From NCBI GenBank assembly GCA_003232915.1, contig QIKE01000103.1:1-48072 (forward strand): DNA of 48,072 bases, read 5' to 3'. The notes below the pieces were generated by a model that ran no database searches, was not told where the DNA came from, and saw only the letters and a list, made by a program, of their open reading frames with translations. Source of the DNA: Bacteroidota bacterium (lineage in GTDB: Bacteria > Bacteroidota > Bacteroidia > Bacteroidales > F082). A program made the position numbers and the translations under genes. How positions within the stretch are numbered: the first letter of the stretch is position 1; each line of letters begins with the position of its first letter. Positions 1 through 48,072 of the stretch are shown here, in pieces.

Positions 1-286
1 CTATGACTCCGGTAGTTTACTGAAATTCTTACGACTGTTTATCCTTTCAGCATGGCAGGGTTCGAGACCCTCAAAACTCTCCCCAATTCTACTGATACAC
101 ATTTCGAAGCTACTAAGGGTTCACGCTAGCGTACGCCTGCCTGCCGCAGGCAGGGCTTGATTATTTGAAAGAACGAAGCTTCAGCATCCTCCTTCACGGA
201 GTTATCTGTTCGCTTTTTTCAGGGTGAACAGTCAATTGCCATGGTAGGATTTACACCTACCGGATTAACACAGCATCGTGGCACAC
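1..286 (-). mobile_element. Group II intron, 5' part (domain I), running off the left edge
   Basis: Read on the minus strand, the element begins at position 286 with GTGTGCC, which fits the GUGYG 5' boundary of group II introns. A short hairpin follows (GGTAGG, a loop, CCTACC), then a long, comparatively GC-rich stretch with local stems such as CTCCGTGAAGGAG. This is the look of a group II domain I and it stands out from the AT-rich flanks. The intron-encoded reverse transcriptase and domains V/VI would lie beyond the left edge, so mobility cannot be judged. A 19-bp palindrome at 136-154 sits inside it, probably a stem-tip insertion. It lies just downstream of a decayed restriction endonuclease gene on the same strand. 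The identification rests on sequence resemblance and the boundary motif, not on a full fold. Confidence 0.6.
136..154. repeat. 19-bp near-perfect palindrome inside the intron
   Basis: Two 9-bp arms, CCTGCCTGC and GCAGGCAGG, flank one central C. The unit is far more GC-rich than its surroundings. It could be a small mobile palindrome inserted into a loop of intron domain I, or a native stem. Confidence 0.7.
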
Positions 287-342
287 TGACGGCTTGGCTA
301 GGTGAAAGCGAAATTTTTTAGTATATAATTTTCAATTTATTA

Positions 343-561
343 CTAAATTTCATTACTTGCATAATTTTTAAAAGTATCGAAGTCTGAAATTACATAACTA
401 CCCCTTGAAATGGGTAGAATTGAAAAATTGTTTTCTGGTAACAATCTTCTCTAAGCTCATTTATTGAGGATGCTTTGATTTCGTAAAATCCATTGATATT
501 TACCGTTTAAGATATTTTATATTTTTCAAATAGCTCATTCTAAGCTATGTCGTTTTTTGAA

Positions 562-569
<8 letters not shown>
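343..569 (-). pseudogene. Relic of a type II restriction endonuclease gene
   Basis: The reading starts at ATG 569-567 as MSNSKNDIA, then a stop, NELFEKYKIS, a second stop, and TVNINGFYEIKASSINELRED. After an apparent internal deletion and a frame change it resumes as NNFSILPISRGSYVISDFDTF and ends at the TAG at 343-345. I recognise this N-terminal pattern (SKNDIAW..LFEKY, EI.AS.INE.RE, then ILPI.RG.Y.IS.FDT) from type II restriction enzymes encoded beside Dam-like methylases; that is recall, not a search. The gene is dead: two in-frame stops, a frameshift, a missing middle and no C-terminus. Its start codon overlaps the end of the methylase frame by 8 bp, so the two were once translationally coupled. 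A group II intron begins just downstream. Confidence 0.6.
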
Positions 570-2118
<1,549 letters not shown>

Positions 2119-2154
2119 TTTTTGCTGAGCAAAAAAGAATTTTCACTATTTTTG
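2119..2154 (+). promoter_or_regulatory. Promoter of the tmRNA gene
   Basis: A TTTTTG element at about 2119-2124 is followed after 22 bp by a perfect Bacteroidota -7 box TATTTTTG at 2147-2154. Transcription would begin near 2161, about 28 nt upstream of the mature tmRNA 5' end. Confidence 0.7.
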
Positions 2155-2188
2155 CATCTTCCTTTTAGGGAAAGGTTCATTGACATCA

Positions 2189-2588
2189 GGGGCTGACCGG
2201 TTTTGACAGCAAGTTGAGTGTATAAGTAAGCATGTCGGGCTATGCGATAAAGCCCGTTAATCCGTGTCGCAACATTTTTAAATGGCGAAAATAACTTTGC
2301 TCTCGCAGCCTAACCGAAGTTTATTAGGTAGGCTTTATCCTCCGTCAAGGTTACGGAGGACGAGACGGTTTGCAGGTGGATATATCCGATTCCGGCCTGA
2401 TTGACGAACTGCATCATAAGTTCGGGTTAGCTTTGTTCTTGTTCCACGGACAAAGTGAAATTATTGGGACTAAGGTGAAGTTTTGGGTGTTTGCTCCCGT
2501 GCTTCACCCGACAATCAATAGCAAACTAAGCATGTAGAAAGCTTATAGGTTCCTTGTTTGGACGAGGGTTCGAATCCCTCCAGCTCCA
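2189..2588 (+). ncRNA. ssrA: Transfer-messenger RNA (tmRNA)
   Basis: The 5' end GGGGCTG (2189-2195) pairs with CAGCTCC (2581-2587) to form the tRNA-like acceptor stem. The T arm GGGTTCGAATCCC lies just before the 3' end. The resume codon opens a short frame at 2284-2313 encoding GENNFALAA and stop, which is the Bacteroidota-type degradation tag. tmRNA rescues stalled ribosomes with SmpB and marks the unfinished peptide for proteases such as ClpXP, whose genes lie at 14.6-16.6 kb here. The 3' CCA is not fully encoded. The promoter is at 2119-2154 and a tRNA-Arg gene follows 18 bp later. Confidence 0.95.
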
Positions 2589-2606
2589 CAAATATACGCT
2601 GTTTTC

Positions 2607-2678
2607 GGTCCCGTAGTTCAACGGATAGAATGTCAGATTCCGGTTCTGATGATTCGGGTTCGAATCCCGGCGGGATCA
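2607..2678 (+). tRNA. tRNA-Arg (anticodon CCG)
   Basis: The acceptor stem GGTCCCG pairs with CGGGATC. The anticodon stem TCAGA/TCTGA (2633-2637 and 2645-2649) closes the loop TTCCGGT, placing anticodon CCG at 2640-2642, which reads the arginine codon CGG. The T arm is CGGG-TTCGAAT-CCCG. CCA is not encoded. It follows tmRNA by 18 bp, so both are probably transcribed together and end at the terminator at 2686-2717. Confidence 0.95.
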
Positions 2679-2685
2679 CTAAATC

Positions 2686-2717
2686 AATACTTTATTCTTT
2701 TGTGTAAAGTATTTTTT
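2686..2717 (+). terminator. Intrinsic terminator after tmRNA and tRNA-Arg
   Basis: Perfect 9-bp arms AATACTTTA (2686-2694) and TAAAGTATT (2705-2713) with a 10-nt loop, followed by T residues to 2717. It sits 8 bp after the tRNA. Confidence 0.7.
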
Positions 2718-3623
2718 GCTTTAGATTTTTTCACTCTCCTTGATTTTGCTTATTAAAAAAAAATTTCGTCAATACTTTTGATATGGTTTTTCTATTTTAG
2801 TATTTTTATATAAGGTAATTTTATCCCTTAACCAAAGCAAGAATACACAATAAAGCCAAAAAATGGCTCAGCTATAGATATTAAAAAAGGCTTTAAATCA
2901 ACTAATTGAAAACTAACATCCATCAAAAGCTAACTGCATTTCGACAGACAAAAAACTACGGCTGACGGAAAACACCCATTAACCAGCACTTGTTAGAACA
3001 TGCCAATTTCTTCGTTATGCACACTTTGTTGACTAATTGTTTACTCTAATAAACACTTAGTTCTCAAAGTTCTGAGAGACTATAACTTGACGTTTTGCGA
3101 CTTAGTACTATTTAAATAGGGAATTTTCTTGCCGGAACTAACTTAAGCCTTAAACAAATCGAAAAAAACCTTTAAGCTACTACCAAATAGAATTCAAAAA
3201 AAATTTGCAGTTTGCTCTATTTGTCAAAGTAGCGGATAACTATACGCCATTTCCAGTGTATTTTCGTTCCATAAGTTTAAGAAATTATAGACACGAGATA
3301 TTGATCAAATCTTCATTATTTCCAAAAAAAACAATGAAAACAGCTAATCATGTTTGCTGCTTCCAAGAGCACAGCTGAACAGAGTAGTTTCGTATTTAGC
3401 GTGATATATGGAAAAGATGCAAATTTGAAACGGAAAGATTTAGTGGGAAAGTCAGTCTATGCTTTAACCGACACTAATATTTGCGCCGGCCGGTAAATTG
3501 GATTCTTTTTTGTATATAGTATGGTGTGAGCCATCGTTCTATCTCTCCCCTTCGTCCCAAAAACCCTCCTTCGCATCGAAATATTATCTAAACCGGCCAT
3601 GTTTTCGAATAACAAAAATAGCT
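2718..3623. other. Intergenic region holding a dispersed repeat copy
   Basis: About 900 bp with no convincing gene on either strand. The recognisable content is the family-1 dispersed repeat at 2986-3130. The rest is AT-rich and unassigned. Confidence 0.5.
2986..3130 (+). repeat. Dispersed intergenic repeat, family 1, copy 1
   Basis: This segment aligns along its length with the reverse complement of 14000-14139 and in part with 10683-10772. Shared blocks in order are CTTGTTAGAA, CAATTTCTTCGTTA, TTTACTCTAATAAAC, CTATAA(C/T)TT and GGA(A/G)TTTTCTT. Divergence is substantial, so the copies are old or the element tolerates change. No coding frame is conserved. Confidence 0.65.
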
Positions 3624-3631
3624 TATCTTTA
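3624..3631 (+). promoter_or_regulatory. Probable -7 box of rfbC
   Basis: TATCTTTA matches TAnnTTTG at all but the last base and lies 26 bp before the chosen ATG at 3650. It falls after an upstream in-frame ATG at 3599, which argues against that start. Confidence 0.45.
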
Positions 3632-3649
3632 CGCTATAAAAAAATAGAA

Positions 3650-4192
3650 ATGGAAGTTATCAAAACAAAAATTCCTGACCTTTATATTGTAAAACCGAAA
3701 GTATTTGAAGATGAGCGCGGTTATTTTTTTGAGTCGTACAACAAAGAGGCTTTTTTGCGTTTGGGTATTGATCAAAATTTTGTTCAGGACAACGAATCGA
3801 AATCGGCAAAAGGTGTACTACGCGGCCTTCATTTTCAAAAACCACCTTTTACACAAGGCAAACTTGTAAGAGTGATGAGCGGCTCTGTTCTTGATGTAGC
3901 CGTTGACTTACGCAAATCATCATCTACATTCGGCAATTGGGTGTCGGTTGAACTTACGCAGGACAACAAATGGATGTACTGGGTGCCACCCGGCTTTGCA
4001 CACGGCTTTATCACCCTTGAGGAAAATACGGTTTTCTTTTACAAATGTACAAATGTGTATAACAAAGATTCGGAAGGTTGCATACGTTGGAATGACCCCA
4101 AGCTGAACATCAATTGGAAAATAGACAAACCCATACTTTCTGACAAAGACAATACCGCCCCTTTCTTCAAAGATTTTGTAAGTCCGTTTTGA
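3650..4192 (+). CDS. rfbC: dTDP-4-dehydrorhamnose 3,5-epimerase
   Basis: RfbC/RmlC epimerises dTDP-4-keto-6-deoxyglucose at C3 and C5 in dTDP-L-rhamnose synthesis for cell-surface polysaccharide. The protein is 180 residues, the usual family length, and is a small cupin. Visible family marks are FEDERGYFFESY near residues 19-30, VLRGLHFQ with the catalytic His61, and VPPGFAHGF. The frame extends upstream to an ATG at 3599, but I chose ATG 3650 because a promoter-like box lies between the two and the family starts here (MEVIKTKIPDLYIVKPKVFEDERG). The usual partners rfbA, rfbB and rfbD are not in this window, so the pathway must be completed elsewhere. Confidence 0.93.
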   Translation: MEVIKTKIPDLYIVKPKVFEDERGYFFESYNKEAFLRLGIDQNFVQDNESKSAKGVLRGLHFQKPPFTQGKLVRVMSGSVLDVAVDLRKSSSTFGNWVSVELTQDNKWMYWVPPGFAHGFITLEENTVFFYKCTNVYNKDSEGCIRWNDPKLNINWKIDKPILSDKDNTAPFFKDFVSPF

Positions 4193-4884
4193 TAAAAGCG
4201 GGTATTAATATCAGTTTTATTAGGTAGTTCGCATAAGGTTTGTTATACACAAGCAATTTAACTAAAGTTATTTACCAACAATATTACATGAAAATTTTAT
4301 CTTGCCAAGATGAAATAATTTGGCAATTATAAGAATATTAAACAAAAAAATCAATATCCTGTTGAAAAGTAGCAGTTCGGTTGATTTGCGTTTTTCCTGT
4401 CCACATCAAAACTGCATTATGATTAGTTCAGCTATGATTTTTGGTTAGTGGAAATTCTGAGAAACCAAGCTTCATTGAAAATCCTTGTTTTAACGGAAGA
4501 TACGTTGTGAGTATAACTTTTGATTTTTGCCCTTACTCGCTATGTTAAGAACGATATTATTCCGCCTGTCTATTGTTTTTTTCAACAAAAAATACAACCT
4601 TTTTCCAGAGCACAGAAGTCCATCGTGTTTTTGTTTTAATTTATCTCTCTTGAATATTTTATCTTCAGAAATAATTATTTTCCGTTCACTTTTTCTTTTA
4701 ATCATATGTTGGTAAATATTTTTGTTGCATACACCCTGTGATACATAAAGGATAAACTCTGCAACTTTGACACAGTCGTTTATCTATTAGAGCGGCAACA
4801 GTTTGCATAACTTCTACGAGAATTTACCGTGCAGACTGATTTTTTCATAAGGGCGTTGTTTAATCCAAATCAAGTCAGGGCGAT
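4193..4884. other. Intergenic region, no gene seen
   Basis: About 690 bp between rfbC and the pepD terminator. Short open frames on both strands (around 4490-4715) have no recognisable motif and mirror each other; I do not regard them as genes. Confidence 0.5.
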
Positions 4885-4909
4885 AAAAAAAGCCCTGAGC
4901 TATCAGAGC
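4885..4909 (-). terminator. Intrinsic terminator of pepD
   Basis: On the minus strand GCTCTGA, loop TAGC, TCAGGGC (7-bp stem with one G-U pair) is followed directly by seven T. It lies about 30 bp after the pepD stop codon. Confidence 0.8.
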
Positions 4910-4937
4910 CTTTTAACAGAACAACTTCTTGTTATAT

Positions 4938-6398
4938 TTATTTTTCGGGAACGTGTTTCAAGGTTTCCACAAGAAAATCCCAGAATTTTTGCACGGTAGC
5001 GATATTCACTTTTTCATCGGGAGAGTGTGGCCATCGAATGGTTGGGCCAAACGAAATCATATCCCAATTCGTATAAACCGAGCCGAGCAATCCACATTCC
5101 AGACCGGCGTGAATAACTTTTACTTCGGGAATTTTACCAAATTTATTATTATAAATTTCTTTCATTTCTTTCAAAATGATTGAATCGGGATCGGGTTTCC
5201 AGCCAGGATAGTCGCCCGAACTTTCAGCTTCAAAACCAGCTGTTTGGAAAGCAACACGGACATCGGCAGCGAGTTTATCTTTGCCTTCGTCAACGAGGCT
5301 ACGTTGTAAGGTATCTATTTCAATTTTACCATTTTCAGATTTGACAATGGCAAGATTAGTAGAAGTTTCCACAATTCCTTCAATTTCCTTGCTGATAGAA
5401 ATAACTCCGTTGGGGCAATCGGCAATAGCTTTAAACAAGGCTGTTGTAGAATCGCTGTCGATGATTTTTGCAGGCATATCGACAGTTTCAACAGAAACTT
5501 CGACACCGGCATCGGTGCTTTTAAACTCGTCTTTAACAATTTCGCTGAATTCGCCAACAAATTTCTCGAAGTTTTTCTTTTTGTCTTTTGGTACGGTAAC
5601 CACAGCAAAAGTTTCGCGTGGGATAGCGTTTCGCAAACTACCGCCGTTGATGTTTGCCAAGCGCAAACCGTATTTGTCGGTAGCAGTCATAAGCAAGGCG
5701 TTCATAATTTTGTTAGAATTGCCACGTCCGAGATTAATGTCAAGACCGGAATGACCGCCTTTAAGTCCTTTTACGGTTACTTTGAAGGATGTGGTTCCTT
5801 CATTAACATCTTCTTCGGCATACTTGCGAATGGCTGTAGTGTTTACGCCGCCGGCACAACCGATATACAATTCGCCTTCGTCTTCCGAATCAAGATTCAA
5901 CAGGATGTCCCCACCAAGAAGGCCTGCTTTCAGGTTTTCGGCTCCTGTCATTCCGGTTTCTTCATCAATAGTAAACAAGCCTTCTACAGGACCGTGTACC
6001 AGTTCTTTAGATTCGAGTACGGCCATTGAGGCGGCAATACCCATACCATTGTCGGCGCCAAGTGTTGTTCCGCGAGCGGTAACCCATTCACCGTCGATAT
6101 AAGCATCAATGGGGTCTTTTTCAAAGTCGTGATCAGTGTCGGAATTTTTCTGTGGTACCATATCGAGATGACCTTGCAAAATGATACCTTTACGGTTTTC
6201 CATGCCTTCGGTAGCAGGTTTCTTAATAACAATGTTTCCTACTTTGTCAACGATGGTTTCTAATCCGAGATCTTCACCGAATTTTTTCACAAATTCAACG
6301 ACCTTACCTTCTTTTTTCGAGGGGCGTGGAATTTGTGTCAGGCTGTAGAAATGTTTCCACAGTGCTTTGGGTTCGAGATTGACTATTTCTTTACTCAT
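4938..6398 (-). CDS. pepD: Aminoacyl-histidine dipeptidase (peptidase M20C)
   Basis: PepD is a zinc dipeptidase that cleaves Xaa-His dipeptides and other short peptides in the cytoplasm. The 486-residue length is typical. The M20 metal centre is visible: GHLDM with His77 and Asp79, Asp116 in GADNGMG, the catalytic/metal pair Glu146-Glu147 in IDEETGM, Asp170 in LNLDSEDEG, and the late His458 in WPHSPDEKV. The dimerisation/lid domain lies between about residues 190 and 400 (GLKGGHSG begins it). There is no signal peptide. It is followed by a clear terminator and preceded, 24 bp upstream on the same strand, by a small DUF433 gene. Confidence 0.95.
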   Translation of the reverse strand: MSKEIVNLEPKALWKHFYSLTQIPRPSKKEGKVVEFVKKFGEDLGLETIVDKVGNIVIKKPATEGMENRKGIILQGHLDMVPQKNSDTDHDFEKDPIDAYIDGEWVTARGTTLGADNGMGIAASMAVLESKELVHGPVEGLFTIDEETGMTGAENLKAGLLGGDILLNLDSEDEGELYIGCAGGVNTTAIRKYAEEDVNEGTTSFKVTVKGLKGGHSGLDINLGRGNSNKIMNALLMTATDKYGLRLANINGGSLRNAIPRETFAVVTVPKDKKKNFEKFVGEFSEIVKDEFKSTDAGVEVSVETVDMPAKIIDSDSTTALFKAIADCPNGVISISKEIEGIVETSTNLAIVKSENGKIEIDTLQRSLVDEGKDKLAADVRVAFQTAGFEAESSGDYPGWKPDPDSIILKEMKEIYNNKFGKIPEVKVIHAGLECGLLGSVYTNWDMISFGPTIRWPHSPDEKVNIATVQKFWDFLVETLKHVPEK

Positions 6399-6422
6399 TT
6401 TTTATTTAGTTTTAAATTATTA

Positions 6423-6653
6423 CTAGACATTAAGAAATGTATGTCTTTTGTCAAGAAATTCGCCTGCAAACTTCAAACTTATAATTATATCTTCATATTC
6501 CAATAATTGATATTGAAGCAAAACTTTATTAACATCGTTACCGGTACTTATAAATTCCAAGATGGTTTGATCTGTTTTCCTTTTTCCAAGAATTTGCGGC
6601 TTTCCATTACAATTATTTTCATCTATAGCTATTCTGCCGGAAATGTATTTCAT
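6423..6653 (-). CDS. DUF433 family protein, orphan antitoxin-like
   Basis: This 76-residue protein has the DUF433 pattern: SGRIAIDENNCNGKPQILGKR (compare RI..dP.icGGkP.IrGtRi), then ILEFISTGNDVNKVLLQY and LLEYEDIIISLKFAGEF, a predicted winged-helix-like fold. DUF433 proteins are commonly encoded beside a DUF5615 (PIN-like) toxin and are treated as antitoxins. No such partner is present: the next gene on each side is pepD (24 bp downstream) and an MFS transporter (upstream, beginning beyond 6710). It may be a lone regulator or the remnant of a toxin-antitoxin pair. It departs from the family at the usual TR.TV site (GKRKTDQ), which suggests divergence. Confidence 0.7.
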   Translation of the reverse strand: MKYISGRIAIDENNCNGKPQILGKRKTDQTILEFISTGNDVNKVLLQYQLLEYEDIIISLKFAGEFLDKRHTFLNV

Positions 6654-6709
6654 TTTTAACTAAATTTTACAAAGTCTAAAAATAAAGATTTTTTACAAGC
6701 AACAAAGCT

Positions 6710-8398
6710 CTATTTTTCAATGTTAGGCATTTCCAAACCATAGCCTTTTTTCTTGTCTTCGTTTTTCAAGAGGAAAGCAAATATCAGTGCCAAAAGGCCA
6801 AGTGATGTAAAAATAAGAATATCAATTTGGTAATTATATCTGATATTTAGTTTTTTAGTTTTAATAATCTTATAAGTTTCGTCTAATAATACTTTTTCTA
6901 TTGAAGAAAGTTTGGCTTTTGTATTGCCACTCAAACTGAGGTTGTTAGCCAAACTAACATTTCTGTTTACAATTTCATTCCTTAAACTAACGGGATTGAC
7001 GTTATTTTGAGAAACCGGCTTGTAAAATGTGGTTTGAACAATCGAATCAACAACATAACTTGCAGTTTTCTCTACGGCAACTTTAAATTGTTTTTTATTC
7101 AAGCGGATATCATTATCGGCAAGTATTTTAGTATAGCTTTGTTTGATAGAAGATTTTATCAGTGCTTTGTTTGGAGCAACTGCCGGATTTGTCGATTGAA
7201 GAACAATGCCGAGTAAAAGAGGGATAAGCATTAAACCTATATTTTGAATCCAGAAAATAACGGCATAAGCAGTTCCAAGTTGTTTTTCAGGAATAATTTT
7301 TGGTACCGACGGCCACATAGCGGAAGGCACAAGTGAAAAGGCAATGCCGAGAATTACAACCATAATTGCAGCAAACAACCAATTGTTGAGGAAAGGAACG
7401 GAAAGCAAGCCGTGAACCAATATCAACATCAATGAACCGATAATCATAATAGTAGCACCTTTTCCCTTTTTATCATATATATTTCCAAACAAAGGAGTTA
7501 AAAATATTGTCCCGAAAGGCAAAAGGCTTGGGATAAGCCCGGCAAGCTTAGGCGCTACATGATATTTGTTTATCATAAAATCGGTGGCATAAAACAAAAA
7601 AGGAAATACCGCACCATAAAACAGTACGCACAAAATAGCTATATACCAAAAACCTTTATTATTAATAATCACTAAAATATCTTTAATTCTAAAAGGTTCT
7701 TCTTCTTGCGTTTCCATATCTTTTTCGGAAGCGTCGAGTTTTTTATCTAAAACAATATATAGGGCAAAAGCAATAACACTGATAAACATAAGTATCAATG
7801 CCAGTAGAATAGGTGTTGAATAACTGAAATGAATGGCAAGAGGAAGGGAAATCGCGAGCGCAAGTGCTGTCCCCATACGTGCTATCGACATCTGCAAACC
7901 CATTGCCAATGCCATTTCTTTGCCTTTGAACCAACGAACAATAGCTTTTGAAACCGTAATGCCGGCTGCTTCGGTTCCTACACCGAAAATAGCAAATCCG
8001 ATAGAAGAAATAAATACTTGTGAATTGATGTTGCCAATTAATGGAAGTGCTATATGTGCTCCGTCAGGAAATATGGTAACGATAGCCCAATAGTTGACGC
8101 CTGTTCCTAAGGCCATTAAAACGGTAGCCCCCATTCCAGTAATACGTATACCGACTTTATCTAGAATAATTCCACTAAAAATCAGCATAAAGAAATAAAC
8201 ATTAATCCATGCATAAGAAGAAGTATATGTTCCAAAATCAGAACTCGTCCAACCGAGTGCGCTTTCGAGCATAGGTTTTACCGGCGACATGGCGTAGTTG
8301 AAAAAATACGCTCCGAACATAGATAATGAAACAACTACCATTGCTGTCCAACGCGCTTTGGGCGATTCCCGTAAAGATTTTCTTATTGCTTCTGTCAT
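6710..8398 (-). CDS. MFS transporter with a long insertion before the last helix
   Basis: A major facilitator superfamily carrier of 562 residues. Helix 1 begins at about residue 15 (WTAMVVVSLSMFGAYFFNYA), and an MFS A-type loop is visible at LDKVGIRITGMGA. A second half follows the charged cytoplasmic linker DKKLDASEKDMETQEEEPFR. The unusual part is about 115 polar residues between the penultimate helix (GLMLIPLLLGIVL) and the last (ILIFTSLGLLALIFAFLL), which should face the periplasm. The substrate is unknown; the N-terminal half resembles Bacteroidota NarK/OFA-like carriers. I chose ATG 8398 because MTEAIRKSLRESPKARW is a sensible MFS start; the frame itself continues upstream to 8473. Confidence 0.85.
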   Translation of the reverse strand: MTEAIRKSLRESPKARWTAMVVVSLSMFGAYFFNYAMSPVKPMLESALGWTSSDFGTYTSSYAWINVYFFMLIFSGIILDKVGIRITGMGATVLMALGTGVNYWAIVTIFPDGAHIALPLIGNINSQVFISSIGFAIFGVGTEAAGITVSKAIVRWFKGKEMALAMGLQMSIARMGTALALAISLPLAIHFSYSTPILLALILMFISVIAFALYIVLDKKLDASEKDMETQEEEPFRIKDILVIINNKGFWYIAILCVLFYGAVFPFLFYATDFMINKYHVAPKLAGLIPSLLPFGTIFLTPLFGNIYDKKGKGATIMIIGSLMLILVHGLLSVPFLNNWLFAAIMVVILGIAFSLVPSAMWPSVPKIIPEKQLGTAYAVIFWIQNIGLMLIPLLLGIVLQSTNPAVAPNKALIKSSIKQSYTKILADNDIRLNKKQFKVAVEKTASYVVDSIVQTTFYKPVSQNNVNPVSLRNEIVNRNVSLANNLSLSGNTKAKLSSIEKVLLDETYKIIKTKKLNIRYNYQIDILIFTSLGLLALIFAFLLKNEDKKKGYGLEMPNIEK

Positions 8399-8498
8399 AA
8401 TAATTTTTTTATAAAAATGAAAGTAATTTTGAAGAACGGGCGAAAATAAGAATTTATTTGGGGTATTATTCAAAAATTAAAATAATATGGATTAATTC

Positions 8499-9137
8499 TT
8501 ATTTGTATATATGTACAATTTGTTTGGTTTTGAAAAATTCTTCTTCAAAAATACAACTCAAAGGGTAGGTTTTCACCTTAGCCTTATTTAGTTTTTTCAC
8601 CCTGTTTATTTCATCCCGAATATCAATTCCTTTAAGGTAAATAATGCCGTTGGCCACATCGTTAAATGCTTGTGAATGTATCTTGTAAAACGTCCATCGC
8701 ACAAACACCTCAAGGTCAGTAACGGCTCGGCTTACCACAAAATCAAATGTGCGGGTAACCTGTTCTGCCCTGATTTGTTCTACCTCCACATTTTTTAAAT
8801 CCAAAGCATGGACAACTTCTTTGACGACTTTAATTTTTTTGCCGATTGAATCAACAAGATAAAATTGAACTTCGGGAAACATAACGGCCAGCGGAATACC
8901 CGGAAAACCCCCACCTGTGCCGGCATCCATAATTTTGGTATAGGCTTTGAAAGGCAACAAGCGGGCAATGACTAACGAATGCAAAACATGATGCAGATAA
9001 AAATTATCCATGTCTTTGCGCGAAATAACATTGATACGGCGATTCCAATAATTGTAAATCTCGCCCACATCAGTAAACTGTTGCCTCTGTTTATCCGTCA
9101 GATTTTGAAAGTATTTGAAAATCAATTCCGCATTCAT
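8499..9137 (-). CDS. rsmG: 16S rRNA (guanine-527-N7)-methyltransferase
   Basis: RsmG (GidB) methylates N7 of G527 in 16S rRNA using AdoMet. The 212-residue length is normal. The AdoMet-binding loop is IMDAGTGGGFPGIPLA (about residues 69-84), followed by the acidic FYLVDSIGKK and the family signature FDFVVSRAV near residue 131. The N-terminal helix FQNLTDKQRQQFTDVGEIYNYWN also fits. It lies 100 bp upstream of the MFS transporter on the same strand. Confidence 0.95.
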   Translation of the reverse strand: MNAELIFKYFQNLTDKQRQQFTDVGEIYNYWNRRINVISRKDMDNFYLHHVLHSLVIARLLPFKAYTKIMDAGTGGGFPGIPLAVMFPEVQFYLVDSIGKKIKVVKEVVHALDLKNVEVEQIRAEQVTRTFDFVVSRAVTDLEVFVRWTFYKIHSQAFNDVANGIIYLKGIDIRDEINRVKKLNKAKVKTYPLSCIFEEEFFKTKQIVHIYK

Positions 9138-9627
9138 GATATTAATGTTTTTTTCCGAATAGAAAAATTATTCAAAATTACTCAAAATTCAAAGCTGTAG
9201 TATAAGCTGCCCGAAACGAGGTATTATGATTTTTTTTCAATACCAAAAATAAACACTCAACGCCAAATTATGCATATTACGAATTATCGTCTAAGAGCAG
9301 AAATTTATATTTTTCGGTTTATTTGTTTGAGATGATTATAGAATAGGTAGAATCTATTTTATAGTATCATGTTGAAAATTAGCATTATAAACTGACTTAA
9401 TAATTGCCAAACACCATCTGTTGAAAAATATTTTTCACGTTTTTGCTCCATAAGCTAAAATACTCGTTGTATCTATAAACCGAAATTTTACTGATTGATG
9501 GCTACCTTATTTATATTCAACTTTAATTACCACAAAGAATAAAAGTAAAGCCAAATTACTTTTTCTCATCCGCTTTACTATAGCAAAGCACTTTTTCCGC
9601 GGTGTACCATTGTTTACCTCGAAACGC
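9138..9627. other. Intergenic region, no gene seen
   Basis: About 490 bp between ndk and rsmG, AT-rich, with a short direct repeat of CAAAATT around 9174-9190 just upstream of rsmG. No gene or RNA was recognised. Confidence 0.5.
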
Positions 9628-10047
9628 TTAGACCCACTCTCTTTTTGCAAAAAAAAAGCTACTTTCGATAATAGCATTTTCGTTGCTATCGGAACCATGA
9701 ACTGCGTTGGCTTCGATATCGGTTCCATAAAGCGCACGGATACTTCCTTCGGTTGCTTGGGCAGGATTGGTAGTACCTATGAAGTCGCGATAAGCTTTCA
9801 CGGCATTGTCTTTTTTTAGTACGGCAGCCACAATAGGTCCCGACGACATAAAATCGGTTAATCCTTTATAAAATGGACGCTCTTTGTGAACAGCATAAAA
9901 TTCCATTGCCTGTTTTTTGGTCAACCGTGTAAGTTTCAATGCTTTTATATTAAATCCACCTTCAATAATTTTTGAAATAATAGCCCCCATATAGCCGTTG
10001 TTCAAAGCTTTGGGTTTAATCATAGTAAATGTGATATTTTCCAACAT
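9628..10047 (-). CDS. ndk: Nucleoside diphosphate kinase
   Basis: Ndk transfers the gamma phosphate between nucleoside triphosphates and diphosphates through a phosphohistidine. The 139-residue length is typical. The active-site His117 lies in NAVHGSDS, and SSGPIVAAVL, ATEGSIRALYG and ERPFY all match the family. One oddity: the near-invariant KPD of the N-terminal strand reads KPK here (MIKPKALNNG, residue 13). The catalytic residues otherwise look intact. It is a single gene with about 0.5 kb of empty sequence downstream. Confidence 0.95.
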   Translation of the reverse strand: MLENITFTMIKPKALNNGYMGAIISKIIEGGFNIKALKLTRLTKKQAMEFYAVHKERPFYKGLTDFMSSGPIVAAVLKKDNAVKAYRDFIGTTNPAQATEGSIRALYGTDIEANAVHGSDSNENAIIESSFFFAKREWV

Positions 10048-10489
10048 GTTTTTCCTGTTTATAAAATTTGCCGCAAAATTAAATTATTTCAGCAGAAAAG
10101 GTAATGAAATAATATTTTTTATGTGTTGAGAATAATCATTAATAATGTTTAACACCGGTGAATATTTTACACAGCCTTTGGAATGACAACTAAAAAAGGT
10201 TAAAGAAATTTTGATTACAGATTGAAATAATTGATTTGTGACTATGGGAAAACAATAACACGAGAATTTTATTTAGAAATCCTCATAACTTTACTACATA
10301 ATTTTCTGTCAATACGGTAATCTCCTTGTAAGAAAGGCGTTGGAGTAGAGCTGAAAAAGTTATGCGCCGAAATATTTTATCATATAATCAAAATTTGAAA
10401 CCCCAAATACTTCTGGCGTTTGCTAATTAATATCGTTGTAAAAAATTGAAAGAAGTACTTTTCTAACAAGCGAAATATATAGAGCTAAA

Positions 10490-10574
10490 GGAGGATTATC
10501 GAAATAGCCGGCAAACACTGTTTCGCGTAATAAATAACTTTTTTATTGGTTTCGCTTGCGTTGGCTATGCCTCC
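10490..10574 (+). ncRNA. Possible structured RNA upstream of an orphan terminator
   Basis: GGAGG (10490-10494) can pair with CCTCC (10570-10574), and ATAGCC (10504-10509) with GGCTAT (10563-10568), enclosing about 50 nt. A strong terminator-like hairpin lies 64 bp downstream. No known RNA family was recognised and no promoter box was identified. It may equally be part of a degenerate repeat. Confidence 0.2.
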
Positions 10575-10637
10575 CGCAAAAGTCCAAAGCACAAGCCGAC
10601 TTTAGCTGACCAAATGGTGCAACAGGGATCACGTTCT

Positions 10638-10672
10638 CGTACTTGCTTGAAACAAGTGCGAATTTTTTTTTT
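10638..10672 (+). terminator. Strong intrinsic-terminator-like hairpin with no gene upstream
   Basis: An 8-bp stem CGTACTTG/CAAGTGCG (one G-U pair) with loop CTTGAAA is followed by AA and ten T (10663-10672). No protein gene reads toward it on the plus strand; the nearest upstream gene, ndk, is on the other strand. Confidence 0.6.
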
Positions 10673-10682
10673 CGTATTTAGT

Positions 10683-10772
10683 GCTCGCCAAAAAACACCA
10701 ATCTCTTCGTTGGACTCATGTTGAAGCACAGTCATTTACTTAAGTAAACTCTTGAACTTCAACATTTCGTCC
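10683..10772 (+). repeat. Dispersed intergenic repeat, family 1, copy 3 (partial)
   Basis: It aligns with copy 2 (reverse complement of 14000-14139) through AAAACA(C/T)CAAT, CTTCGTT, CATTTACT, TAAACTC and CTTCA. The second half of the repeat is not recognisable beyond about 10772. Confidence 0.5.
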
Positions 10773-11289
10773 GCCCCTACCTTGGCACATTCAGACAAAC
10801 ACACTTTGAAATACGATGTTTTCTACGAATACTATTTACAATGTCCCCAAGCCCAATCCGAATCCAAACTCCATTGCGATATTGGCTCGACACAGTTGTT
10901 ATGAAAATGAATGGGTGGCATTTGATGCCCGTTGTTCCAAAATTAAATTAGTAATAGTTTAATTTTTCGTTACTAACGGGGGGAAATATTTGGTGTCTTA
11001 AAATGGATACGTAATCGAATATTCTGAAATGTTTTTGTGGAACTATTAATTTGCTCTTTCAGGGTGAAATCCATCAGTATATAAACTTTCCGGGGTGTTA
11101 AACAGGGATTAAAATAAATTAGGCTCCGGCCCGAAACTTTGTATTTGACGAAATAAAGTTACGGAAATCGACGAAGTATTTTTTTTGTTTTTCGAAATAG
11201 GGAGGAGCGTTAAAAAAAAGTTTGTTAAAGACTTCTATTGAACAAACCGGCTGGCGGGAAAGAGTACGAACGGCCACAGTTTATTTAAA

Positions 11290-11349
11290 CTTTTGCAACG
11301 AAGAAAAAGTGTAAAAGAACAAATTGAAACTGATAAGTTATTTCGTTAC
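11290..11349 (-). repeat. Dispersed repeat, family 2, copy B
   Basis: Its reverse complement matches 20094-20154 at most of about 60 positions, including GTAACGAAATAAC, TTGTTCTTTTAC and CTTTTTCTTCGTTG. Weaker similarity may continue past the CAAAAG end. Confidence 0.7.
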
Positions 11350-11454
11350 AATTCTTTAATTTCTTAAAAAAGAATAATTAGAATAGCAAATCAAAATATT
11401 ATTTAGCCGAATTTAAATTTTTGATTCTCCTATTAACTTTCTTGTAATAATTCG

Positions 11455-11462
11455 TATTTTTG
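11455..11462 (+). promoter_or_regulatory. -7 box of the aconitase gene
   Basis: A perfect TATTTTTG lies 115 bp before the start codon. This implies a leader of about 110 nt, in which I see no known riboswitch. Confidence 0.5.
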
Positions 11463-11577
11463 CTCATTGTTGTAAGCAACACATTTTTAATAAGTCGTTA
11501 TGATATTATGTTTATTTTGGCAGGATTATAAAGACCAAAACGTTATGAGTTTTATATACTAATACAATGAAATTATT

Positions 11578-13842
11578 ATGGCATTTGATATAGATATGAT
11601 TAAAGGGCTGTATTCCCGTTTCACCGAATGTGTGGAAGCCGCCAAAAAAATTCTTGGCCGGCCCATGACGCTTACTGAAAAAATTCTATACGCCCATCTC
11701 GACGAAGGAATTCCCAAAACTGTTTATCTACGAGGTGAGTCCTACGCCGACTTTCGTCCCGATCGTGTAGCAATGCAAGATGCAACAGCTCAAATGGCAC
11801 TACTACAGTTTATGCAAGCCGGTAAGGAAAAAGTAGCAGCTCCTTCCACAGTTCATTGCGATCATTTGATTCAGGCTAAAGAAAGTGCTTACAAAGACCT
11901 CAACAGGGCAATTTTCACCAATCAGGAAGTGTATGACTTTTTGGCTTCTGTTTCAAATAAATACGGTATAGGATTTTGGAAACCCGGTGCCGGAATTATA
12001 CATCAGGTTATTCTAGAAAACTATGCATTTCCGGGTGGTATGATGATAGGTACCGACTCGCACACACCAAATGCTGGTGGGCTTGGTATGATAGCTATTG
12101 GCGTTGGTGGTGCCGATGCCGTTGATGTGATGGCCGATATGCCTTGGGAGCTTAAATTCCCTAAACTTATTGGCATAAAGCTCACCGGAAAATTAAGTGG
12201 TTGGTTAGCGCCGAAAGATGTTATTTTAAAAGTTGCCGGCATTCTTACGGTAAAAGGTGGAACCGGCGCCATTGTCGAGTATTTTGGAGAAGGTGCACAT
12301 GCTATTTCGGCTACTGGGCGCGCTACTATTTGCAATATGGGCGCAGAAATAGGAGCCACAACTTCAACTTTCGGATTTGATGAAGACACAGCCGAATACT
12401 TGCGCCGGACAGGACGTGGTGATGTGGCGGAATTAGCCGAAAAAATAGCGCCTTATTTAACCGGTGATAAAGAAGTTTACGAAACTCCCGAGAAATATTT
12501 CGATCAGGTTATCGAAATCAATCTTTCGGATCTTGAGCCTGCACTCAACGGCCCTTTTACTCCCGATTTGCGCAACAAGGTTTCCGAAATCGGTAAAAAT
12601 GCTAAAAAAAATAACTGGCCAATGAATATCGAAGCCGGCCTTATCGGCTCGTGTACAAACTCGTCGTACGAGGATATTACTCGAGTTGCAAGCCTCGCAA
12701 GGCAAGCGGCTGAAAAAAGACTTAAAACTAAAGCTAAACTCTATATAACACCCGGTTCTGAACAAATTCGATATACCCTCCAAAGCGACGGTATCCTTCT
12801 TCTTTTCGAAAAAATAGGAATTACCGTTTTGGCTAATGCCTGCGGACCTTGTATCGGACAGTGGGATCGCGAAAGTGTAAAAGACGGACATCGCAATTCC
12901 ATTGTTACCTCGTTTAACCGAAATTTTGCCAAACGCAATGATGGCAATCCCAATACATATGCTTTTGTTACATCTCCCGAAATGGTATTGGCCTACGCTA
13001 TTGCCGGTACACTTGATTTCAATCCTTTAACCGATTATCTACCAAACCTTATCGGCGAATCAGTTAAACTTGATGCTCCCGATGGTTCGGTTTACCCCTC
13101 AAGGGGCTTTGTCGTGGAAGACTTGGGCTATCAAGCTCCCACCGAGGAGAGTAATAAAATTCAAGTGACTGTAAAACCCGATTCGAAACGCTTGCAACTG
13201 CTCACTCCTTTTGCAGAGTGGGACGGTAAAGATTTTGAAACATTGCATTTGCTTATCAAAGCAAAAGGCAAATGTACTACCGACCACATTAGTATGGCCG
13301 GACCCTGGCTCCGCTATCGTGGTCATCTCGAAAATATTTCGCAAAATTTGTTGATAGGCGCCGTAAATTATTTTAACGAAAAAACAAACTTTGTAAAAGA
13401 CCAATTAACAGGTGAATATATGGCTGTTCCCGAGGCGGCTAAAGATTATCGCGACAATTCTAAAGGTTCTATAATTATTGGCGATGAAAACTATGGCGAA
13501 GGCTCCTCACGTGAACATGCCGCAATGGAACCTCGTTTCCTTGGTGTTAAAGCCGTATTGGTGCGCTCCTTTGCCAGAATCCACGAAACCAACCTGAAAA
13601 AACAAGGGGTTTTGGCAATAACTTTTGCCGATAAAACCGATTACGACAAAATAAGCGAAGACGATACTTTCGACATCAAAGGACTTGCCGATTTTGCACC
13701 CGAAAAACCGTTTATGGTTGTTGTTAGTCATTCCGATGGTGGTGTTGACGAGTTCCTTGTAAACCATACGTATAACAAAAACCAAATTGAATGGTTTAGA
13801 GCAGGTAGCGCGTTGAATTTAATCAGAAAACAAAATATATAA
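11578..13842 (+). CDS. acn: Aconitate hydratase (mitochondrial-type aconitase)
   Basis: Aconitase interconverts citrate and isocitrate in the TCA cycle using a [4Fe-4S] cluster. The 754-residue length and architecture match the mitochondrial-type enzyme of Bacteroidota. The cluster cysteines are visible: Cys359 in [13 protein letters not shown], and Cys422 and Cys425 in [22 protein letters not shown] (about 159-170) and the swivelling C-terminal domain with [19 protein letters not shown] carry substrate-binding residues. The start at 11578 gives the family N-terminus; an upstream ATG at about 11567 is in another frame. The gene stands alone, with a promoter box at 11455 and a hairpin at 13865. 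Confidence 0.96.
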
Positions 13843-13864
13843 AATGTTTTTGTTCAATAAAAAA

Positions 13865-13900
13865 AAATCTTGCAAATTCAGGGCTTTTTTTGTAAGATTT
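13865..13900 (+). terminator. Hairpin after aconitase, probable terminator
   Basis: Twelve-base arms AAATCTTGCAAA (13865-13876) and TTTGTAAGATTT (13889-13900) pair with one wobble. They begin about 22 bp after the stop codon. The T-rich tail is weak, so it may terminate inefficiently or serve only as a 3' stem. Confidence 0.5.
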
Positions 13901-14618
13901 CCTTCTGCATCGTTTTTCTAAAAACACTTCCGGCACGAAGTATTTCATAAGTCATTCGGTTTATGTCCAATATGTTTTTCCTTAAAAAGTATATACAAAA
14001 GAAAACTCCTTATTTTATAGTGTTTAATCAGAAAATGTTAAATTATAGGCTTGCGAAGGTGTGAAGACTATGAGTTTATTAGAGTAAATGATGGTTTATA
14101 AAGCGAATGTAACGAAGAAATTGATGTTTTCTAACAAGCAATAATTAATTCATAAGCTAATGGAGAGATAATTATTTTTTTATATTAAAAAAGAGCAAAA
14201 TTAAATTTGTAGAAAATCTATGGTATCATAAAAGCACAAATAACAATAGCACTTTTTTTCAATATTCTTATTTCAAAATTGTAGGGGTACAAAAAATTTA
14301 CGCAATAAAAATTTGCGATCAAGAGTGAATGGTCTTTAACATTGACAGCACTATTGCAGCAAATTGATATATGACAAGCCATTAGGATTTATGACTACTT
14401 CATTGACTTAAAACTATAATAGAGAGCTTAACAATTTTAGCTACTTTGATAAAAATGCGTATTTTTGGTCATATATGTCTTTCAACAATTATATTGTATA
14501 GTTCTGGCAGATGAATAAAAATCAAAAAAATATAAACAGATCTACTGCGAAAAAGACATACTATTTTAGTGCTAGATGCATAAAAAAAAAGAGTGAAAAT
14601 AAAATGTTTGTTTACTAA
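13901..14618. other. Intergenic region holding a dispersed repeat copy
   Basis: About 700 bp between the convergent acn and clpX genes. It contains the family-1 repeat at 14000-14139. An isolated TATTTTTG near 14459 has no gene behind it. The remainder is unassigned AT-rich sequence. Confidence 0.5.
14000..14139 (-). repeat. Dispersed intergenic repeat, family 1, copy 2
   Basis: Read on the minus strand it starts GCTTGTTAGAAAACATCAAT and aligns over about 140 bp with 2986-3130, ending at GGAGTTTTCTT. It is inverted relative to copies 1 and 3. Confidence 0.65.
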
Positions 14619-15863
14619 TCAAATGGCAGCCTTCAACTTAGCCAAACTAACTTTGCTAAATTTTCTTTCGACATATTGACGAGTAATATGCAATTTTCGC
14701 ACTCTTTTTTTTGACGGCATTTCAAACATATCATCCATTAAAATAGCTTCTACGATTGAGCGCAAGCCTCTTGCTCCTAGCCTGTATTCTATTGATTTTT
14801 CTACGATAAAATCATATACAACCTCATCGAAAGTCAGTACAATATTATCCATTTTAAAAAGATGGGTAAATTGTTTAATCAAGGCATTTTTCGGTTCGAC
14901 AAGAATACGTTTTAAGGCTTTGTCATTCAACGGGTTGAGATATGAAAGAATAGGTAAACGACCTACAATTTCGGGTATCAATCCAAATTTTTTCAGATCG
15001 GCAGGCGAAATGTATTGCAGCAAATTATTTTTGTCGATTTCGTCATCTTTATGATCTGCAAAAACATAACCCACCACATTCGTCCTCACTCGAGAGGCGA
15101 TAATTTTTTCGATACCTTGAAAAGCACCTCCGGCAACAAACAAGATGTTTTTGGTATTTATCTGAATCATTTTTTGTTCGGGATGTTTGCGGCCCCCTTG
15201 CGGGGGAACGTTGACGACTGCCCCTTCGAGCAATTTCAGCAATGCCTGCTGAACACCTTCACCCGAAACATCGCGAGTGATTGAAGGATTGTCGCTTTTA
15301 CGGGCAATTTTATCTATTTCGTCGATAAACACAATACCTTTTTCGGCAGCTTCGACATTGTAGTCGGCAGCTTGCAAAAGGCGGGTAAGAATATTTTCGA
15401 CGTCTTCGCCCACATAACCGGCTTCGGTAAGAACAGTAGCATCGGCAATAGCAAAAGGTACGTGTAGCATGCGGGCGATGGTTCGGGCAAGCAGGGTTTT
15501 TCCGGTACCTGTTTCCCCAACCAACAACACATTAGATTTTTCTATTTCCAAATCATTCTTAACATTCAATTGGTGGCCAATACGTTTATAATGATTGTAA
15601 ACGGCCACCGATATCACCCTTTTTGCCTCTTCCTGCCCGATAACATATTGGTCAATAAACGTTTTTATTTCGGAAGGTTTTTGCAAAGTGTGGTCTATTT
15701 TAAGCGAATCGGACTTTTTACTCTTAATTTCCTCATCAAGGATAACTTTTGCTTGTTCGATGCAATAGTTACAAATTTTAGCTTCAATACCCGAAACGAG
15801 CAGTTCAACTTCACTTTTGGGCCTTCCGCAGAATGAGCAATGTTCTTCGTTTTTTCGTGCCAT
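14619..15863 (-). CDS. clpX: ATP-dependent Clp protease ATP-binding subunit ClpX
   Basis: ClpX is the hexameric AAA+ unfoldase that feeds substrates, including tmRNA-tagged peptides, into ClpP. The 414-residue protein has the N-terminal zinc-binding domain (Cys9, Cys12, Cys31, Cys34), Walker A GETGTGKT at 116-123, pore loop GYVGED near 150, Walker B IVFIDEID near 177-184, and the sensor/arginine region [12 protein letters not shown]. The ClpP-contact loop is present in the usual place but was not examined in detail. It is the last gene of a tRNA-Leu, tig, clpP, clpX series, 24 bp after clpP. Confidence 0.97.
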
Positions 15864-15887
15864 AAGTCAGATAGTTATCGTTAGATA

Positions 15888-16562
15888 TTACTTGCGAACT
15901 AGCACTTCATCAATCATACCGTAATCTTTCGCTTCCTTTGCTGTCATCCAATAGTCGCGATCGCTATCTTTTGCAATCTTTTTGTAGGTTTGTCCCGAAT
16001 GTTTTGATATAATTTCGTAAAGTTCTTTTTTTAGTTTTAAAATTTCACGGGCGGTAATTTCAATGTCGGACGCTTGGCCTTGTGCTCCTCCCATCGGTTG
16101 ATGAATTAGCACTCGCGAATGTGGCAAAGCGGTACGTTTTCCTTTTCCTCCGGCACATAGCAAAATAGCACCCATAGAGGCAGCCATACCGGTACAGATA
16201 GTAGCAACATCGGGTTTGATGTATTGTATGGTATCGTAAATACCTAAACCTGCATATATCGAACCTCCCGGAGTATTCAGGTAAATTTGTATGTCGCGAT
16301 TTGGATCTGACGATTCAAGAAACAGCAACTGCGCTTGAATAATATTGGCAACATAATCGTCGATAGGAACTCCTAAGAAAATAATCCTATCCATCATCAA
16401 TCGCGAAAAAACATCCATTTGTGCCACATTCATTTGACGCTCCTCAATAATTGTGGGCGAAATATAATTAGCATATACCGAGTTGTAGCGTTCAAGTGTT
16501 AAGCTGCTGATACCACATTGTTTCGTGGCATAATTTCTAAAATCTTTACTATTTTCGTTCAT
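15888..16562 (-). CDS. clpP: ATP-dependent Clp protease proteolytic subunit
   Basis: ClpP is the barrel-shaped serine protease that partners with ClpX. The 224-residue protein shows the catalytic triad: Ser129 in TGMAASMGA, His154 in VLIHQPMGG and an Asp near residue 203 (DSDRDYWM). NTPGGSIYAG, the oxyanion/substrate strand, lies at 96-105. The N-terminal extension of about 30 residues before SPTIIEE may be a propeptide. Start codon 16562 lies 2 bp from the tig stop, indicating translational coupling. Confidence 0.97.
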   Translation of the reverse strand: MNENSKDFRNYATKQCGISSLTLERYNSVYANYISPTIIEERQMNVAQMDVFSRLMMDRIIFLGVPIDDYVANIIQAQLLFLESSDPNRDIQIYLNTPGGSIYAGLGIYDTIQYIKPDVATICTGMAASMGAILLCAGGKGKRTALPHSRVLIHQPMGGAQGQASDIEITAREILKLKKELYEIISKHSGQTYKKIAKDSDRDYWMTAKEAKDYGMIDEVLVRK

Positions 16563-16564
16563 AA

Positions 16565-17926
16565 TTAAGCATTGTTAGGTTTTGAAATGATTTTATTAAA
16601 CTTGTCTTTCGAAACTTCTTCTTCTTTTCTACTGATTGCCGTCTTGAAAAAAGTAAGCAGTTTCCTTTCATATAGTTGATCGTGAATGTGTTTCTTTTCA
16701 TTCTGATTCTTTAAAACTTGTTCGACAATAGTTTCTATTTTTGAGTTGCTTTTTTCTGCAACCATTTCTCTCGTAAAATAAGAACGAACAGCATCTTTAA
16801 CTTCTTCGTCGGCTACTAGAATATCTTCTTTATTTGCTACGTTTTCCAGAATTTTTTTTTCGATCAATTGCCACCTCAACGATCTAACATAACTATCGTA
16901 TTGCAGTTCGATTTGTTCTTGTGAAATTTTCCCTTCGTTGCTTTCATAAAGCCAGCGTTTTAAAAACTCGGTTGGGAATTTTATGTTGGCTATTTCCATT
17001 AATTTTGCTATCGAATCGTTAACAAATTGTTTATCGCAATCGGCTAAGTAATAATTTTCAATATTTTCTTTAAAATGTTTCCCAAACTCCTCTTCCGTTT
17101 TTATCTCTACATCAGGAAATATTTTTTTAAACAAATCCTCGGCCAATTCGGCTTTTTCCAAAAGAAAAATACTCGTGATTTCAAATTCCAAATTCTTATC
17201 AATATTTTCATCATCGCTCTGAACTCCAAGAATTTTGATTATTTTCTTTTTAGTGTCAAATAATTCTGAAGGGACAAAAGAAATCTTTTCCCCCACTTTT
17301 TTGCCGATAAACGTTTTTTGGTTTTTCTTGAGATTGATGTCTGAAATAGCAAAAGTAATTTCCTTTTTAAATCCACTATCCACAAGCTTTTCTGCCTTGT
17401 CAAGTTCTTTGATGTTTCCAGTTACCGTATGTTCTTCGGCAACTTCTTCGGTTACCTTTTTTTTACCGTAACGAACTAAAACATCATCAAGAGCTACATC
17501 AAATTCGCTATCCGAAATTTTAACAGTATAATAAGGTACTGTGATGTCCTTATTAATTTCCAACGTCATTTCAGGAATATAGGCAATATCGAAATAAAAG
17601 TCGAATTCCGACTGCATATCAACATCAAAGCTTGTAGCTTTTTCCTTGTTAGGCAAAGGAGCTCCAAATAGATTCAACTTATTTTCAATAATATAAGCAT
17701 TGAGCGCGTCTGCAATAGTTTTGTTTATTTCATCGATCAAAACAGTTTTGCCATATATTTTTTTTATCACTGCCATCGGCACCATTCCCGGCCTGAATCC
17801 TGGCATAGAAGCTTTTTTTCTGTGCTTTTTCAGCTTTTGGCTCACCTGTTTGGCGTAATCGTCTTCTTTCAGGTTGATATGAATAATACCGGTCATTTTG
17901 CCGGTCGATTCCTGTGTTATATTCAT
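16565..17926 (-). CDS. tig: Trigger factor
   Basis: Trigger factor is the ribosome-docked chaperone that meets nascent chains at the exit tunnel. The 453-residue protein has the N-terminal ribosome-binding domain with the signature loop GFRPGMVPMAVIKKIYG (about 43-60). It then has a central FKBP-like region (around 150-240, with PPIase residues poorly conserved, as is usual in Bacteroidota) and a helical C-terminal chaperone domain. It is immediately upstream of clpP (2 bp) and 28 bp downstream of tRNA-Leu. Confidence 0.95.
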   Translation of the reverse strand: MNITQESTGKMTGIIHINLKEDDYAKQVSQKLKKHRKKASMPGFRPGMVPMAVIKKIYGKTVLIDEINKTIADALNAYIIENKLNLFGAPLPNKEKATSFDVDMQSEFDFYFDIAYIPEMTLEINKDITVPYYTVKISDSEFDVALDDVLVRYGKKKVTEEVAEEHTVTGNIKELDKAEKLVDSGFKKEITFAISDINLKKNQKTFIGKKVGEKISFVPSELFDTKKKIIKILGVQSDDENIDKNLEFEITSIFLLEKAELAEDLFKKIFPDVEIKTEEEFGKHFKENIENYYLADCDKQFVNDSIAKLMEIANIKFPTEFLKRWLYESNEGKISQEQIELQYDSYVRSLRWQLIEKKILENVANKEDILVADEEVKDAVRSYFTREMVAEKSNSKIETIVEQVLKNQNEKKHIHDQLYERKLLTFFKTAISRKEEEVSKDKFNKIISKPNNA

Positions 17927-17954
17927 CGAATACTTCTTTGATTAAAATAAAAAG

Positions 17955-18036
17955 TGCGGATGAAGGGACTCGAACCCCCACGCCTTGCGGCACTAGATCC
18001 TAAGTCTAGCGCGTCTACCACTTTCGCCACATCCGC
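17955..18036 (-). tRNA. tRNA-Leu (anticodon TAG)
   Basis: An 82-nt type II tRNA. The acceptor stem GCGGATG pairs with CATCCGC; the anticodon stem CTAGA/TCTAG encloses CTTAGGA, giving anticodon TAG for CUN leucine codons. The long variable arm TGCCGCAAGGCG and T arm GGGGGTTCGAGTCCC are clear. CCA is not encoded. It heads the tig-clpP-clpX series on the same strand. Confidence 0.96.
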
Positions 18037-18381
18037 TAAAAACATGTCAACATACATTACCCTACCCGAAATGAAAAACTTTTAAAAATTATTGTTTTAT
18101 TCCTTCACCCAGCAACTTATAATCAACTCAATAACAAAAACAACTCTTCTAAATTTTCTCCTTTTAAGGGAGGCAAAGATACTGTTTTTTTAAAAAGAAA
18201 CTATTTTTTAAGAAATGGGAAACAGATTATTTTTCTACTTAACAACTTGAAATCAATCAATAGAGATATATGTTTTTTGTTATCTGTTCTTATATTGTAA
18301 TATAACAATTATGTTGAATAGAGATTAGTTTTTCTTTCACTTTTTTTACAATTCGGAAAACTTCAATTCGGAAAAAACATC
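18037..18381. other. Divergent intergenic region
   Basis: About 345 bp between tRNA-Leu (minus) and the GNAT gene (plus). It should hold both promoters. Only the plus-strand box at 18382 is clear; I could not place a good box for the tRNA-Leu operon. Confidence 0.4.
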
Positions 18382-18389
18382 TATCTTTG
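18382..18389 (+). promoter_or_regulatory. -7 box of the GNAT-mltG pair
   Basis: TATCTTTG is a perfect TAnnTTTG match, 25 bp before the ATG at 18415. Confidence 0.6.
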
Positions 18390-18414
18390 TATCTCTTTTT
18401 TTAAGAAAAGGGAT

Positions 18415-18948
18415 ATGAAGGATGAAGGAGAAATAATTCTACGGGCACCCGAACCCGAAGACATTGATTTTTTGTTGCATATCGAAAACGAACGGAAATG
18501 GTGGTATTTGAGCGGGACGCTTCTTCCTTTTTCGCGTTTCGATATGGAACAATATGTTTTTTCGGCCGACAAAGACATTTTTTCTAACAAACAAGTCCGG
18601 TTTATCATCGAATTGCAGCATAATAAAATGTCGTCAACAATTGGTACCATTGATTTGTTTGATTTTGAACCCATACATCGTCGTGCCGGTGTTGGTATTA
18701 TGATTTTAGAAGAATTTCGGGGAAAAACCTATGGAACGACAGCTTTATGGCAACTTACCGAATACGCCTTTATACAATTGCAACTTCACCAGTTGTATTG
18801 CAATATTGAAGCCGATAACCAACGGAGTATCAGCCTGTTTACAAAACAAGGATTTGAAATTGCCGGTTTAAAAAAAGATTGGAATTTAAAAAACGGTAAA
18901 TGGGTTGACGAATATGTTTTGCAACTGATAAATAGAGATAATTTGTAG
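18415..18948 (+). CDS. GNAT family N-acetyltransferase
   Basis: A 177-residue acetyl-CoA-dependent acetyltransferase of the RimJ/RimL/SpeG-like type. It opens with ILRAPEPEDIDFLLHIEN (motif for this subfamily). The acetyl-CoA pyrophosphate loop appears as EFRGKTYGTTALWQLTEYAF (about 101-120), and NIEADNQRSISLFTKQGFEIAG (about 138-159) is the conserved late region. The substrate (a protein N-terminus, a polyamine or an antibiotic) cannot be told from sequence. It is followed 23 bp later by mltG and likely shares its promoter. Confidence 0.88.
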   Translation: MKDEGEIILRAPEPEDIDFLLHIENERKWWYLSGTLLPFSRFDMEQYVFSADKDIFSNKQVRFIIELQHNKMSSTIGTIDLFDFEPIHRRAGVGIMILEEFRGKTYGTTALWQLTEYAFIQLQLHQLYCNIEADNQRSISLFTKQGFEIAGLKKDWNLKNGKWVDEYVLQLINRDNL

Positions 18949-18971
18949 CGTCGTCAACTTAAAAAAAAAAA

Positions 18972-20051
18972 ATGGCATATTATCATTCGAGGTACAGCAG
19001 TAAAAAAAGAGTAAACAAAACACGGCGATCTGTTTTCAGGTTTCTTTTTCTTTTGATAGTTATCAGTTTAGCTACAGGTTATTTTTTGTATAACATCATT
19101 TACAAACCTAATGTATGGACACCTGATGGTAAGCCCGTTTCGATTTATTTGCCTACTGGGGCCAACTTCGATACTTTAAAAACAAAACTTTATAGTCGTG
19201 GCCTAATTATTCACAGGAACAATTTTGAGTGGTGGGCACAAAAGAAAAAACTTCCCGAATTGATTAAGGCCGGTTGTTATGTTATAAAAAACGGTATGAA
19301 CAACAATCAACTTGTTGAGATGCTACGAACCGGCAGGCAAAAACCAATAAAAGTAACCTTTAATAATGTGAGTAATATTTATGAACTAAGCGGAAAAATA
19401 TCGAAACAAATCGAAGCCGACTCACTCTCAATTATCAGTTTACTTACCGATAGCGTTTATGTTGCTAAAATGGGCTTTACGCCCAAAACCGTTGCCACTA
19501 TTTTTATTCCCAACACTTATGAATTTTACTGGAATACTTCGTCCGAGGGGTTTATCAGTCGAATGTTTCGGGAGTATGTAAAATTTTGGACGTCAGAAAG
19601 AAAGCAACAAGCCGAAGCGCTTAGTCTTACACCTACAGAAGTGGTTATTTTGGCTTCCATTGTAGAAAAAGAAACCAATAAAAACAACGAGAAACCCAAA
19701 ATAGCCTCGGTTTACTTGAACCGTTTAAAAAAAGGTTGGCGGTTGCAAGCCGATCCTACCGTGATTTTTGCTCTTGGTGATTACAGTATCCATCGTTTAC
19801 TAAACGAACAAAAAAAAGTCAACTCGCCATACAATACTTATCAACACGGAGGTCTTCCGCCAGGCCCTATATGTATTCCGTCGATTTCATCTATCGAAGC
19901 TGTACTTAATCCTGTCAACGATAACTTTTTATATTTTTGTGCTAAAGACGATATGTCTGGCTATCATGTTTTTGCCCATACCAACCGGCAACATATTAGA
20001 AATGCACGCAAATACCAAGAAGCTCTTGATAAGATGCAAGTATTCAAGTAA
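18972..20051 (+). CDS. mltG: Endolytic murein transglycosylase MltG (YceG)
   Basis: MltG cleaves nascent glycan strands at the inner membrane and sets glycan chain length. The 359-residue protein has a short basic cytoplasmic tail, one membrane segment (about 21-43) and a LysM-like region. The catalytic YceG domain holds ILASIVEKET (putative catalytic Glu232), LQADPT, and SPYNTYQHGGLPPGPICIP. Start ATG 18972 follows a poly-A stretch, 23 bp after the acetyltransferase gene. Confidence 0.95.
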   Translation: MAYYHSRYSSKKRVNKTRRSVFRFLFLLIVISLATGYFLYNIIYKPNVWTPDGKPVSIYLPTGANFDTLKTKLYSRGLIIHRNNFEWWAQKKKLPELIKAGCYVIKNGMNNNQLVEMLRTGRQKPIKVTFNNVSNIYELSGKISKQIEADSLSIISLLTDSVYVAKMGFTPKTVATIFIPNTYEFYWNTSSEGFISRMFREYVKFWTSERKQQAEALSLTPTEVVILASIVEKETNKNNEKPKIASVYLNRLKKGWRLQADPTVIFALGDYSIHRLLNEQKKVNSPYNTYQHGGLPPGPICIPSISSIEAVLNPVNDNFLYFCAKDDMSGYHVFAHTNRQHIRNARKYQEALDKMQVFK

Positions 20052-20093
20052 ATGCTGCGCTTTGCAAATTCAATATTCAAAGCCTAAGAGATA

Positions 20094-20154
20094 GTAACGA
20101 AATAACCTATCTGTTCTTAACTTGTTCTTTTACTCTTTTTCTTCGTTGAAAAAG
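20094..20154 (+). repeat. Dispersed repeat, family 2, copy A
   Basis: It matches the reverse complement of 11290-11349 at most positions over about 60 bp. Downstream the two copies share shorter blocks (GTTTAAA, TTCCCGC), suggesting an originally longer unit. Confidence 0.7.
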
Positions 20155-20458
20155 CATTATCCGGTGTGAAGTTTAACTGAACTGTTTCAGAGTTTAAACA
20201 ACGAAAAGAATATTTCCCGCTTATGTGTTATCTTCTTATAAATGTTCAAAAACATATCGGTAAGATTTGCTTTTTAAAGAATCATTTATTTCAGTCAATA
20301 ACCTTAACAAAACTAAATTAAATTGTATTGAGCAAAATGGAATAGGTTGGGAATACTATTTAAGAAGCGTAAATAAAATGGTAATAAATCTTGGGCTTTC
20401 GCATGGTTTAGCAAGTATTATTGCATATTCTTTCAAAATAGCGTAATTTAATGAATTC

Positions 20459-20491
20459 CTATTATTTAATTGATGAATTAATAAATAATAG
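20459..20491. repeat. Perfect 10-bp AT-rich inverted repeat
   Basis: CTATTATTTA (20459-20468) and TAAATAATAG (20482-20491) flank a 13-nt loop. No T tail follows, so it is not a typical terminator. Function unknown. Confidence 0.5.
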
Positions 20492-20561
20492 TATAAATTG
20501 TTTATTATCTACTAAAAATTCTTCTTAAAATAATTCTTTATTTCCAAACCATGTTTACAAA

Positions 20562-20960
20562 GACAGTAAACCTATATCAAATAAAGCAAGAAACAGCCGC
20601 CTTGCCTAATAATGCTATGTCGACATCGGTATTTCGGTAGCCATTTGTCATGCCTCGCAGGCACTTGGCCGTAAATATTGGGAACAGGAAGCCATAAACA
20701 TATTGCTTCATTCGGCAAAACAACGTGATTTGAAAGAAAACGGGGTGGTGGATGCAGGTTTATGCCACGGTACCGTAAGTATTGTACACCTTTCAGGTCT
20801 TTATCGACCTGAAAAGAGGAAGTGCCGCTGCCCTGTATTGCCCACTGGAAACAGAGGCACTTTATTGTCGTCTATGAGATTAAAAGCCACAAGGGACTTA
20901 TTAAAAGAAGAAATGGCAGCCGGCAGATTGCTTCTATTATCCGTACCCCTGATTTCTTTC
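20562..20960 (+). pseudogene. Relic of a LanC-like lanthionine cyclase
   Basis: One plus-strand frame reads NSRLA, two adjacent TAA stops (20607-20612), CYVDIGISVAICHASQALG, then KENGVVDAGLCHGT. This matches the LanC core, in which RLAWCYGDLGIA and VDAGLCHGTAG supply the three zinc ligands (one Cys, then Cys-His). The cysteine of the CYGD motif and the CHG motif survive; the Trp and one Gly are lost. After about 20810 the frame drifts (an AAALY segment appears in another frame) and similarity ends near 20960. The N-terminal toroid is missing. LanC enzymes close thioether rings in lantibiotic-type peptides; no dehydratase or precursor gene is present. This is a dead fragment. Confidence 0.65.
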
Positions 20961-20995
20961 GATATAAGCGCAAATTTTCCCTGTAATCCTATCCC

Positions 20996-22511
20996 TTACC
21001 ACTTCTCCTCATCATACCAAACTATATATGTTGACAGCTCTACGGGACCAATAATCTCTTTCTGCTCTTTAACGGTTTCGGGATAATAAATTTCCTCGGG
21101 ACAAAAGACAAGATAGATTCCGCGCTTCAGTCCGAGACTTTTGCAATAGTAGGCCAACTGCTTTTTGCCGTCAAGAAATTTTGCAGGGCTGTGGTAAACT
21201 TTTGTTTCAATCAGAAACTCATCGGCAGCAATGTTTATTATCATATCGCTTTTCCCAAGCCCGGTATCGGCTTCGCTATATATTTTCCCCTTTAACTCTC
21301 CCACTACCGCTGTTATAAATGTCTCGAAACTATAGATCAATGCCGACTCTTTAATGGATGTGGATTTTCCGTTTTCGTCTTTCTCCATAAAGACTTTAAA
21401 TCCACGTCGTTTTACATAATCTTTGAAAGTGTTGATCAGTTTTTCAAGTTTTAAATCACCTCTTTCTGTAAAATATTCAGGTGCGTAAACGATTCTTGCC
21501 ATCAATCGTTGTTCCGCCGTTGGTATAAGGGTAAAATGCATCGTATAACCTCTTTTTGTAGAAAGGTACCCAAAAGGTAATAAAACCATTCTTATCTTTT
21601 TTTATTAAACCGGTGGTATGCAGTTGTTTAATGCTTGGCCTATCTATTTTAAAAGGTATTTTATCTTCCGTAAAAAGCAAGCGTTCGACCAGCATTCGCT
21701 CTTTTTTGGCAACCTTTAATATGTTTTCAAAATTTTTATCAATAGTTTCGGTCAAATACCAATCCTCCACTTTCAGGTAATCGTCACTGGTAAGCGGATT
21801 TTTATCGGGCTAATCTTCGGTAAGTTTTTTAGCAAAACCGTTTACCAATCCCGGCTGCCCTGCCGTGATGCGATAGGCGTTGTGTTTTACCCTTTCCTCG
21901 AAAAGTTGTCCGGTTTCCTTTTCATGCTGTTCCAAAAGCACAAAAACTTCATCTTTAGTAAAATATGGTACCTCCAAATTATCTGTAATGTTAAAAGGCG
22001 AAGCATTATCGCTGATGATACACAAAATATTTGAAACACCCACGAGGATTACGCTTTTGAGATAGTGACCTTCGCGCGAGTGAGATGCGTTTCGTATTGA
22101 GTGCAAAAAGTCATTGAAATATTCTTGATTTATTCCTCCTAATTCATCAATAATTAGGACACATTTTTTATCGTTAATTTTTTCAATTTGATAAAAAATA
22201 CGTGATAATTCATTATGTTTGAATTTAATATTCCAATTCAGGCTAACCTATTCGCATAATCTTTCTAAAAATGCTTCTTCACTTGCTTTACGATAGTTCT
22301 CAAAATTTATATGTGCAACTTGGTATCCGATGTTTTCCAATTCCCAAGCAAGCATCCTGAAATAGGTGCTTTTACCTGTTTGGCGCGGCGCCCAAATGGT
22401 GAAATAACGCTTCTTTTCAACTAACGAAATGCCCTTCTTAATAAGTTCTTTTCTTTCCAAAGTATAATGCTCTTTCGGAATATTTGGCCCTGATGTATTG
22501 AAATATCACAT
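20996..22511 (-). pseudogene. Broken AAA-type ATPase with a C-terminal PD-(D/E)XK nuclease domain
   Basis: Reading from ATG 22511: a TGA as the second codon (22506-22508), then YFNTSGPNIPKEHYTLERK, Walker A APRQTGKST, a TAG at 22248-22250, and Walker B CVLIIDELGGI. A second TAG at 21810-21812 follows, and a one-base frameshift near 21514-21518 inside YPYTNG/EQRLMAR. The last frame carries GLGKSDMIINIAADEFLIETK, a PD-(D/E)XK active site. Except for the frameshift, all pieces lie in one frame, so this is a recently inactivated gene of the widespread Bacteroidota family of ATP-binding proteins of about 500 residues with a C-terminal nuclease-like domain. Its biological role is unknown. It converges on the LanC relic. 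Confidence 0.85.
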
Positions 22512-23093
22512 TTTCCTGCCGTTTTGTTTTTCCTGCCAAAATTAAGTATAATTCCGTAATAGTACACTGATTGTTATGATGGATTATGATTTTAGATATT
22601 AATAAATCAGTCCCATCAGTCAAATCAGTGTGCTATTGTTTGGGGAGTATTATACTTTTCATCTTCTTTTTTGTTAACACTTACCGGTTATAGTTGTTGA
22701 CTTTTCATTTTTTCAACAATTGTTTTCCATGAATAGTTAATGCCTAGTTAATGCCTGACGATTTGAGTTTCAGGTGTATATACCATTTTATCTGATATGC
22801 TGTGATGCCTATCCAATACCGAGACTTTAAAAGACTTAAACCATTATTTAGTGCAAACTACTTTTGCGTTTGTCCGCTTTGTCGCCACTTTTCTACAGTA
22901 GCATACATTTGCTCTCGCTTTTTTTTCTTGTTATATTCTAAAAAATTTGAAAGCAAACATAGAATGCCGACGCCCGTAATATATGTGGCTTATGGCCGAA
23001 GGGATACGTTGTTTCTACGTTTTATGCAGGTTGTAAACCGGAGATGTTTAAATATCAAGGTTTTTTAATTTAGTAATTGCGGGAAATAGATTA
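22512..23093. other. Intergenic region, decayed
   Basis: It contains the 9-bp tandem repeat (22606-22632) and a short duplication of AGTTAATGCCT around 22735-22757. An 88-codon open frame at 22802-23068 has no recognisable motif and I do not call it. Confidence 0.4.
22606..22632. repeat. Three 9-bp tandem units (ATCAGTNNN)
   Basis: ATCAGTCCC, ATCAGTCAA and ATCAGTGTG follow each other exactly, with starts at 22606, 22615 and 22624. Such degenerate units often flank mobile accessory genes in Bacteroidota; here they lie about 95 bp upstream of the broken ATPase gene. Confidence 0.7.
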
Positions 23094-23222
23094 TCAGCCG
23101 GTATAATTCAATATTTCCTTAATTTCAGTTATGGATTTATTGGTTAACTTAGAAGTTTCTTCTATGCTTATACCTGATTTTATTAAATTCTTTATTATTA
23201 AAATAACATTCTTTCTACTATT
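23094..23222 (-). pseudogene. Probable C-terminal remnant of an Rpn-type nuclease/transposase
   Basis: The minus strand encodes about 42 codons ending in NLIKSGISIEETSKLTNKSI and TEIKEILNYTG, then stop. This is the helix-turn-helix-like tail (LL..G.S.EE.a..TGLs.eEI..L) typical of Rpn-family PD-(D/E)XK proteins. There is no start codon; the frame breaks upstream near 23222, where KTIVER appears in another frame. The assignment rests on a short, low-complexity match. Confidence 0.4.
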
Positions 23223-23355
23223 GTTTTTCTAATAAAAGACCGTTTTTTAGAACAGATGGCATCATAATTTTTTTGTTGTGGATCGGGAAATCGCTTGTCA
23301 TTTGCTTATTTTTACAGAAATCTCATTTCGTTGTTACTTCTATAACCGATAGTAT

Positions 23356-23363
23356 TACTTTTG
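23356..23363 (+). promoter_or_regulatory. -7 box of the TonB receptor operon
   Basis: TACTTTTG is a perfect TAnnTTTG match. TTG at 23331-23333 lies 22 bp upstream as a -33 element. The start codon is 28 bp downstream of the box. Confidence 0.6.
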
Positions 23364-23390
23364 TAAAGTATTTAATTTTTAAATATTGCC

Positions 23391-25727
23391 GTGCGAAATT
23401 TTGTTATAATTTTATTGGTGGCGATGACTATTTTACCACAATTAATTTTTGGACAATCTGGTAAACGTGCTGTTAATGGTCAGATAAAAGACAGTGAAAG
23501 TGGGGAGTTTTTGGCAGGTGCAACAATTTTTATCAGCAAAACAAGCAGTGGAACGGTAAGCAATGAATATGGTTATTATACGCTGAATTTGCCGGTAGGG
23601 AAAAATCATATTCGATATTCTTACATTGGATACAATGATTCGAATCTTATTGTGCAAATAAATTCGGACACCACTATCAATGTTGAGTTAAAGCCGCTTT
23701 CCGAACAACTACAGGAAATAGAAATAAAAGTACAATCGGCGCGCGAAAACATTACGTCAACGCAAATGTCGGTAAATAAGCTTACTGCTGCCACCATTAA
23801 AAACATTCCTGCATTTATGGGGGAAGTTGATTTGGTGAAAGCCCTACAACTTTTACCTGGTGTAAAATTTGTTGCCGAAGGTTCATCGGGTTTCAGTGTT
23901 AGGGGTGGCAGTCCCGATCAAAATTTGGTGATGCTTGACGAAGCCACCGTTTACAATGCCGGCCATTTGATGGGTTTTTTTTCTGTTTTCAACAGCGATG
24001 CCGTAAAAAGTGTAACACTTTACAAAGGCGACATACCCGCTGCTTATGGTGGCAGACTTTCATCGCTTGTGGACGTGCGTATGAAAGAAGGCAATAGCAA
24101 ACAGTTTCACGGGCAGGGAGGGGTTGGGCTTATTGCAGCACGACTGTTGTTCGAAGGTCCGATTATAAAAAACAAAGTTTCGTTTATGGTCAGTGGCCGG
24201 CGCACCTATGCCGATCTTTTTTTGAAATTATCGTCTGATGCAAATATCAATCGCAATCAACTTTATTTTTACGATCTGAATACCAAACTCAACTATAGTA
24301 TTAACGAGAACAATCACATTTTCTTTTCGGGTTATTTCGGGAAAGATGTTTTCAAAAACAACTTTTTTCAAATGAACTGGGGTAATGCCACCGGAACATT
24401 TCGCTGGAATCATCTTTTCAGCAAAAAAATATTTTCCAATTTTACTTTTGTTGTCAACAGGTTTAACTACAATCTGGGGCTTGCCGAGACGAATCCACGG
24501 GCGTTTATGTGGCAGTCGTCGCTAACCGATTACAACTTAAAAGGCGATTTTGCATGGTTGCTAAATTCAAACAACAAAATCAAATTTGGTTTTTCAAGTA
24601 TTTACCACAACTTTTTTCCCGGCAAAATAACAGGAATAGGGACGCAGGCTGTTATTAGCGAATATGCCCTCGACAACAATTATGCATTGGAAAGTGGAAT
24701 ATATATGAGTGATGAGCAAAATGTTGGAGCGCGCTTTACGTTGAGATACGGTTTACGCTTTTCGTTGTTTAACAATATTGGGCCGGGTATATCTTTTCAT
24801 TTCAACACATACGGAAACGTTACAGATTCAACTGTTTTTGGAAAAAACAAATTTTTCAACACTTATTGGGGTTTAGAACCTCGCCTTGGCATATTATATC
24901 AATTAAACGAAAACTCCTCATTAAAAGTAAGTTACACTCGTATTTTTCAATATATTCAGCAGGCGCAAAATTCAAGTGCCGGCAATCCTCTCGACATTTG
25001 GTTTCCGGCTAGTCCCAATGTCAAGCCGCAAATCGGCGACCAAATTGCCCTTGGTTATTTCAGAAACTTCAAAAAAGATATGTTTGAAACTTCTGTGGAA
25101 TTGTATTACAAAACCATTGAAAACGCTGTAGATTTTAAAGACCATGCTGATCTGCTTTTAAATAAATATCTCGAAGGCGAATTGCGCTTTGGCAAAGGTT
25201 ATGGCTATGGTTTAGAACTAATGGTAAGAAAAAACGGCAATAAAATTAGTGGTTGGATTAGTTATACTTATTCGAGAACTTTCCGGCAAATCAAAGATAT
25301 TAATAATGGAATACCTTATCCGGCAACTTACGACCGTCCAAACGATTTTTCGCTGGTGATGAACTATCATTTAAACACGCAAATAAGTTTTGGACTCAAC
25401 TGGGTTTTTCTAAGCGGGCAACCTGTTACATTTCCTGTGGGCCGAATGGGAATCGGGAATACTATAGTGCCAATTTATTCGGGACGCAATGAATACCGTC
25501 TCCCTGACTATCATCGTCTCGACCTTTCGTTTACGTGGAGCGAGAAACAAAAAGCGAAAAGAAAATGGCATAGCGAAATAAATTTTTCCATTTATAACGC
25601 TTACAACCGGAAAAACCCTTGGGTTATCAATTTTAAAACCGACCCCAATAAACCTAACCTAACTTATGCCGAAATGACTTATATTTTAGGATTTCTCCCT
25701 GCTATAACATATAATTTTAAGTTTTAA
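23391..25727 (+). CDS. TonB-dependent outer-membrane receptor with carboxypeptidase-like N-terminal domain
   Basis: A 778-residue outer-membrane transporter driven by TonB. It has a signal peptide (residues 1-21, ending IFGQS) and a CarboxypepD_reg-like domain (about 27-105: VNGQIKDSESGEFLAGATIF, GYYTLNLPVG). The plug follows (about 125-230: VDLVKALQLLPGV, SSGFSVRGGSPDQNLVMLDE, YKGDIPAAYGGRLSSLVDVRM), then the beta barrel to the C-terminus LPAITYNFKF. It starts at GTG 23391; the later in-frame ATG would destroy the signal peptide. The next gene is a DUF4249 lipoprotein 1 bp downstream, a recurrent pairing in Bacteroidota. The ligand is unknown; there is no SusD partner, so a classic glycan system is unlikely. 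Confidence 0.93.
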   Translation: MRNFVIILLVAMTILPQLIFGQSGKRAVNGQIKDSESGEFLAGATIFISKTSSGTVSNEYGYYTLNLPVGKNHIRYSYIGYNDSNLIVQINSDTTINVELKPLSEQLQEIEIKVQSARENITSTQMSVNKLTAATIKNIPAFMGEVDLVKALQLLPGVKFVAEGSSGFSVRGGSPDQNLVMLDEATVYNAGHLMGFFSVFNSDAVKSVTLYKGDIPAAYGGRLSSLVDVRMKEGNSKQFHGQGGVGLIAARLLFEGPIIKNKVSFMVSGRRTYADLFLKLSSDANINRNQLYFYDLNTKLNYSINENNHIFFSGYFGKDVFKNNFFQMNWGNATGTFRWNHLFSKKIFSNFTFVVNRFNYNLGLAETNPRAFMWQSSLTDYNLKGDFAWLLNSNNKIKFGFSSIYHNFFPGKITGIGTQAVISEYALDNNYALESGIYMSDEQNVGARFTLRYGLRFSLFNNIGPGISFHFNTYGNVTDSTVFGKNKFFNTYWGLEPRLGILYQLNENSSLKVSYTRIFQYIQQAQNSSAGNPLDIWFPASPNVKPQIGDQIALGYFRNFKKDMFETSVELYYKTIENAVDFKDHADLLLNKYLEGELRFGKGYGYGLELMVRKNGNKISGWISYTYSRTFRQIKDINNGIPYPATYDRPNDFSLVMNYHLNTQISFGLNWVFLSGQPVTFPVGRMGIGNTIVPIYSGRNEYRLPDYHRLDLSFTWSEKQKAKRKWHSEINFSIYNAYNRKNPWVINFKTDPNKPNLTYAEMTYILGFLPAITYNFKF

Positions 25728-25728
25728 A

Positions 25729-26571
25729 ATGAAAAAGGTTTATCAACATATTATTCTTTTGACTTTGATTTTAGGTGGCCTTGTTTCGTGTACCGAAAAA
25801 ATTGATATTAAATTAAAAAAAGGCGACGTTAAGCTTGTTGTCGAAGGCTATTTGTTTCAAAACGATTCTGTTTCGTGGGTACGGCTAACCAAATCGGCAG
25901 GTTATTTTTCCGATACTCCACCCGAAGCCGTAAAAGATGCTATAGTTTCGATAAGCAGCGATTTATTTACGTTTCAGCTAAACGAAAAGCCTGACAAACC
26001 CGGCTATTATTTTGCGCCCCGTAATATAAAGCTACCTTCGGGAAAAAAGTATCGTTTGAATATTGTTTTAGCGAAAGCAATAGGTAATAAAACACATTAC
26101 GAAGCAAGTACAATGATGCCTAAATTTAATACGGTAATTGATTCGGTAACCATAGAACTTATTCCGCTTGTCGGACGTTGGCTTGTTCGTCTTTATGCTA
26201 AAGATTCTCCCGGAAAAGATTTTTATATGTTTAACAGTATGTTCAATAACAAACTAATTACCGATACTATCTCACGCAAAATCGTGATTGACGATGTTCT
26301 TTTCAACGGACAATATATTAAGGGAATTGGGGTACAAATACTTTATTATAGAGAAATATATCCTGGAAAATATTATACACTGATTATTTCAGAAATAACA
26401 AAAGAATATTACGATTTTGTAACGCAAGTTCAAGATGAGATTAGATTCAAAGATCCTATTTTCAGCGGTCCCCCGTCCAACGTAATCACTAATATAAGCA
26501 ATGGTGCAGTGGGTTTTTTTACTGCTTATCCTTCCATTCGCTATCGTGTTTTGGTACCGGCACAACCATAG
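25729..26571 (+). CDS. DUF4249 family lipoprotein, partner of the TonB receptor
   Basis: A 280-residue lipoprotein with a lipobox ending at Cys21 (LGGLVSCTEK). The body matches DUF4249: KLVVEGYLFQNDSVSWVRLTKSAGYF, DAIVSISSD, PGYYFAPRN and the late ITNISNGAVGFFTAY. The family is nearly always encoded next to a TonB-dependent receptor with a carboxypeptidase-like domain, and probably forms a surface lid or binding subunit for it; that role is inference. The ATG is 1 bp after the receptor's stop codon, so the two are translated together. The first residues after the lipobox are acidic/polar, consistent with surface exposure, but this is not proven. Confidence 0.88.
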   Translation: MKKVYQHIILLTLILGGLVSCTEKIDIKLKKGDVKLVVEGYLFQNDSVSWVRLTKSAGYFSDTPPEAVKDAIVSISSDLFTFQLNEKPDKPGYYFAPRNIKLPSGKKYRLNIVLAKAIGNKTHYEASTMMPKFNTVIDSVTIELIPLVGRWLVRLYAKDSPGKDFYMFNSMFNNKLITDTISRKIVIDDVLFNGQYIKGIGVQILYYREIYPGKYYTLIISEITKEYYDFVTQVQDEIRFKDPIFSGPPSNVITNISNGAVGFFTAYPSIRYRVLVPAQP

Positions 26572-26719
26572 AAACAATTCGGAAACAGTAGAATACTACA
26601 AACAATAGGTTGTTTGCGCCATTATTTAGGATATTGATAAATGAACAGGTGCTAAAAAACATAATAATGATTTGCAGCACAATTATTAAAAATTTATAAA
26701 CCTATCAAACAACCGTTTA

Positions 26720-27970
26720 CTATTTCTTCATTTGTTTTGTTAGCGGGATACGCTGACCGTTTTGGTAAGATACTACAAAAGCATCATAGAACACGCCTTC
26801 AGCTCTTATTTTTCGACTTTCGGCAAGTGCGGCCTGATAGCTCGAAAATGAGCCTATCGAATAAAGATATAATCCGTTTTGAAAATGTTCGACAACAGGA
26901 TAATCGAGATTATATTTGATACGAAGTTGTTCAGCATCGGCTTTTCGTTGAGCTTTAGCCATTATCTGTACTCTGAATTCAACTCCTTGAGGGTGTGTTG
27001 CCGGTATCGGCATCCGTATGGGTTTTGGAGGTGCTATCGTCATAGTTTCCGGTTCTGGTTGAACGGAAACATTTTTGCGATTTTTGTTTTCAGGACGATA
27101 GCCGTAAAGAGGTATTACCGCAATGGGTTGTTTTTCTTTCTCGCCGTATTCTTCACCTTTAGTGGTTGGCTTTGTAACCCTACGGCCCCAACCCGAATTA
27201 ATCGAATAAGTTACACCTATTTTAACGTACATTATTTGGTCGTACTTAAAGCCATCGTGCCAAACATCCACGTCGTCATTTAAAACAGTTCGAAAATCCA
27301 TACCGAGATTGGCAGTCCAATGTTCGGCAAAGCGATAAGTTGTTTCGAGGCCTACAGGAACAACAAAAGCGTTACTTTTGTACTTTGTCCCACCGATAAG
27401 TTGTCCGCTACCGAGCGATATGCCCGTATTATTATCGACAAGAGTTGTTTTCCAAAAGCCACTGCCTATTCCAAGGCTCCCGATGAGTGAAAAATTCCTG
27501 TGGCTATTGTAGCCATCAAACAAGTTGACAAAATCAAGGTAGCCCCTGAAATTGAAATCAAAATAATGACCGGTCAACTGTAAATCTACGCTGGAGTTGT
27601 TTCCCATTTGGGTTTTATGGCTTTTAAGGCCGGTATAATATATATTGAGACCTGCTCCGAATACCGGAGAAAACATTTTTCGTCCGGTAAAATCACCGGA
27701 AAAGGTCGTTTCGCCTTTAAGTTTCTGGAAAAAACTATGATTGCTAATATCGCCGTAAAACTGACTAAATCCAATACTGGGAGAAAAATACCAATTAGAC
27801 AAGAAATTTTGGTTTTGTCCGAAAACTTTCACACGAGGCAGAAAAGCAAAAAACATTACAGATACAAAAAGTATGAACTTTGTAATATGTTGTCTATGAC
27901 TTCTTTTAGGGAAAGAAAAATCAGATAAAGTATTTAGATTCTTAAAATTTAGATTATAATCATCGTTCAT
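26720..27970 (-). CDS. Outer-membrane beta-barrel protein with C-terminal SPOR domain
   Basis: A 416-residue envelope protein. After a long N-terminal stretch comes one hydrophobic segment (about 30-46, FILFVSVMFFAFLPRV) ending near VFGQ, read as a signal peptide. Residues about 55-290 are aromatic and amphipathic strands of a small outer-membrane barrel (NWYFSPSIGFSQFYGDISNH opens it; MYVKIGVTYSINSGWG closes it). A Pro-rich linker with ENKNRKN follows, then a SPOR-like domain (about 335-410: VEFRVQIMAKAQRKADAEQL, GLYLYSIGSFSSYQAALAE). SPOR domains bind denuded glycan, so this could tether the outer membrane to peptidoglycan at sites of remodelling; that is inference. The start overlaps the end of the upstream TPR gene by 11 bp. 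Confidence 0.75.
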   Translation of the reverse strand: MNDDYNLNFKNLNTLSDFSFPKRSHRQHITKFILFVSVMFFAFLPRVKVFGQNQNFLSNWYFSPSIGFSQFYGDISNHSFFQKLKGETTFSGDFTGRKMFSPVFGAGLNIYYTGLKSHKTQMGNNSSVDLQLTGHYFDFNFRGYLDFVNLFDGYNSHRNFSLIGSLGIGSGFWKTTLVDNNTGISLGSGQLIGGTKYKSNAFVVPVGLETTYRFAEHWTANLGMDFRTVLNDDVDVWHDGFKYDQIMYVKIGVTYSINSGWGRRVTKPTTKGEEYGEKEKQPIAVIPLYGYRPENKNRKNVSVQPEPETMTIAPPKPIRMPIPATHPQGVEFRVQIMAKAQRKADAEQLRIKYNLDYPVVEHFQNGLYLYSIGSFSSYQAALAESRKIRAEGVFYDAFVVSYQNGQRIPLTKQMKK

Positions 27971-29219
27971 TTTGACTGGTTTGTTTGACTTCATCTTTGC
28001 AATATTCCATAATATAATCGTTTGCCGGTCCAAAGCCGAGTTCATAGGCTTTAAGCCAATCTTTACAGGCTCCGGTCATATTGTTCATGTCAAATTTTGT
28101 AACGCCTCTGTTATAATAGTTTTTTATCCAATTGGAATAATCCATTACGTTTTTTGGTTCCAGATCAAGAGCTTTATTATAAAACCCGATGGCGTCGCTA
28201 TATTTTTGCATTTTACTTTCGGCATTACCGAGATACGAATATATTAGAAAGTCGGTGGGATTAGGATTTATTTTAAGTGCTTTAAAAAAAAAATTAATAG
28301 CACTGGGGTAATCACCGGTTTTATATTTCAAAACGCCCCAGTTGAAATAGTTGTGATACGGATCACGTACCATAGTTACATCGTGATCGACCTTGATATA
28401 GTTTTCTTCGGCACCACGAATAAAAGCTTTGAACTTATAGAAGTCCACTTCATAAAAGCTACGATCGAAAATTCTTTTCCAATTGTCAGGTGCGGTATAT
28501 ACCGTGGGCAAGTATGCATCGTTGAAAGATTTAATCATGCGAAAACGACAAACTTCTTTATCGCCGTTTTTGATAGGAAAAATAGCCAAAATAAGGTTCC
28601 AGTCATTAATAGTCTCAGCATTTTCAACCCTTTGCACTTGCCCCGTTAATATGTCTTCCCAGTGTTTAGTTTTGTATTGTTTAATAGTTCCTCGGGCAAA
28701 AACATTTAGATTCACTGTATATCTTTGGTTCCACGGAATATTGTTTGGCAATATTTCTGCCAGTTTTTTCCCACTGAAAACATAATAATCCAACGACTTA
28801 TAACTTTTCCAACCTTCTTTCAAAATAGGAAATTCGTATGCGCCATCGTGATATTTTTTTATTAACACATTATATTGCCGGTCATCTATCATCAGTTTAC
28901 GCATCTCTATAACAATAAAATTATCGTAGCCTAATTTTCTTTCGGGACTGGTACTTTTATTAGTTTTCTCATCCATAAACGGAATTCTGTTTTCGTCCGA
29001 CAACCAGCGTCCGTTATCCTGCTTCGACCAACCTTTGGCACTATCAATACTTCCTTCAACGCCGCTAAGCGTTGAAAAATTAATTAGATCGTTTTCATCA
29101 GGTTCTTTACATTTTTTACTATTGTTGTTGCTTTGTGCTTCCACAAAAAAGGGTGTCAACAACAATGCAATGATTAACATTTTGATAACTAACTGTAGAT
29201 GTGCTTTTATATGATGCAT
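27960..29219 (-). CDS. Secreted TPR-repeat protein of unknown function
   Basis: A 419-residue protein with an N-terminal signal peptide (hydrophobic LQLVIKMLIIALLLTPFF, cleavage after VEAQS). The middle (about 35-280) is a globular region I do not recognise, rich in Trp and Tyr. The last 130 residues carry at least two TPR motifs (YFNWGVLKYKTGDYPSAINF, YLGNAESKMQKYSDAIGFYN) and end GACKDWLKAYELG. I chose ATG 29219 because a perfect promoter box (29260-29267) lies between it and an upstream in-frame start at 29276. Its stop overlaps the start of the SPOR barrel gene by 11 bp, so the two proteins probably act together in the periplasm or at the outer membrane. Confidence 0.75.
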   Translation of the reverse strand: MHHIKAHLQLVIKMLIIALLLTPFFVEAQSNNNSKKCKEPDENDLINFSTLSGVEGSIDSAKGWSKQDNGRWLSDENRIPFMDEKTNKSTSPERKLGYDNFIVIEMRKLMIDDRQYNVLIKKYHDGAYEFPILKEGWKSYKSLDYYVFSGKKLAEILPNNIPWNQRYTVNLNVFARGTIKQYKTKHWEDILTGQVQRVENAETINDWNLILAIFPIKNGDKEVCRFRMIKSFNDAYLPTVYTAPDNWKRIFDRSFYEVDFYKFKAFIRGAEENYIKVDHDVTMVRDPYHNYFNWGVLKYKTGDYPSAINFFFKALKINPNPTDFLIYSYLGNAESKMQKYSDAIGFYNKALDLEPKNVMDYSNWIKNYYNRGVTKFDMNNMTGACKDWLKAYELGFGPANDYIMEYCKDEVKQTSQNER

Positions 29220-29259
29220 AATAATTTTCCCGATTAATTTTGAAAAATGTAAATGTAAA

Positions 29260-29267
29260 CAAAAATA
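29260..29267 (-). promoter_or_regulatory. -7 box of the TPR/SPOR-barrel operon
   Basis: On the minus strand TATTTTTG is a perfect match, about 40 bp before the chosen ATG at 29219. No good -33 element was found. Confidence 0.5.
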
Positions 29268-29387
29268 CTTGCTCACAAAAATAAATTGACACTTAATTTA
29301 ATAATTTATTAACAACCAAAAAAACAGTTAAAATCATCATAATCAACTCATTAATATTGTATTTTGTTGAAAATTCAATAATCACTA

Positions 29388-32018
29388 TTATAAGTTTATC
29401 TTTTCTACAATGCTTCGTGCAGCTGAAAAAGCTTTCTCAATGCCTTGTGCATCTTTGCCTCCTGCCATAGCCAAATGAGGCTGCCCGCCACCTCCACCTT
29501 TAATGTAATGTGCAATTTCTTTAATAATTATTCCGGCATTTAATTTTTTTTCGTTAACCAATTCATCCGACAAAGCTACAAAAAGATTAACTTTTCCGTT
29601 GTGGACAATGGCAATAACCACAAAAACGTTGTTGGCCATTGAGCGTAACTTATGCGCCAAATTTTTAACATTTACCGGATCGTAGTCAATTTTTCTTGCT
29701 ACAAATAAGATATTTTTAAGCTTTTCGGCTTCTTCAAAAAGTTCTTTGCTCACCCTTAATGAATTCTCATTTTGGTAAATTTCGATTTTTTTCCGGAGAA
29801 TAACATTTTCCTCAATCAGTTGCTGAACAGTGTGTAAGGTGTCTGATTGAATTTTAAATAAACTTTTGATATTGTTTAAAAGGGTTAATTGTTTAGTGAA
29901 AAATTCTTCAGCTTTATCGGCTGTAATGGCTTCGATACGTCGCACACCTGCGGCGATTCCGCTTTCGGAAACAATTTTAAAACATCCGATTTGGCCGGTG
30001 GCTTCCACATGAGTTCCTCCACACAATTCAATGCTATAATCGGGGTCGAAAGTAATTACCCTCACTTTGTCGCCGTATTTTTCGCCAAAAAGTGCCATAG
30101 CTCCTTTGGTTTTGGCTTCTTCTATAGAAATGCCATCCTCAATCTTTAATGCAATATTTTCTCTAATTTTTAAATTTACGAGATGCTCAATAGCTTTAAT
30201 TTCTTCGCCGGTAGTTTTTGTAAAATGCGAAAAGTCGAAACGTAGCCGGTCGGCATTTACCAATGAGCCTTTTTGTTCGACATGTATTCCTAATACTTTG
30301 CGTAATGCTGCATGCATTAGGTGGGTGGCACTATGATTGTTAGCTATTAATCGACGCTTATTGGCATCCACTTTGGCAATAAATACCGATTTGGGATGTT
30401 TGGGTTTTTCTAAACATATATGAATCCAAAGATTGTTTTCTTTTTTGGTATTGATAATATGCAAGGTTTCGTATTTGGTAATTAGCTCTCCAGTGTCGCC
30501 AATTTGTCCGCCTGATTCGGCATAAAAAGGTGTTTTATTAAGCACTACTTCGTAAAAGGTTTTCTTTTTTGCCACCACTTTGCGGTATTTCAAAATTTTG
30601 GCTTCATTTTCTAATTGCCAATAACCTGTAAATTCGGTTTTGTTGTCCGACGTTCCCACCTCTATCCAAATGCCCGAATCTTTGGCGGCATCTTGTCGCG
30701 AACGCGCTTTTTGTGTTTCGAGACCTTTGTTGAACCCTTTCATATCCACAACAAATTCTTTTTCACGTGCCATTAGTTCTGTAAGATCAATGGGAAAGCC
30801 GAAGGTGTCGAATAGTTCGAAAGCAAAGGCGCCGGGAATAATTTTGATGTCGGAATGATTTTCGAGAAACTGATCGAAACGATGGATGCCGAGAGCCAAA
30901 GTTTTCTGAAAAGCTGCTTCTTCTTCCTTTATTACCTGTGTAACAAGGTTTTGCTGCAATTCAATTTCTGGAAAAGAAACTTTCATCTGTTCCACAAAAA
31001 CAGGGAGCAGTTTATAAATAAAAGGTTCTTCTATTTTTAGAAAAGAAAAACCGTAGCGAACAGCACGACGCAAAATGCGGCGGATTACATAACCTGCTCC
31101 CGTATTCGACGGCAATTGACCGTCGGTAATGGCAAAAGCTACGGCTCGCAAATGGTCGGCAACAACGCGCAAAGCAGTATCCACATCTTCATTTTTGCCA
31201 TATTCGACACCGGCAATATTAACCAACGCTTGAATCAGCGGTTGAAAAATATCCGTGTCGTAATTTGATTTAACTCCTTGCAAAACCATTGTTAAACGCT
31301 CGAAACCCATGCCGGTATCAATGTGTTTTTCAGGTAATATCTCAAGGTTTCCATTGGCTTGCCGGTTGAACTCAATAAATACCAAATTCCATATTTCGAT
31401 AACTTCAGGATGGCCTTTGTTAACTAATTCACGTCCTGATATTTTTTTCTTTTCTTCATCATTGCGCAAATCAATATGAATTTCGGAGCAAGGGCCGCAG
31501 GGGCCTGACTCACCCATTTCCCAAAAGTTGTCTTTTTTGTTGCCATACAAAATCCGGTCTTCAGGTACGATTACTTTCCAATATTCAAAGGCTTCGTTGT
31601 CGGTTTTCAAACCATAGAGCTTATCTCCTCCGAAAACAGTTACGTACAAATTTTCTTTATTAATTTTATACACTTCCGTCAACAGTTCCCATGCCCATTT
31701 TATGGCTTCCTTTTTAAAATAATCGCCAAACGACCAGTTACCGAGCATTTCAAACATCGTATGATGATAAGTATCGTGTCCCACTTCTTCAAGGTCGTTG
31801 TGTTTGCCCGAAACACGCAAACATTTTTGAGTGTCCGTTACACGGGAATGTTTTGGCGGCCTATTACCGAGAAAAATATCCTTGAACTGATTCATTCCCG
31901 CATTAATAAACATCAACGAGGGATCATCTTTAATTACCATTGGTACTCCCTGAACTATTAAGTGATTTTTATTTTTAAAAAAATCAAGAAAGGTCTGCCT
32001 TATTTCGTATGAATTCAT
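29388..32018 (-). CDS. alaS: Alanyl-tRNA synthetase
   Basis: AlaRS charges tRNA-Ala and edits mischarged Ser and Gly. The 876-residue protein is complete: the class II aminoacylation core (MNSYEIRQTFLDFFKNKNH at the start; GTGMGFERL-like TGMGFERLTMVLQG), the editing-domain zinc motif NHSATHLMHAAL near residue 563 with CGGTHVEATGQIG near residue 668, and the C-terminal DHHA1 domain ending GGGGGQPHLAMAGGKD. It is transcribed from a promoter at 32068-32075 that faces the M23 peptidase promoter. Confidence 0.97.
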   Translation of the reverse strand: MNSYEIRQTFLDFFKNKNHLIVQGVPMVIKDDPSLMFINAGMNQFKDIFLGNRPPKHSRVTDTQKCLRVSGKHNDLEEVGHDTYHHTMFEMLGNWSFGDYFKKEAIKWAWELLTEVYKINKENLYVTVFGGDKLYGLKTDNEAFEYWKVIVPEDRILYGNKKDNFWEMGESGPCGPCSEIHIDLRNDEEKKKISGRELVNKGHPEVIEIWNLVFIEFNRQANGNLEILPEKHIDTGMGFERLTMVLQGVKSNYDTDIFQPLIQALVNIAGVEYGKNEDVDTALRVVADHLRAVAFAITDGQLPSNTGAGYVIRRILRRAVRYGFSFLKIEEPFIYKLLPVFVEQMKVSFPEIELQQNLVTQVIKEEEAAFQKTLALGIHRFDQFLENHSDIKIIPGAFAFELFDTFGFPIDLTELMAREKEFVVDMKGFNKGLETQKARSRQDAAKDSGIWIEVGTSDNKTEFTGYWQLENEAKILKYRKVVAKKKTFYEVVLNKTPFYAESGGQIGDTGELITKYETLHIINTKKENNLWIHICLEKPKHPKSVFIAKVDANKRRLIANNHSATHLMHAALRKVLGIHVEQKGSLVNADRLRFDFSHFTKTTGEEIKAIEHLVNLKIRENIALKIEDGISIEEAKTKGAMALFGEKYGDKVRVITFDPDYSIELCGGTHVEATGQIGCFKIVSESGIAAGVRRIEAITADKAEEFFTKQLTLLNNIKSLFKIQSDTLHTVQQLIEENVILRKKIEIYQNENSLRVSKELFEEAEKLKNILFVARKIDYDPVNVKNLAHKLRSMANNVFVVIAIVHNGKVNLFVALSDELVNEKKLNAGIIIKEIAHYIKGGGGGQPHLAMAGGKDAQGIEKAFSAARSIVEKINL

Positions 32019-32064
32019 TTTAAGGTTATTAACAACATTATGTGAATTATTATTATTTATAAAG

Positions 32065-32094
32065 TTGCAAATTTACGGTAATTAATTAATTTTG
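32065..32094 (+). promoter_or_regulatory. Promoter of the M23 peptidase-MerR series
   Basis: TTG at 32065-32067, a 19-bp spacer and TAATTTTG at 32087-32094 fit the Bacteroidota consensus well. The start codon is 20 bp after the box. Confidence 0.65.
32068..32075 (-). promoter_or_regulatory. -7 box of alaS
   Basis: On the minus strand TAAATTTG is a perfect TAnnTTTG match, 49 bp before the alaS ATG. It overlaps the space between the -33 and -7 elements of the opposite promoter. Confidence 0.6.
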
Positions 32095-32114
32095 CATTCA
32101 ATTAAAGGAAAACA

Positions 32115-33086
32115 ATGGCGAAAACCAGATATGTTTTTAACGATAAAACGCTGGCGTACGAGGAGTTGATATACACTCCGGCGCAAAAAATCTTTCGGTT
32201 CTTTATGTTCCTAATTAGCGCTTTGGCGTTGTCGGTGATTTTAATTTTCCTGTCGTTTACTTTTTTCGATTCACCTAAAGAAAGGATGCAGGCTCGTGAA
32301 ATTACCGAGTATAAGTTGCAGTACGAAATTATGAACAAAAAATTGGATAAGTTACAACAACTTGTTGTTGAACTTGCCAATCGCGATGATAATATTTACC
32401 GTGTAATTTTTGAGGCCGAACCTATTTCTAAAGAAATACGTGAAGCCGGTTATGGTGGCGTTGACCGTTATAGCAAACTCGAAGGCTACGATAATACGCA
32501 ACTATTGGTGGAAACTGCCAAAAAACTCGATCGCCTTACAAGCGAAATTTATGTGCAGTCGAAATCGTTTGATGAAGTGTTTAAAATGGCCCGTAACAAA
32601 GAAAAGATGCTGGCGGCCATTCCTGCCATTCAGCCTGTTAAAAATATCGACCTCAAACGAATATCATCATATTATGGTTATCGTATCGATCCCATATATA
32701 AAGTGAAAAAGTTTCATGCCGGAGTTGATTTTTCGGCACCTAAGGGTACCCCCGTTTTTGCCACCGGCGACGGAATAGTGATTAAAATAAGACGCTCGAA
32801 AAGAGGCTATGGCAACAATATCGAAATTGACAATGGATATGGCTATCACACCCTTTTTGCTCACCTAAGTGCTTTTAAAGTAAAAAAAGGACAAAGAGTT
32901 AGAAGAGGACAAATTATCGGATTAGTGGGTAATACCGGTAAGTCAACAGCTCCGCATCTGCATTATGAAATTAGGAAAAACAATAAAACGGTAAATCCTG
33001 TTTACTACTTTTTTAACGACCTTACTCCCGAAGAATACGAAAAAATGCTGGAGCTGTCGAAAATGCCTTCACAATCACTTGATTAA
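32115..33086 (+). CDS. M23 family metallopeptidase, membrane-anchored
   Basis: A 323-residue LytM-type endopeptidase that should cut peptidoglycan cross-bridges. It has one membrane segment (about 28-50), a coiled-coil-like stretch (about 56-90, ITEYKLQYEIMNKKLDKLQQ) and a LytM domain. The zinc ligands are present: His201 and Asp205 in HAGVDFSAP and His283 in HLHYEIR, with the catalytic His281 (and His250 in LFAHLS). It may therefore be active rather than a degenerate activator. It is followed 9 bp later by a MerR-type regulator and diverges from alaS. Confidence 0.93.
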   Translation: MAKTRYVFNDKTLAYEELIYTPAQKIFRFFMFLISALALSVILIFLSFTFFDSPKERMQAREITEYKLQYEIMNKKLDKLQQLVVELANRDDNIYRVIFEAEPISKEIREAGYGGVDRYSKLEGYDNTQLLVETAKKLDRLTSEIYVQSKSFDEVFKMARNKEKMLAAIPAIQPVKNIDLKRISSYYGYRIDPIYKVKKFHAGVDFSAPKGTPVFATGDGIVIKIRRSKRGYGNNIEIDNGYGYHTLFAHLSAFKVKKGQRVRRGQIIGLVGNTGKSTAPHLHYEIRKNNKTVNPVYYFFNDLTPEEYEKMLELSKMPSQSLD

Positions 33087-33095
33087 TGGGGTATT

Positions 33096-33455
33096 ATGGC
33101 AGTAAAAATTTATTACCGAATTGGAGAAATCGCCAAAATGTTTGACGTAAATCCGTCCTTGATACGCTATTGGGAAAAGGAGTTTCATTTTATTAAACCC
33201 CGAAAAAGCAGCAAGGGAACACGATATTATTCCCAAAAAGATATTGATCGTTTTGCAATAGTTTACCATCTGATAAAAGAAAAGGGGATGACCATTCAAG
33301 GTGCTAAAGAATATTTTGGAAAATATCATTACGAAAAACCAGGTGGAAAACTTAATGTTATAAATACTCTTACACGAACAAAACAATTGCTAAAGGAAAT
33401 AAGAAATGTACTATTTGAGGCTTTGGAAAAACCCCAGGAGAAAAAACAGCCATAA
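33096..33455 (+). CDS. MerR family transcriptional regulator
   Basis: A 119-residue regulator. The winged-helix DNA-binding region is at about 6-75 (YYRIGEIAKMFDVNPSLIRYWE, then GTRYYSQKDIDRFAIVYHL), and the tail (about 85-119) is a short helical dimerisation segment with no metal- or drug-binding domain. Short MerR proteins of this kind are common in Bacteroidota, and their targets are mostly unknown. It lies 9 bp after the M23 peptidase gene and is probably co-transcribed. Confidence 0.9.
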   Translation: MAVKIYYRIGEIAKMFDVNPSLIRYWEKEFHFIKPRKSSKGTRYYSQKDIDRFAIVYHLIKEKGMTIQGAKEYFGKYHYEKPGGKLNVINTLTRTKQLLKEIRNVLFEALEKPQEKKQP

Positions 33456-33515
33456 AATAAATAACGTAGCTATTGTTATCTCATACGATGATGAAATTTA
33501 AAGCAATAAAGCATT

Positions 33516-34292
33516 ATGGATTTAAAAATAACCGGAAAATGGTTTTTTGTTGGCGGTGCCGGCAGTGGCTTTGGCAAAGCTGTTGCCATTCAGTTAGCTA
33601 GAGAGGGTGCACGGATTCTTGCCGTAAGTCGCACCGAACAAAAGTTGCAACTTTTGCAAAGCTCATTTCCCGAACAAATAGAAATTCTTTGCGGAAATCT
33701 TTTCGACATTAATCTTCATCCCGAAATTATTAAAAGACTTAAAAATTTCGAGCTTTCCGGTGCATTTATCAATGCAGGAGGACCGCCGGCGGGTGGATTC
33801 TACGAAATAAATCAGAGCCAGTGGGAAGAAGCATGGAAAACCGTTGTAAGTTGGAAAATCGCTTTGACCAAGAGTCTTGTACCATTGATGCGTAGGCATA
33901 ATTATGGTCGTTTACTTTTTCTCGAAAGTGTGTCGGTAAAACAAGCAGTGCCCAACCTTATTTTGAGCAATGCTTTGCGTCCGGCGGTGGTCGGTTTTGC
34001 CAAAACCATTGCCAATGAAGTAGCTGCCGACGGTATCACCGTAAATGTTTTGGCTCCAGGCTACCATACTACGACTGCTATGGAAAGACTTTTTGCTAAA
34101 AAAGCATGTCGTGAAAACATCAGCAATGAAGAAGCCAAACAATCGTTTGAAAATGAAATACCCGTAGGCAAAATTGGCAAACCCGAAGAGTTGGCAAGTC
34201 TGGCTATGTGGCTTCTTTCGCCTTTGTCGCGCTATGTTACAGGTCAGGTTATTGGCCACGACGGTGGTATGGTAAAAGGTTTTTTCGGATAA
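33516..34292 (+). CDS. Short-chain dehydrogenase/reductase family protein lacking the catalytic Tyr-Lys motif
   Basis: A 258-residue SDR-fold protein. The nucleotide-binding loop is GGAGSGFGKAVA (about 13-24), NAG appears as INAGGPP (about 85-91), and the C-terminal GQVIGHDGGMVKGFFG fits FabG-like members. The conserved serine region is visible (LFLESVSVKQAVPN). Where the YxxxK catalytic pair should stand the sequence reads LSNALRPAVVGFAK, so Tyr is replaced. Related Bacteroidota sequences share this S-N-x-x-R form, so it is probably a real subfamily rather than an error. The substrate is unknown. It lies 60 bp after MerR. Confidence 0.85.
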   Translation: MDLKITGKWFFVGGAGSGFGKAVAIQLAREGARILAVSRTEQKLQLLQSSFPEQIEILCGNLFDINLHPEIIKRLKNFELSGAFINAGGPPAGGFYEINQSQWEEAWKTVVSWKIALTKSLVPLMRRHNYGRLLFLESVSVKQAVPNLILSNALRPAVVGFAKTIANEVAADGITVNVLAPGYHTTTAMERLFAKKACRENISNEEAKQSFENEIPVGKIGKPEELASLAMWLLSPLSRYVTGQVIGHDGGMVKGFFG

Positions 34293-34586
34293 TGAAGTCA
34301 AAGAAAACTAACAGTATTGGTTGTTGATGGGCAGTTGTAAAACTAATAACATTACCTAATAATAAGATTACATAATAATTTGATGTGCCCGATACATTGG
34401 AAAGATTATATAAACTGAACTCGGGAATGCCTGTTTTTTTGTTAATAAAAAAAAACTAAATAATATTTTGAGAGGATAGAATAGTAAATTCTTGAAAACT
34501 GACAATAATACCCCTTACTTATTAGGGACTTGCACCCTCCAGAACATTTCCCCCTCTATCCCTGCTGCTTTTTAATAATAAATTTG
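34293..34586. other. Intergenic region, no gene seen
   Basis: About 290 bp between the SDR gene and the Crp promoter, AT-rich, without a recognised element. Confidence 0.4.
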
Positions 34587-34594
34587 TATTTTTG
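34587..34594 (+). promoter_or_regulatory. -7 box of the Crp/Fnr regulator gene
   Basis: A perfect TATTTTTG, 51 bp before the chosen ATG. It overlaps an upstream in-frame start near 34592, which argues against that start. Confidence 0.6.
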
Positions 34595-34645
34595 ATGTTT
34601 TTATTTAAACCATTGTGTACGAGCATAAACACAGAGAAAACAAAC

Positions 34646-35209
34646 ATGTATTTTGTCACTGAGATATTAAAACAATTTGCAACAATAAGTGAGAAAGCCA
34701 AGATTGAATTGGCAGAAATGGTTATAAAAAGAGAACTTCCGAAAGGTACATTACTTTTGGAAGAAGGTAAGACATGCAAATATTTGAATTTTTTAGAAAG
34801 TGGTTTTGCAAGAGCATTTTATTACCAAGACGGAAAGAAGATTACATCTTGGTTTGCTTTTGAAAACGACATTGTTGCTTCAATGTATTCGTTTACCACT
34901 CAAAAACCAAGTTTTGAGAACATCGAAATCATTGAAAATAGTGTGTTTCATAGTATTTACTTCGAACAGTTGGAGAAACTTTACCGAAAATATCCCGAAT
35001 TTAATTTAATAGGGCGACTCCTTATCGAAAAATATTTCATCGAATTGGAAGAACGGATTTTGTCATTACAAATCCAACCTGCCAAAGAACGATACCAAAA
35101 AATATTAAAAAACCAGCCGGAGCTTTTACAGCGGGCGTCTCTTGGACACATAGCTTCTTATCTGGGTATTTCGCAAGAAACATTAAGCCGGATCAGAGCT
35201 AATATTTAA
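34646..35209 (+). CDS. Crp/Fnr family transcriptional regulator
   Basis: A 187-residue one-component regulator. The N-terminal cyclic-nucleotide-binding-like barrel spans about 8-120 (RELPKGTLLLEEGKTCKYLNFLESG). A long dimer helix follows (YFIELEERILSLQIQPAKERYQK), then a C-terminal helix-turn-helix (LLQRASLGHIASYLGISQETLSRIR). No Fnr-type cysteine cluster is present, so it is not an iron-sulfur oxygen sensor; the effector is unknown. The start at 34646 places a perfect promoter box upstream. Small-molecule efflux and membrane genes follow on the same strand. Confidence 0.9.
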   Translation: MYFVTEILKQFATISEKAKIELAEMVIKRELPKGTLLLEEGKTCKYLNFLESGFARAFYYQDGKKITSWFAFENDIVASMYSFTTQKPSFENIEIIENSVFHSIYFEQLEKLYRKYPEFNLIGRLLIEKYFIELEERILSLQIQPAKERYQKILKNQPELLQRASLGHIASYLGISQETLSRIRANI

Positions 35210-35260
35210 GTCGACTTTCACTTTTTGACTTTTGTCAAAAGATAAATCATAATAAAGAAA

Positions 35261-35268
35261 TATTTTTG
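35261..35268 (+). promoter_or_regulatory. -7 box of the hypothetical protein/SMR pair
   Basis: A perfect TATTTTTG, 32 bp before the ATG at 35300, in the 90-bp gap after the Crp gene. Confidence 0.6.
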
Positions 35269-35299
35269 CAGTCTTGTTTTAACTAAATATGTTTTTACA

Positions 35300-35731
35300 A
35301 TGTCCATAGATGTTTTAGTTACATATCCATTGCAATTTTTCATTGCAACTATATTTGCGCAAAATCAAATGGTGAGAAATTTGTTATCGGAAGATAAAGA
35401 GGGTATTACCGAAGTTTACGAGAATAATGGCAAGATATATAGTAAAATAGTTTGGCTTAAAGAGTCTGATAGTGACAAGTGTGTACGATATACCGATAAT
35501 GAAAATCCTGACACGATATTAAGGATACGCCCTTTGCTTAATGTAGTAATTTCTAAAGATTTTAATTACAAAAATAACAAAGGGAAACGCATAACTTTCT
35601 ACGAGTTGAAGAGTGGGAAAACCTATACTTGCATAATGTGGCTAACCTATAAAAACATATTAAAAGATAGAGGTTGCCTGAGTATTTTTTATCAGAATTT
35701 AAGTTTGGACAAAAACGAATTAAAAAAATGA
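35300..35731 (+). CDS. Hypothetical protein
   Basis: A 143-residue protein I do not recognise. The first 20 residues are hydrophobic (LVTYPLQFFIATIFA) but do not form a clean signal peptide. The rest alternates polar and aromatic residues and looks like a small beta-rich domain (KIYSKIVWLKESDSDKCVRY, TFYELKSGKTYTCIMWLTY). A start at the internal Met (MVRNLLSEDKEG, residue 24) is possible. A perfect promoter box upstream and the lack of overlap with other genes support it as real. It precedes an SMR efflux gene by about 47 bp. Confidence 0.55.
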   Translation: MSIDVLVTYPLQFFIATIFAQNQMVRNLLSEDKEGITEVYENNGKIYSKIVWLKESDSDKCVRYTDNENPDTILRIRPLLNVVISKDFNYKNNKGKRITFYELKSGKTYTCIMWLTYKNILKDRGCLSIFYQNLSLDKNELKK

Positions 35732-35778
35732 TGAAGGGCAAAATTTATTCAATAATCAGCTTTAAAAGAAATAAAAAA

Positions 35779-36108
35779 ATGACATTCATATATTTGGCAA
35801 TAGCAATACTTGCTGAAGTTACGGCGACAAGTGCCTTAAAGGCTTCTGATGAATTTACAAAGATAATACCGGTATTGATAATAATTGCTGGATATGGATT
35901 GGCATTCTATTTTATGACCTTGGTGTTAAGAACTTTACCGATAGGAATCACTTATGCCATTTGGTCGGGACTGGGTATTGTTTTGGTTACAATTGTGGGT
36001 GCGATTTTATATAAGCAAATACCTGACACTCCGGCAATTGTTGGTATGGGATTAATAGTTGCAGGAGTGGCCGTGATAAATATTCTTTCAAAAACGGTAA
36101 TAAATTAA
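35779..36108 (+). CDS. Small multidrug resistance (SMR) family transporter, EmrE/QacE type
   Basis: A 109-residue protein with four membrane helices, working as a dual-topology proton antiporter. Glu13 in IAILAEVTATSALK is the essential carboxylate of the EmrE type (Glu14 in EmrE). LPIGITYAIWSGLGIVLVTI and the last helix AIVGMGLIVAGVAVINILS are characteristic. The YAIWSGLG form favours Qac-type (drug/cation) over Gdx-type (guanidinium) pumps, though this is inference. The true start is ATG 35779; the longer upstream frame overlaps the preceding gene. Confidence 0.92.
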   Translation: MTFIYLAIAILAEVTATSALKASDEFTKIIPVLIIIAGYGLAFYFMTLVLRTLPIGITYAIWSGLGIVLVTIVGAILYKQIPDTPAIVGMGLIVAGVAVINILSKTVIN

Positions 36109-36233
36109 TGAACTTTCAGGCTTCATAACATAAAGATAATCAAATGATCAAAATAAATGGGTAAAAAATGAGGCAATATATAGAGTAATTATCACACATA
36201 CAATTAAATAACATCATAAAAAATAAATACATT

Positions 36234-36803
36234 ATGGATTTAATAGTTTTATACATCACAACAGGTATCTCGGTGCTAATGGGCATATATGTTTTTTCTG
36301 GGATAAAGAAAACGTACGACAGAAAAGGAACCTATACGAATAAACTTCTGACTCTTTGGTACACTATGTGGGCGTTTCACCATGTTCCATTGATGTTGGC
36401 ATCATATTATGGCGTGTGGTCGATACCCATTGACAAAACATTTGCTATGGCAGGAGGTTTAATTTTATTTCTCGCTGGAGTAATCCTTCTGCCAATGGGG
36501 ATGATTGAGTTTCGCACATTGAGTAGGTCAACCGGACAGGATATTTCAAAACTTATAACAACAGGCATTTACAGATGGAGCCGAAACCCGCAGTTTGTCG
36601 GGTGGTTTTTGATGCTTCTTGGAATATCACTTGCCGGGCGGTCCGGATTTGCATTTGCACTTACAGTAGTATTCATCATTGTGATTTATTTATATACAAT
36701 TCTGCTGGCAGAACCTTACCTTGAAAGTTTATATGGCGAGGAGTACCGTTTGTTTAAAAAGAGAACCGCAAGATGGATTGGAATACCAAAAGAAAATAAA
36801 TAA
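36234..36803 (+). CDS. ICMT/PEMT-like integral membrane methyltransferase
   Basis: A 189-residue protein with about five membrane helices. The C-terminal half carries the family signature: GIYRWSRNPQFVGWFLMLLG (about 119-138) and EPYLESLYGEEYRLFKKRTARWIG (about 161-184), the AdoMet-binding region of isoprenylcysteine carboxyl methyltransferase-like enzymes. Bacterial members methylate small molecules or lipids; the substrate is unknown. It follows the SMR gene by 125 bp on the same strand. Confidence 0.87.
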   Translation: MDLIVLYITTGISVLMGIYVFSGIKKTYDRKGTYTNKLLTLWYTMWAFHHVPLMLASYYGVWSIPIDKTFAMAGGLILFLAGVILLPMGMIEFRTLSRSTGQDISKLITTGIYRWSRNPQFVGWFLMLLGISLAGRSGFAFALTVVFIIVIYLYTILLAEPYLESLYGEEYRLFKKRTARWIGIPKENK

Positions 36804-37214
36804 AATTAAGGTTCAACTACCATTTTAGTGGAAAACTTTTTATTGAGGCGAATTAAATGCAGATATTAAAACATTTATATTGATCATTATGAAAATTATG
36901 GCGTTATTTTAATAAACATCAGATATTTAATACTAAAATCACTTTCTATTTCACTAAATTCGCAGTGTTACTTGCGGTAGTTTGCTTTTTAAGCAAAGTT
37001 TTTTTTAAATTTGCCATAATATAATTATTAAGAAATGTATTTAAAGATGAAAAAATGTTATTTATAGGTAACATAAATTCATCAACTGTTGGGATGTTTA
37101 GTATGCCATGCTTATATCTGGATGCAAGTTTGACAAAACAACATAAGGCATTCCCGTTTAGCAGAACACTCCATTTATTTAATACATCGGATAAATAATT
37201 TAAAACCGAACAAT
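36804..37214. other. Intergenic region, no convincing gene
   Basis: About 410 bp. An antisense frame at 36946-37251 (101 codons) lacks motifs and overlaps the start of the next gene; I do not call it. Confidence 0.45.
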
Positions 37215-38180
37215 ATGAAGCAAATTTTTCAAAATATAATATTAGAAACAATAAAACGCCGGTTTAAAAAAAACAAACAAAAACTTTCCTTAAAACAATG
37301 TAAGAAGGAAATAGTTAAAGTAAAAGTTGAATTTACTCATATAATTTACGATAGTTTGTTAATAATATTAGGAGTTTTATCAGCTAGTTTTGGGTTGAAG
37401 GGATTTTTACTGCCAAATTTGTTTATTGATGGGGGCGTAACTGGAATTTCTCTAATAATTGCCGAATTATCCGGACTGTCTTTGTCTTTATTATTGGTTG
37501 CGATTAACCTCCCTTTTCTAATTTTAGCGTTTTATACAATCAGCAAACAATTCGCTTTTAGAAGTATTATTGCAATTATTTTACTTGCTGCGTCAGTTCA
37601 TTTTATACCGTTTCCTATAGTTACAAATGATAAATTGCTGATTGCCGTTTTCGGAGGGTTCTTTTTAGGATTGGGAATTGGTTTGGCAATTCGGGGAGGC
37701 TCTGTTATTGACGGAACAGAGGTGTTGGCTGTTTTTATCAGTCGAAAAACAGCGTTAACGATAGGGGATGTAATTTTATTATTTAATATTCTTATTTTTG
37801 GATTTGCCGCATATATATTTACAATTGAAATTTCGTTATATGCAATGTTAACCTATTGGGCAGCATCTCGAACTGTTAATTTTGTCGTATCGGGTATAGA
37901 AGAATATGTGGGTGTAACAATAATATCGGATAAAAACGAGGAAATCAGACTGGCGATAATCGAAAAATTGGGAAGAGGGTGCACTTTATATTCCGGTAAA
38001 AAAGGATATGCTAAAAAAGGTGAGACTCTAATGCCAATTGAAATTGTTTATACATTGGTTACAAGGCTTGAATTGGCAAAACTGCATACGGAAATAGATA
38101 AAATTGATAAAGATGCGTTTATTGTGATGCATAGTGTAAAAGATGCAAAAGGAGGGATGATAAAAAAAAGATCATTATAA
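37215..38180 (+). CDS. YitT family membrane protein with DUF2179 domain
   Basis: A 321-residue protein. After an N-terminal basic cytoplasmic stretch of about 35 residues come five to six membrane helices of the DUF161/YitT type (DSLLIILGVLSASFGLKGFLLP, DGGVTGISLIIAELSGLS, FGGFFLGLGIGLAIRGGSVI with DGTEVLAVF). A soluble C-terminal DUF2179 domain follows (about 240-315: EEYVGVTIISDKNEEIRLAI, GRGCTLYSGKKGYAKKGET, DKIDKDAFIVMHSVKDAKGG). The function is not established. It is a single gene in its own transcript as far as can be seen. Confidence 0.9.
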   Translation: MKQIFQNIILETIKRRFKKNKQKLSLKQCKKEIVKVKVEFTHIIYDSLLIILGVLSASFGLKGFLLPNLFIDGGVTGISLIIAELSGLSLSLLLVAINLPFLILAFYTISKQFAFRSIIAIILLAASVHFIPFPIVTNDKLLIAVFGGFFLGLGIGLAIRGGSVIDGTEVLAVFISRKTALTIGDVILLFNILIFGFAAYIFTIEISLYAMLTYWAASRTVNFVVSGIEEYVGVTIISDKNEEIRLAIIEKLGRGCTLYSGKKGYAKKGETLMPIEIVYTLVTRLELAKLHTEIDKIDKDAFIVMHSVKDAKGGMIKKRSL

Positions 38181-39082
38181 TAATAGCCTTCTACAAAAAA
38201 GAAAACCGGCAGCTAATATCGGCGGCAAGAGTAAAGCAAACTCATACACAAAAGGTTGAGAAATTGCTTTTGAAAGGTACGGCATAAGGAAGTGGAAGCA
38301 ATCGCCAACTTTGATACAAATGAAGATGAGACGTTAAAAAAAAGTTGCAATTTTGTAAAGCTACTTCCTGTTCTTTTAGAGAAGAAGTAATTATAATAAA
38401 TGAGTCCGGTCTAAAAAGGTTCTATAATGATTTTAAGTAATTTTACCCCCTAATTAGCCTAAATGGAAGTTGTTGAAAATAAGCGAATATTGTAGAGATG
38501 AGATAATCTTTGATTTTAAATATTTACGCTTTTTTACCTTTTAAGACTGGACTCATAAATGCCGTTTGGAAAATAATAGCAACATTAGTCGAAGTAATCT
38601 CCTAATCTTAGTGCACATATTAACAAAAAGTCATGCCTTCTTCCTCATAAACTCTATGTTTAGCAGCATTGCAATGAGACGTGGATTTGGTTTTTGTGCG
38701 TAAAACTTTAGTAGGTGTGTGGTGGGTTTGAGGCCGGGATTGGAGTGGTAATCCGTAGCGCCAAAACATAGTTATGTTGGCAGTAAAGCTATAAATGCAT
38801 TGTGTTTCATTGTAAATGCAATGACCGAAACAGCTTAGGGGATAGTTCTATAACGAAAAGTTCGATACAGTGAGGGTAGGGTAGGAGTTGGGTTATAGGT
38901 GAGGAAGGTGGAAAACTGTGACCGCCCAATTGATGAAATAATTGATATTCGGATGTTTATGACGACTGGTTCATTCTCGAACTTTCGAATTATCCGACAC
39001 TTAAAAGACTTTCAATTTGTCGTTAATGTCAGAAAATGTATTATCAGATTAAAATAAGTACGTTTATTATCCGTTATTTTTT
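38181..39082. other. Intergenic region holding a MITE-like element
   Basis: About 900 bp. The MITE-like element at 38402-38554 is the only recognised structure. The segment 38640-38960 is more GC-rich than usual for this window's gaps, without a recognisable frame or RNA. Confidence 0.5.
38402..38554. mobile_element. MITE-like element with 19-bp terminal inverted repeats and 6-bp target duplication
   Basis: The left end GAGTCCGGTCTAAAAAGGT (38402-38420) and the reverse complement of the right end (38536-38554), GAGTCCAGTCTTAAAAGGT, agree at 17 of 19 bases. ATAAAT stands directly outside both ends (38396-38401 and 38555-38560), a perfect 6-bp target-site duplication. The 153-bp interior has no open frame. 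It would need a transposase supplied in trans by an insertion sequence with the same ends; none is in the window. Confidence 0.85.
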
Positions 39083-39090
39083 TACTTTTG
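39083..39090 (+). promoter_or_regulatory. -7 box of the T9SS cargo/DUF1573/yajC series
   Basis: TACTTTTG is a perfect match, 41 bp before the ATG at 39131. Confidence 0.5.
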
Positions 39091-39130
39091 TACAATTTAA
39101 TGAAATGATAAAAAATCAGTCGTATTTTTA

Positions 39131-40336
39131 ATGAAAAAAACAAAGCGATATTATGAATTGCAGGTCGTAAGCCTGATTTTATTTATGTTATCTTTAAATA
39201 TTGTGATAGAAGCACAGGTTTCGTGCGATATTTCTATTGATGTGCCACAGCCGGTATGTTATAATACTTTTTTCGATTTGAGTGTTTTGGAGCAGTCTGG
39301 TTTTCTTTATTATTGGGCACCTACGGGTGATACTACTTCAAGTATTACTGTAAAAATTACTGAGGCTACAAATTTTACGGTAAGAGTTATTGACACAATA
39401 AATCACGATACTTGTACTTCCGCACCCTTCCGTGTTGATATGAGGCCTGAAATAACTGTAAGTTTTACGCAGAAACAACTCACCTGTACCGATGGCGATG
39501 CCGACAACGGCAACACGGCGCAGATTAAAGCTAAAGCCGGTAACGAATTTCCCGCCGATCAATACCATTATTTTTGGCAAGTACCGCCTCTGCATATTTC
39601 CCCGGGCGATTCTTCTTTTGCTATAGGTCTTAAAGCACATCTTAATTATATGGTAAAAGTGATTGATAAACACGACTGCTCTGTTGTCGATACTTTTTAT
39701 ACCAAAGCTTTTGACAATCCTATTATAGAAATCAAAGCCGATCCCGACACAGCGTATATTGAGAACCCACACGTTACTTTTAGTTTCACCAATCTCTCGG
39801 AAGACAGCATAAAAATCACCAACAGCTTTTGGGAATTCGACAAGGATGCAGAGTCGTATTCGGAACCCGTGTTGCTTTATACTTTCACCGATTTAGGTAC
39901 TTATAATGTTTTTTTAACGGTTTCCAATCAATATGGCTGCGACACTGTTTACACTTCGGTAGTTGATGTGCTTCCTGTAAATCTGCTCATTCCTAGTGTC
40001 TTCACTCCTAACGGCGACGGCATCAATGATACTTTTATTATTTCGGAAGCTCCTTCTTCAACATCTGGTGGTAACGACAATGCCGGAGGGCAAAAGAGTA
40101 TCAATACACAAGAATCGGAACGATACAAACCTTTGAGCAGATTTTATGAAAGCTACGAATTAGTGGTTTTCAACCGTCAGGGAAGGAAAGTATTTCAGTC
40201 GAGTAATTATCAAAACGACTGGGATGGTGGTGGTTTGCCCGATGGTGTTTATTTTTATGTGTTAAAATGTAATGGTTATAAAAATAAAAATGTCGTATAT
40301 AAAGGTTCTGTTAGTATTTTTGGCAGTGGAAGATAG
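39131..40336 (+). CDS. Secreted PKD-like protein with T9SS type-B C-terminal sorting domain
   Basis: A 401-residue exported protein: signal peptide (1-28, ending IEAQ), Ig/PKD-like modules (FSFTNLSEDSIKITNSFWEF and YTFTDLGTYNVFLTVSNQYG are classic PKD strands, about 218-272), and the gliding-motility-associated C-terminal domain (about 280-401) opening PSVFTPNGDGINDTFII and containing YELVVFNRQGRKVF, NDWDGGGLPDGVYFYVL. That domain is the type-B sorting signal that sends cargo through the type IX secretion system to the cell surface. A low-complexity insert (SSTSGGNDNAGGQKSINTQ) interrupts the sorting domain. The target of the protein is unknown. Confidence 0.9.
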   Translation: MKKTKRYYELQVVSLILFMLSLNIVIEAQVSCDISIDVPQPVCYNTFFDLSVLEQSGFLYYWAPTGDTTSSITVKITEATNFTVRVIDTINHDTCTSAPFRVDMRPEITVSFTQKQLTCTDGDADNGNTAQIKAKAGNEFPADQYHYFWQVPPLHISPGDSSFAIGLKAHLNYMVKVIDKHDCSVVDTFYTKAFDNPIIEIKADPDTAYIENPHVTFSFTNLSEDSIKITNSFWEFDKDAESYSEPVLLYTFTDLGTYNVFLTVSNQYGCDTVYTSVVDVLPVNLLIPSVFTPNGDGINDTFIISEAPSSTSGGNDNAGGQKSINTQESERYKPLSRFYESYELVVFNRQGRKVFQSSNYQNDWDGGGLPDGVYFYVLKCNGYKNKNVVYKGSVSIFGSGR

Positions 40337-40356
40337 TTAATTAATACAAAAATAAA

Positions 40357-40821
40357 ATGAAAAGTTTAAGTATCATCGTCAGTTTTTTGACCGTTTTTGC
40401 TTTAAGTTCGTGTCGAAACAACAATAAAAAAATTAGTACCAACTTCGTCAACAATCCAGCGAGTGCACAAAATACGGGGAAAGAAGACGACAGTAAATTA
40501 CCGAAAATGATGTTTGAAGAAACCGTCCACGATTTCGGAAACATGATTAAGGGCGAAGTGGTGCATTACAGTTTTAATTTTAAAAATGCGGGGAAATCCG
40601 ATTTGTTAATTTCTCATGTCAGTACGAGTTGTGGTTGTACCGTAAGCGAATATCCTCACAAACCGTTAAAACCAGGTGAAAAAGGCACTATTGCCGTTAC
40701 TTTCAACAGCAAGAACAAACGAGGTTTTCAAAACAAATCGATAATTATTTTGGCCAACACCAAACCAAACCGTACGGTTCTCCACATCAAAGCAGATGTA
40801 AAAATGCCTGAAAACGAATAA
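40357..40821 (+). CDS. DUF1573 domain lipoprotein
   Basis: A 154-residue lipoprotein with lipobox ending at Cys19 (FALSSCRNN). The DUF1573 domain (about 50-150) has the family pattern: FEETVHDFGNMIKGEVVHYSF, FKNAGKSDLLI, VSTSCGCTVSEYP, KPGEKGTIAVTFNSK. These are Ig-like ASPM/Hydin-type folds of unknown role, abundant in Bacteroidota. It lies 20 bp after the T9SS cargo gene and 35 bp before yajC. Confidence 0.9.
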   Translation: MKSLSIIVSFLTVFALSSCRNNNKKISTNFVNNPASAQNTGKEDDSKLPKMMFEETVHDFGNMIKGEVVHYSFNFKNAGKSDLLISHVSTSCGCTVSEYPHKPLKPGEKGTIAVTFNSKNKRGFQNKSIIILANTKPNRTVLHIKADVKMPENE

Positions 40822-40856
40822 ATTATTTATTTAATTAATCTATAAATCAAAATTCA

Positions 40857-41174
40857 ATGAACTTAATGTTTTTATTATTACAAGATCCAAAAAGTCAAAG
40901 TAGCTGGACATCGTTGCTCCCTTTGTTTTTAATTCTACTGGTATTCTATTTTTTCTTTATCATGCCTCAAACAAAAAAAAATAAAGCACAAAAAAAATTC
41001 AGAGAAAATTTGAAAAAGGGTGATAAAGTGGTTACCATTGGAGGTATTCATGGAAAAATAGGCGAAGTAAAAGAAAAGGCCGTTATTTTAGAAGTGGGTA
41101 ATTCCATCAAAATGACTGTTGAAAAATCGGCTATTGCTTTGGACGGTGAAACTATCGTGCAACAGAAAAAATAA
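40857..41174 (+). CDS. yajC: Preprotein translocase subunit YajC
   Basis: YajC is the small SecDF-associated protein of the Sec translocon. The 105-residue protein has one membrane segment (about 19-37, SLLPLFLILLVFYFFFIMPQ) followed directly by the family signature TKKNKAQKKFRENLKKGDKV, VTIGGIHGKIGEV. It is co-directional with the DUF1573 gene and ends at a clear hairpin (41207-41240). Confidence 0.95.
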   Translation: MNLMFLLLQDPKSQSSWTSLLPLFLILLVFYFFFIMPQTKKNKAQKKFRENLKKGDKVVTIGGIHGKIGEVKEKAVILEVGNSIKMTVEKSAIALDGETIVQQKK

Positions 41175-41206
41175 GTTGTTTCGAGAAACTGCGTTTTTAT
41201 ATGTTG

Positions 41207-41240
41207 CAAACCCGGTTTTTGTTTAAAGGCCGGGTTTGTT
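41207..41240 (+). terminator. Hairpin terminator after yajC
   Basis: Perfect 9-bp arms CAAACCCGG (41207-41215) and CCGGGTTTG (41230-41238), with a 14-nt loop, about 33 bp after the yajC stop codon. The T tail is short. Confidence 0.65.
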
Positions 41241-41290
41241 ATGCATTTGACAATTTGGAATTTATTTGTATTTTTAACAAAAAATGATTG

Positions 41291-41764
41291 ATGGAAGACA
41301 AGAAAATATTTATGAAAGAGGCGTTAAGTCTTGCGGCTGACAATGTACGTCGAAGCGAAGGCGGTCCTTTCGGTGCCGTGGTGGTAAAAAACGGTAAAAT
41401 TATCGGAAAGGGGGGCAACAAAGTTACCGTAATGAACGACCCCACTGCTCATGCCGAGATTGTAGCTATTAGAAATGCTGCAAAAAATATGGGTACCTTC
41501 GATTTGAGTGGTTGCGAAATTTTTTCAAGTTGCGAACCGTGCCCAATGTGTCTTGGAGCTATTTATTGGGCTCGTATCGAATCACTTTTTTATGCTGCTA
41601 CCAAAGACGATGCGTCCAAAGCCGATTTCGACGATTCATTTATTTATAAAGAATTTGCACTCCCCAAAGAACAACGTTCCATTGCTTCGATGCAGCTTAT
41701 GCGTGAAGATGCCGTTAAAGTGTTTGAAGAGTGGGCTGCTTCCGAAAGCAAAATTCCATATTAA
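41291..41764 (+). CDS. Guanine deaminase-like nucleoside/base deaminase
   Basis: A 157-residue zinc deaminase of the cytidine deaminase fold, closest in layout to bacterial GuaD (guanine to xanthine). The zinc/catalytic motif is TAHAEIVAI with His54 and Glu56, and the cysteine pair is CEPCPMC with Cys84 and Cys87. The C-terminal SESKIPY resembles the GuaD tail, where an aromatic residue closes the active site. A TTG three bases upstream (41288) is an alternative start. Sir2 follows 3 bp downstream, so the two are co-transcribed. Confidence 0.88.
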   Translation: MEDKKIFMKEALSLAADNVRRSEGGPFGAVVVKNGKIIGKGGNKVTVMNDPTAHAEIVAIRNAAKNMGTFDLSGCEIFSSCEPCPMCLGAIYWARIESLFYAATKDDASKADFDDSFIYKEFALPKEQRSIASMQLMREDAVKVFEEWAASESKIPY

Positions 41765-41767
41765 ATA

Positions 41768-42523
41768 ATGAGCCTCGACAACGCAATTGACCGTGCCGTG
41801 GAGATACTGAAAAAGTCGCATTATACAACGGCTTTTACCGGTGCCGGCATATCAGTTGAAAGTGGTATTCCTCCGTTTCGCGGACAACAGGGGCTTTGGA
41901 GCAAATATGATCCGGTAGTTTTAGATATCGACTACTTTAGTAAGCATCCGAAAGAATCGTGGAAAGTGATTAAAGAGATTTTTTACGATTTTTTTGGAAA
42001 AGCAAAACCCAATACAGGACACACAGTACTTGCCACCCTTGAACAAAAAGGTTTTATAAAAAATATTATCACTCAAAACATCGACAATCTGCATCAAGAA
42101 GCCGGTAGCAAAACCGTTTACGAATTTCACGGCACTTCACATAGGCTCGTTTGTATTCGATGTGGCGCATCATATAGATTGCACGAATTAAGCTTTGAAG
42201 AATTACCCGTCCATTGCAAAAAATGTGGAGGACTTGTTAAACCCGATTTTATTTTTTTTGGCGAAGGAATACCCACAGTGGCTTATCAGGCATCAATTGA
42301 TGCAGCCCGCAAAGCAGATGTTTTTTTAATAATTGGTACCACAGGCGAGATAATGCCGGCTAGCCAAATTCCTCATCTTGCCAAGCAAAACGGTGCCTAT
42401 ATCATAGAAATTAATCCCGAATTCTCGAACTTTACCCATAATATTACCGATGTTTTTATTCGCGAAAAATCGGGAACGGCATTGTGGAAAATTATGGAGA
42501 GAATTGTTTCGAGCAACGAATAA
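41768..42523 (+). CDS. NAD-dependent protein deacylase (Sir2 family)
   Basis: A 251-residue sirtuin that removes acyl groups from lysine using NAD. The NAD-binding AFTGAGISVESGIPPFRG (about 22-39), ITQNIDNLH (about 101-109) and the catalytic His121 in YEFHGTS are intact. The structural zinc site is Cys129/Cys132/Cys150/Cys153. The motifs that distinguish deacetylases from desuccinylases (the Y..R pair of SIRT5-like enzymes) are not obvious, so the acyl preference is open. The start is 3 bp after the guanine deaminase stop. Confidence 0.95.
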   Translation: MSLDNAIDRAVEILKKSHYTTAFTGAGISVESGIPPFRGQQGLWSKYDPVVLDIDYFSKHPKESWKVIKEIFYDFFGKAKPNTGHTVLATLEQKGFIKNIITQNIDNLHQEAGSKTVYEFHGTSHRLVCIRCGASYRLHELSFEELPVHCKKCGGLVKPDFIFFGEGIPTVAYQASIDAARKADVFLIIGTTGEIMPASQIPHLAKQNGAYIIEINPEFSNFTHNITDVFIREKSGTALWKIMERIVSSNE

Positions 42524-42544
42524 ATTCCCAATCGTTAAAATTAC

Positions 42545-42552
42545 TATTTTTG
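42545..42552 (+). promoter_or_regulatory. -7 box of the carbamate kinase gene
   Basis: A perfect TATTTTTG in the gap after Sir2, 41 bp before the ATG at 42594. Confidence 0.6.
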
Positions 42553-42593
42553 CGCTTTTCAAAAAAAAAGGTGCATTTTTTAAAAAGTCTATT

Positions 42594-43538
42594 ATGAAAA
42601 AGTTAGCTGTTGTTGCTTTTGGAGGAAACGCTCTTTTGCGTGCCGGACAAAAAGGCACTATCGACGAGCAGGAGGAAAATGCATATCTGGCAAGTTCGAG
42701 TTTATTGAAATTAATGAACCGGAAATATAATCTTGTAATCACACATGGCAATGGTCCGCAGGTAGGTAACATTATGCTTGCCAACGATGCAGGACACAAA
42801 ATGTACGAACTTCCCGAAATGCCAATGGATGTGTGTGGTGCTTATTCGCAGGGATTTATTGGATATTTATTAGAGCAACAGTTGCGTAATGTTTTAATGA
42901 GAGAAGATAAAGATCGCGACATCATAACCATTATTACACAGGTTTTGGTAAACAAGGACGACAAAGCTTTTAAAAATCCCACCAAACCTGTAGGCCCCTA
43001 TTACACTAAAGAAAAGGCCGAAAAACTTATGAAAGAAACCGATGCGATATTTAAAGAAGATGCCCGCGGACGAGGTTGGCGCAAAGTGGTGGCTTCGCCT
43101 GAACCTATTGTTATTTTCAATCAAAAAACTATCGAAAAAATTGCCCGTGAAGGACATATTGTTATTGCCGTTGGCGGTGGCGGTATTCCTTGTTTTTATG
43201 TGAAAGAAAGCAAATTGCAGGGTATTGATGCCGTCATCGACAAAGACCTTGCCTCGTCGCGCCTTGCAGCACAAATTCGTGCCGACAAACTTTTTATTCT
43301 CACCGATATTCCCAAAGTATTCCTAAATTTTAATACACCTCAAGAAAAAGCCATAGACCGGATGACCATTGCCCAAGCCAAACACTATCTTGTAGAAGGA
43401 CAATTCGGCGTAGGCAGTATGGCACCTAAAATATGTGCTGCTATTAATTTTGTAGAACGAACGGGAAAAGATACTATCATCACCGAAACAGCTCTCCTTG
43501 GTGTGGACAACGGCGGCACACGGATTACAATGGTTTAA
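42594..43538 (+). CDS. arcC: Carbamate kinase
   Basis: Carbamate kinase makes ATP from carbamoyl phosphate (or the reverse), usually as the last step of arginine or purine-derived catabolism. The 314-residue protein shows VVAFGGNALL (about 5-14), NLVITHGNGPQVGNI, VVASPEPIVI, VIAVGGGGIPC and VIDKDLASSRLA, as expected for the amino acid kinase fold. The true start is ATG 42594, after a perfect promoter box; the frame extends further upstream. arcA and argF-type partners are absent from the window. The guanine deaminase two genes upstream might hint at a purine-derived carbamoyl-phosphate source, but that is speculation. Confidence 0.95.
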   Translation: MKKLAVVAFGGNALLRAGQKGTIDEQEENAYLASSSLLKLMNRKYNLVITHGNGPQVGNIMLANDAGHKMYELPEMPMDVCGAYSQGFIGYLLEQQLRNVLMREDKDRDIITIITQVLVNKDDKAFKNPTKPVGPYYTKEKAEKLMKETDAIFKEDARGRGWRKVVASPEPIVIFNQKTIEKIAREGHIVIAVGGGGIPCFYVKESKLQGIDAVIDKDLASSRLAAQIRADKLFILTDIPKVFLNFNTPQEKAIDRMTIAQAKHYLVEGQFGVGSMAPKICAAINFVERTGKDTIITETALLGVDNGGTRITMV

Positions 43539-43703
43539 ATCCTATTGATTTGCAACTGTTGCTTTTAATGCTACTTAATAATACACTGAAAAGTTTGGAT
43601 AATGAAAAATTCTTCTCGAAAGCATCTTTTCTTTTTGATTTTTCGTCAGCCCTGTTTTCGTAACCATAGTTTTTATACTTTTACACTTTTAACAATATAG
43701 ATT

Positions 43704-45620
43704 ATGAGAAAAATTATAAACACCTTATTATCAATGGCTCTAATCTTTGTTTCTGTATCGCTTTATTCGCAAACTTATTCATGGACATCTGTGGAAATGC
43801 GCGAAGCTTATCGCAAAGACACACGCTCTATCAATGGACTCCCCGGACCAAAATACTGGCAAAATCATGCTAAATACAAACTGAACGCCACCTTACTTGC
43901 TAACGAAAGTGCTCTTGAAGGAAAAGGACATATCACCTATTTCAATAATAGTCCCGACACCTTAAAACATTTGGTAATAAGGCTTTATCAAAATTTTTAT
44001 AAAAAAGGTGCTGCCCGTGCTTGGAATATAGCGCCCAAAGATGTTACCAGTGGTGTTAAGATACAATCAATAAAAGTTAATGGTAAAAAAACTCAACTTC
44101 TTGATAAACAGTACGGTTATTATTTAGGCACTAACAGACCATTGCGTCTTTTTACCCCCCTTCTCCCTGGTGACTCGGTTCAGATAGAAATACAATGGAA
44201 ATTTCATATCCCCGAAATAACACGGAATAGAATGGGAAATTATGGCAAAGGACGATATTTTATTGCTTATTGGTATCCGCAAATTGCAGTTTATGACGAT
44301 ATCAGCGGTTGGGACAACATAAATTTTTCTGGTATTGTGGAGTTTTACAACGATTTCAACGATTACGATGTTGCAATAAATGTTCCGGCGGATTATGCCG
44401 TTTGGGCTACCGGACATCTTGAAAATGGCAACGAGGTTTATCAACAAGAAATCCTCCGTCGTATCGAAAAAGCTAATAGTTCCAACAGAATCCGGCATAT
44501 CATCACACAAAACGATTGGAAAAAAGGAAAAGTTCTAAAGTCGAAGGAAGGTAGCCGATGGCATTTTATAGCTACTAACGTTACTGATTTTTCGTTTGCC
44601 GCGGTTCTAAAATACAATTGGGATGCTTCTTCCGTTCTTGTCGATTCGGCAAACAGACGTCGTGTAAGAGTCGAAGCTATTTATCCAGATTCTACACTTT
44701 CTTTCTACAAAGCTGCCCGCTATGCTCATGAAAGTATTGAGTTTTTGTCGTATCAATGGCCAGGCTATACTTATCCGTTCGAACATATGACTTCGTTTAG
44801 CAACGGCACAAGCAACGGTGGTATGGAAACTCCCATGATGGCTAATGACGGCGACCCTAAAGATACCGTTTCGTTAGCAGGACTGGTTTTTCACGAAATT
44901 TCGCATAGTTATTTTCCCTTTTTTATGGGTATTAACGAACAAAAATATGCATGGATGGACGAAGGCTGGGCTGCCTATTTAACCGGTCTTTTCAGCGAAG
45001 ACTCGGCTCTTCGTTATCATTATTTTACACGTACAGCAAGCCATTTTAGTAGCTACAGCGGGAAACAAACAGAAATGCCGCTGATGTATCCCTCCAATTT
45101 TATTAGCAATTTTTCTTCTTATCGAGTACAAGCCTACATCCGTTCGTCGCTAGCATATAAGTTTTTGCGCGATGCCCTTGGCGACAAACTGTTTAAAAAA
45201 GCATTGCATGCTTACATAAAACGCTGGAATGGCAAACACCCCGTTCCTTATGATTTTTTCAATACCTTTGCTAATGTTACAGGCCAAGAGTTGAGTTGGT
45301 TTATCAATCCTTGGTTTTTTCAAAAAGATTATGCCGATCAAAGTATCATAAAAGTTACTAACAATAATAAAATTGTTGTGGAAAATACCGGCGGCTTGCC
45401 CATGCCCGTAAAAATTAAATGCACTTACGACGACGGTAGTACAGAGTTCTTTTTTGAGCATACTTCCGTTTGGAGCACAGGCAATAAAGCAATTGTAATT
45501 CAAGCTGACAAAGACAAGAAAATAAACACCATTGACCTTGGAGCCGAGAATATCCCCGACATCAATCGGACAAACAATCATTTTGAAATGCAACAAACAA
45601 AAGCAACCACAAAGAAATGA
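43704..45620 (+). CDS. Secreted M1 family metallopeptidase
   Basis: A 638-residue zinc peptidase with a signal peptide (1-22, ending SLYSQ). The M1 active site is complete: HEISH (His397, Glu398, His401) with the third ligand Glu420 in WMDEGWAAYL. The exopeptidase motif reads GGMETP (about 372-377) instead of GAMEN, a form seen in Bacteroidota secreted M1 enzymes, so aminopeptidase specificity is uncertain. The last 100 residues form a short beta-sandwich-like tail. The T9SS subtilase gene begins 35 bp downstream. A near-consensus box TACTTTTA lies about 30 bp upstream. Confidence 0.93.
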   Translation: MRKIINTLLSMALIFVSVSLYSQTYSWTSVEMREAYRKDTRSINGLPGPKYWQNHAKYKLNATLLANESALEGKGHITYFNNSPDTLKHLVIRLYQNFYKKGAARAWNIAPKDVTSGVKIQSIKVNGKKTQLLDKQYGYYLGTNRPLRLFTPLLPGDSVQIEIQWKFHIPEITRNRMGNYGKGRYFIAYWYPQIAVYDDISGWDNINFSGIVEFYNDFNDYDVAINVPADYAVWATGHLENGNEVYQQEILRRIEKANSSNRIRHIITQNDWKKGKVLKSKEGSRWHFIATNVTDFSFAAVLKYNWDASSVLVDSANRRRVRVEAIYPDSTLSFYKAARYAHESIEFLSYQWPGYTYPFEHMTSFSNGTSNGGMETPMMANDGDPKDTVSLAGLVFHEISHSYFPFFMGINEQKYAWMDEGWAAYLTGLFSEDSALRYHYFTRTASHFSSYSGKQTEMPLMYPSNFISNFSSYRVQAYIRSSLAYKFLRDALGDKLFKKALHAYIKRWNGKHPVPYDFFNTFANVTGQELSWFINPWFFQKDYADQSIIKVTNNNKIVVENTGGLPMPVKIKCTYDDGSTEFFFEHTSVWSTGNKAIVIQADKDKKINTIDLGAENIPDINRTNNHFEMQQTKATTKK

Positions 45621-45655
45621 CAATTGTCATTAATAAATTATTCAATTTTTTAAAT

Positions 45656-47329
45656 ATGAAAAAAATTTCTTTCTTAGTAATCAACTTAATTTGTCTAATT
45701 GTCGTCTTAAATGCACAAATAGCTCCTAATAAGTATTATATACAGTTTACCGACAAAAACAATTCGCCATATTCTATTAACGATCCTGAAACATTTCTTA
45801 CGGCTAGGGCTATTGCAAGGCGACAAGCACAAAATATTCCAATACAAGAGAACGACATACCAGTTAATCCGCAATATGTACAAGGCGTTGCAGCTACAGG
45901 GGCACAAATTCTTAATACTAGCCGTTGGCTCAACGGTGTAACGATTTTTACCGATGATTCCACTGTTTTGACAGCTATTGAAGCACTACCTTATGTCGAC
46001 CATCTTGTGAAGGCTACCGGAGGAAGAAGTAATGGAAAAACTTATTTCGAAAACGAAAGTTTCACTACAAAAAACAAAAACGAAATAGTTAGTGCCAACA
46101 GAGAAACCGATACTTATGATTATGGATTTGCATACAATCAAATTAATCAAATTAAAGGCATTGGTTTACACGACTTAGGCTTTCGTGGTCAAGGTATGGT
46201 TATTGCCGTATTAGATGCCGGCTACGGAGGCGTTCTTAATCAACCTCTTTTTGATAGTTTGCGAGCCAACAATCAAATACTTGGTACTAAAGATTTTGTC
46301 GTTCCCAACGGCAATGTATATTTCGTACATTGGCATGGTCGAATGGTTTTGTCGTGTATGGCAGCCAATATTTCGGGTTTAATGATAGGAACGGCACCCA
46401 AAGCTTCGTATTGGTTGCTCCGCTCGGAAGACGGTGCGTCTGAAAATGTTATCGAAGAATACAATTGGGTGTCGGCAGCCGAATTTGCCGACAGTGTGGG
46501 TGCTGATATAATCAACAGTTCGTTGGGATATATTAATTTTGACGATTCAACATTCAATCATCCCTATAGCGATATGGACGGAAATACTTGTATATCAACT
46601 ATTGGTGCCGACATAGCAGCGAGCAAAGGGATTATAGTTACTAATAGTGCCGGCAATAGCGGTAACAATAGTTTTTTTCCTTGGGTAGGTGCTCCTGCCG
46701 ACGGCGATAGTGTGTTTACTATCGGTGCGGTTGACTCCACCGGCGTTCGCTCCACATTTAGCTCAATTGGGCCTACTTATGACGGAAGAATAAAACCAAC
46801 GGTTATGGCACAGGGTCAAGGCGTAGCAATTGCTGACGGCGATACCGGAGTGATTTATGGCGACGGAACTTCTTTTTCATCACCCATTATTGCCGGAATG
46901 ACAGCGTGCTTGTGGCAGGCTCATCCCGAAATGAACAATATGGATATTATCCAAGCACTGAAAGGAAGTGCCTCTCAAAGCAGTTTTCCTGATAACTATA
47001 TGGGCTGGGGTATTCCCAATTATATGTTTGCCAACTCAATACTTACTAATATAGAAATGAACAAAACTGGAAATAATATGGCCAAAGCATTTCCAAACCC
47101 TTTCCGTAATGTGCTCCAAATCGAATTTAAACTTAACGATTCGTCGGTTTGCAAGATGAAATTATTCAATGCCTTCGGCGAATTGGTGATGAGTCGGAGT
47201 TTTTTATTTACAAAGTTTACTGCTGTTGTGTCGCTAAGCAAAGAAATTTCAAACCTTCCGGCAGGAATTTATTTCTTGAAAATTGTCAACGAAAAGAAAA
47301 GTGAAACTTTAAAACTAATTAAAGAGTGA
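45656..47329 (+). CDS. S8 family serine peptidase (subtilase) with T9SS type-A sorting domain
   Basis: A 557-residue secreted protease: signal peptide (1-20, ending VVLNA), an N-terminal prodomain (about 21-150), and a subtilisin domain with catalytic Asp187 in VIAVLDAGYGG, His227 in VHWHGRMVLS, oxyanion Asn334 in NSAGNSG and Ser406 in GDGTSFSSPIIAG. The C-terminal 80 residues (AFPNPFRNVLQIEF, LFNAFGELV, LPAGIYFLKIV, ETLKLIKE) are a type-A T9SS sorting signal. I chose ATG 45656 for the signal peptide; the frame opens at 45617 inside the M1 gene. The pair M1 plus S8 looks like a surface protein-degrading set. Confidence 0.93.
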   Translation: MKKISFLVINLICLIVVLNAQIAPNKYYIQFTDKNNSPYSINDPETFLTARAIARRQAQNIPIQENDIPVNPQYVQGVAATGAQILNTSRWLNGVTIFTDDSTVLTAIEALPYVDHLVKATGGRSNGKTYFENESFTTKNKNEIVSANRETDTYDYGFAYNQINQIKGIGLHDLGFRGQGMVIAVLDAGYGGVLNQPLFDSLRANNQILGTKDFVVPNGNVYFVHWHGRMVLSCMAANISGLMIGTAPKASYWLLRSEDGASENVIEEYNWVSAAEFADSVGADIINSSLGYINFDDSTFNHPYSDMDGNTCISTIGADIAASKGIIVTNSAGNSGNNSFFPWVGAPADGDSVFTIGAVDSTGVRSTFSSIGPTYDGRIKPTVMAQGQGVAIADGDTGVIYGDGTSFSSPIIAGMTACLWQAHPEMNNMDIIQALKGSASQSSFPDNYMGWGIPNYMFANSILTNIEMNKTGNNMAKAFPNPFRNVLQIEFKLNDSSVCKMKLFNAFGELVMSRSFLFTKFTAVVSLSKEISNLPAGIYFLKIVNEKKSETLKLIKE

Positions 47330-47339
47330 AAATTTGAAA

Positions 47340-47460
47340 ATGAGATTTTTTTATCATCAAAAAAATTTCAATTATTTACTTATTTTTGTTAATCATCATT
47401 GCCTGTTCTAAAAATTACATTTCACAGCAAGTTGTGAACCATAAAAAAAATGAAGGATAA
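47340..47460 (+). pseudogene. Frame-disrupted lipoprotein leader upstream of msrA
   Basis: From ATG 47340, reading through a 7-base T run (47346-47352) as if it had six T gives MRFFIIKKISIIYLFLLIII followed by ACSKNYISQQ, a textbook lipoprotein signal with lipobox cysteine. If the 8-base A run at 47443-47450 had seven A, this frame would continue directly into MsrA. As written, the leader is out of frame with both its ATG and MsrA. It is either genuine frame decay, a pair of miscounted homopolymers, or slippage. Confidence 0.55.
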
Positions 47461-47995
47461 TTTCGATACCGCTACTTTTGGTGCGGGTTGCTTTTGGTGT
47501 AGCGAAACCATTTTCGAGCGCGTTAAAGGTGTGATAAAAGTTACGGCGGGATATTCGGGAGCAGACGAACCTAAGCCCGATTACCAATTGGTAAGTACCG
47601 GACATACCCGGTTTGCCGAAGTCGTTCGAGTGATTTTTAACCCAAAAATAATTTCCTACGATGAATTACTCGAAATTTTTTGGAAAACACACAACCCCAC
47701 CACGATCGACCACCAAGGTACCGACTTCGGACCGCAATATCGTTCGGTGGTTTTTTATCATAATAAATTGCAAAAAACAGAAGCCGAAAAATATAAAAAA
47801 TTGCTTGATGAAACCCATATCTGGGACAATCCAATTATTACCGAAATTAGTCCATTTATAAAATTTTATAGAGCCGAAAGCTATCATCAAAATTATTTTA
47901 AGAAAAATCCTCAAGTTGGTTATTGCAATTTTGTTATTACCCCGAAACTCAAAAAATTCGAGAAGCTTTTTAAAAATAAAATGAAACATCCATGA
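47450..47995 (+). CDS. msrA: Peptide-methionine (S)-S-oxide reductase
   Basis: MsrA repairs oxidised methionine in proteins. The 181-residue protein has the catalytic Cys14 in TFGAGCFWC and the family blocks VTAGYSGAD, FWKTHNPTTIDHQGTDFGPQYR and YHQNYF. There is no fused MsrB domain. As written it starts at ATG 47450 and is cytoplasmic. The start codon lies at the end of an 8-base A run, and a lipoprotein leader sits just upstream in another frame; with two single-base corrections the product would be an exported lipoprotein. The resolving cysteine near the C-terminus may be Cys in GYCNF. Confidence 0.95.
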   Translation: MKDNFDTATFGAGCFWCSETIFERVKGVIKVTAGYSGADEPKPDYQLVSTGHTRFAEVVRVIFNPKIISYDELLEIFWKTHNPTTIDHQGTDFGPQYRSVVFYHNKLQKTEAEKYKKLLDETHIWDNPIITEISPFIKFYRAESYHQNYFKKNPQVGYCNFVITPKLKKFEKLFKNKMKHP

Positions 47996-48039
47996 CAATT
48001 TTTTAGACACACACGAGCATGATTATCACGCTTTGATGT

Positions 48040-48047
48040 TACCTTTG
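48040..48047 (+). promoter_or_regulatory. -7 box of a gene starting at the right edge
   Basis: TACCTTTG is a perfect TAnnTTTG match, 18 bp before an ATG at 48066. Only two complete codons of that possible gene are in the window, so its identity is unknown. Confidence 0.4.
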
Positions 48048-48072
48048 TGGCAAAAAAACAGAACAATGACAG

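Follow-up and report, generated by a model that had tools for sequence, protein, structure and literature searches.

A short segment bounded by inverted repeats lies in a 950-bp gap between two genes on the plus strand of the window, by which we mean the whole analysed stretch of 48,072 nucleotides from a Bacteroidota bacterium. What is this segment, what moved it there, and where did its interior come from? The usual account of a MITE is that it is a reduced copy of a single insertion sequence (IS).

Structure and setting of the element

The inverted-repeat ends claimed in an earlier note on this DNA were found as described, the left and right terminal inverted repeats (TIRs) being identical at 17 of 19 positions, and the exact 6-bp duplication that it claimed, ATAAAT on both sides, also held, down to its coordinates (Table 1). 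The 153 bp that it gave to the interior is correct as the length of the whole element including the TIRs; the stretch between the TIRs measures 115 bp. Its statement that the interior encodes nothing was borne out insofar as no ORF overlaps the element among those of at least 80 aa, the shortest listed, but the descent of this interior from a structured hairpin core had been overlooked. A search of the window with the TIR pattern at up to 3 mismatches returned 2 matches, the two ends of the element, with 0.04 expected from shuffles. The RNA fold of 38396-38560 had a z of -5.06, and none of 200 shuffles was equally stable. Of the two neighbouring genes, the downstream one encodes a CHU_C type IX secretion domain, which points to Bacteroidota.

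Table 1. Positions of the element, its parts and neighbours in the window, and of the parent-type relic elsewhere in the same genome
Feature	Position	Strand	Sequence or length	Basis or remark
Left target duplication copy	38396..38401	.	ATAAAT	sequence; fits consensus ATNNAT
Left TIR	38402..38420	+	GAGTCCGGTCTAAAAAGGT	sequence, end-pattern searches (genome and window)
Non-coding interior	38421..38535	.		decayed two-hairpin core, subfamily A; covariance model R1, alignment A1
Right TIR	38536..38554	-	GAGTCCAGTCTTAAAAGGT (minus-strand reading)	sequence, end-pattern searches (genome and window)
Right target duplication copy	38555..38560	.	ATAAAT	sequence
Whole element	38402-38554		153 bp	including TIRs
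YitT-family membrane gene	37215-38180	+		upstream neighbour of element
CHU_C/PKD gene	39131-40336	+		downstream neighbour of element
C39 relic	29455-30524		1,070 bp	both ends, decayed reading frame, no duplication

The element has the characters of a MITE: it is short, non-coding and bounded by terminal inverted repeats, it occurs in several copies at unrelated sites with target duplications, and its ends are common to it and to transposase-bearing elements (one end of the IS in genome G264 is identical). A search of four sources against Rfam gave 5 weak matches, none above the gathering score and all in L048 outside its element, and no match in L001, the locus containing the window element.

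Two other features of this part of the window were observed. An SMR (small multidrug resistance) family transporter gene with an intact frame lies at 35674-36108, 2.3 kb upstream of the element, and no link between this gene and the MITE was seen. A second dispersed repeat family, ~200 bp long (TGGGTTTGCGGCAGGGATTGGAGTGGCAGCCCGTAGC...), is represented at 38723-38861 by a decayed copy, which has eight other matching places in the genome; six inspected repeats were 75-94% alike mutually and 76-85% alike to the window copy over 45-55 bp.

Copies in the genome and target site duplication

The search for other copies of the ends that the earlier note had suggested gave 45 matches across the genome (at most 2 mismatches) and none for the reversed pattern used as a control. 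Both sister copies and ISs with such ends were found, the absence of which that note had named as evidence against its reading. In its own genome the 165-bp segment had 28 matches: besides the window copy there were eight that span nearly the full length (85-97% identity), a single match at 78% and 18 that were weaker. Each of the nine A-type copies, the window's included, carries 1-4 substitutions from their consensus (4 in the window copy), with a mean pairwise difference of 3.6% and a maximum of 5.3%, and this low divergence suggests that subfamily A spread in this genome fairly recently. A second subfamily, B, has ends as in A and a related interior; six of its copies are truncated at contig ends, as is expected of repeats. 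By eye, four copies (C81, C108, C113 and C39) have internal tandem duplications of ~10-17 bp, and some of the B copies have deletions.

Target duplications were examined in 43 distinct elements of 60-260 bp from this genome and its relatives, with end pairs of at most 4 mismatches per end. A perfect 6-bp direct duplication was observed in 24 of the 43, versus 24 of 1,806 pairings of the left flanks of one copy with the right flanks of another. The others had 7 bp (2 elements), were one base off 6 (8) or were worse (9). Shifting the register by 1-4 bases gave no perfect duplications, except for three at +1. The 24 perfect duplications yield the target consensus ATNNAT, a palindromic preference, with A at position 1 in 42 and T at position 2 in 39 of 48 strand readings. 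A 104-bp element elsewhere in the genome (L099, 1783-1886) has ends of the type called class 2 below and a perfect 6-bp duplication, AAGATT; it has no similarity to the hairpin core.

Parent insertion sequence

The earlier note had also expected an active IS with the same ends to exist, or to have existed, in this genome. Complete ISs with nearly the same ends were found in related genomes, and relics of them here; the expected activity in this genome was not borne out. The NF033551 (IS1182) profile gave nothing in the draft assembly, which is 86.6% complete; the same search matched 26 of 60 genomes (8 above cut-off) and also 6 of 14 control genomes. The only relics of the parent type in the genome are C39 and C107. 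The C39 relic was recognised by its ends, the pieces of its reading frame led to complete elements, and the ends of these were examined afterwards. Searched against Pfam and NCBIfam, its protein pieces gave no transposase and only two families at chance level, and it was through the intact relatives of the relic that the assignment to the IS1182 family became clear. Of 295 genomes of the order, 7 (its own included) contain matches to its translated pieces.

Elements of the parent type are IS1182-like and ~1.97 kb long; two complete relatives occur in the same order, one in G264 (1,973 bp, with a frame of 609 codons stop to stop) and one in G256 (1,974 bp, 576 codons stop to stop). The ends are GAGTCCAGTCTAAAAAGGT, identical to the family ends, and GAGTCCAGTTTAAAAACAC in G264, and GAGTCCAGTATAAAAAGGT and GAGTCCAGTTTAAAAACTT in G256. 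The second end reads GAGTCCAGTTTAAAAAC.. in both and is alike in its outer part alone, the last bases departing from the MITE consensus, and a 6-bp duplication is absent from both copies. The best profile for both transposases was NF033551 IS1182 (5e-38 and 5e-37), at 131 and 128 bits against an NCBI cut-off of 270, and both also match Pfam DUF772 and DDE_Tnp_1_6. Matches to the G264 transposase were obtained in 23 plasmid records, all below 60% identity (23-26% among the 15 listed); all being distant, they hold no close named IS.

Five elements have GAG[TC]CC ends, three of them scored by the IS1182 profile (G256, G264 and G030) and two found by tblastn alone (G335 and G311). The G030 IS, of the same family, has the ends GAGCCCACTCCGAAAAG/GAGCCCACTCCGATAAG with ACTAAT on both sides (by eye); its frame extends past the right end by ~70 bases, and no ends were returned for it by the automatic search. 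The G335 element has GAGTCCACTCCGAAAAG ends and no 6-bp duplication, and the G311 element, with GAGCCCACTTTAAAAAG ends and a 7-bp duplication, has a frame interrupted by a stop. Since only decayed relics and no intact transposase were found in the window's own genome, the parent looks dead there or missing from the 87%-complete draft, and subfamily A has probably stopped moving in this genome.

An origin of the window element by internal deletion of an IS was considered and rejected, only its ends (16-21 bp) matching the five ISs and the C39 relic used as reference, although the true parent may lie outside those five. The interior of the G256 IS contains an AT-rich 37-bp match to the element (84%, E 9e-5) and shorter ones, which we judge to be chance. 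A 171-bp segment at C108:7106-7276 is matched by the C39-type IS at 79% over 131 bp and at 91% over 33 bp and, judging by these matches, is an internal-deletion derivative of that IS. This segment and the window type are alike in the kind of ends and in MITE size, whereas the window type has little beyond an end of ~20 bp in common with the ISs.

The two-hairpin core

The best-preserved interior consists of two neighbouring hairpins, H1 (TGAAAATCAG...CTGATTTTCA) and H2 (CAGCCACTT...CCCTTTAGGGG...AAGTGGCTG). Clustering by interior similarity placed 29 of the 43 elements in the largest cluster, which contains subfamilies A and B, elements of G002, G006, G025 and G048, and those of three MAGs; three elements of at most 80 bp were left unclustered. 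Covariance model R1, constructed without any A-type copy, matched the window at 38425-38525 on the minus strand (35.3 bits, rough E 7.7e-5), its next best match in the window scoring 17.8 bits (E 0.22). The interior of subfamily A is decayed and by eye has lost much of the stem, yet the subfamily spread.

A search of 393 genomes of the order with a G025 element as query gave at least 27 matches in at least 20 genomes, its own included, both counts being lower bounds with two candidates scored per listed genome. Seventeen of the 27 matches reach neither end of the query, and the flanking ends differ at several. The covariance model finds at least 12 cores in the window's own genome, including two newly found ones (C20 and C47) with degenerate ends or one end. 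Among 296 genomes of the phylum, searched under strict filters with 13 candidates scored per listed genome, at least two matched (its own and G715), so we do not claim a phylum-wide spread. The single model match in G715, from another order of the same class, has tandem hairpins with the loop of the core and a different stem.

Two observations concern the hairpins themselves. At L214 (~1300-1860; other order, same class), tandem hairpins TTTCTCCTTTT-CCCCCTTTAGGGTTGGGGC-AAAAAAGGAGAAA combine the core's loop with a different stem, and no end pair of classes 1-4 was seen nearby. At G025 loci, small hairpins lie inside the H1 or H2 loops, as if the loops accept further palindromes, namely CCCGATATTGACATCGGGA in L158 (with a variant in L160) and CCTGCCTACCGCCAGGCTGGGA in L158 and L159.

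Covariation of the core stems

Compensatory change was strong in one of the two core stems. It was assessed in a set (A2) of 26 of the 41 cores described below, 15 having been dropped by hand for long loops or as a second core type. Because the stem itself helped to locate the cores, the result is biased towards it. In H2, 95.6% of cells were paired, compared with 21-50% when slid, and 6 of 9 pairs had changed on both sides. Its covariation score was 0.353, compared with 0.120 for shuffles, none of the 500 reaching that value, and its number of pair types was not unusual (117 of 500 shuffles). For H1 the corresponding values were 90.5% paired versus 26-50% when slid, double changes in 3 of 9 pairs, a count that 81 of 500 shuffles reach, and a score of 0.223 versus 0.130 (0 of 500). 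Related sequences can beat shuffles without structure, and the slid controls were therefore also relied on. In the narrower alignment A1 (19 hand-picked elements), the structure predicted by RNAalifold contained the ends and two short inner stems. Double changes affected four pairs, equal to the shuffled mean, and the cells paired, the double-changed cells and the score each beat all 500 shuffles. Covariation was clearer in the wider set A2 than in A1.

End classes around the core

The 41 core-bearing loci comprise 24 of the 27 from the G025-query search (one omitted as already represented and two without a located core) and 17 others. These 17 had been found before that search, almost always by their ends, and are therefore biased towards classes 1 and 2. 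A recognisable end pair was observed at 34 of the 41, and none or one end at 7. Class 1 ends (GAGTCCRRTCTAAAAAG) were found at 24 of the 41 loci and 9 of the 24 G025-query loci, class 2 ends (GAGTCCACTCCGAAAAG) at 4 and 3, class 3 ends (AGGCTGTCTCAAAA) at 4 and 4, and class 4 ends (GGYTGTCCAAAAAG) at 2 and 2, leaving 6 of the 24 G025-query loci without an assigned class.

The classes differ in their flanks. The mean number of matching bases in the 6-bp direct duplication was 4.9 for class 1 and 5.75 for class 2, and 0.75 for class 3 (4 copies) and 1.0 for class 4 (2 copies). Among the four class 3 copies, one sits within a perfect palindrome (flanks 10/10 inverted); the other three have 4/10 inverted flanks, no more than class 1. 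Class 1 ends also occur on the IS1182-type elements of G264 and G256, class 2 ends on those of G335 and, as a variant, G030, and class 3 ends on L135 (474 bits) and, as a variant, L136 (454 bits), neither with a duplication. Class 4 ends were not seen on any IS, and most other IS1182-profile loci inspected in relatives had no clear ends. The core is flanked by at least four kinds of ends in the order, three of which are also found on IS1182-type elements.

On a tree built from 34 cores, 6 changes of end class are required, where the minimum is 3, and class 1 is forced to arise at least twice. The tree is poorly resolved: 18 of its 30 inner branches are open, long branches meet and the class label is clustered, and the case for end-swapping therefore leans on it weakly.

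Occurrence in related genomes and distant MAGs

The end pattern was found in 11 of the 60 genomes searched, its own counted; the reversed control also gave 1-2 hits in about a dozen of the 60, and isolated weak hits therefore carry little weight. Paired ends were sought by exact match in the genome_contigs collection (described as covering 84,980 species, with records near the window's own genome possibly excluded), which gave three loci, in MAGs labelled Flavobacteriales, Chlorobiota and Bacteroidetes, with 6-bp duplications matching at 5/6, 2/6 and perfectly. The Flavobacteriales-labelled MAG holds an element nearly of the window type.

When 37215-39130 was compared with 12 genomes of the genus, its own included, matches were observed in 6 and none offered an alignable empty site; besides MITE-like pieces and a 36-bp match (G010), only the upstream gene matched, in G008 at 66% identity. 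The sole match of G464, the genome that holds locus L132, to window positions 36800-40300 is one A-type element. In the search of L132 (4,081 bp) against the window's own genome, all 25 matches listed fall within 1478-1655, with 40 of 84 candidates scored. This confinement to the element points to lateral spread or a misbinned contig. On L132, from the Flavobacteriales-labelled MAG, the A-type copy at 1495-1644 overlaps the 3' end of a minus-strand frame (2070-1606) and supplies its stop codon, and the contig also bears small genes that by eye are toxin-antitoxin-like.

Discussion

Taken together, the ends, the copies and the related ISs make it very probable that the element is a MITE mobilised by an IS1182-like transposase, with IS1182-type ends around a pre-existing two-hairpin core. 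An IS1182-like DDE transposase supplied in trans would bind the GAGTCC...AAAAAGGT ends, excise or copy the element and insert it with a 6-bp staggered cut. The MITE itself would have originated when IS1182-type ends came to flank the core, and not by simple deletion inside an IS, and its activity in this genome would since have been lost. Counting against this explanation, 19 of the 43 elements have no perfect 6-bp duplication and the G264 and G256 IS copies have none.

Could another transposase with similar end recognition have moved these elements? The duplication length is unlike that of the IS1182 members ISPse1 and IS1272, mobilisation by an IS1182-like transposase is something we infer, and the search for transposases relied solely on resemblance to the relic or to the IS1182 profile, so that an unrelated IS would be missed unless it lay near an end match. 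Against this, the relic between such ends in the window's own genome is of the IS1182-like kind and three of the five GAG[TC]CC-ended elements score with the IS1182 profile, and we consider a non-IS1182 transposase very unlikely. Slightly less probable still is that selection maintains the copies chiefly as intergenic hairpins with a regulatory or structural role (REP- or terminator-like), their transposon-like ends being incidental. The core stem does covary, the window copy does lie between two co-directional genes, and five class 1 and 2 elements fold better than shuffles as DNA (z from -2.6 for the window copy to -9.3), but exact 6-bp duplications at unrelated sites and ends in common with transposase-bearing elements speak against such an origin. 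A scan of 38100-39200 also placed no terminator at the element and a single promoter-like site across its right end (38548-38577), with region counts of 6 and 1 near the shuffled means of 4.1 and 0.6.

The covariation itself has another candidate source, in which the hairpin arms correct each other during replication by template switching and no selection acts on the core. Template-switch correction is known for quasi-palindromes. That subfamily A still spread with much of its stem lost is in keeping with it, but genomes and end types differ little in the CCCTTTAGGG loop motif or in how the hairpins are ordered and spaced, and we regard this explanation as a real possibility that falls somewhat short of being probable.

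Returning to the reading of the element as a MITE with IS1182-type ends, the MITE itself is ordinary; a shared core with exchangeable ends is unusual. We tentatively suggest, at rather less than an even chance, that the conserved core, with its changing stem and near-constant loop, is a passenger module captured repeatedly by the ends of different IS1182-type subgroups, including those that insert with 6-bp duplications and those that insert with none. The core and not the ends would then be the long-lived part, perhaps recognised by a host or transposition protein. Its role may be that of a recognition site or of a structure that aids transposition or escapes repression; alternatively, the host may benefit from it as an RNA or DNA hairpin, or it may be a functionless palindrome that corrects itself. 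If one structured core does recur between the ends of several transposase subgroups, MITEs can persist by switching transposase, the covarying stems suggest a function that can be tested, and there would be an explanation for one class of the intergenic hairpin repeats found in these genomes.

The literature searched, with ISfinder and most subscription papers outside it, yielded no description of the two-hairpin core or of such an IS1182-derived MITE; what is new is that several IS1182-type end sets enclose a common structured core. A single DDE transposase, a length of ~1.8-2.0 kb and short terminal repeats are features of the IS1182 family that the parent-type elements here also have. The family has been called heterogeneous, IS1272 is described as replacing inverted repeats with no duplication (PMC5678879), and ISPse1 is given with a 4-bp duplication in PMC3281130, in contrast to the 6-bp ATNNAT duplication here. 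The insertion of core elements of classes 3 and 4 without duplication resembles IS1272 as PMC5678879 and PMC4923244 present it. The BrickBuilt MITE of Porphyromonas gingivalis is likewise multi-copy with internal repeats, as are the four copies here with tandem duplications, but its 23-nt repeat array, IS5-like ends and irregular duplications, as summarised in PMC4596501, are unlike the element here. The Cardinium MITE (Amoebophilaceae) is, according to PMC9769881, IS-derived and spread by its parental IS, like the element here; its parent is an intact IS of the IS982 family, whereas the parent here is IS1182-like and survives in the window's own genome as relics only.
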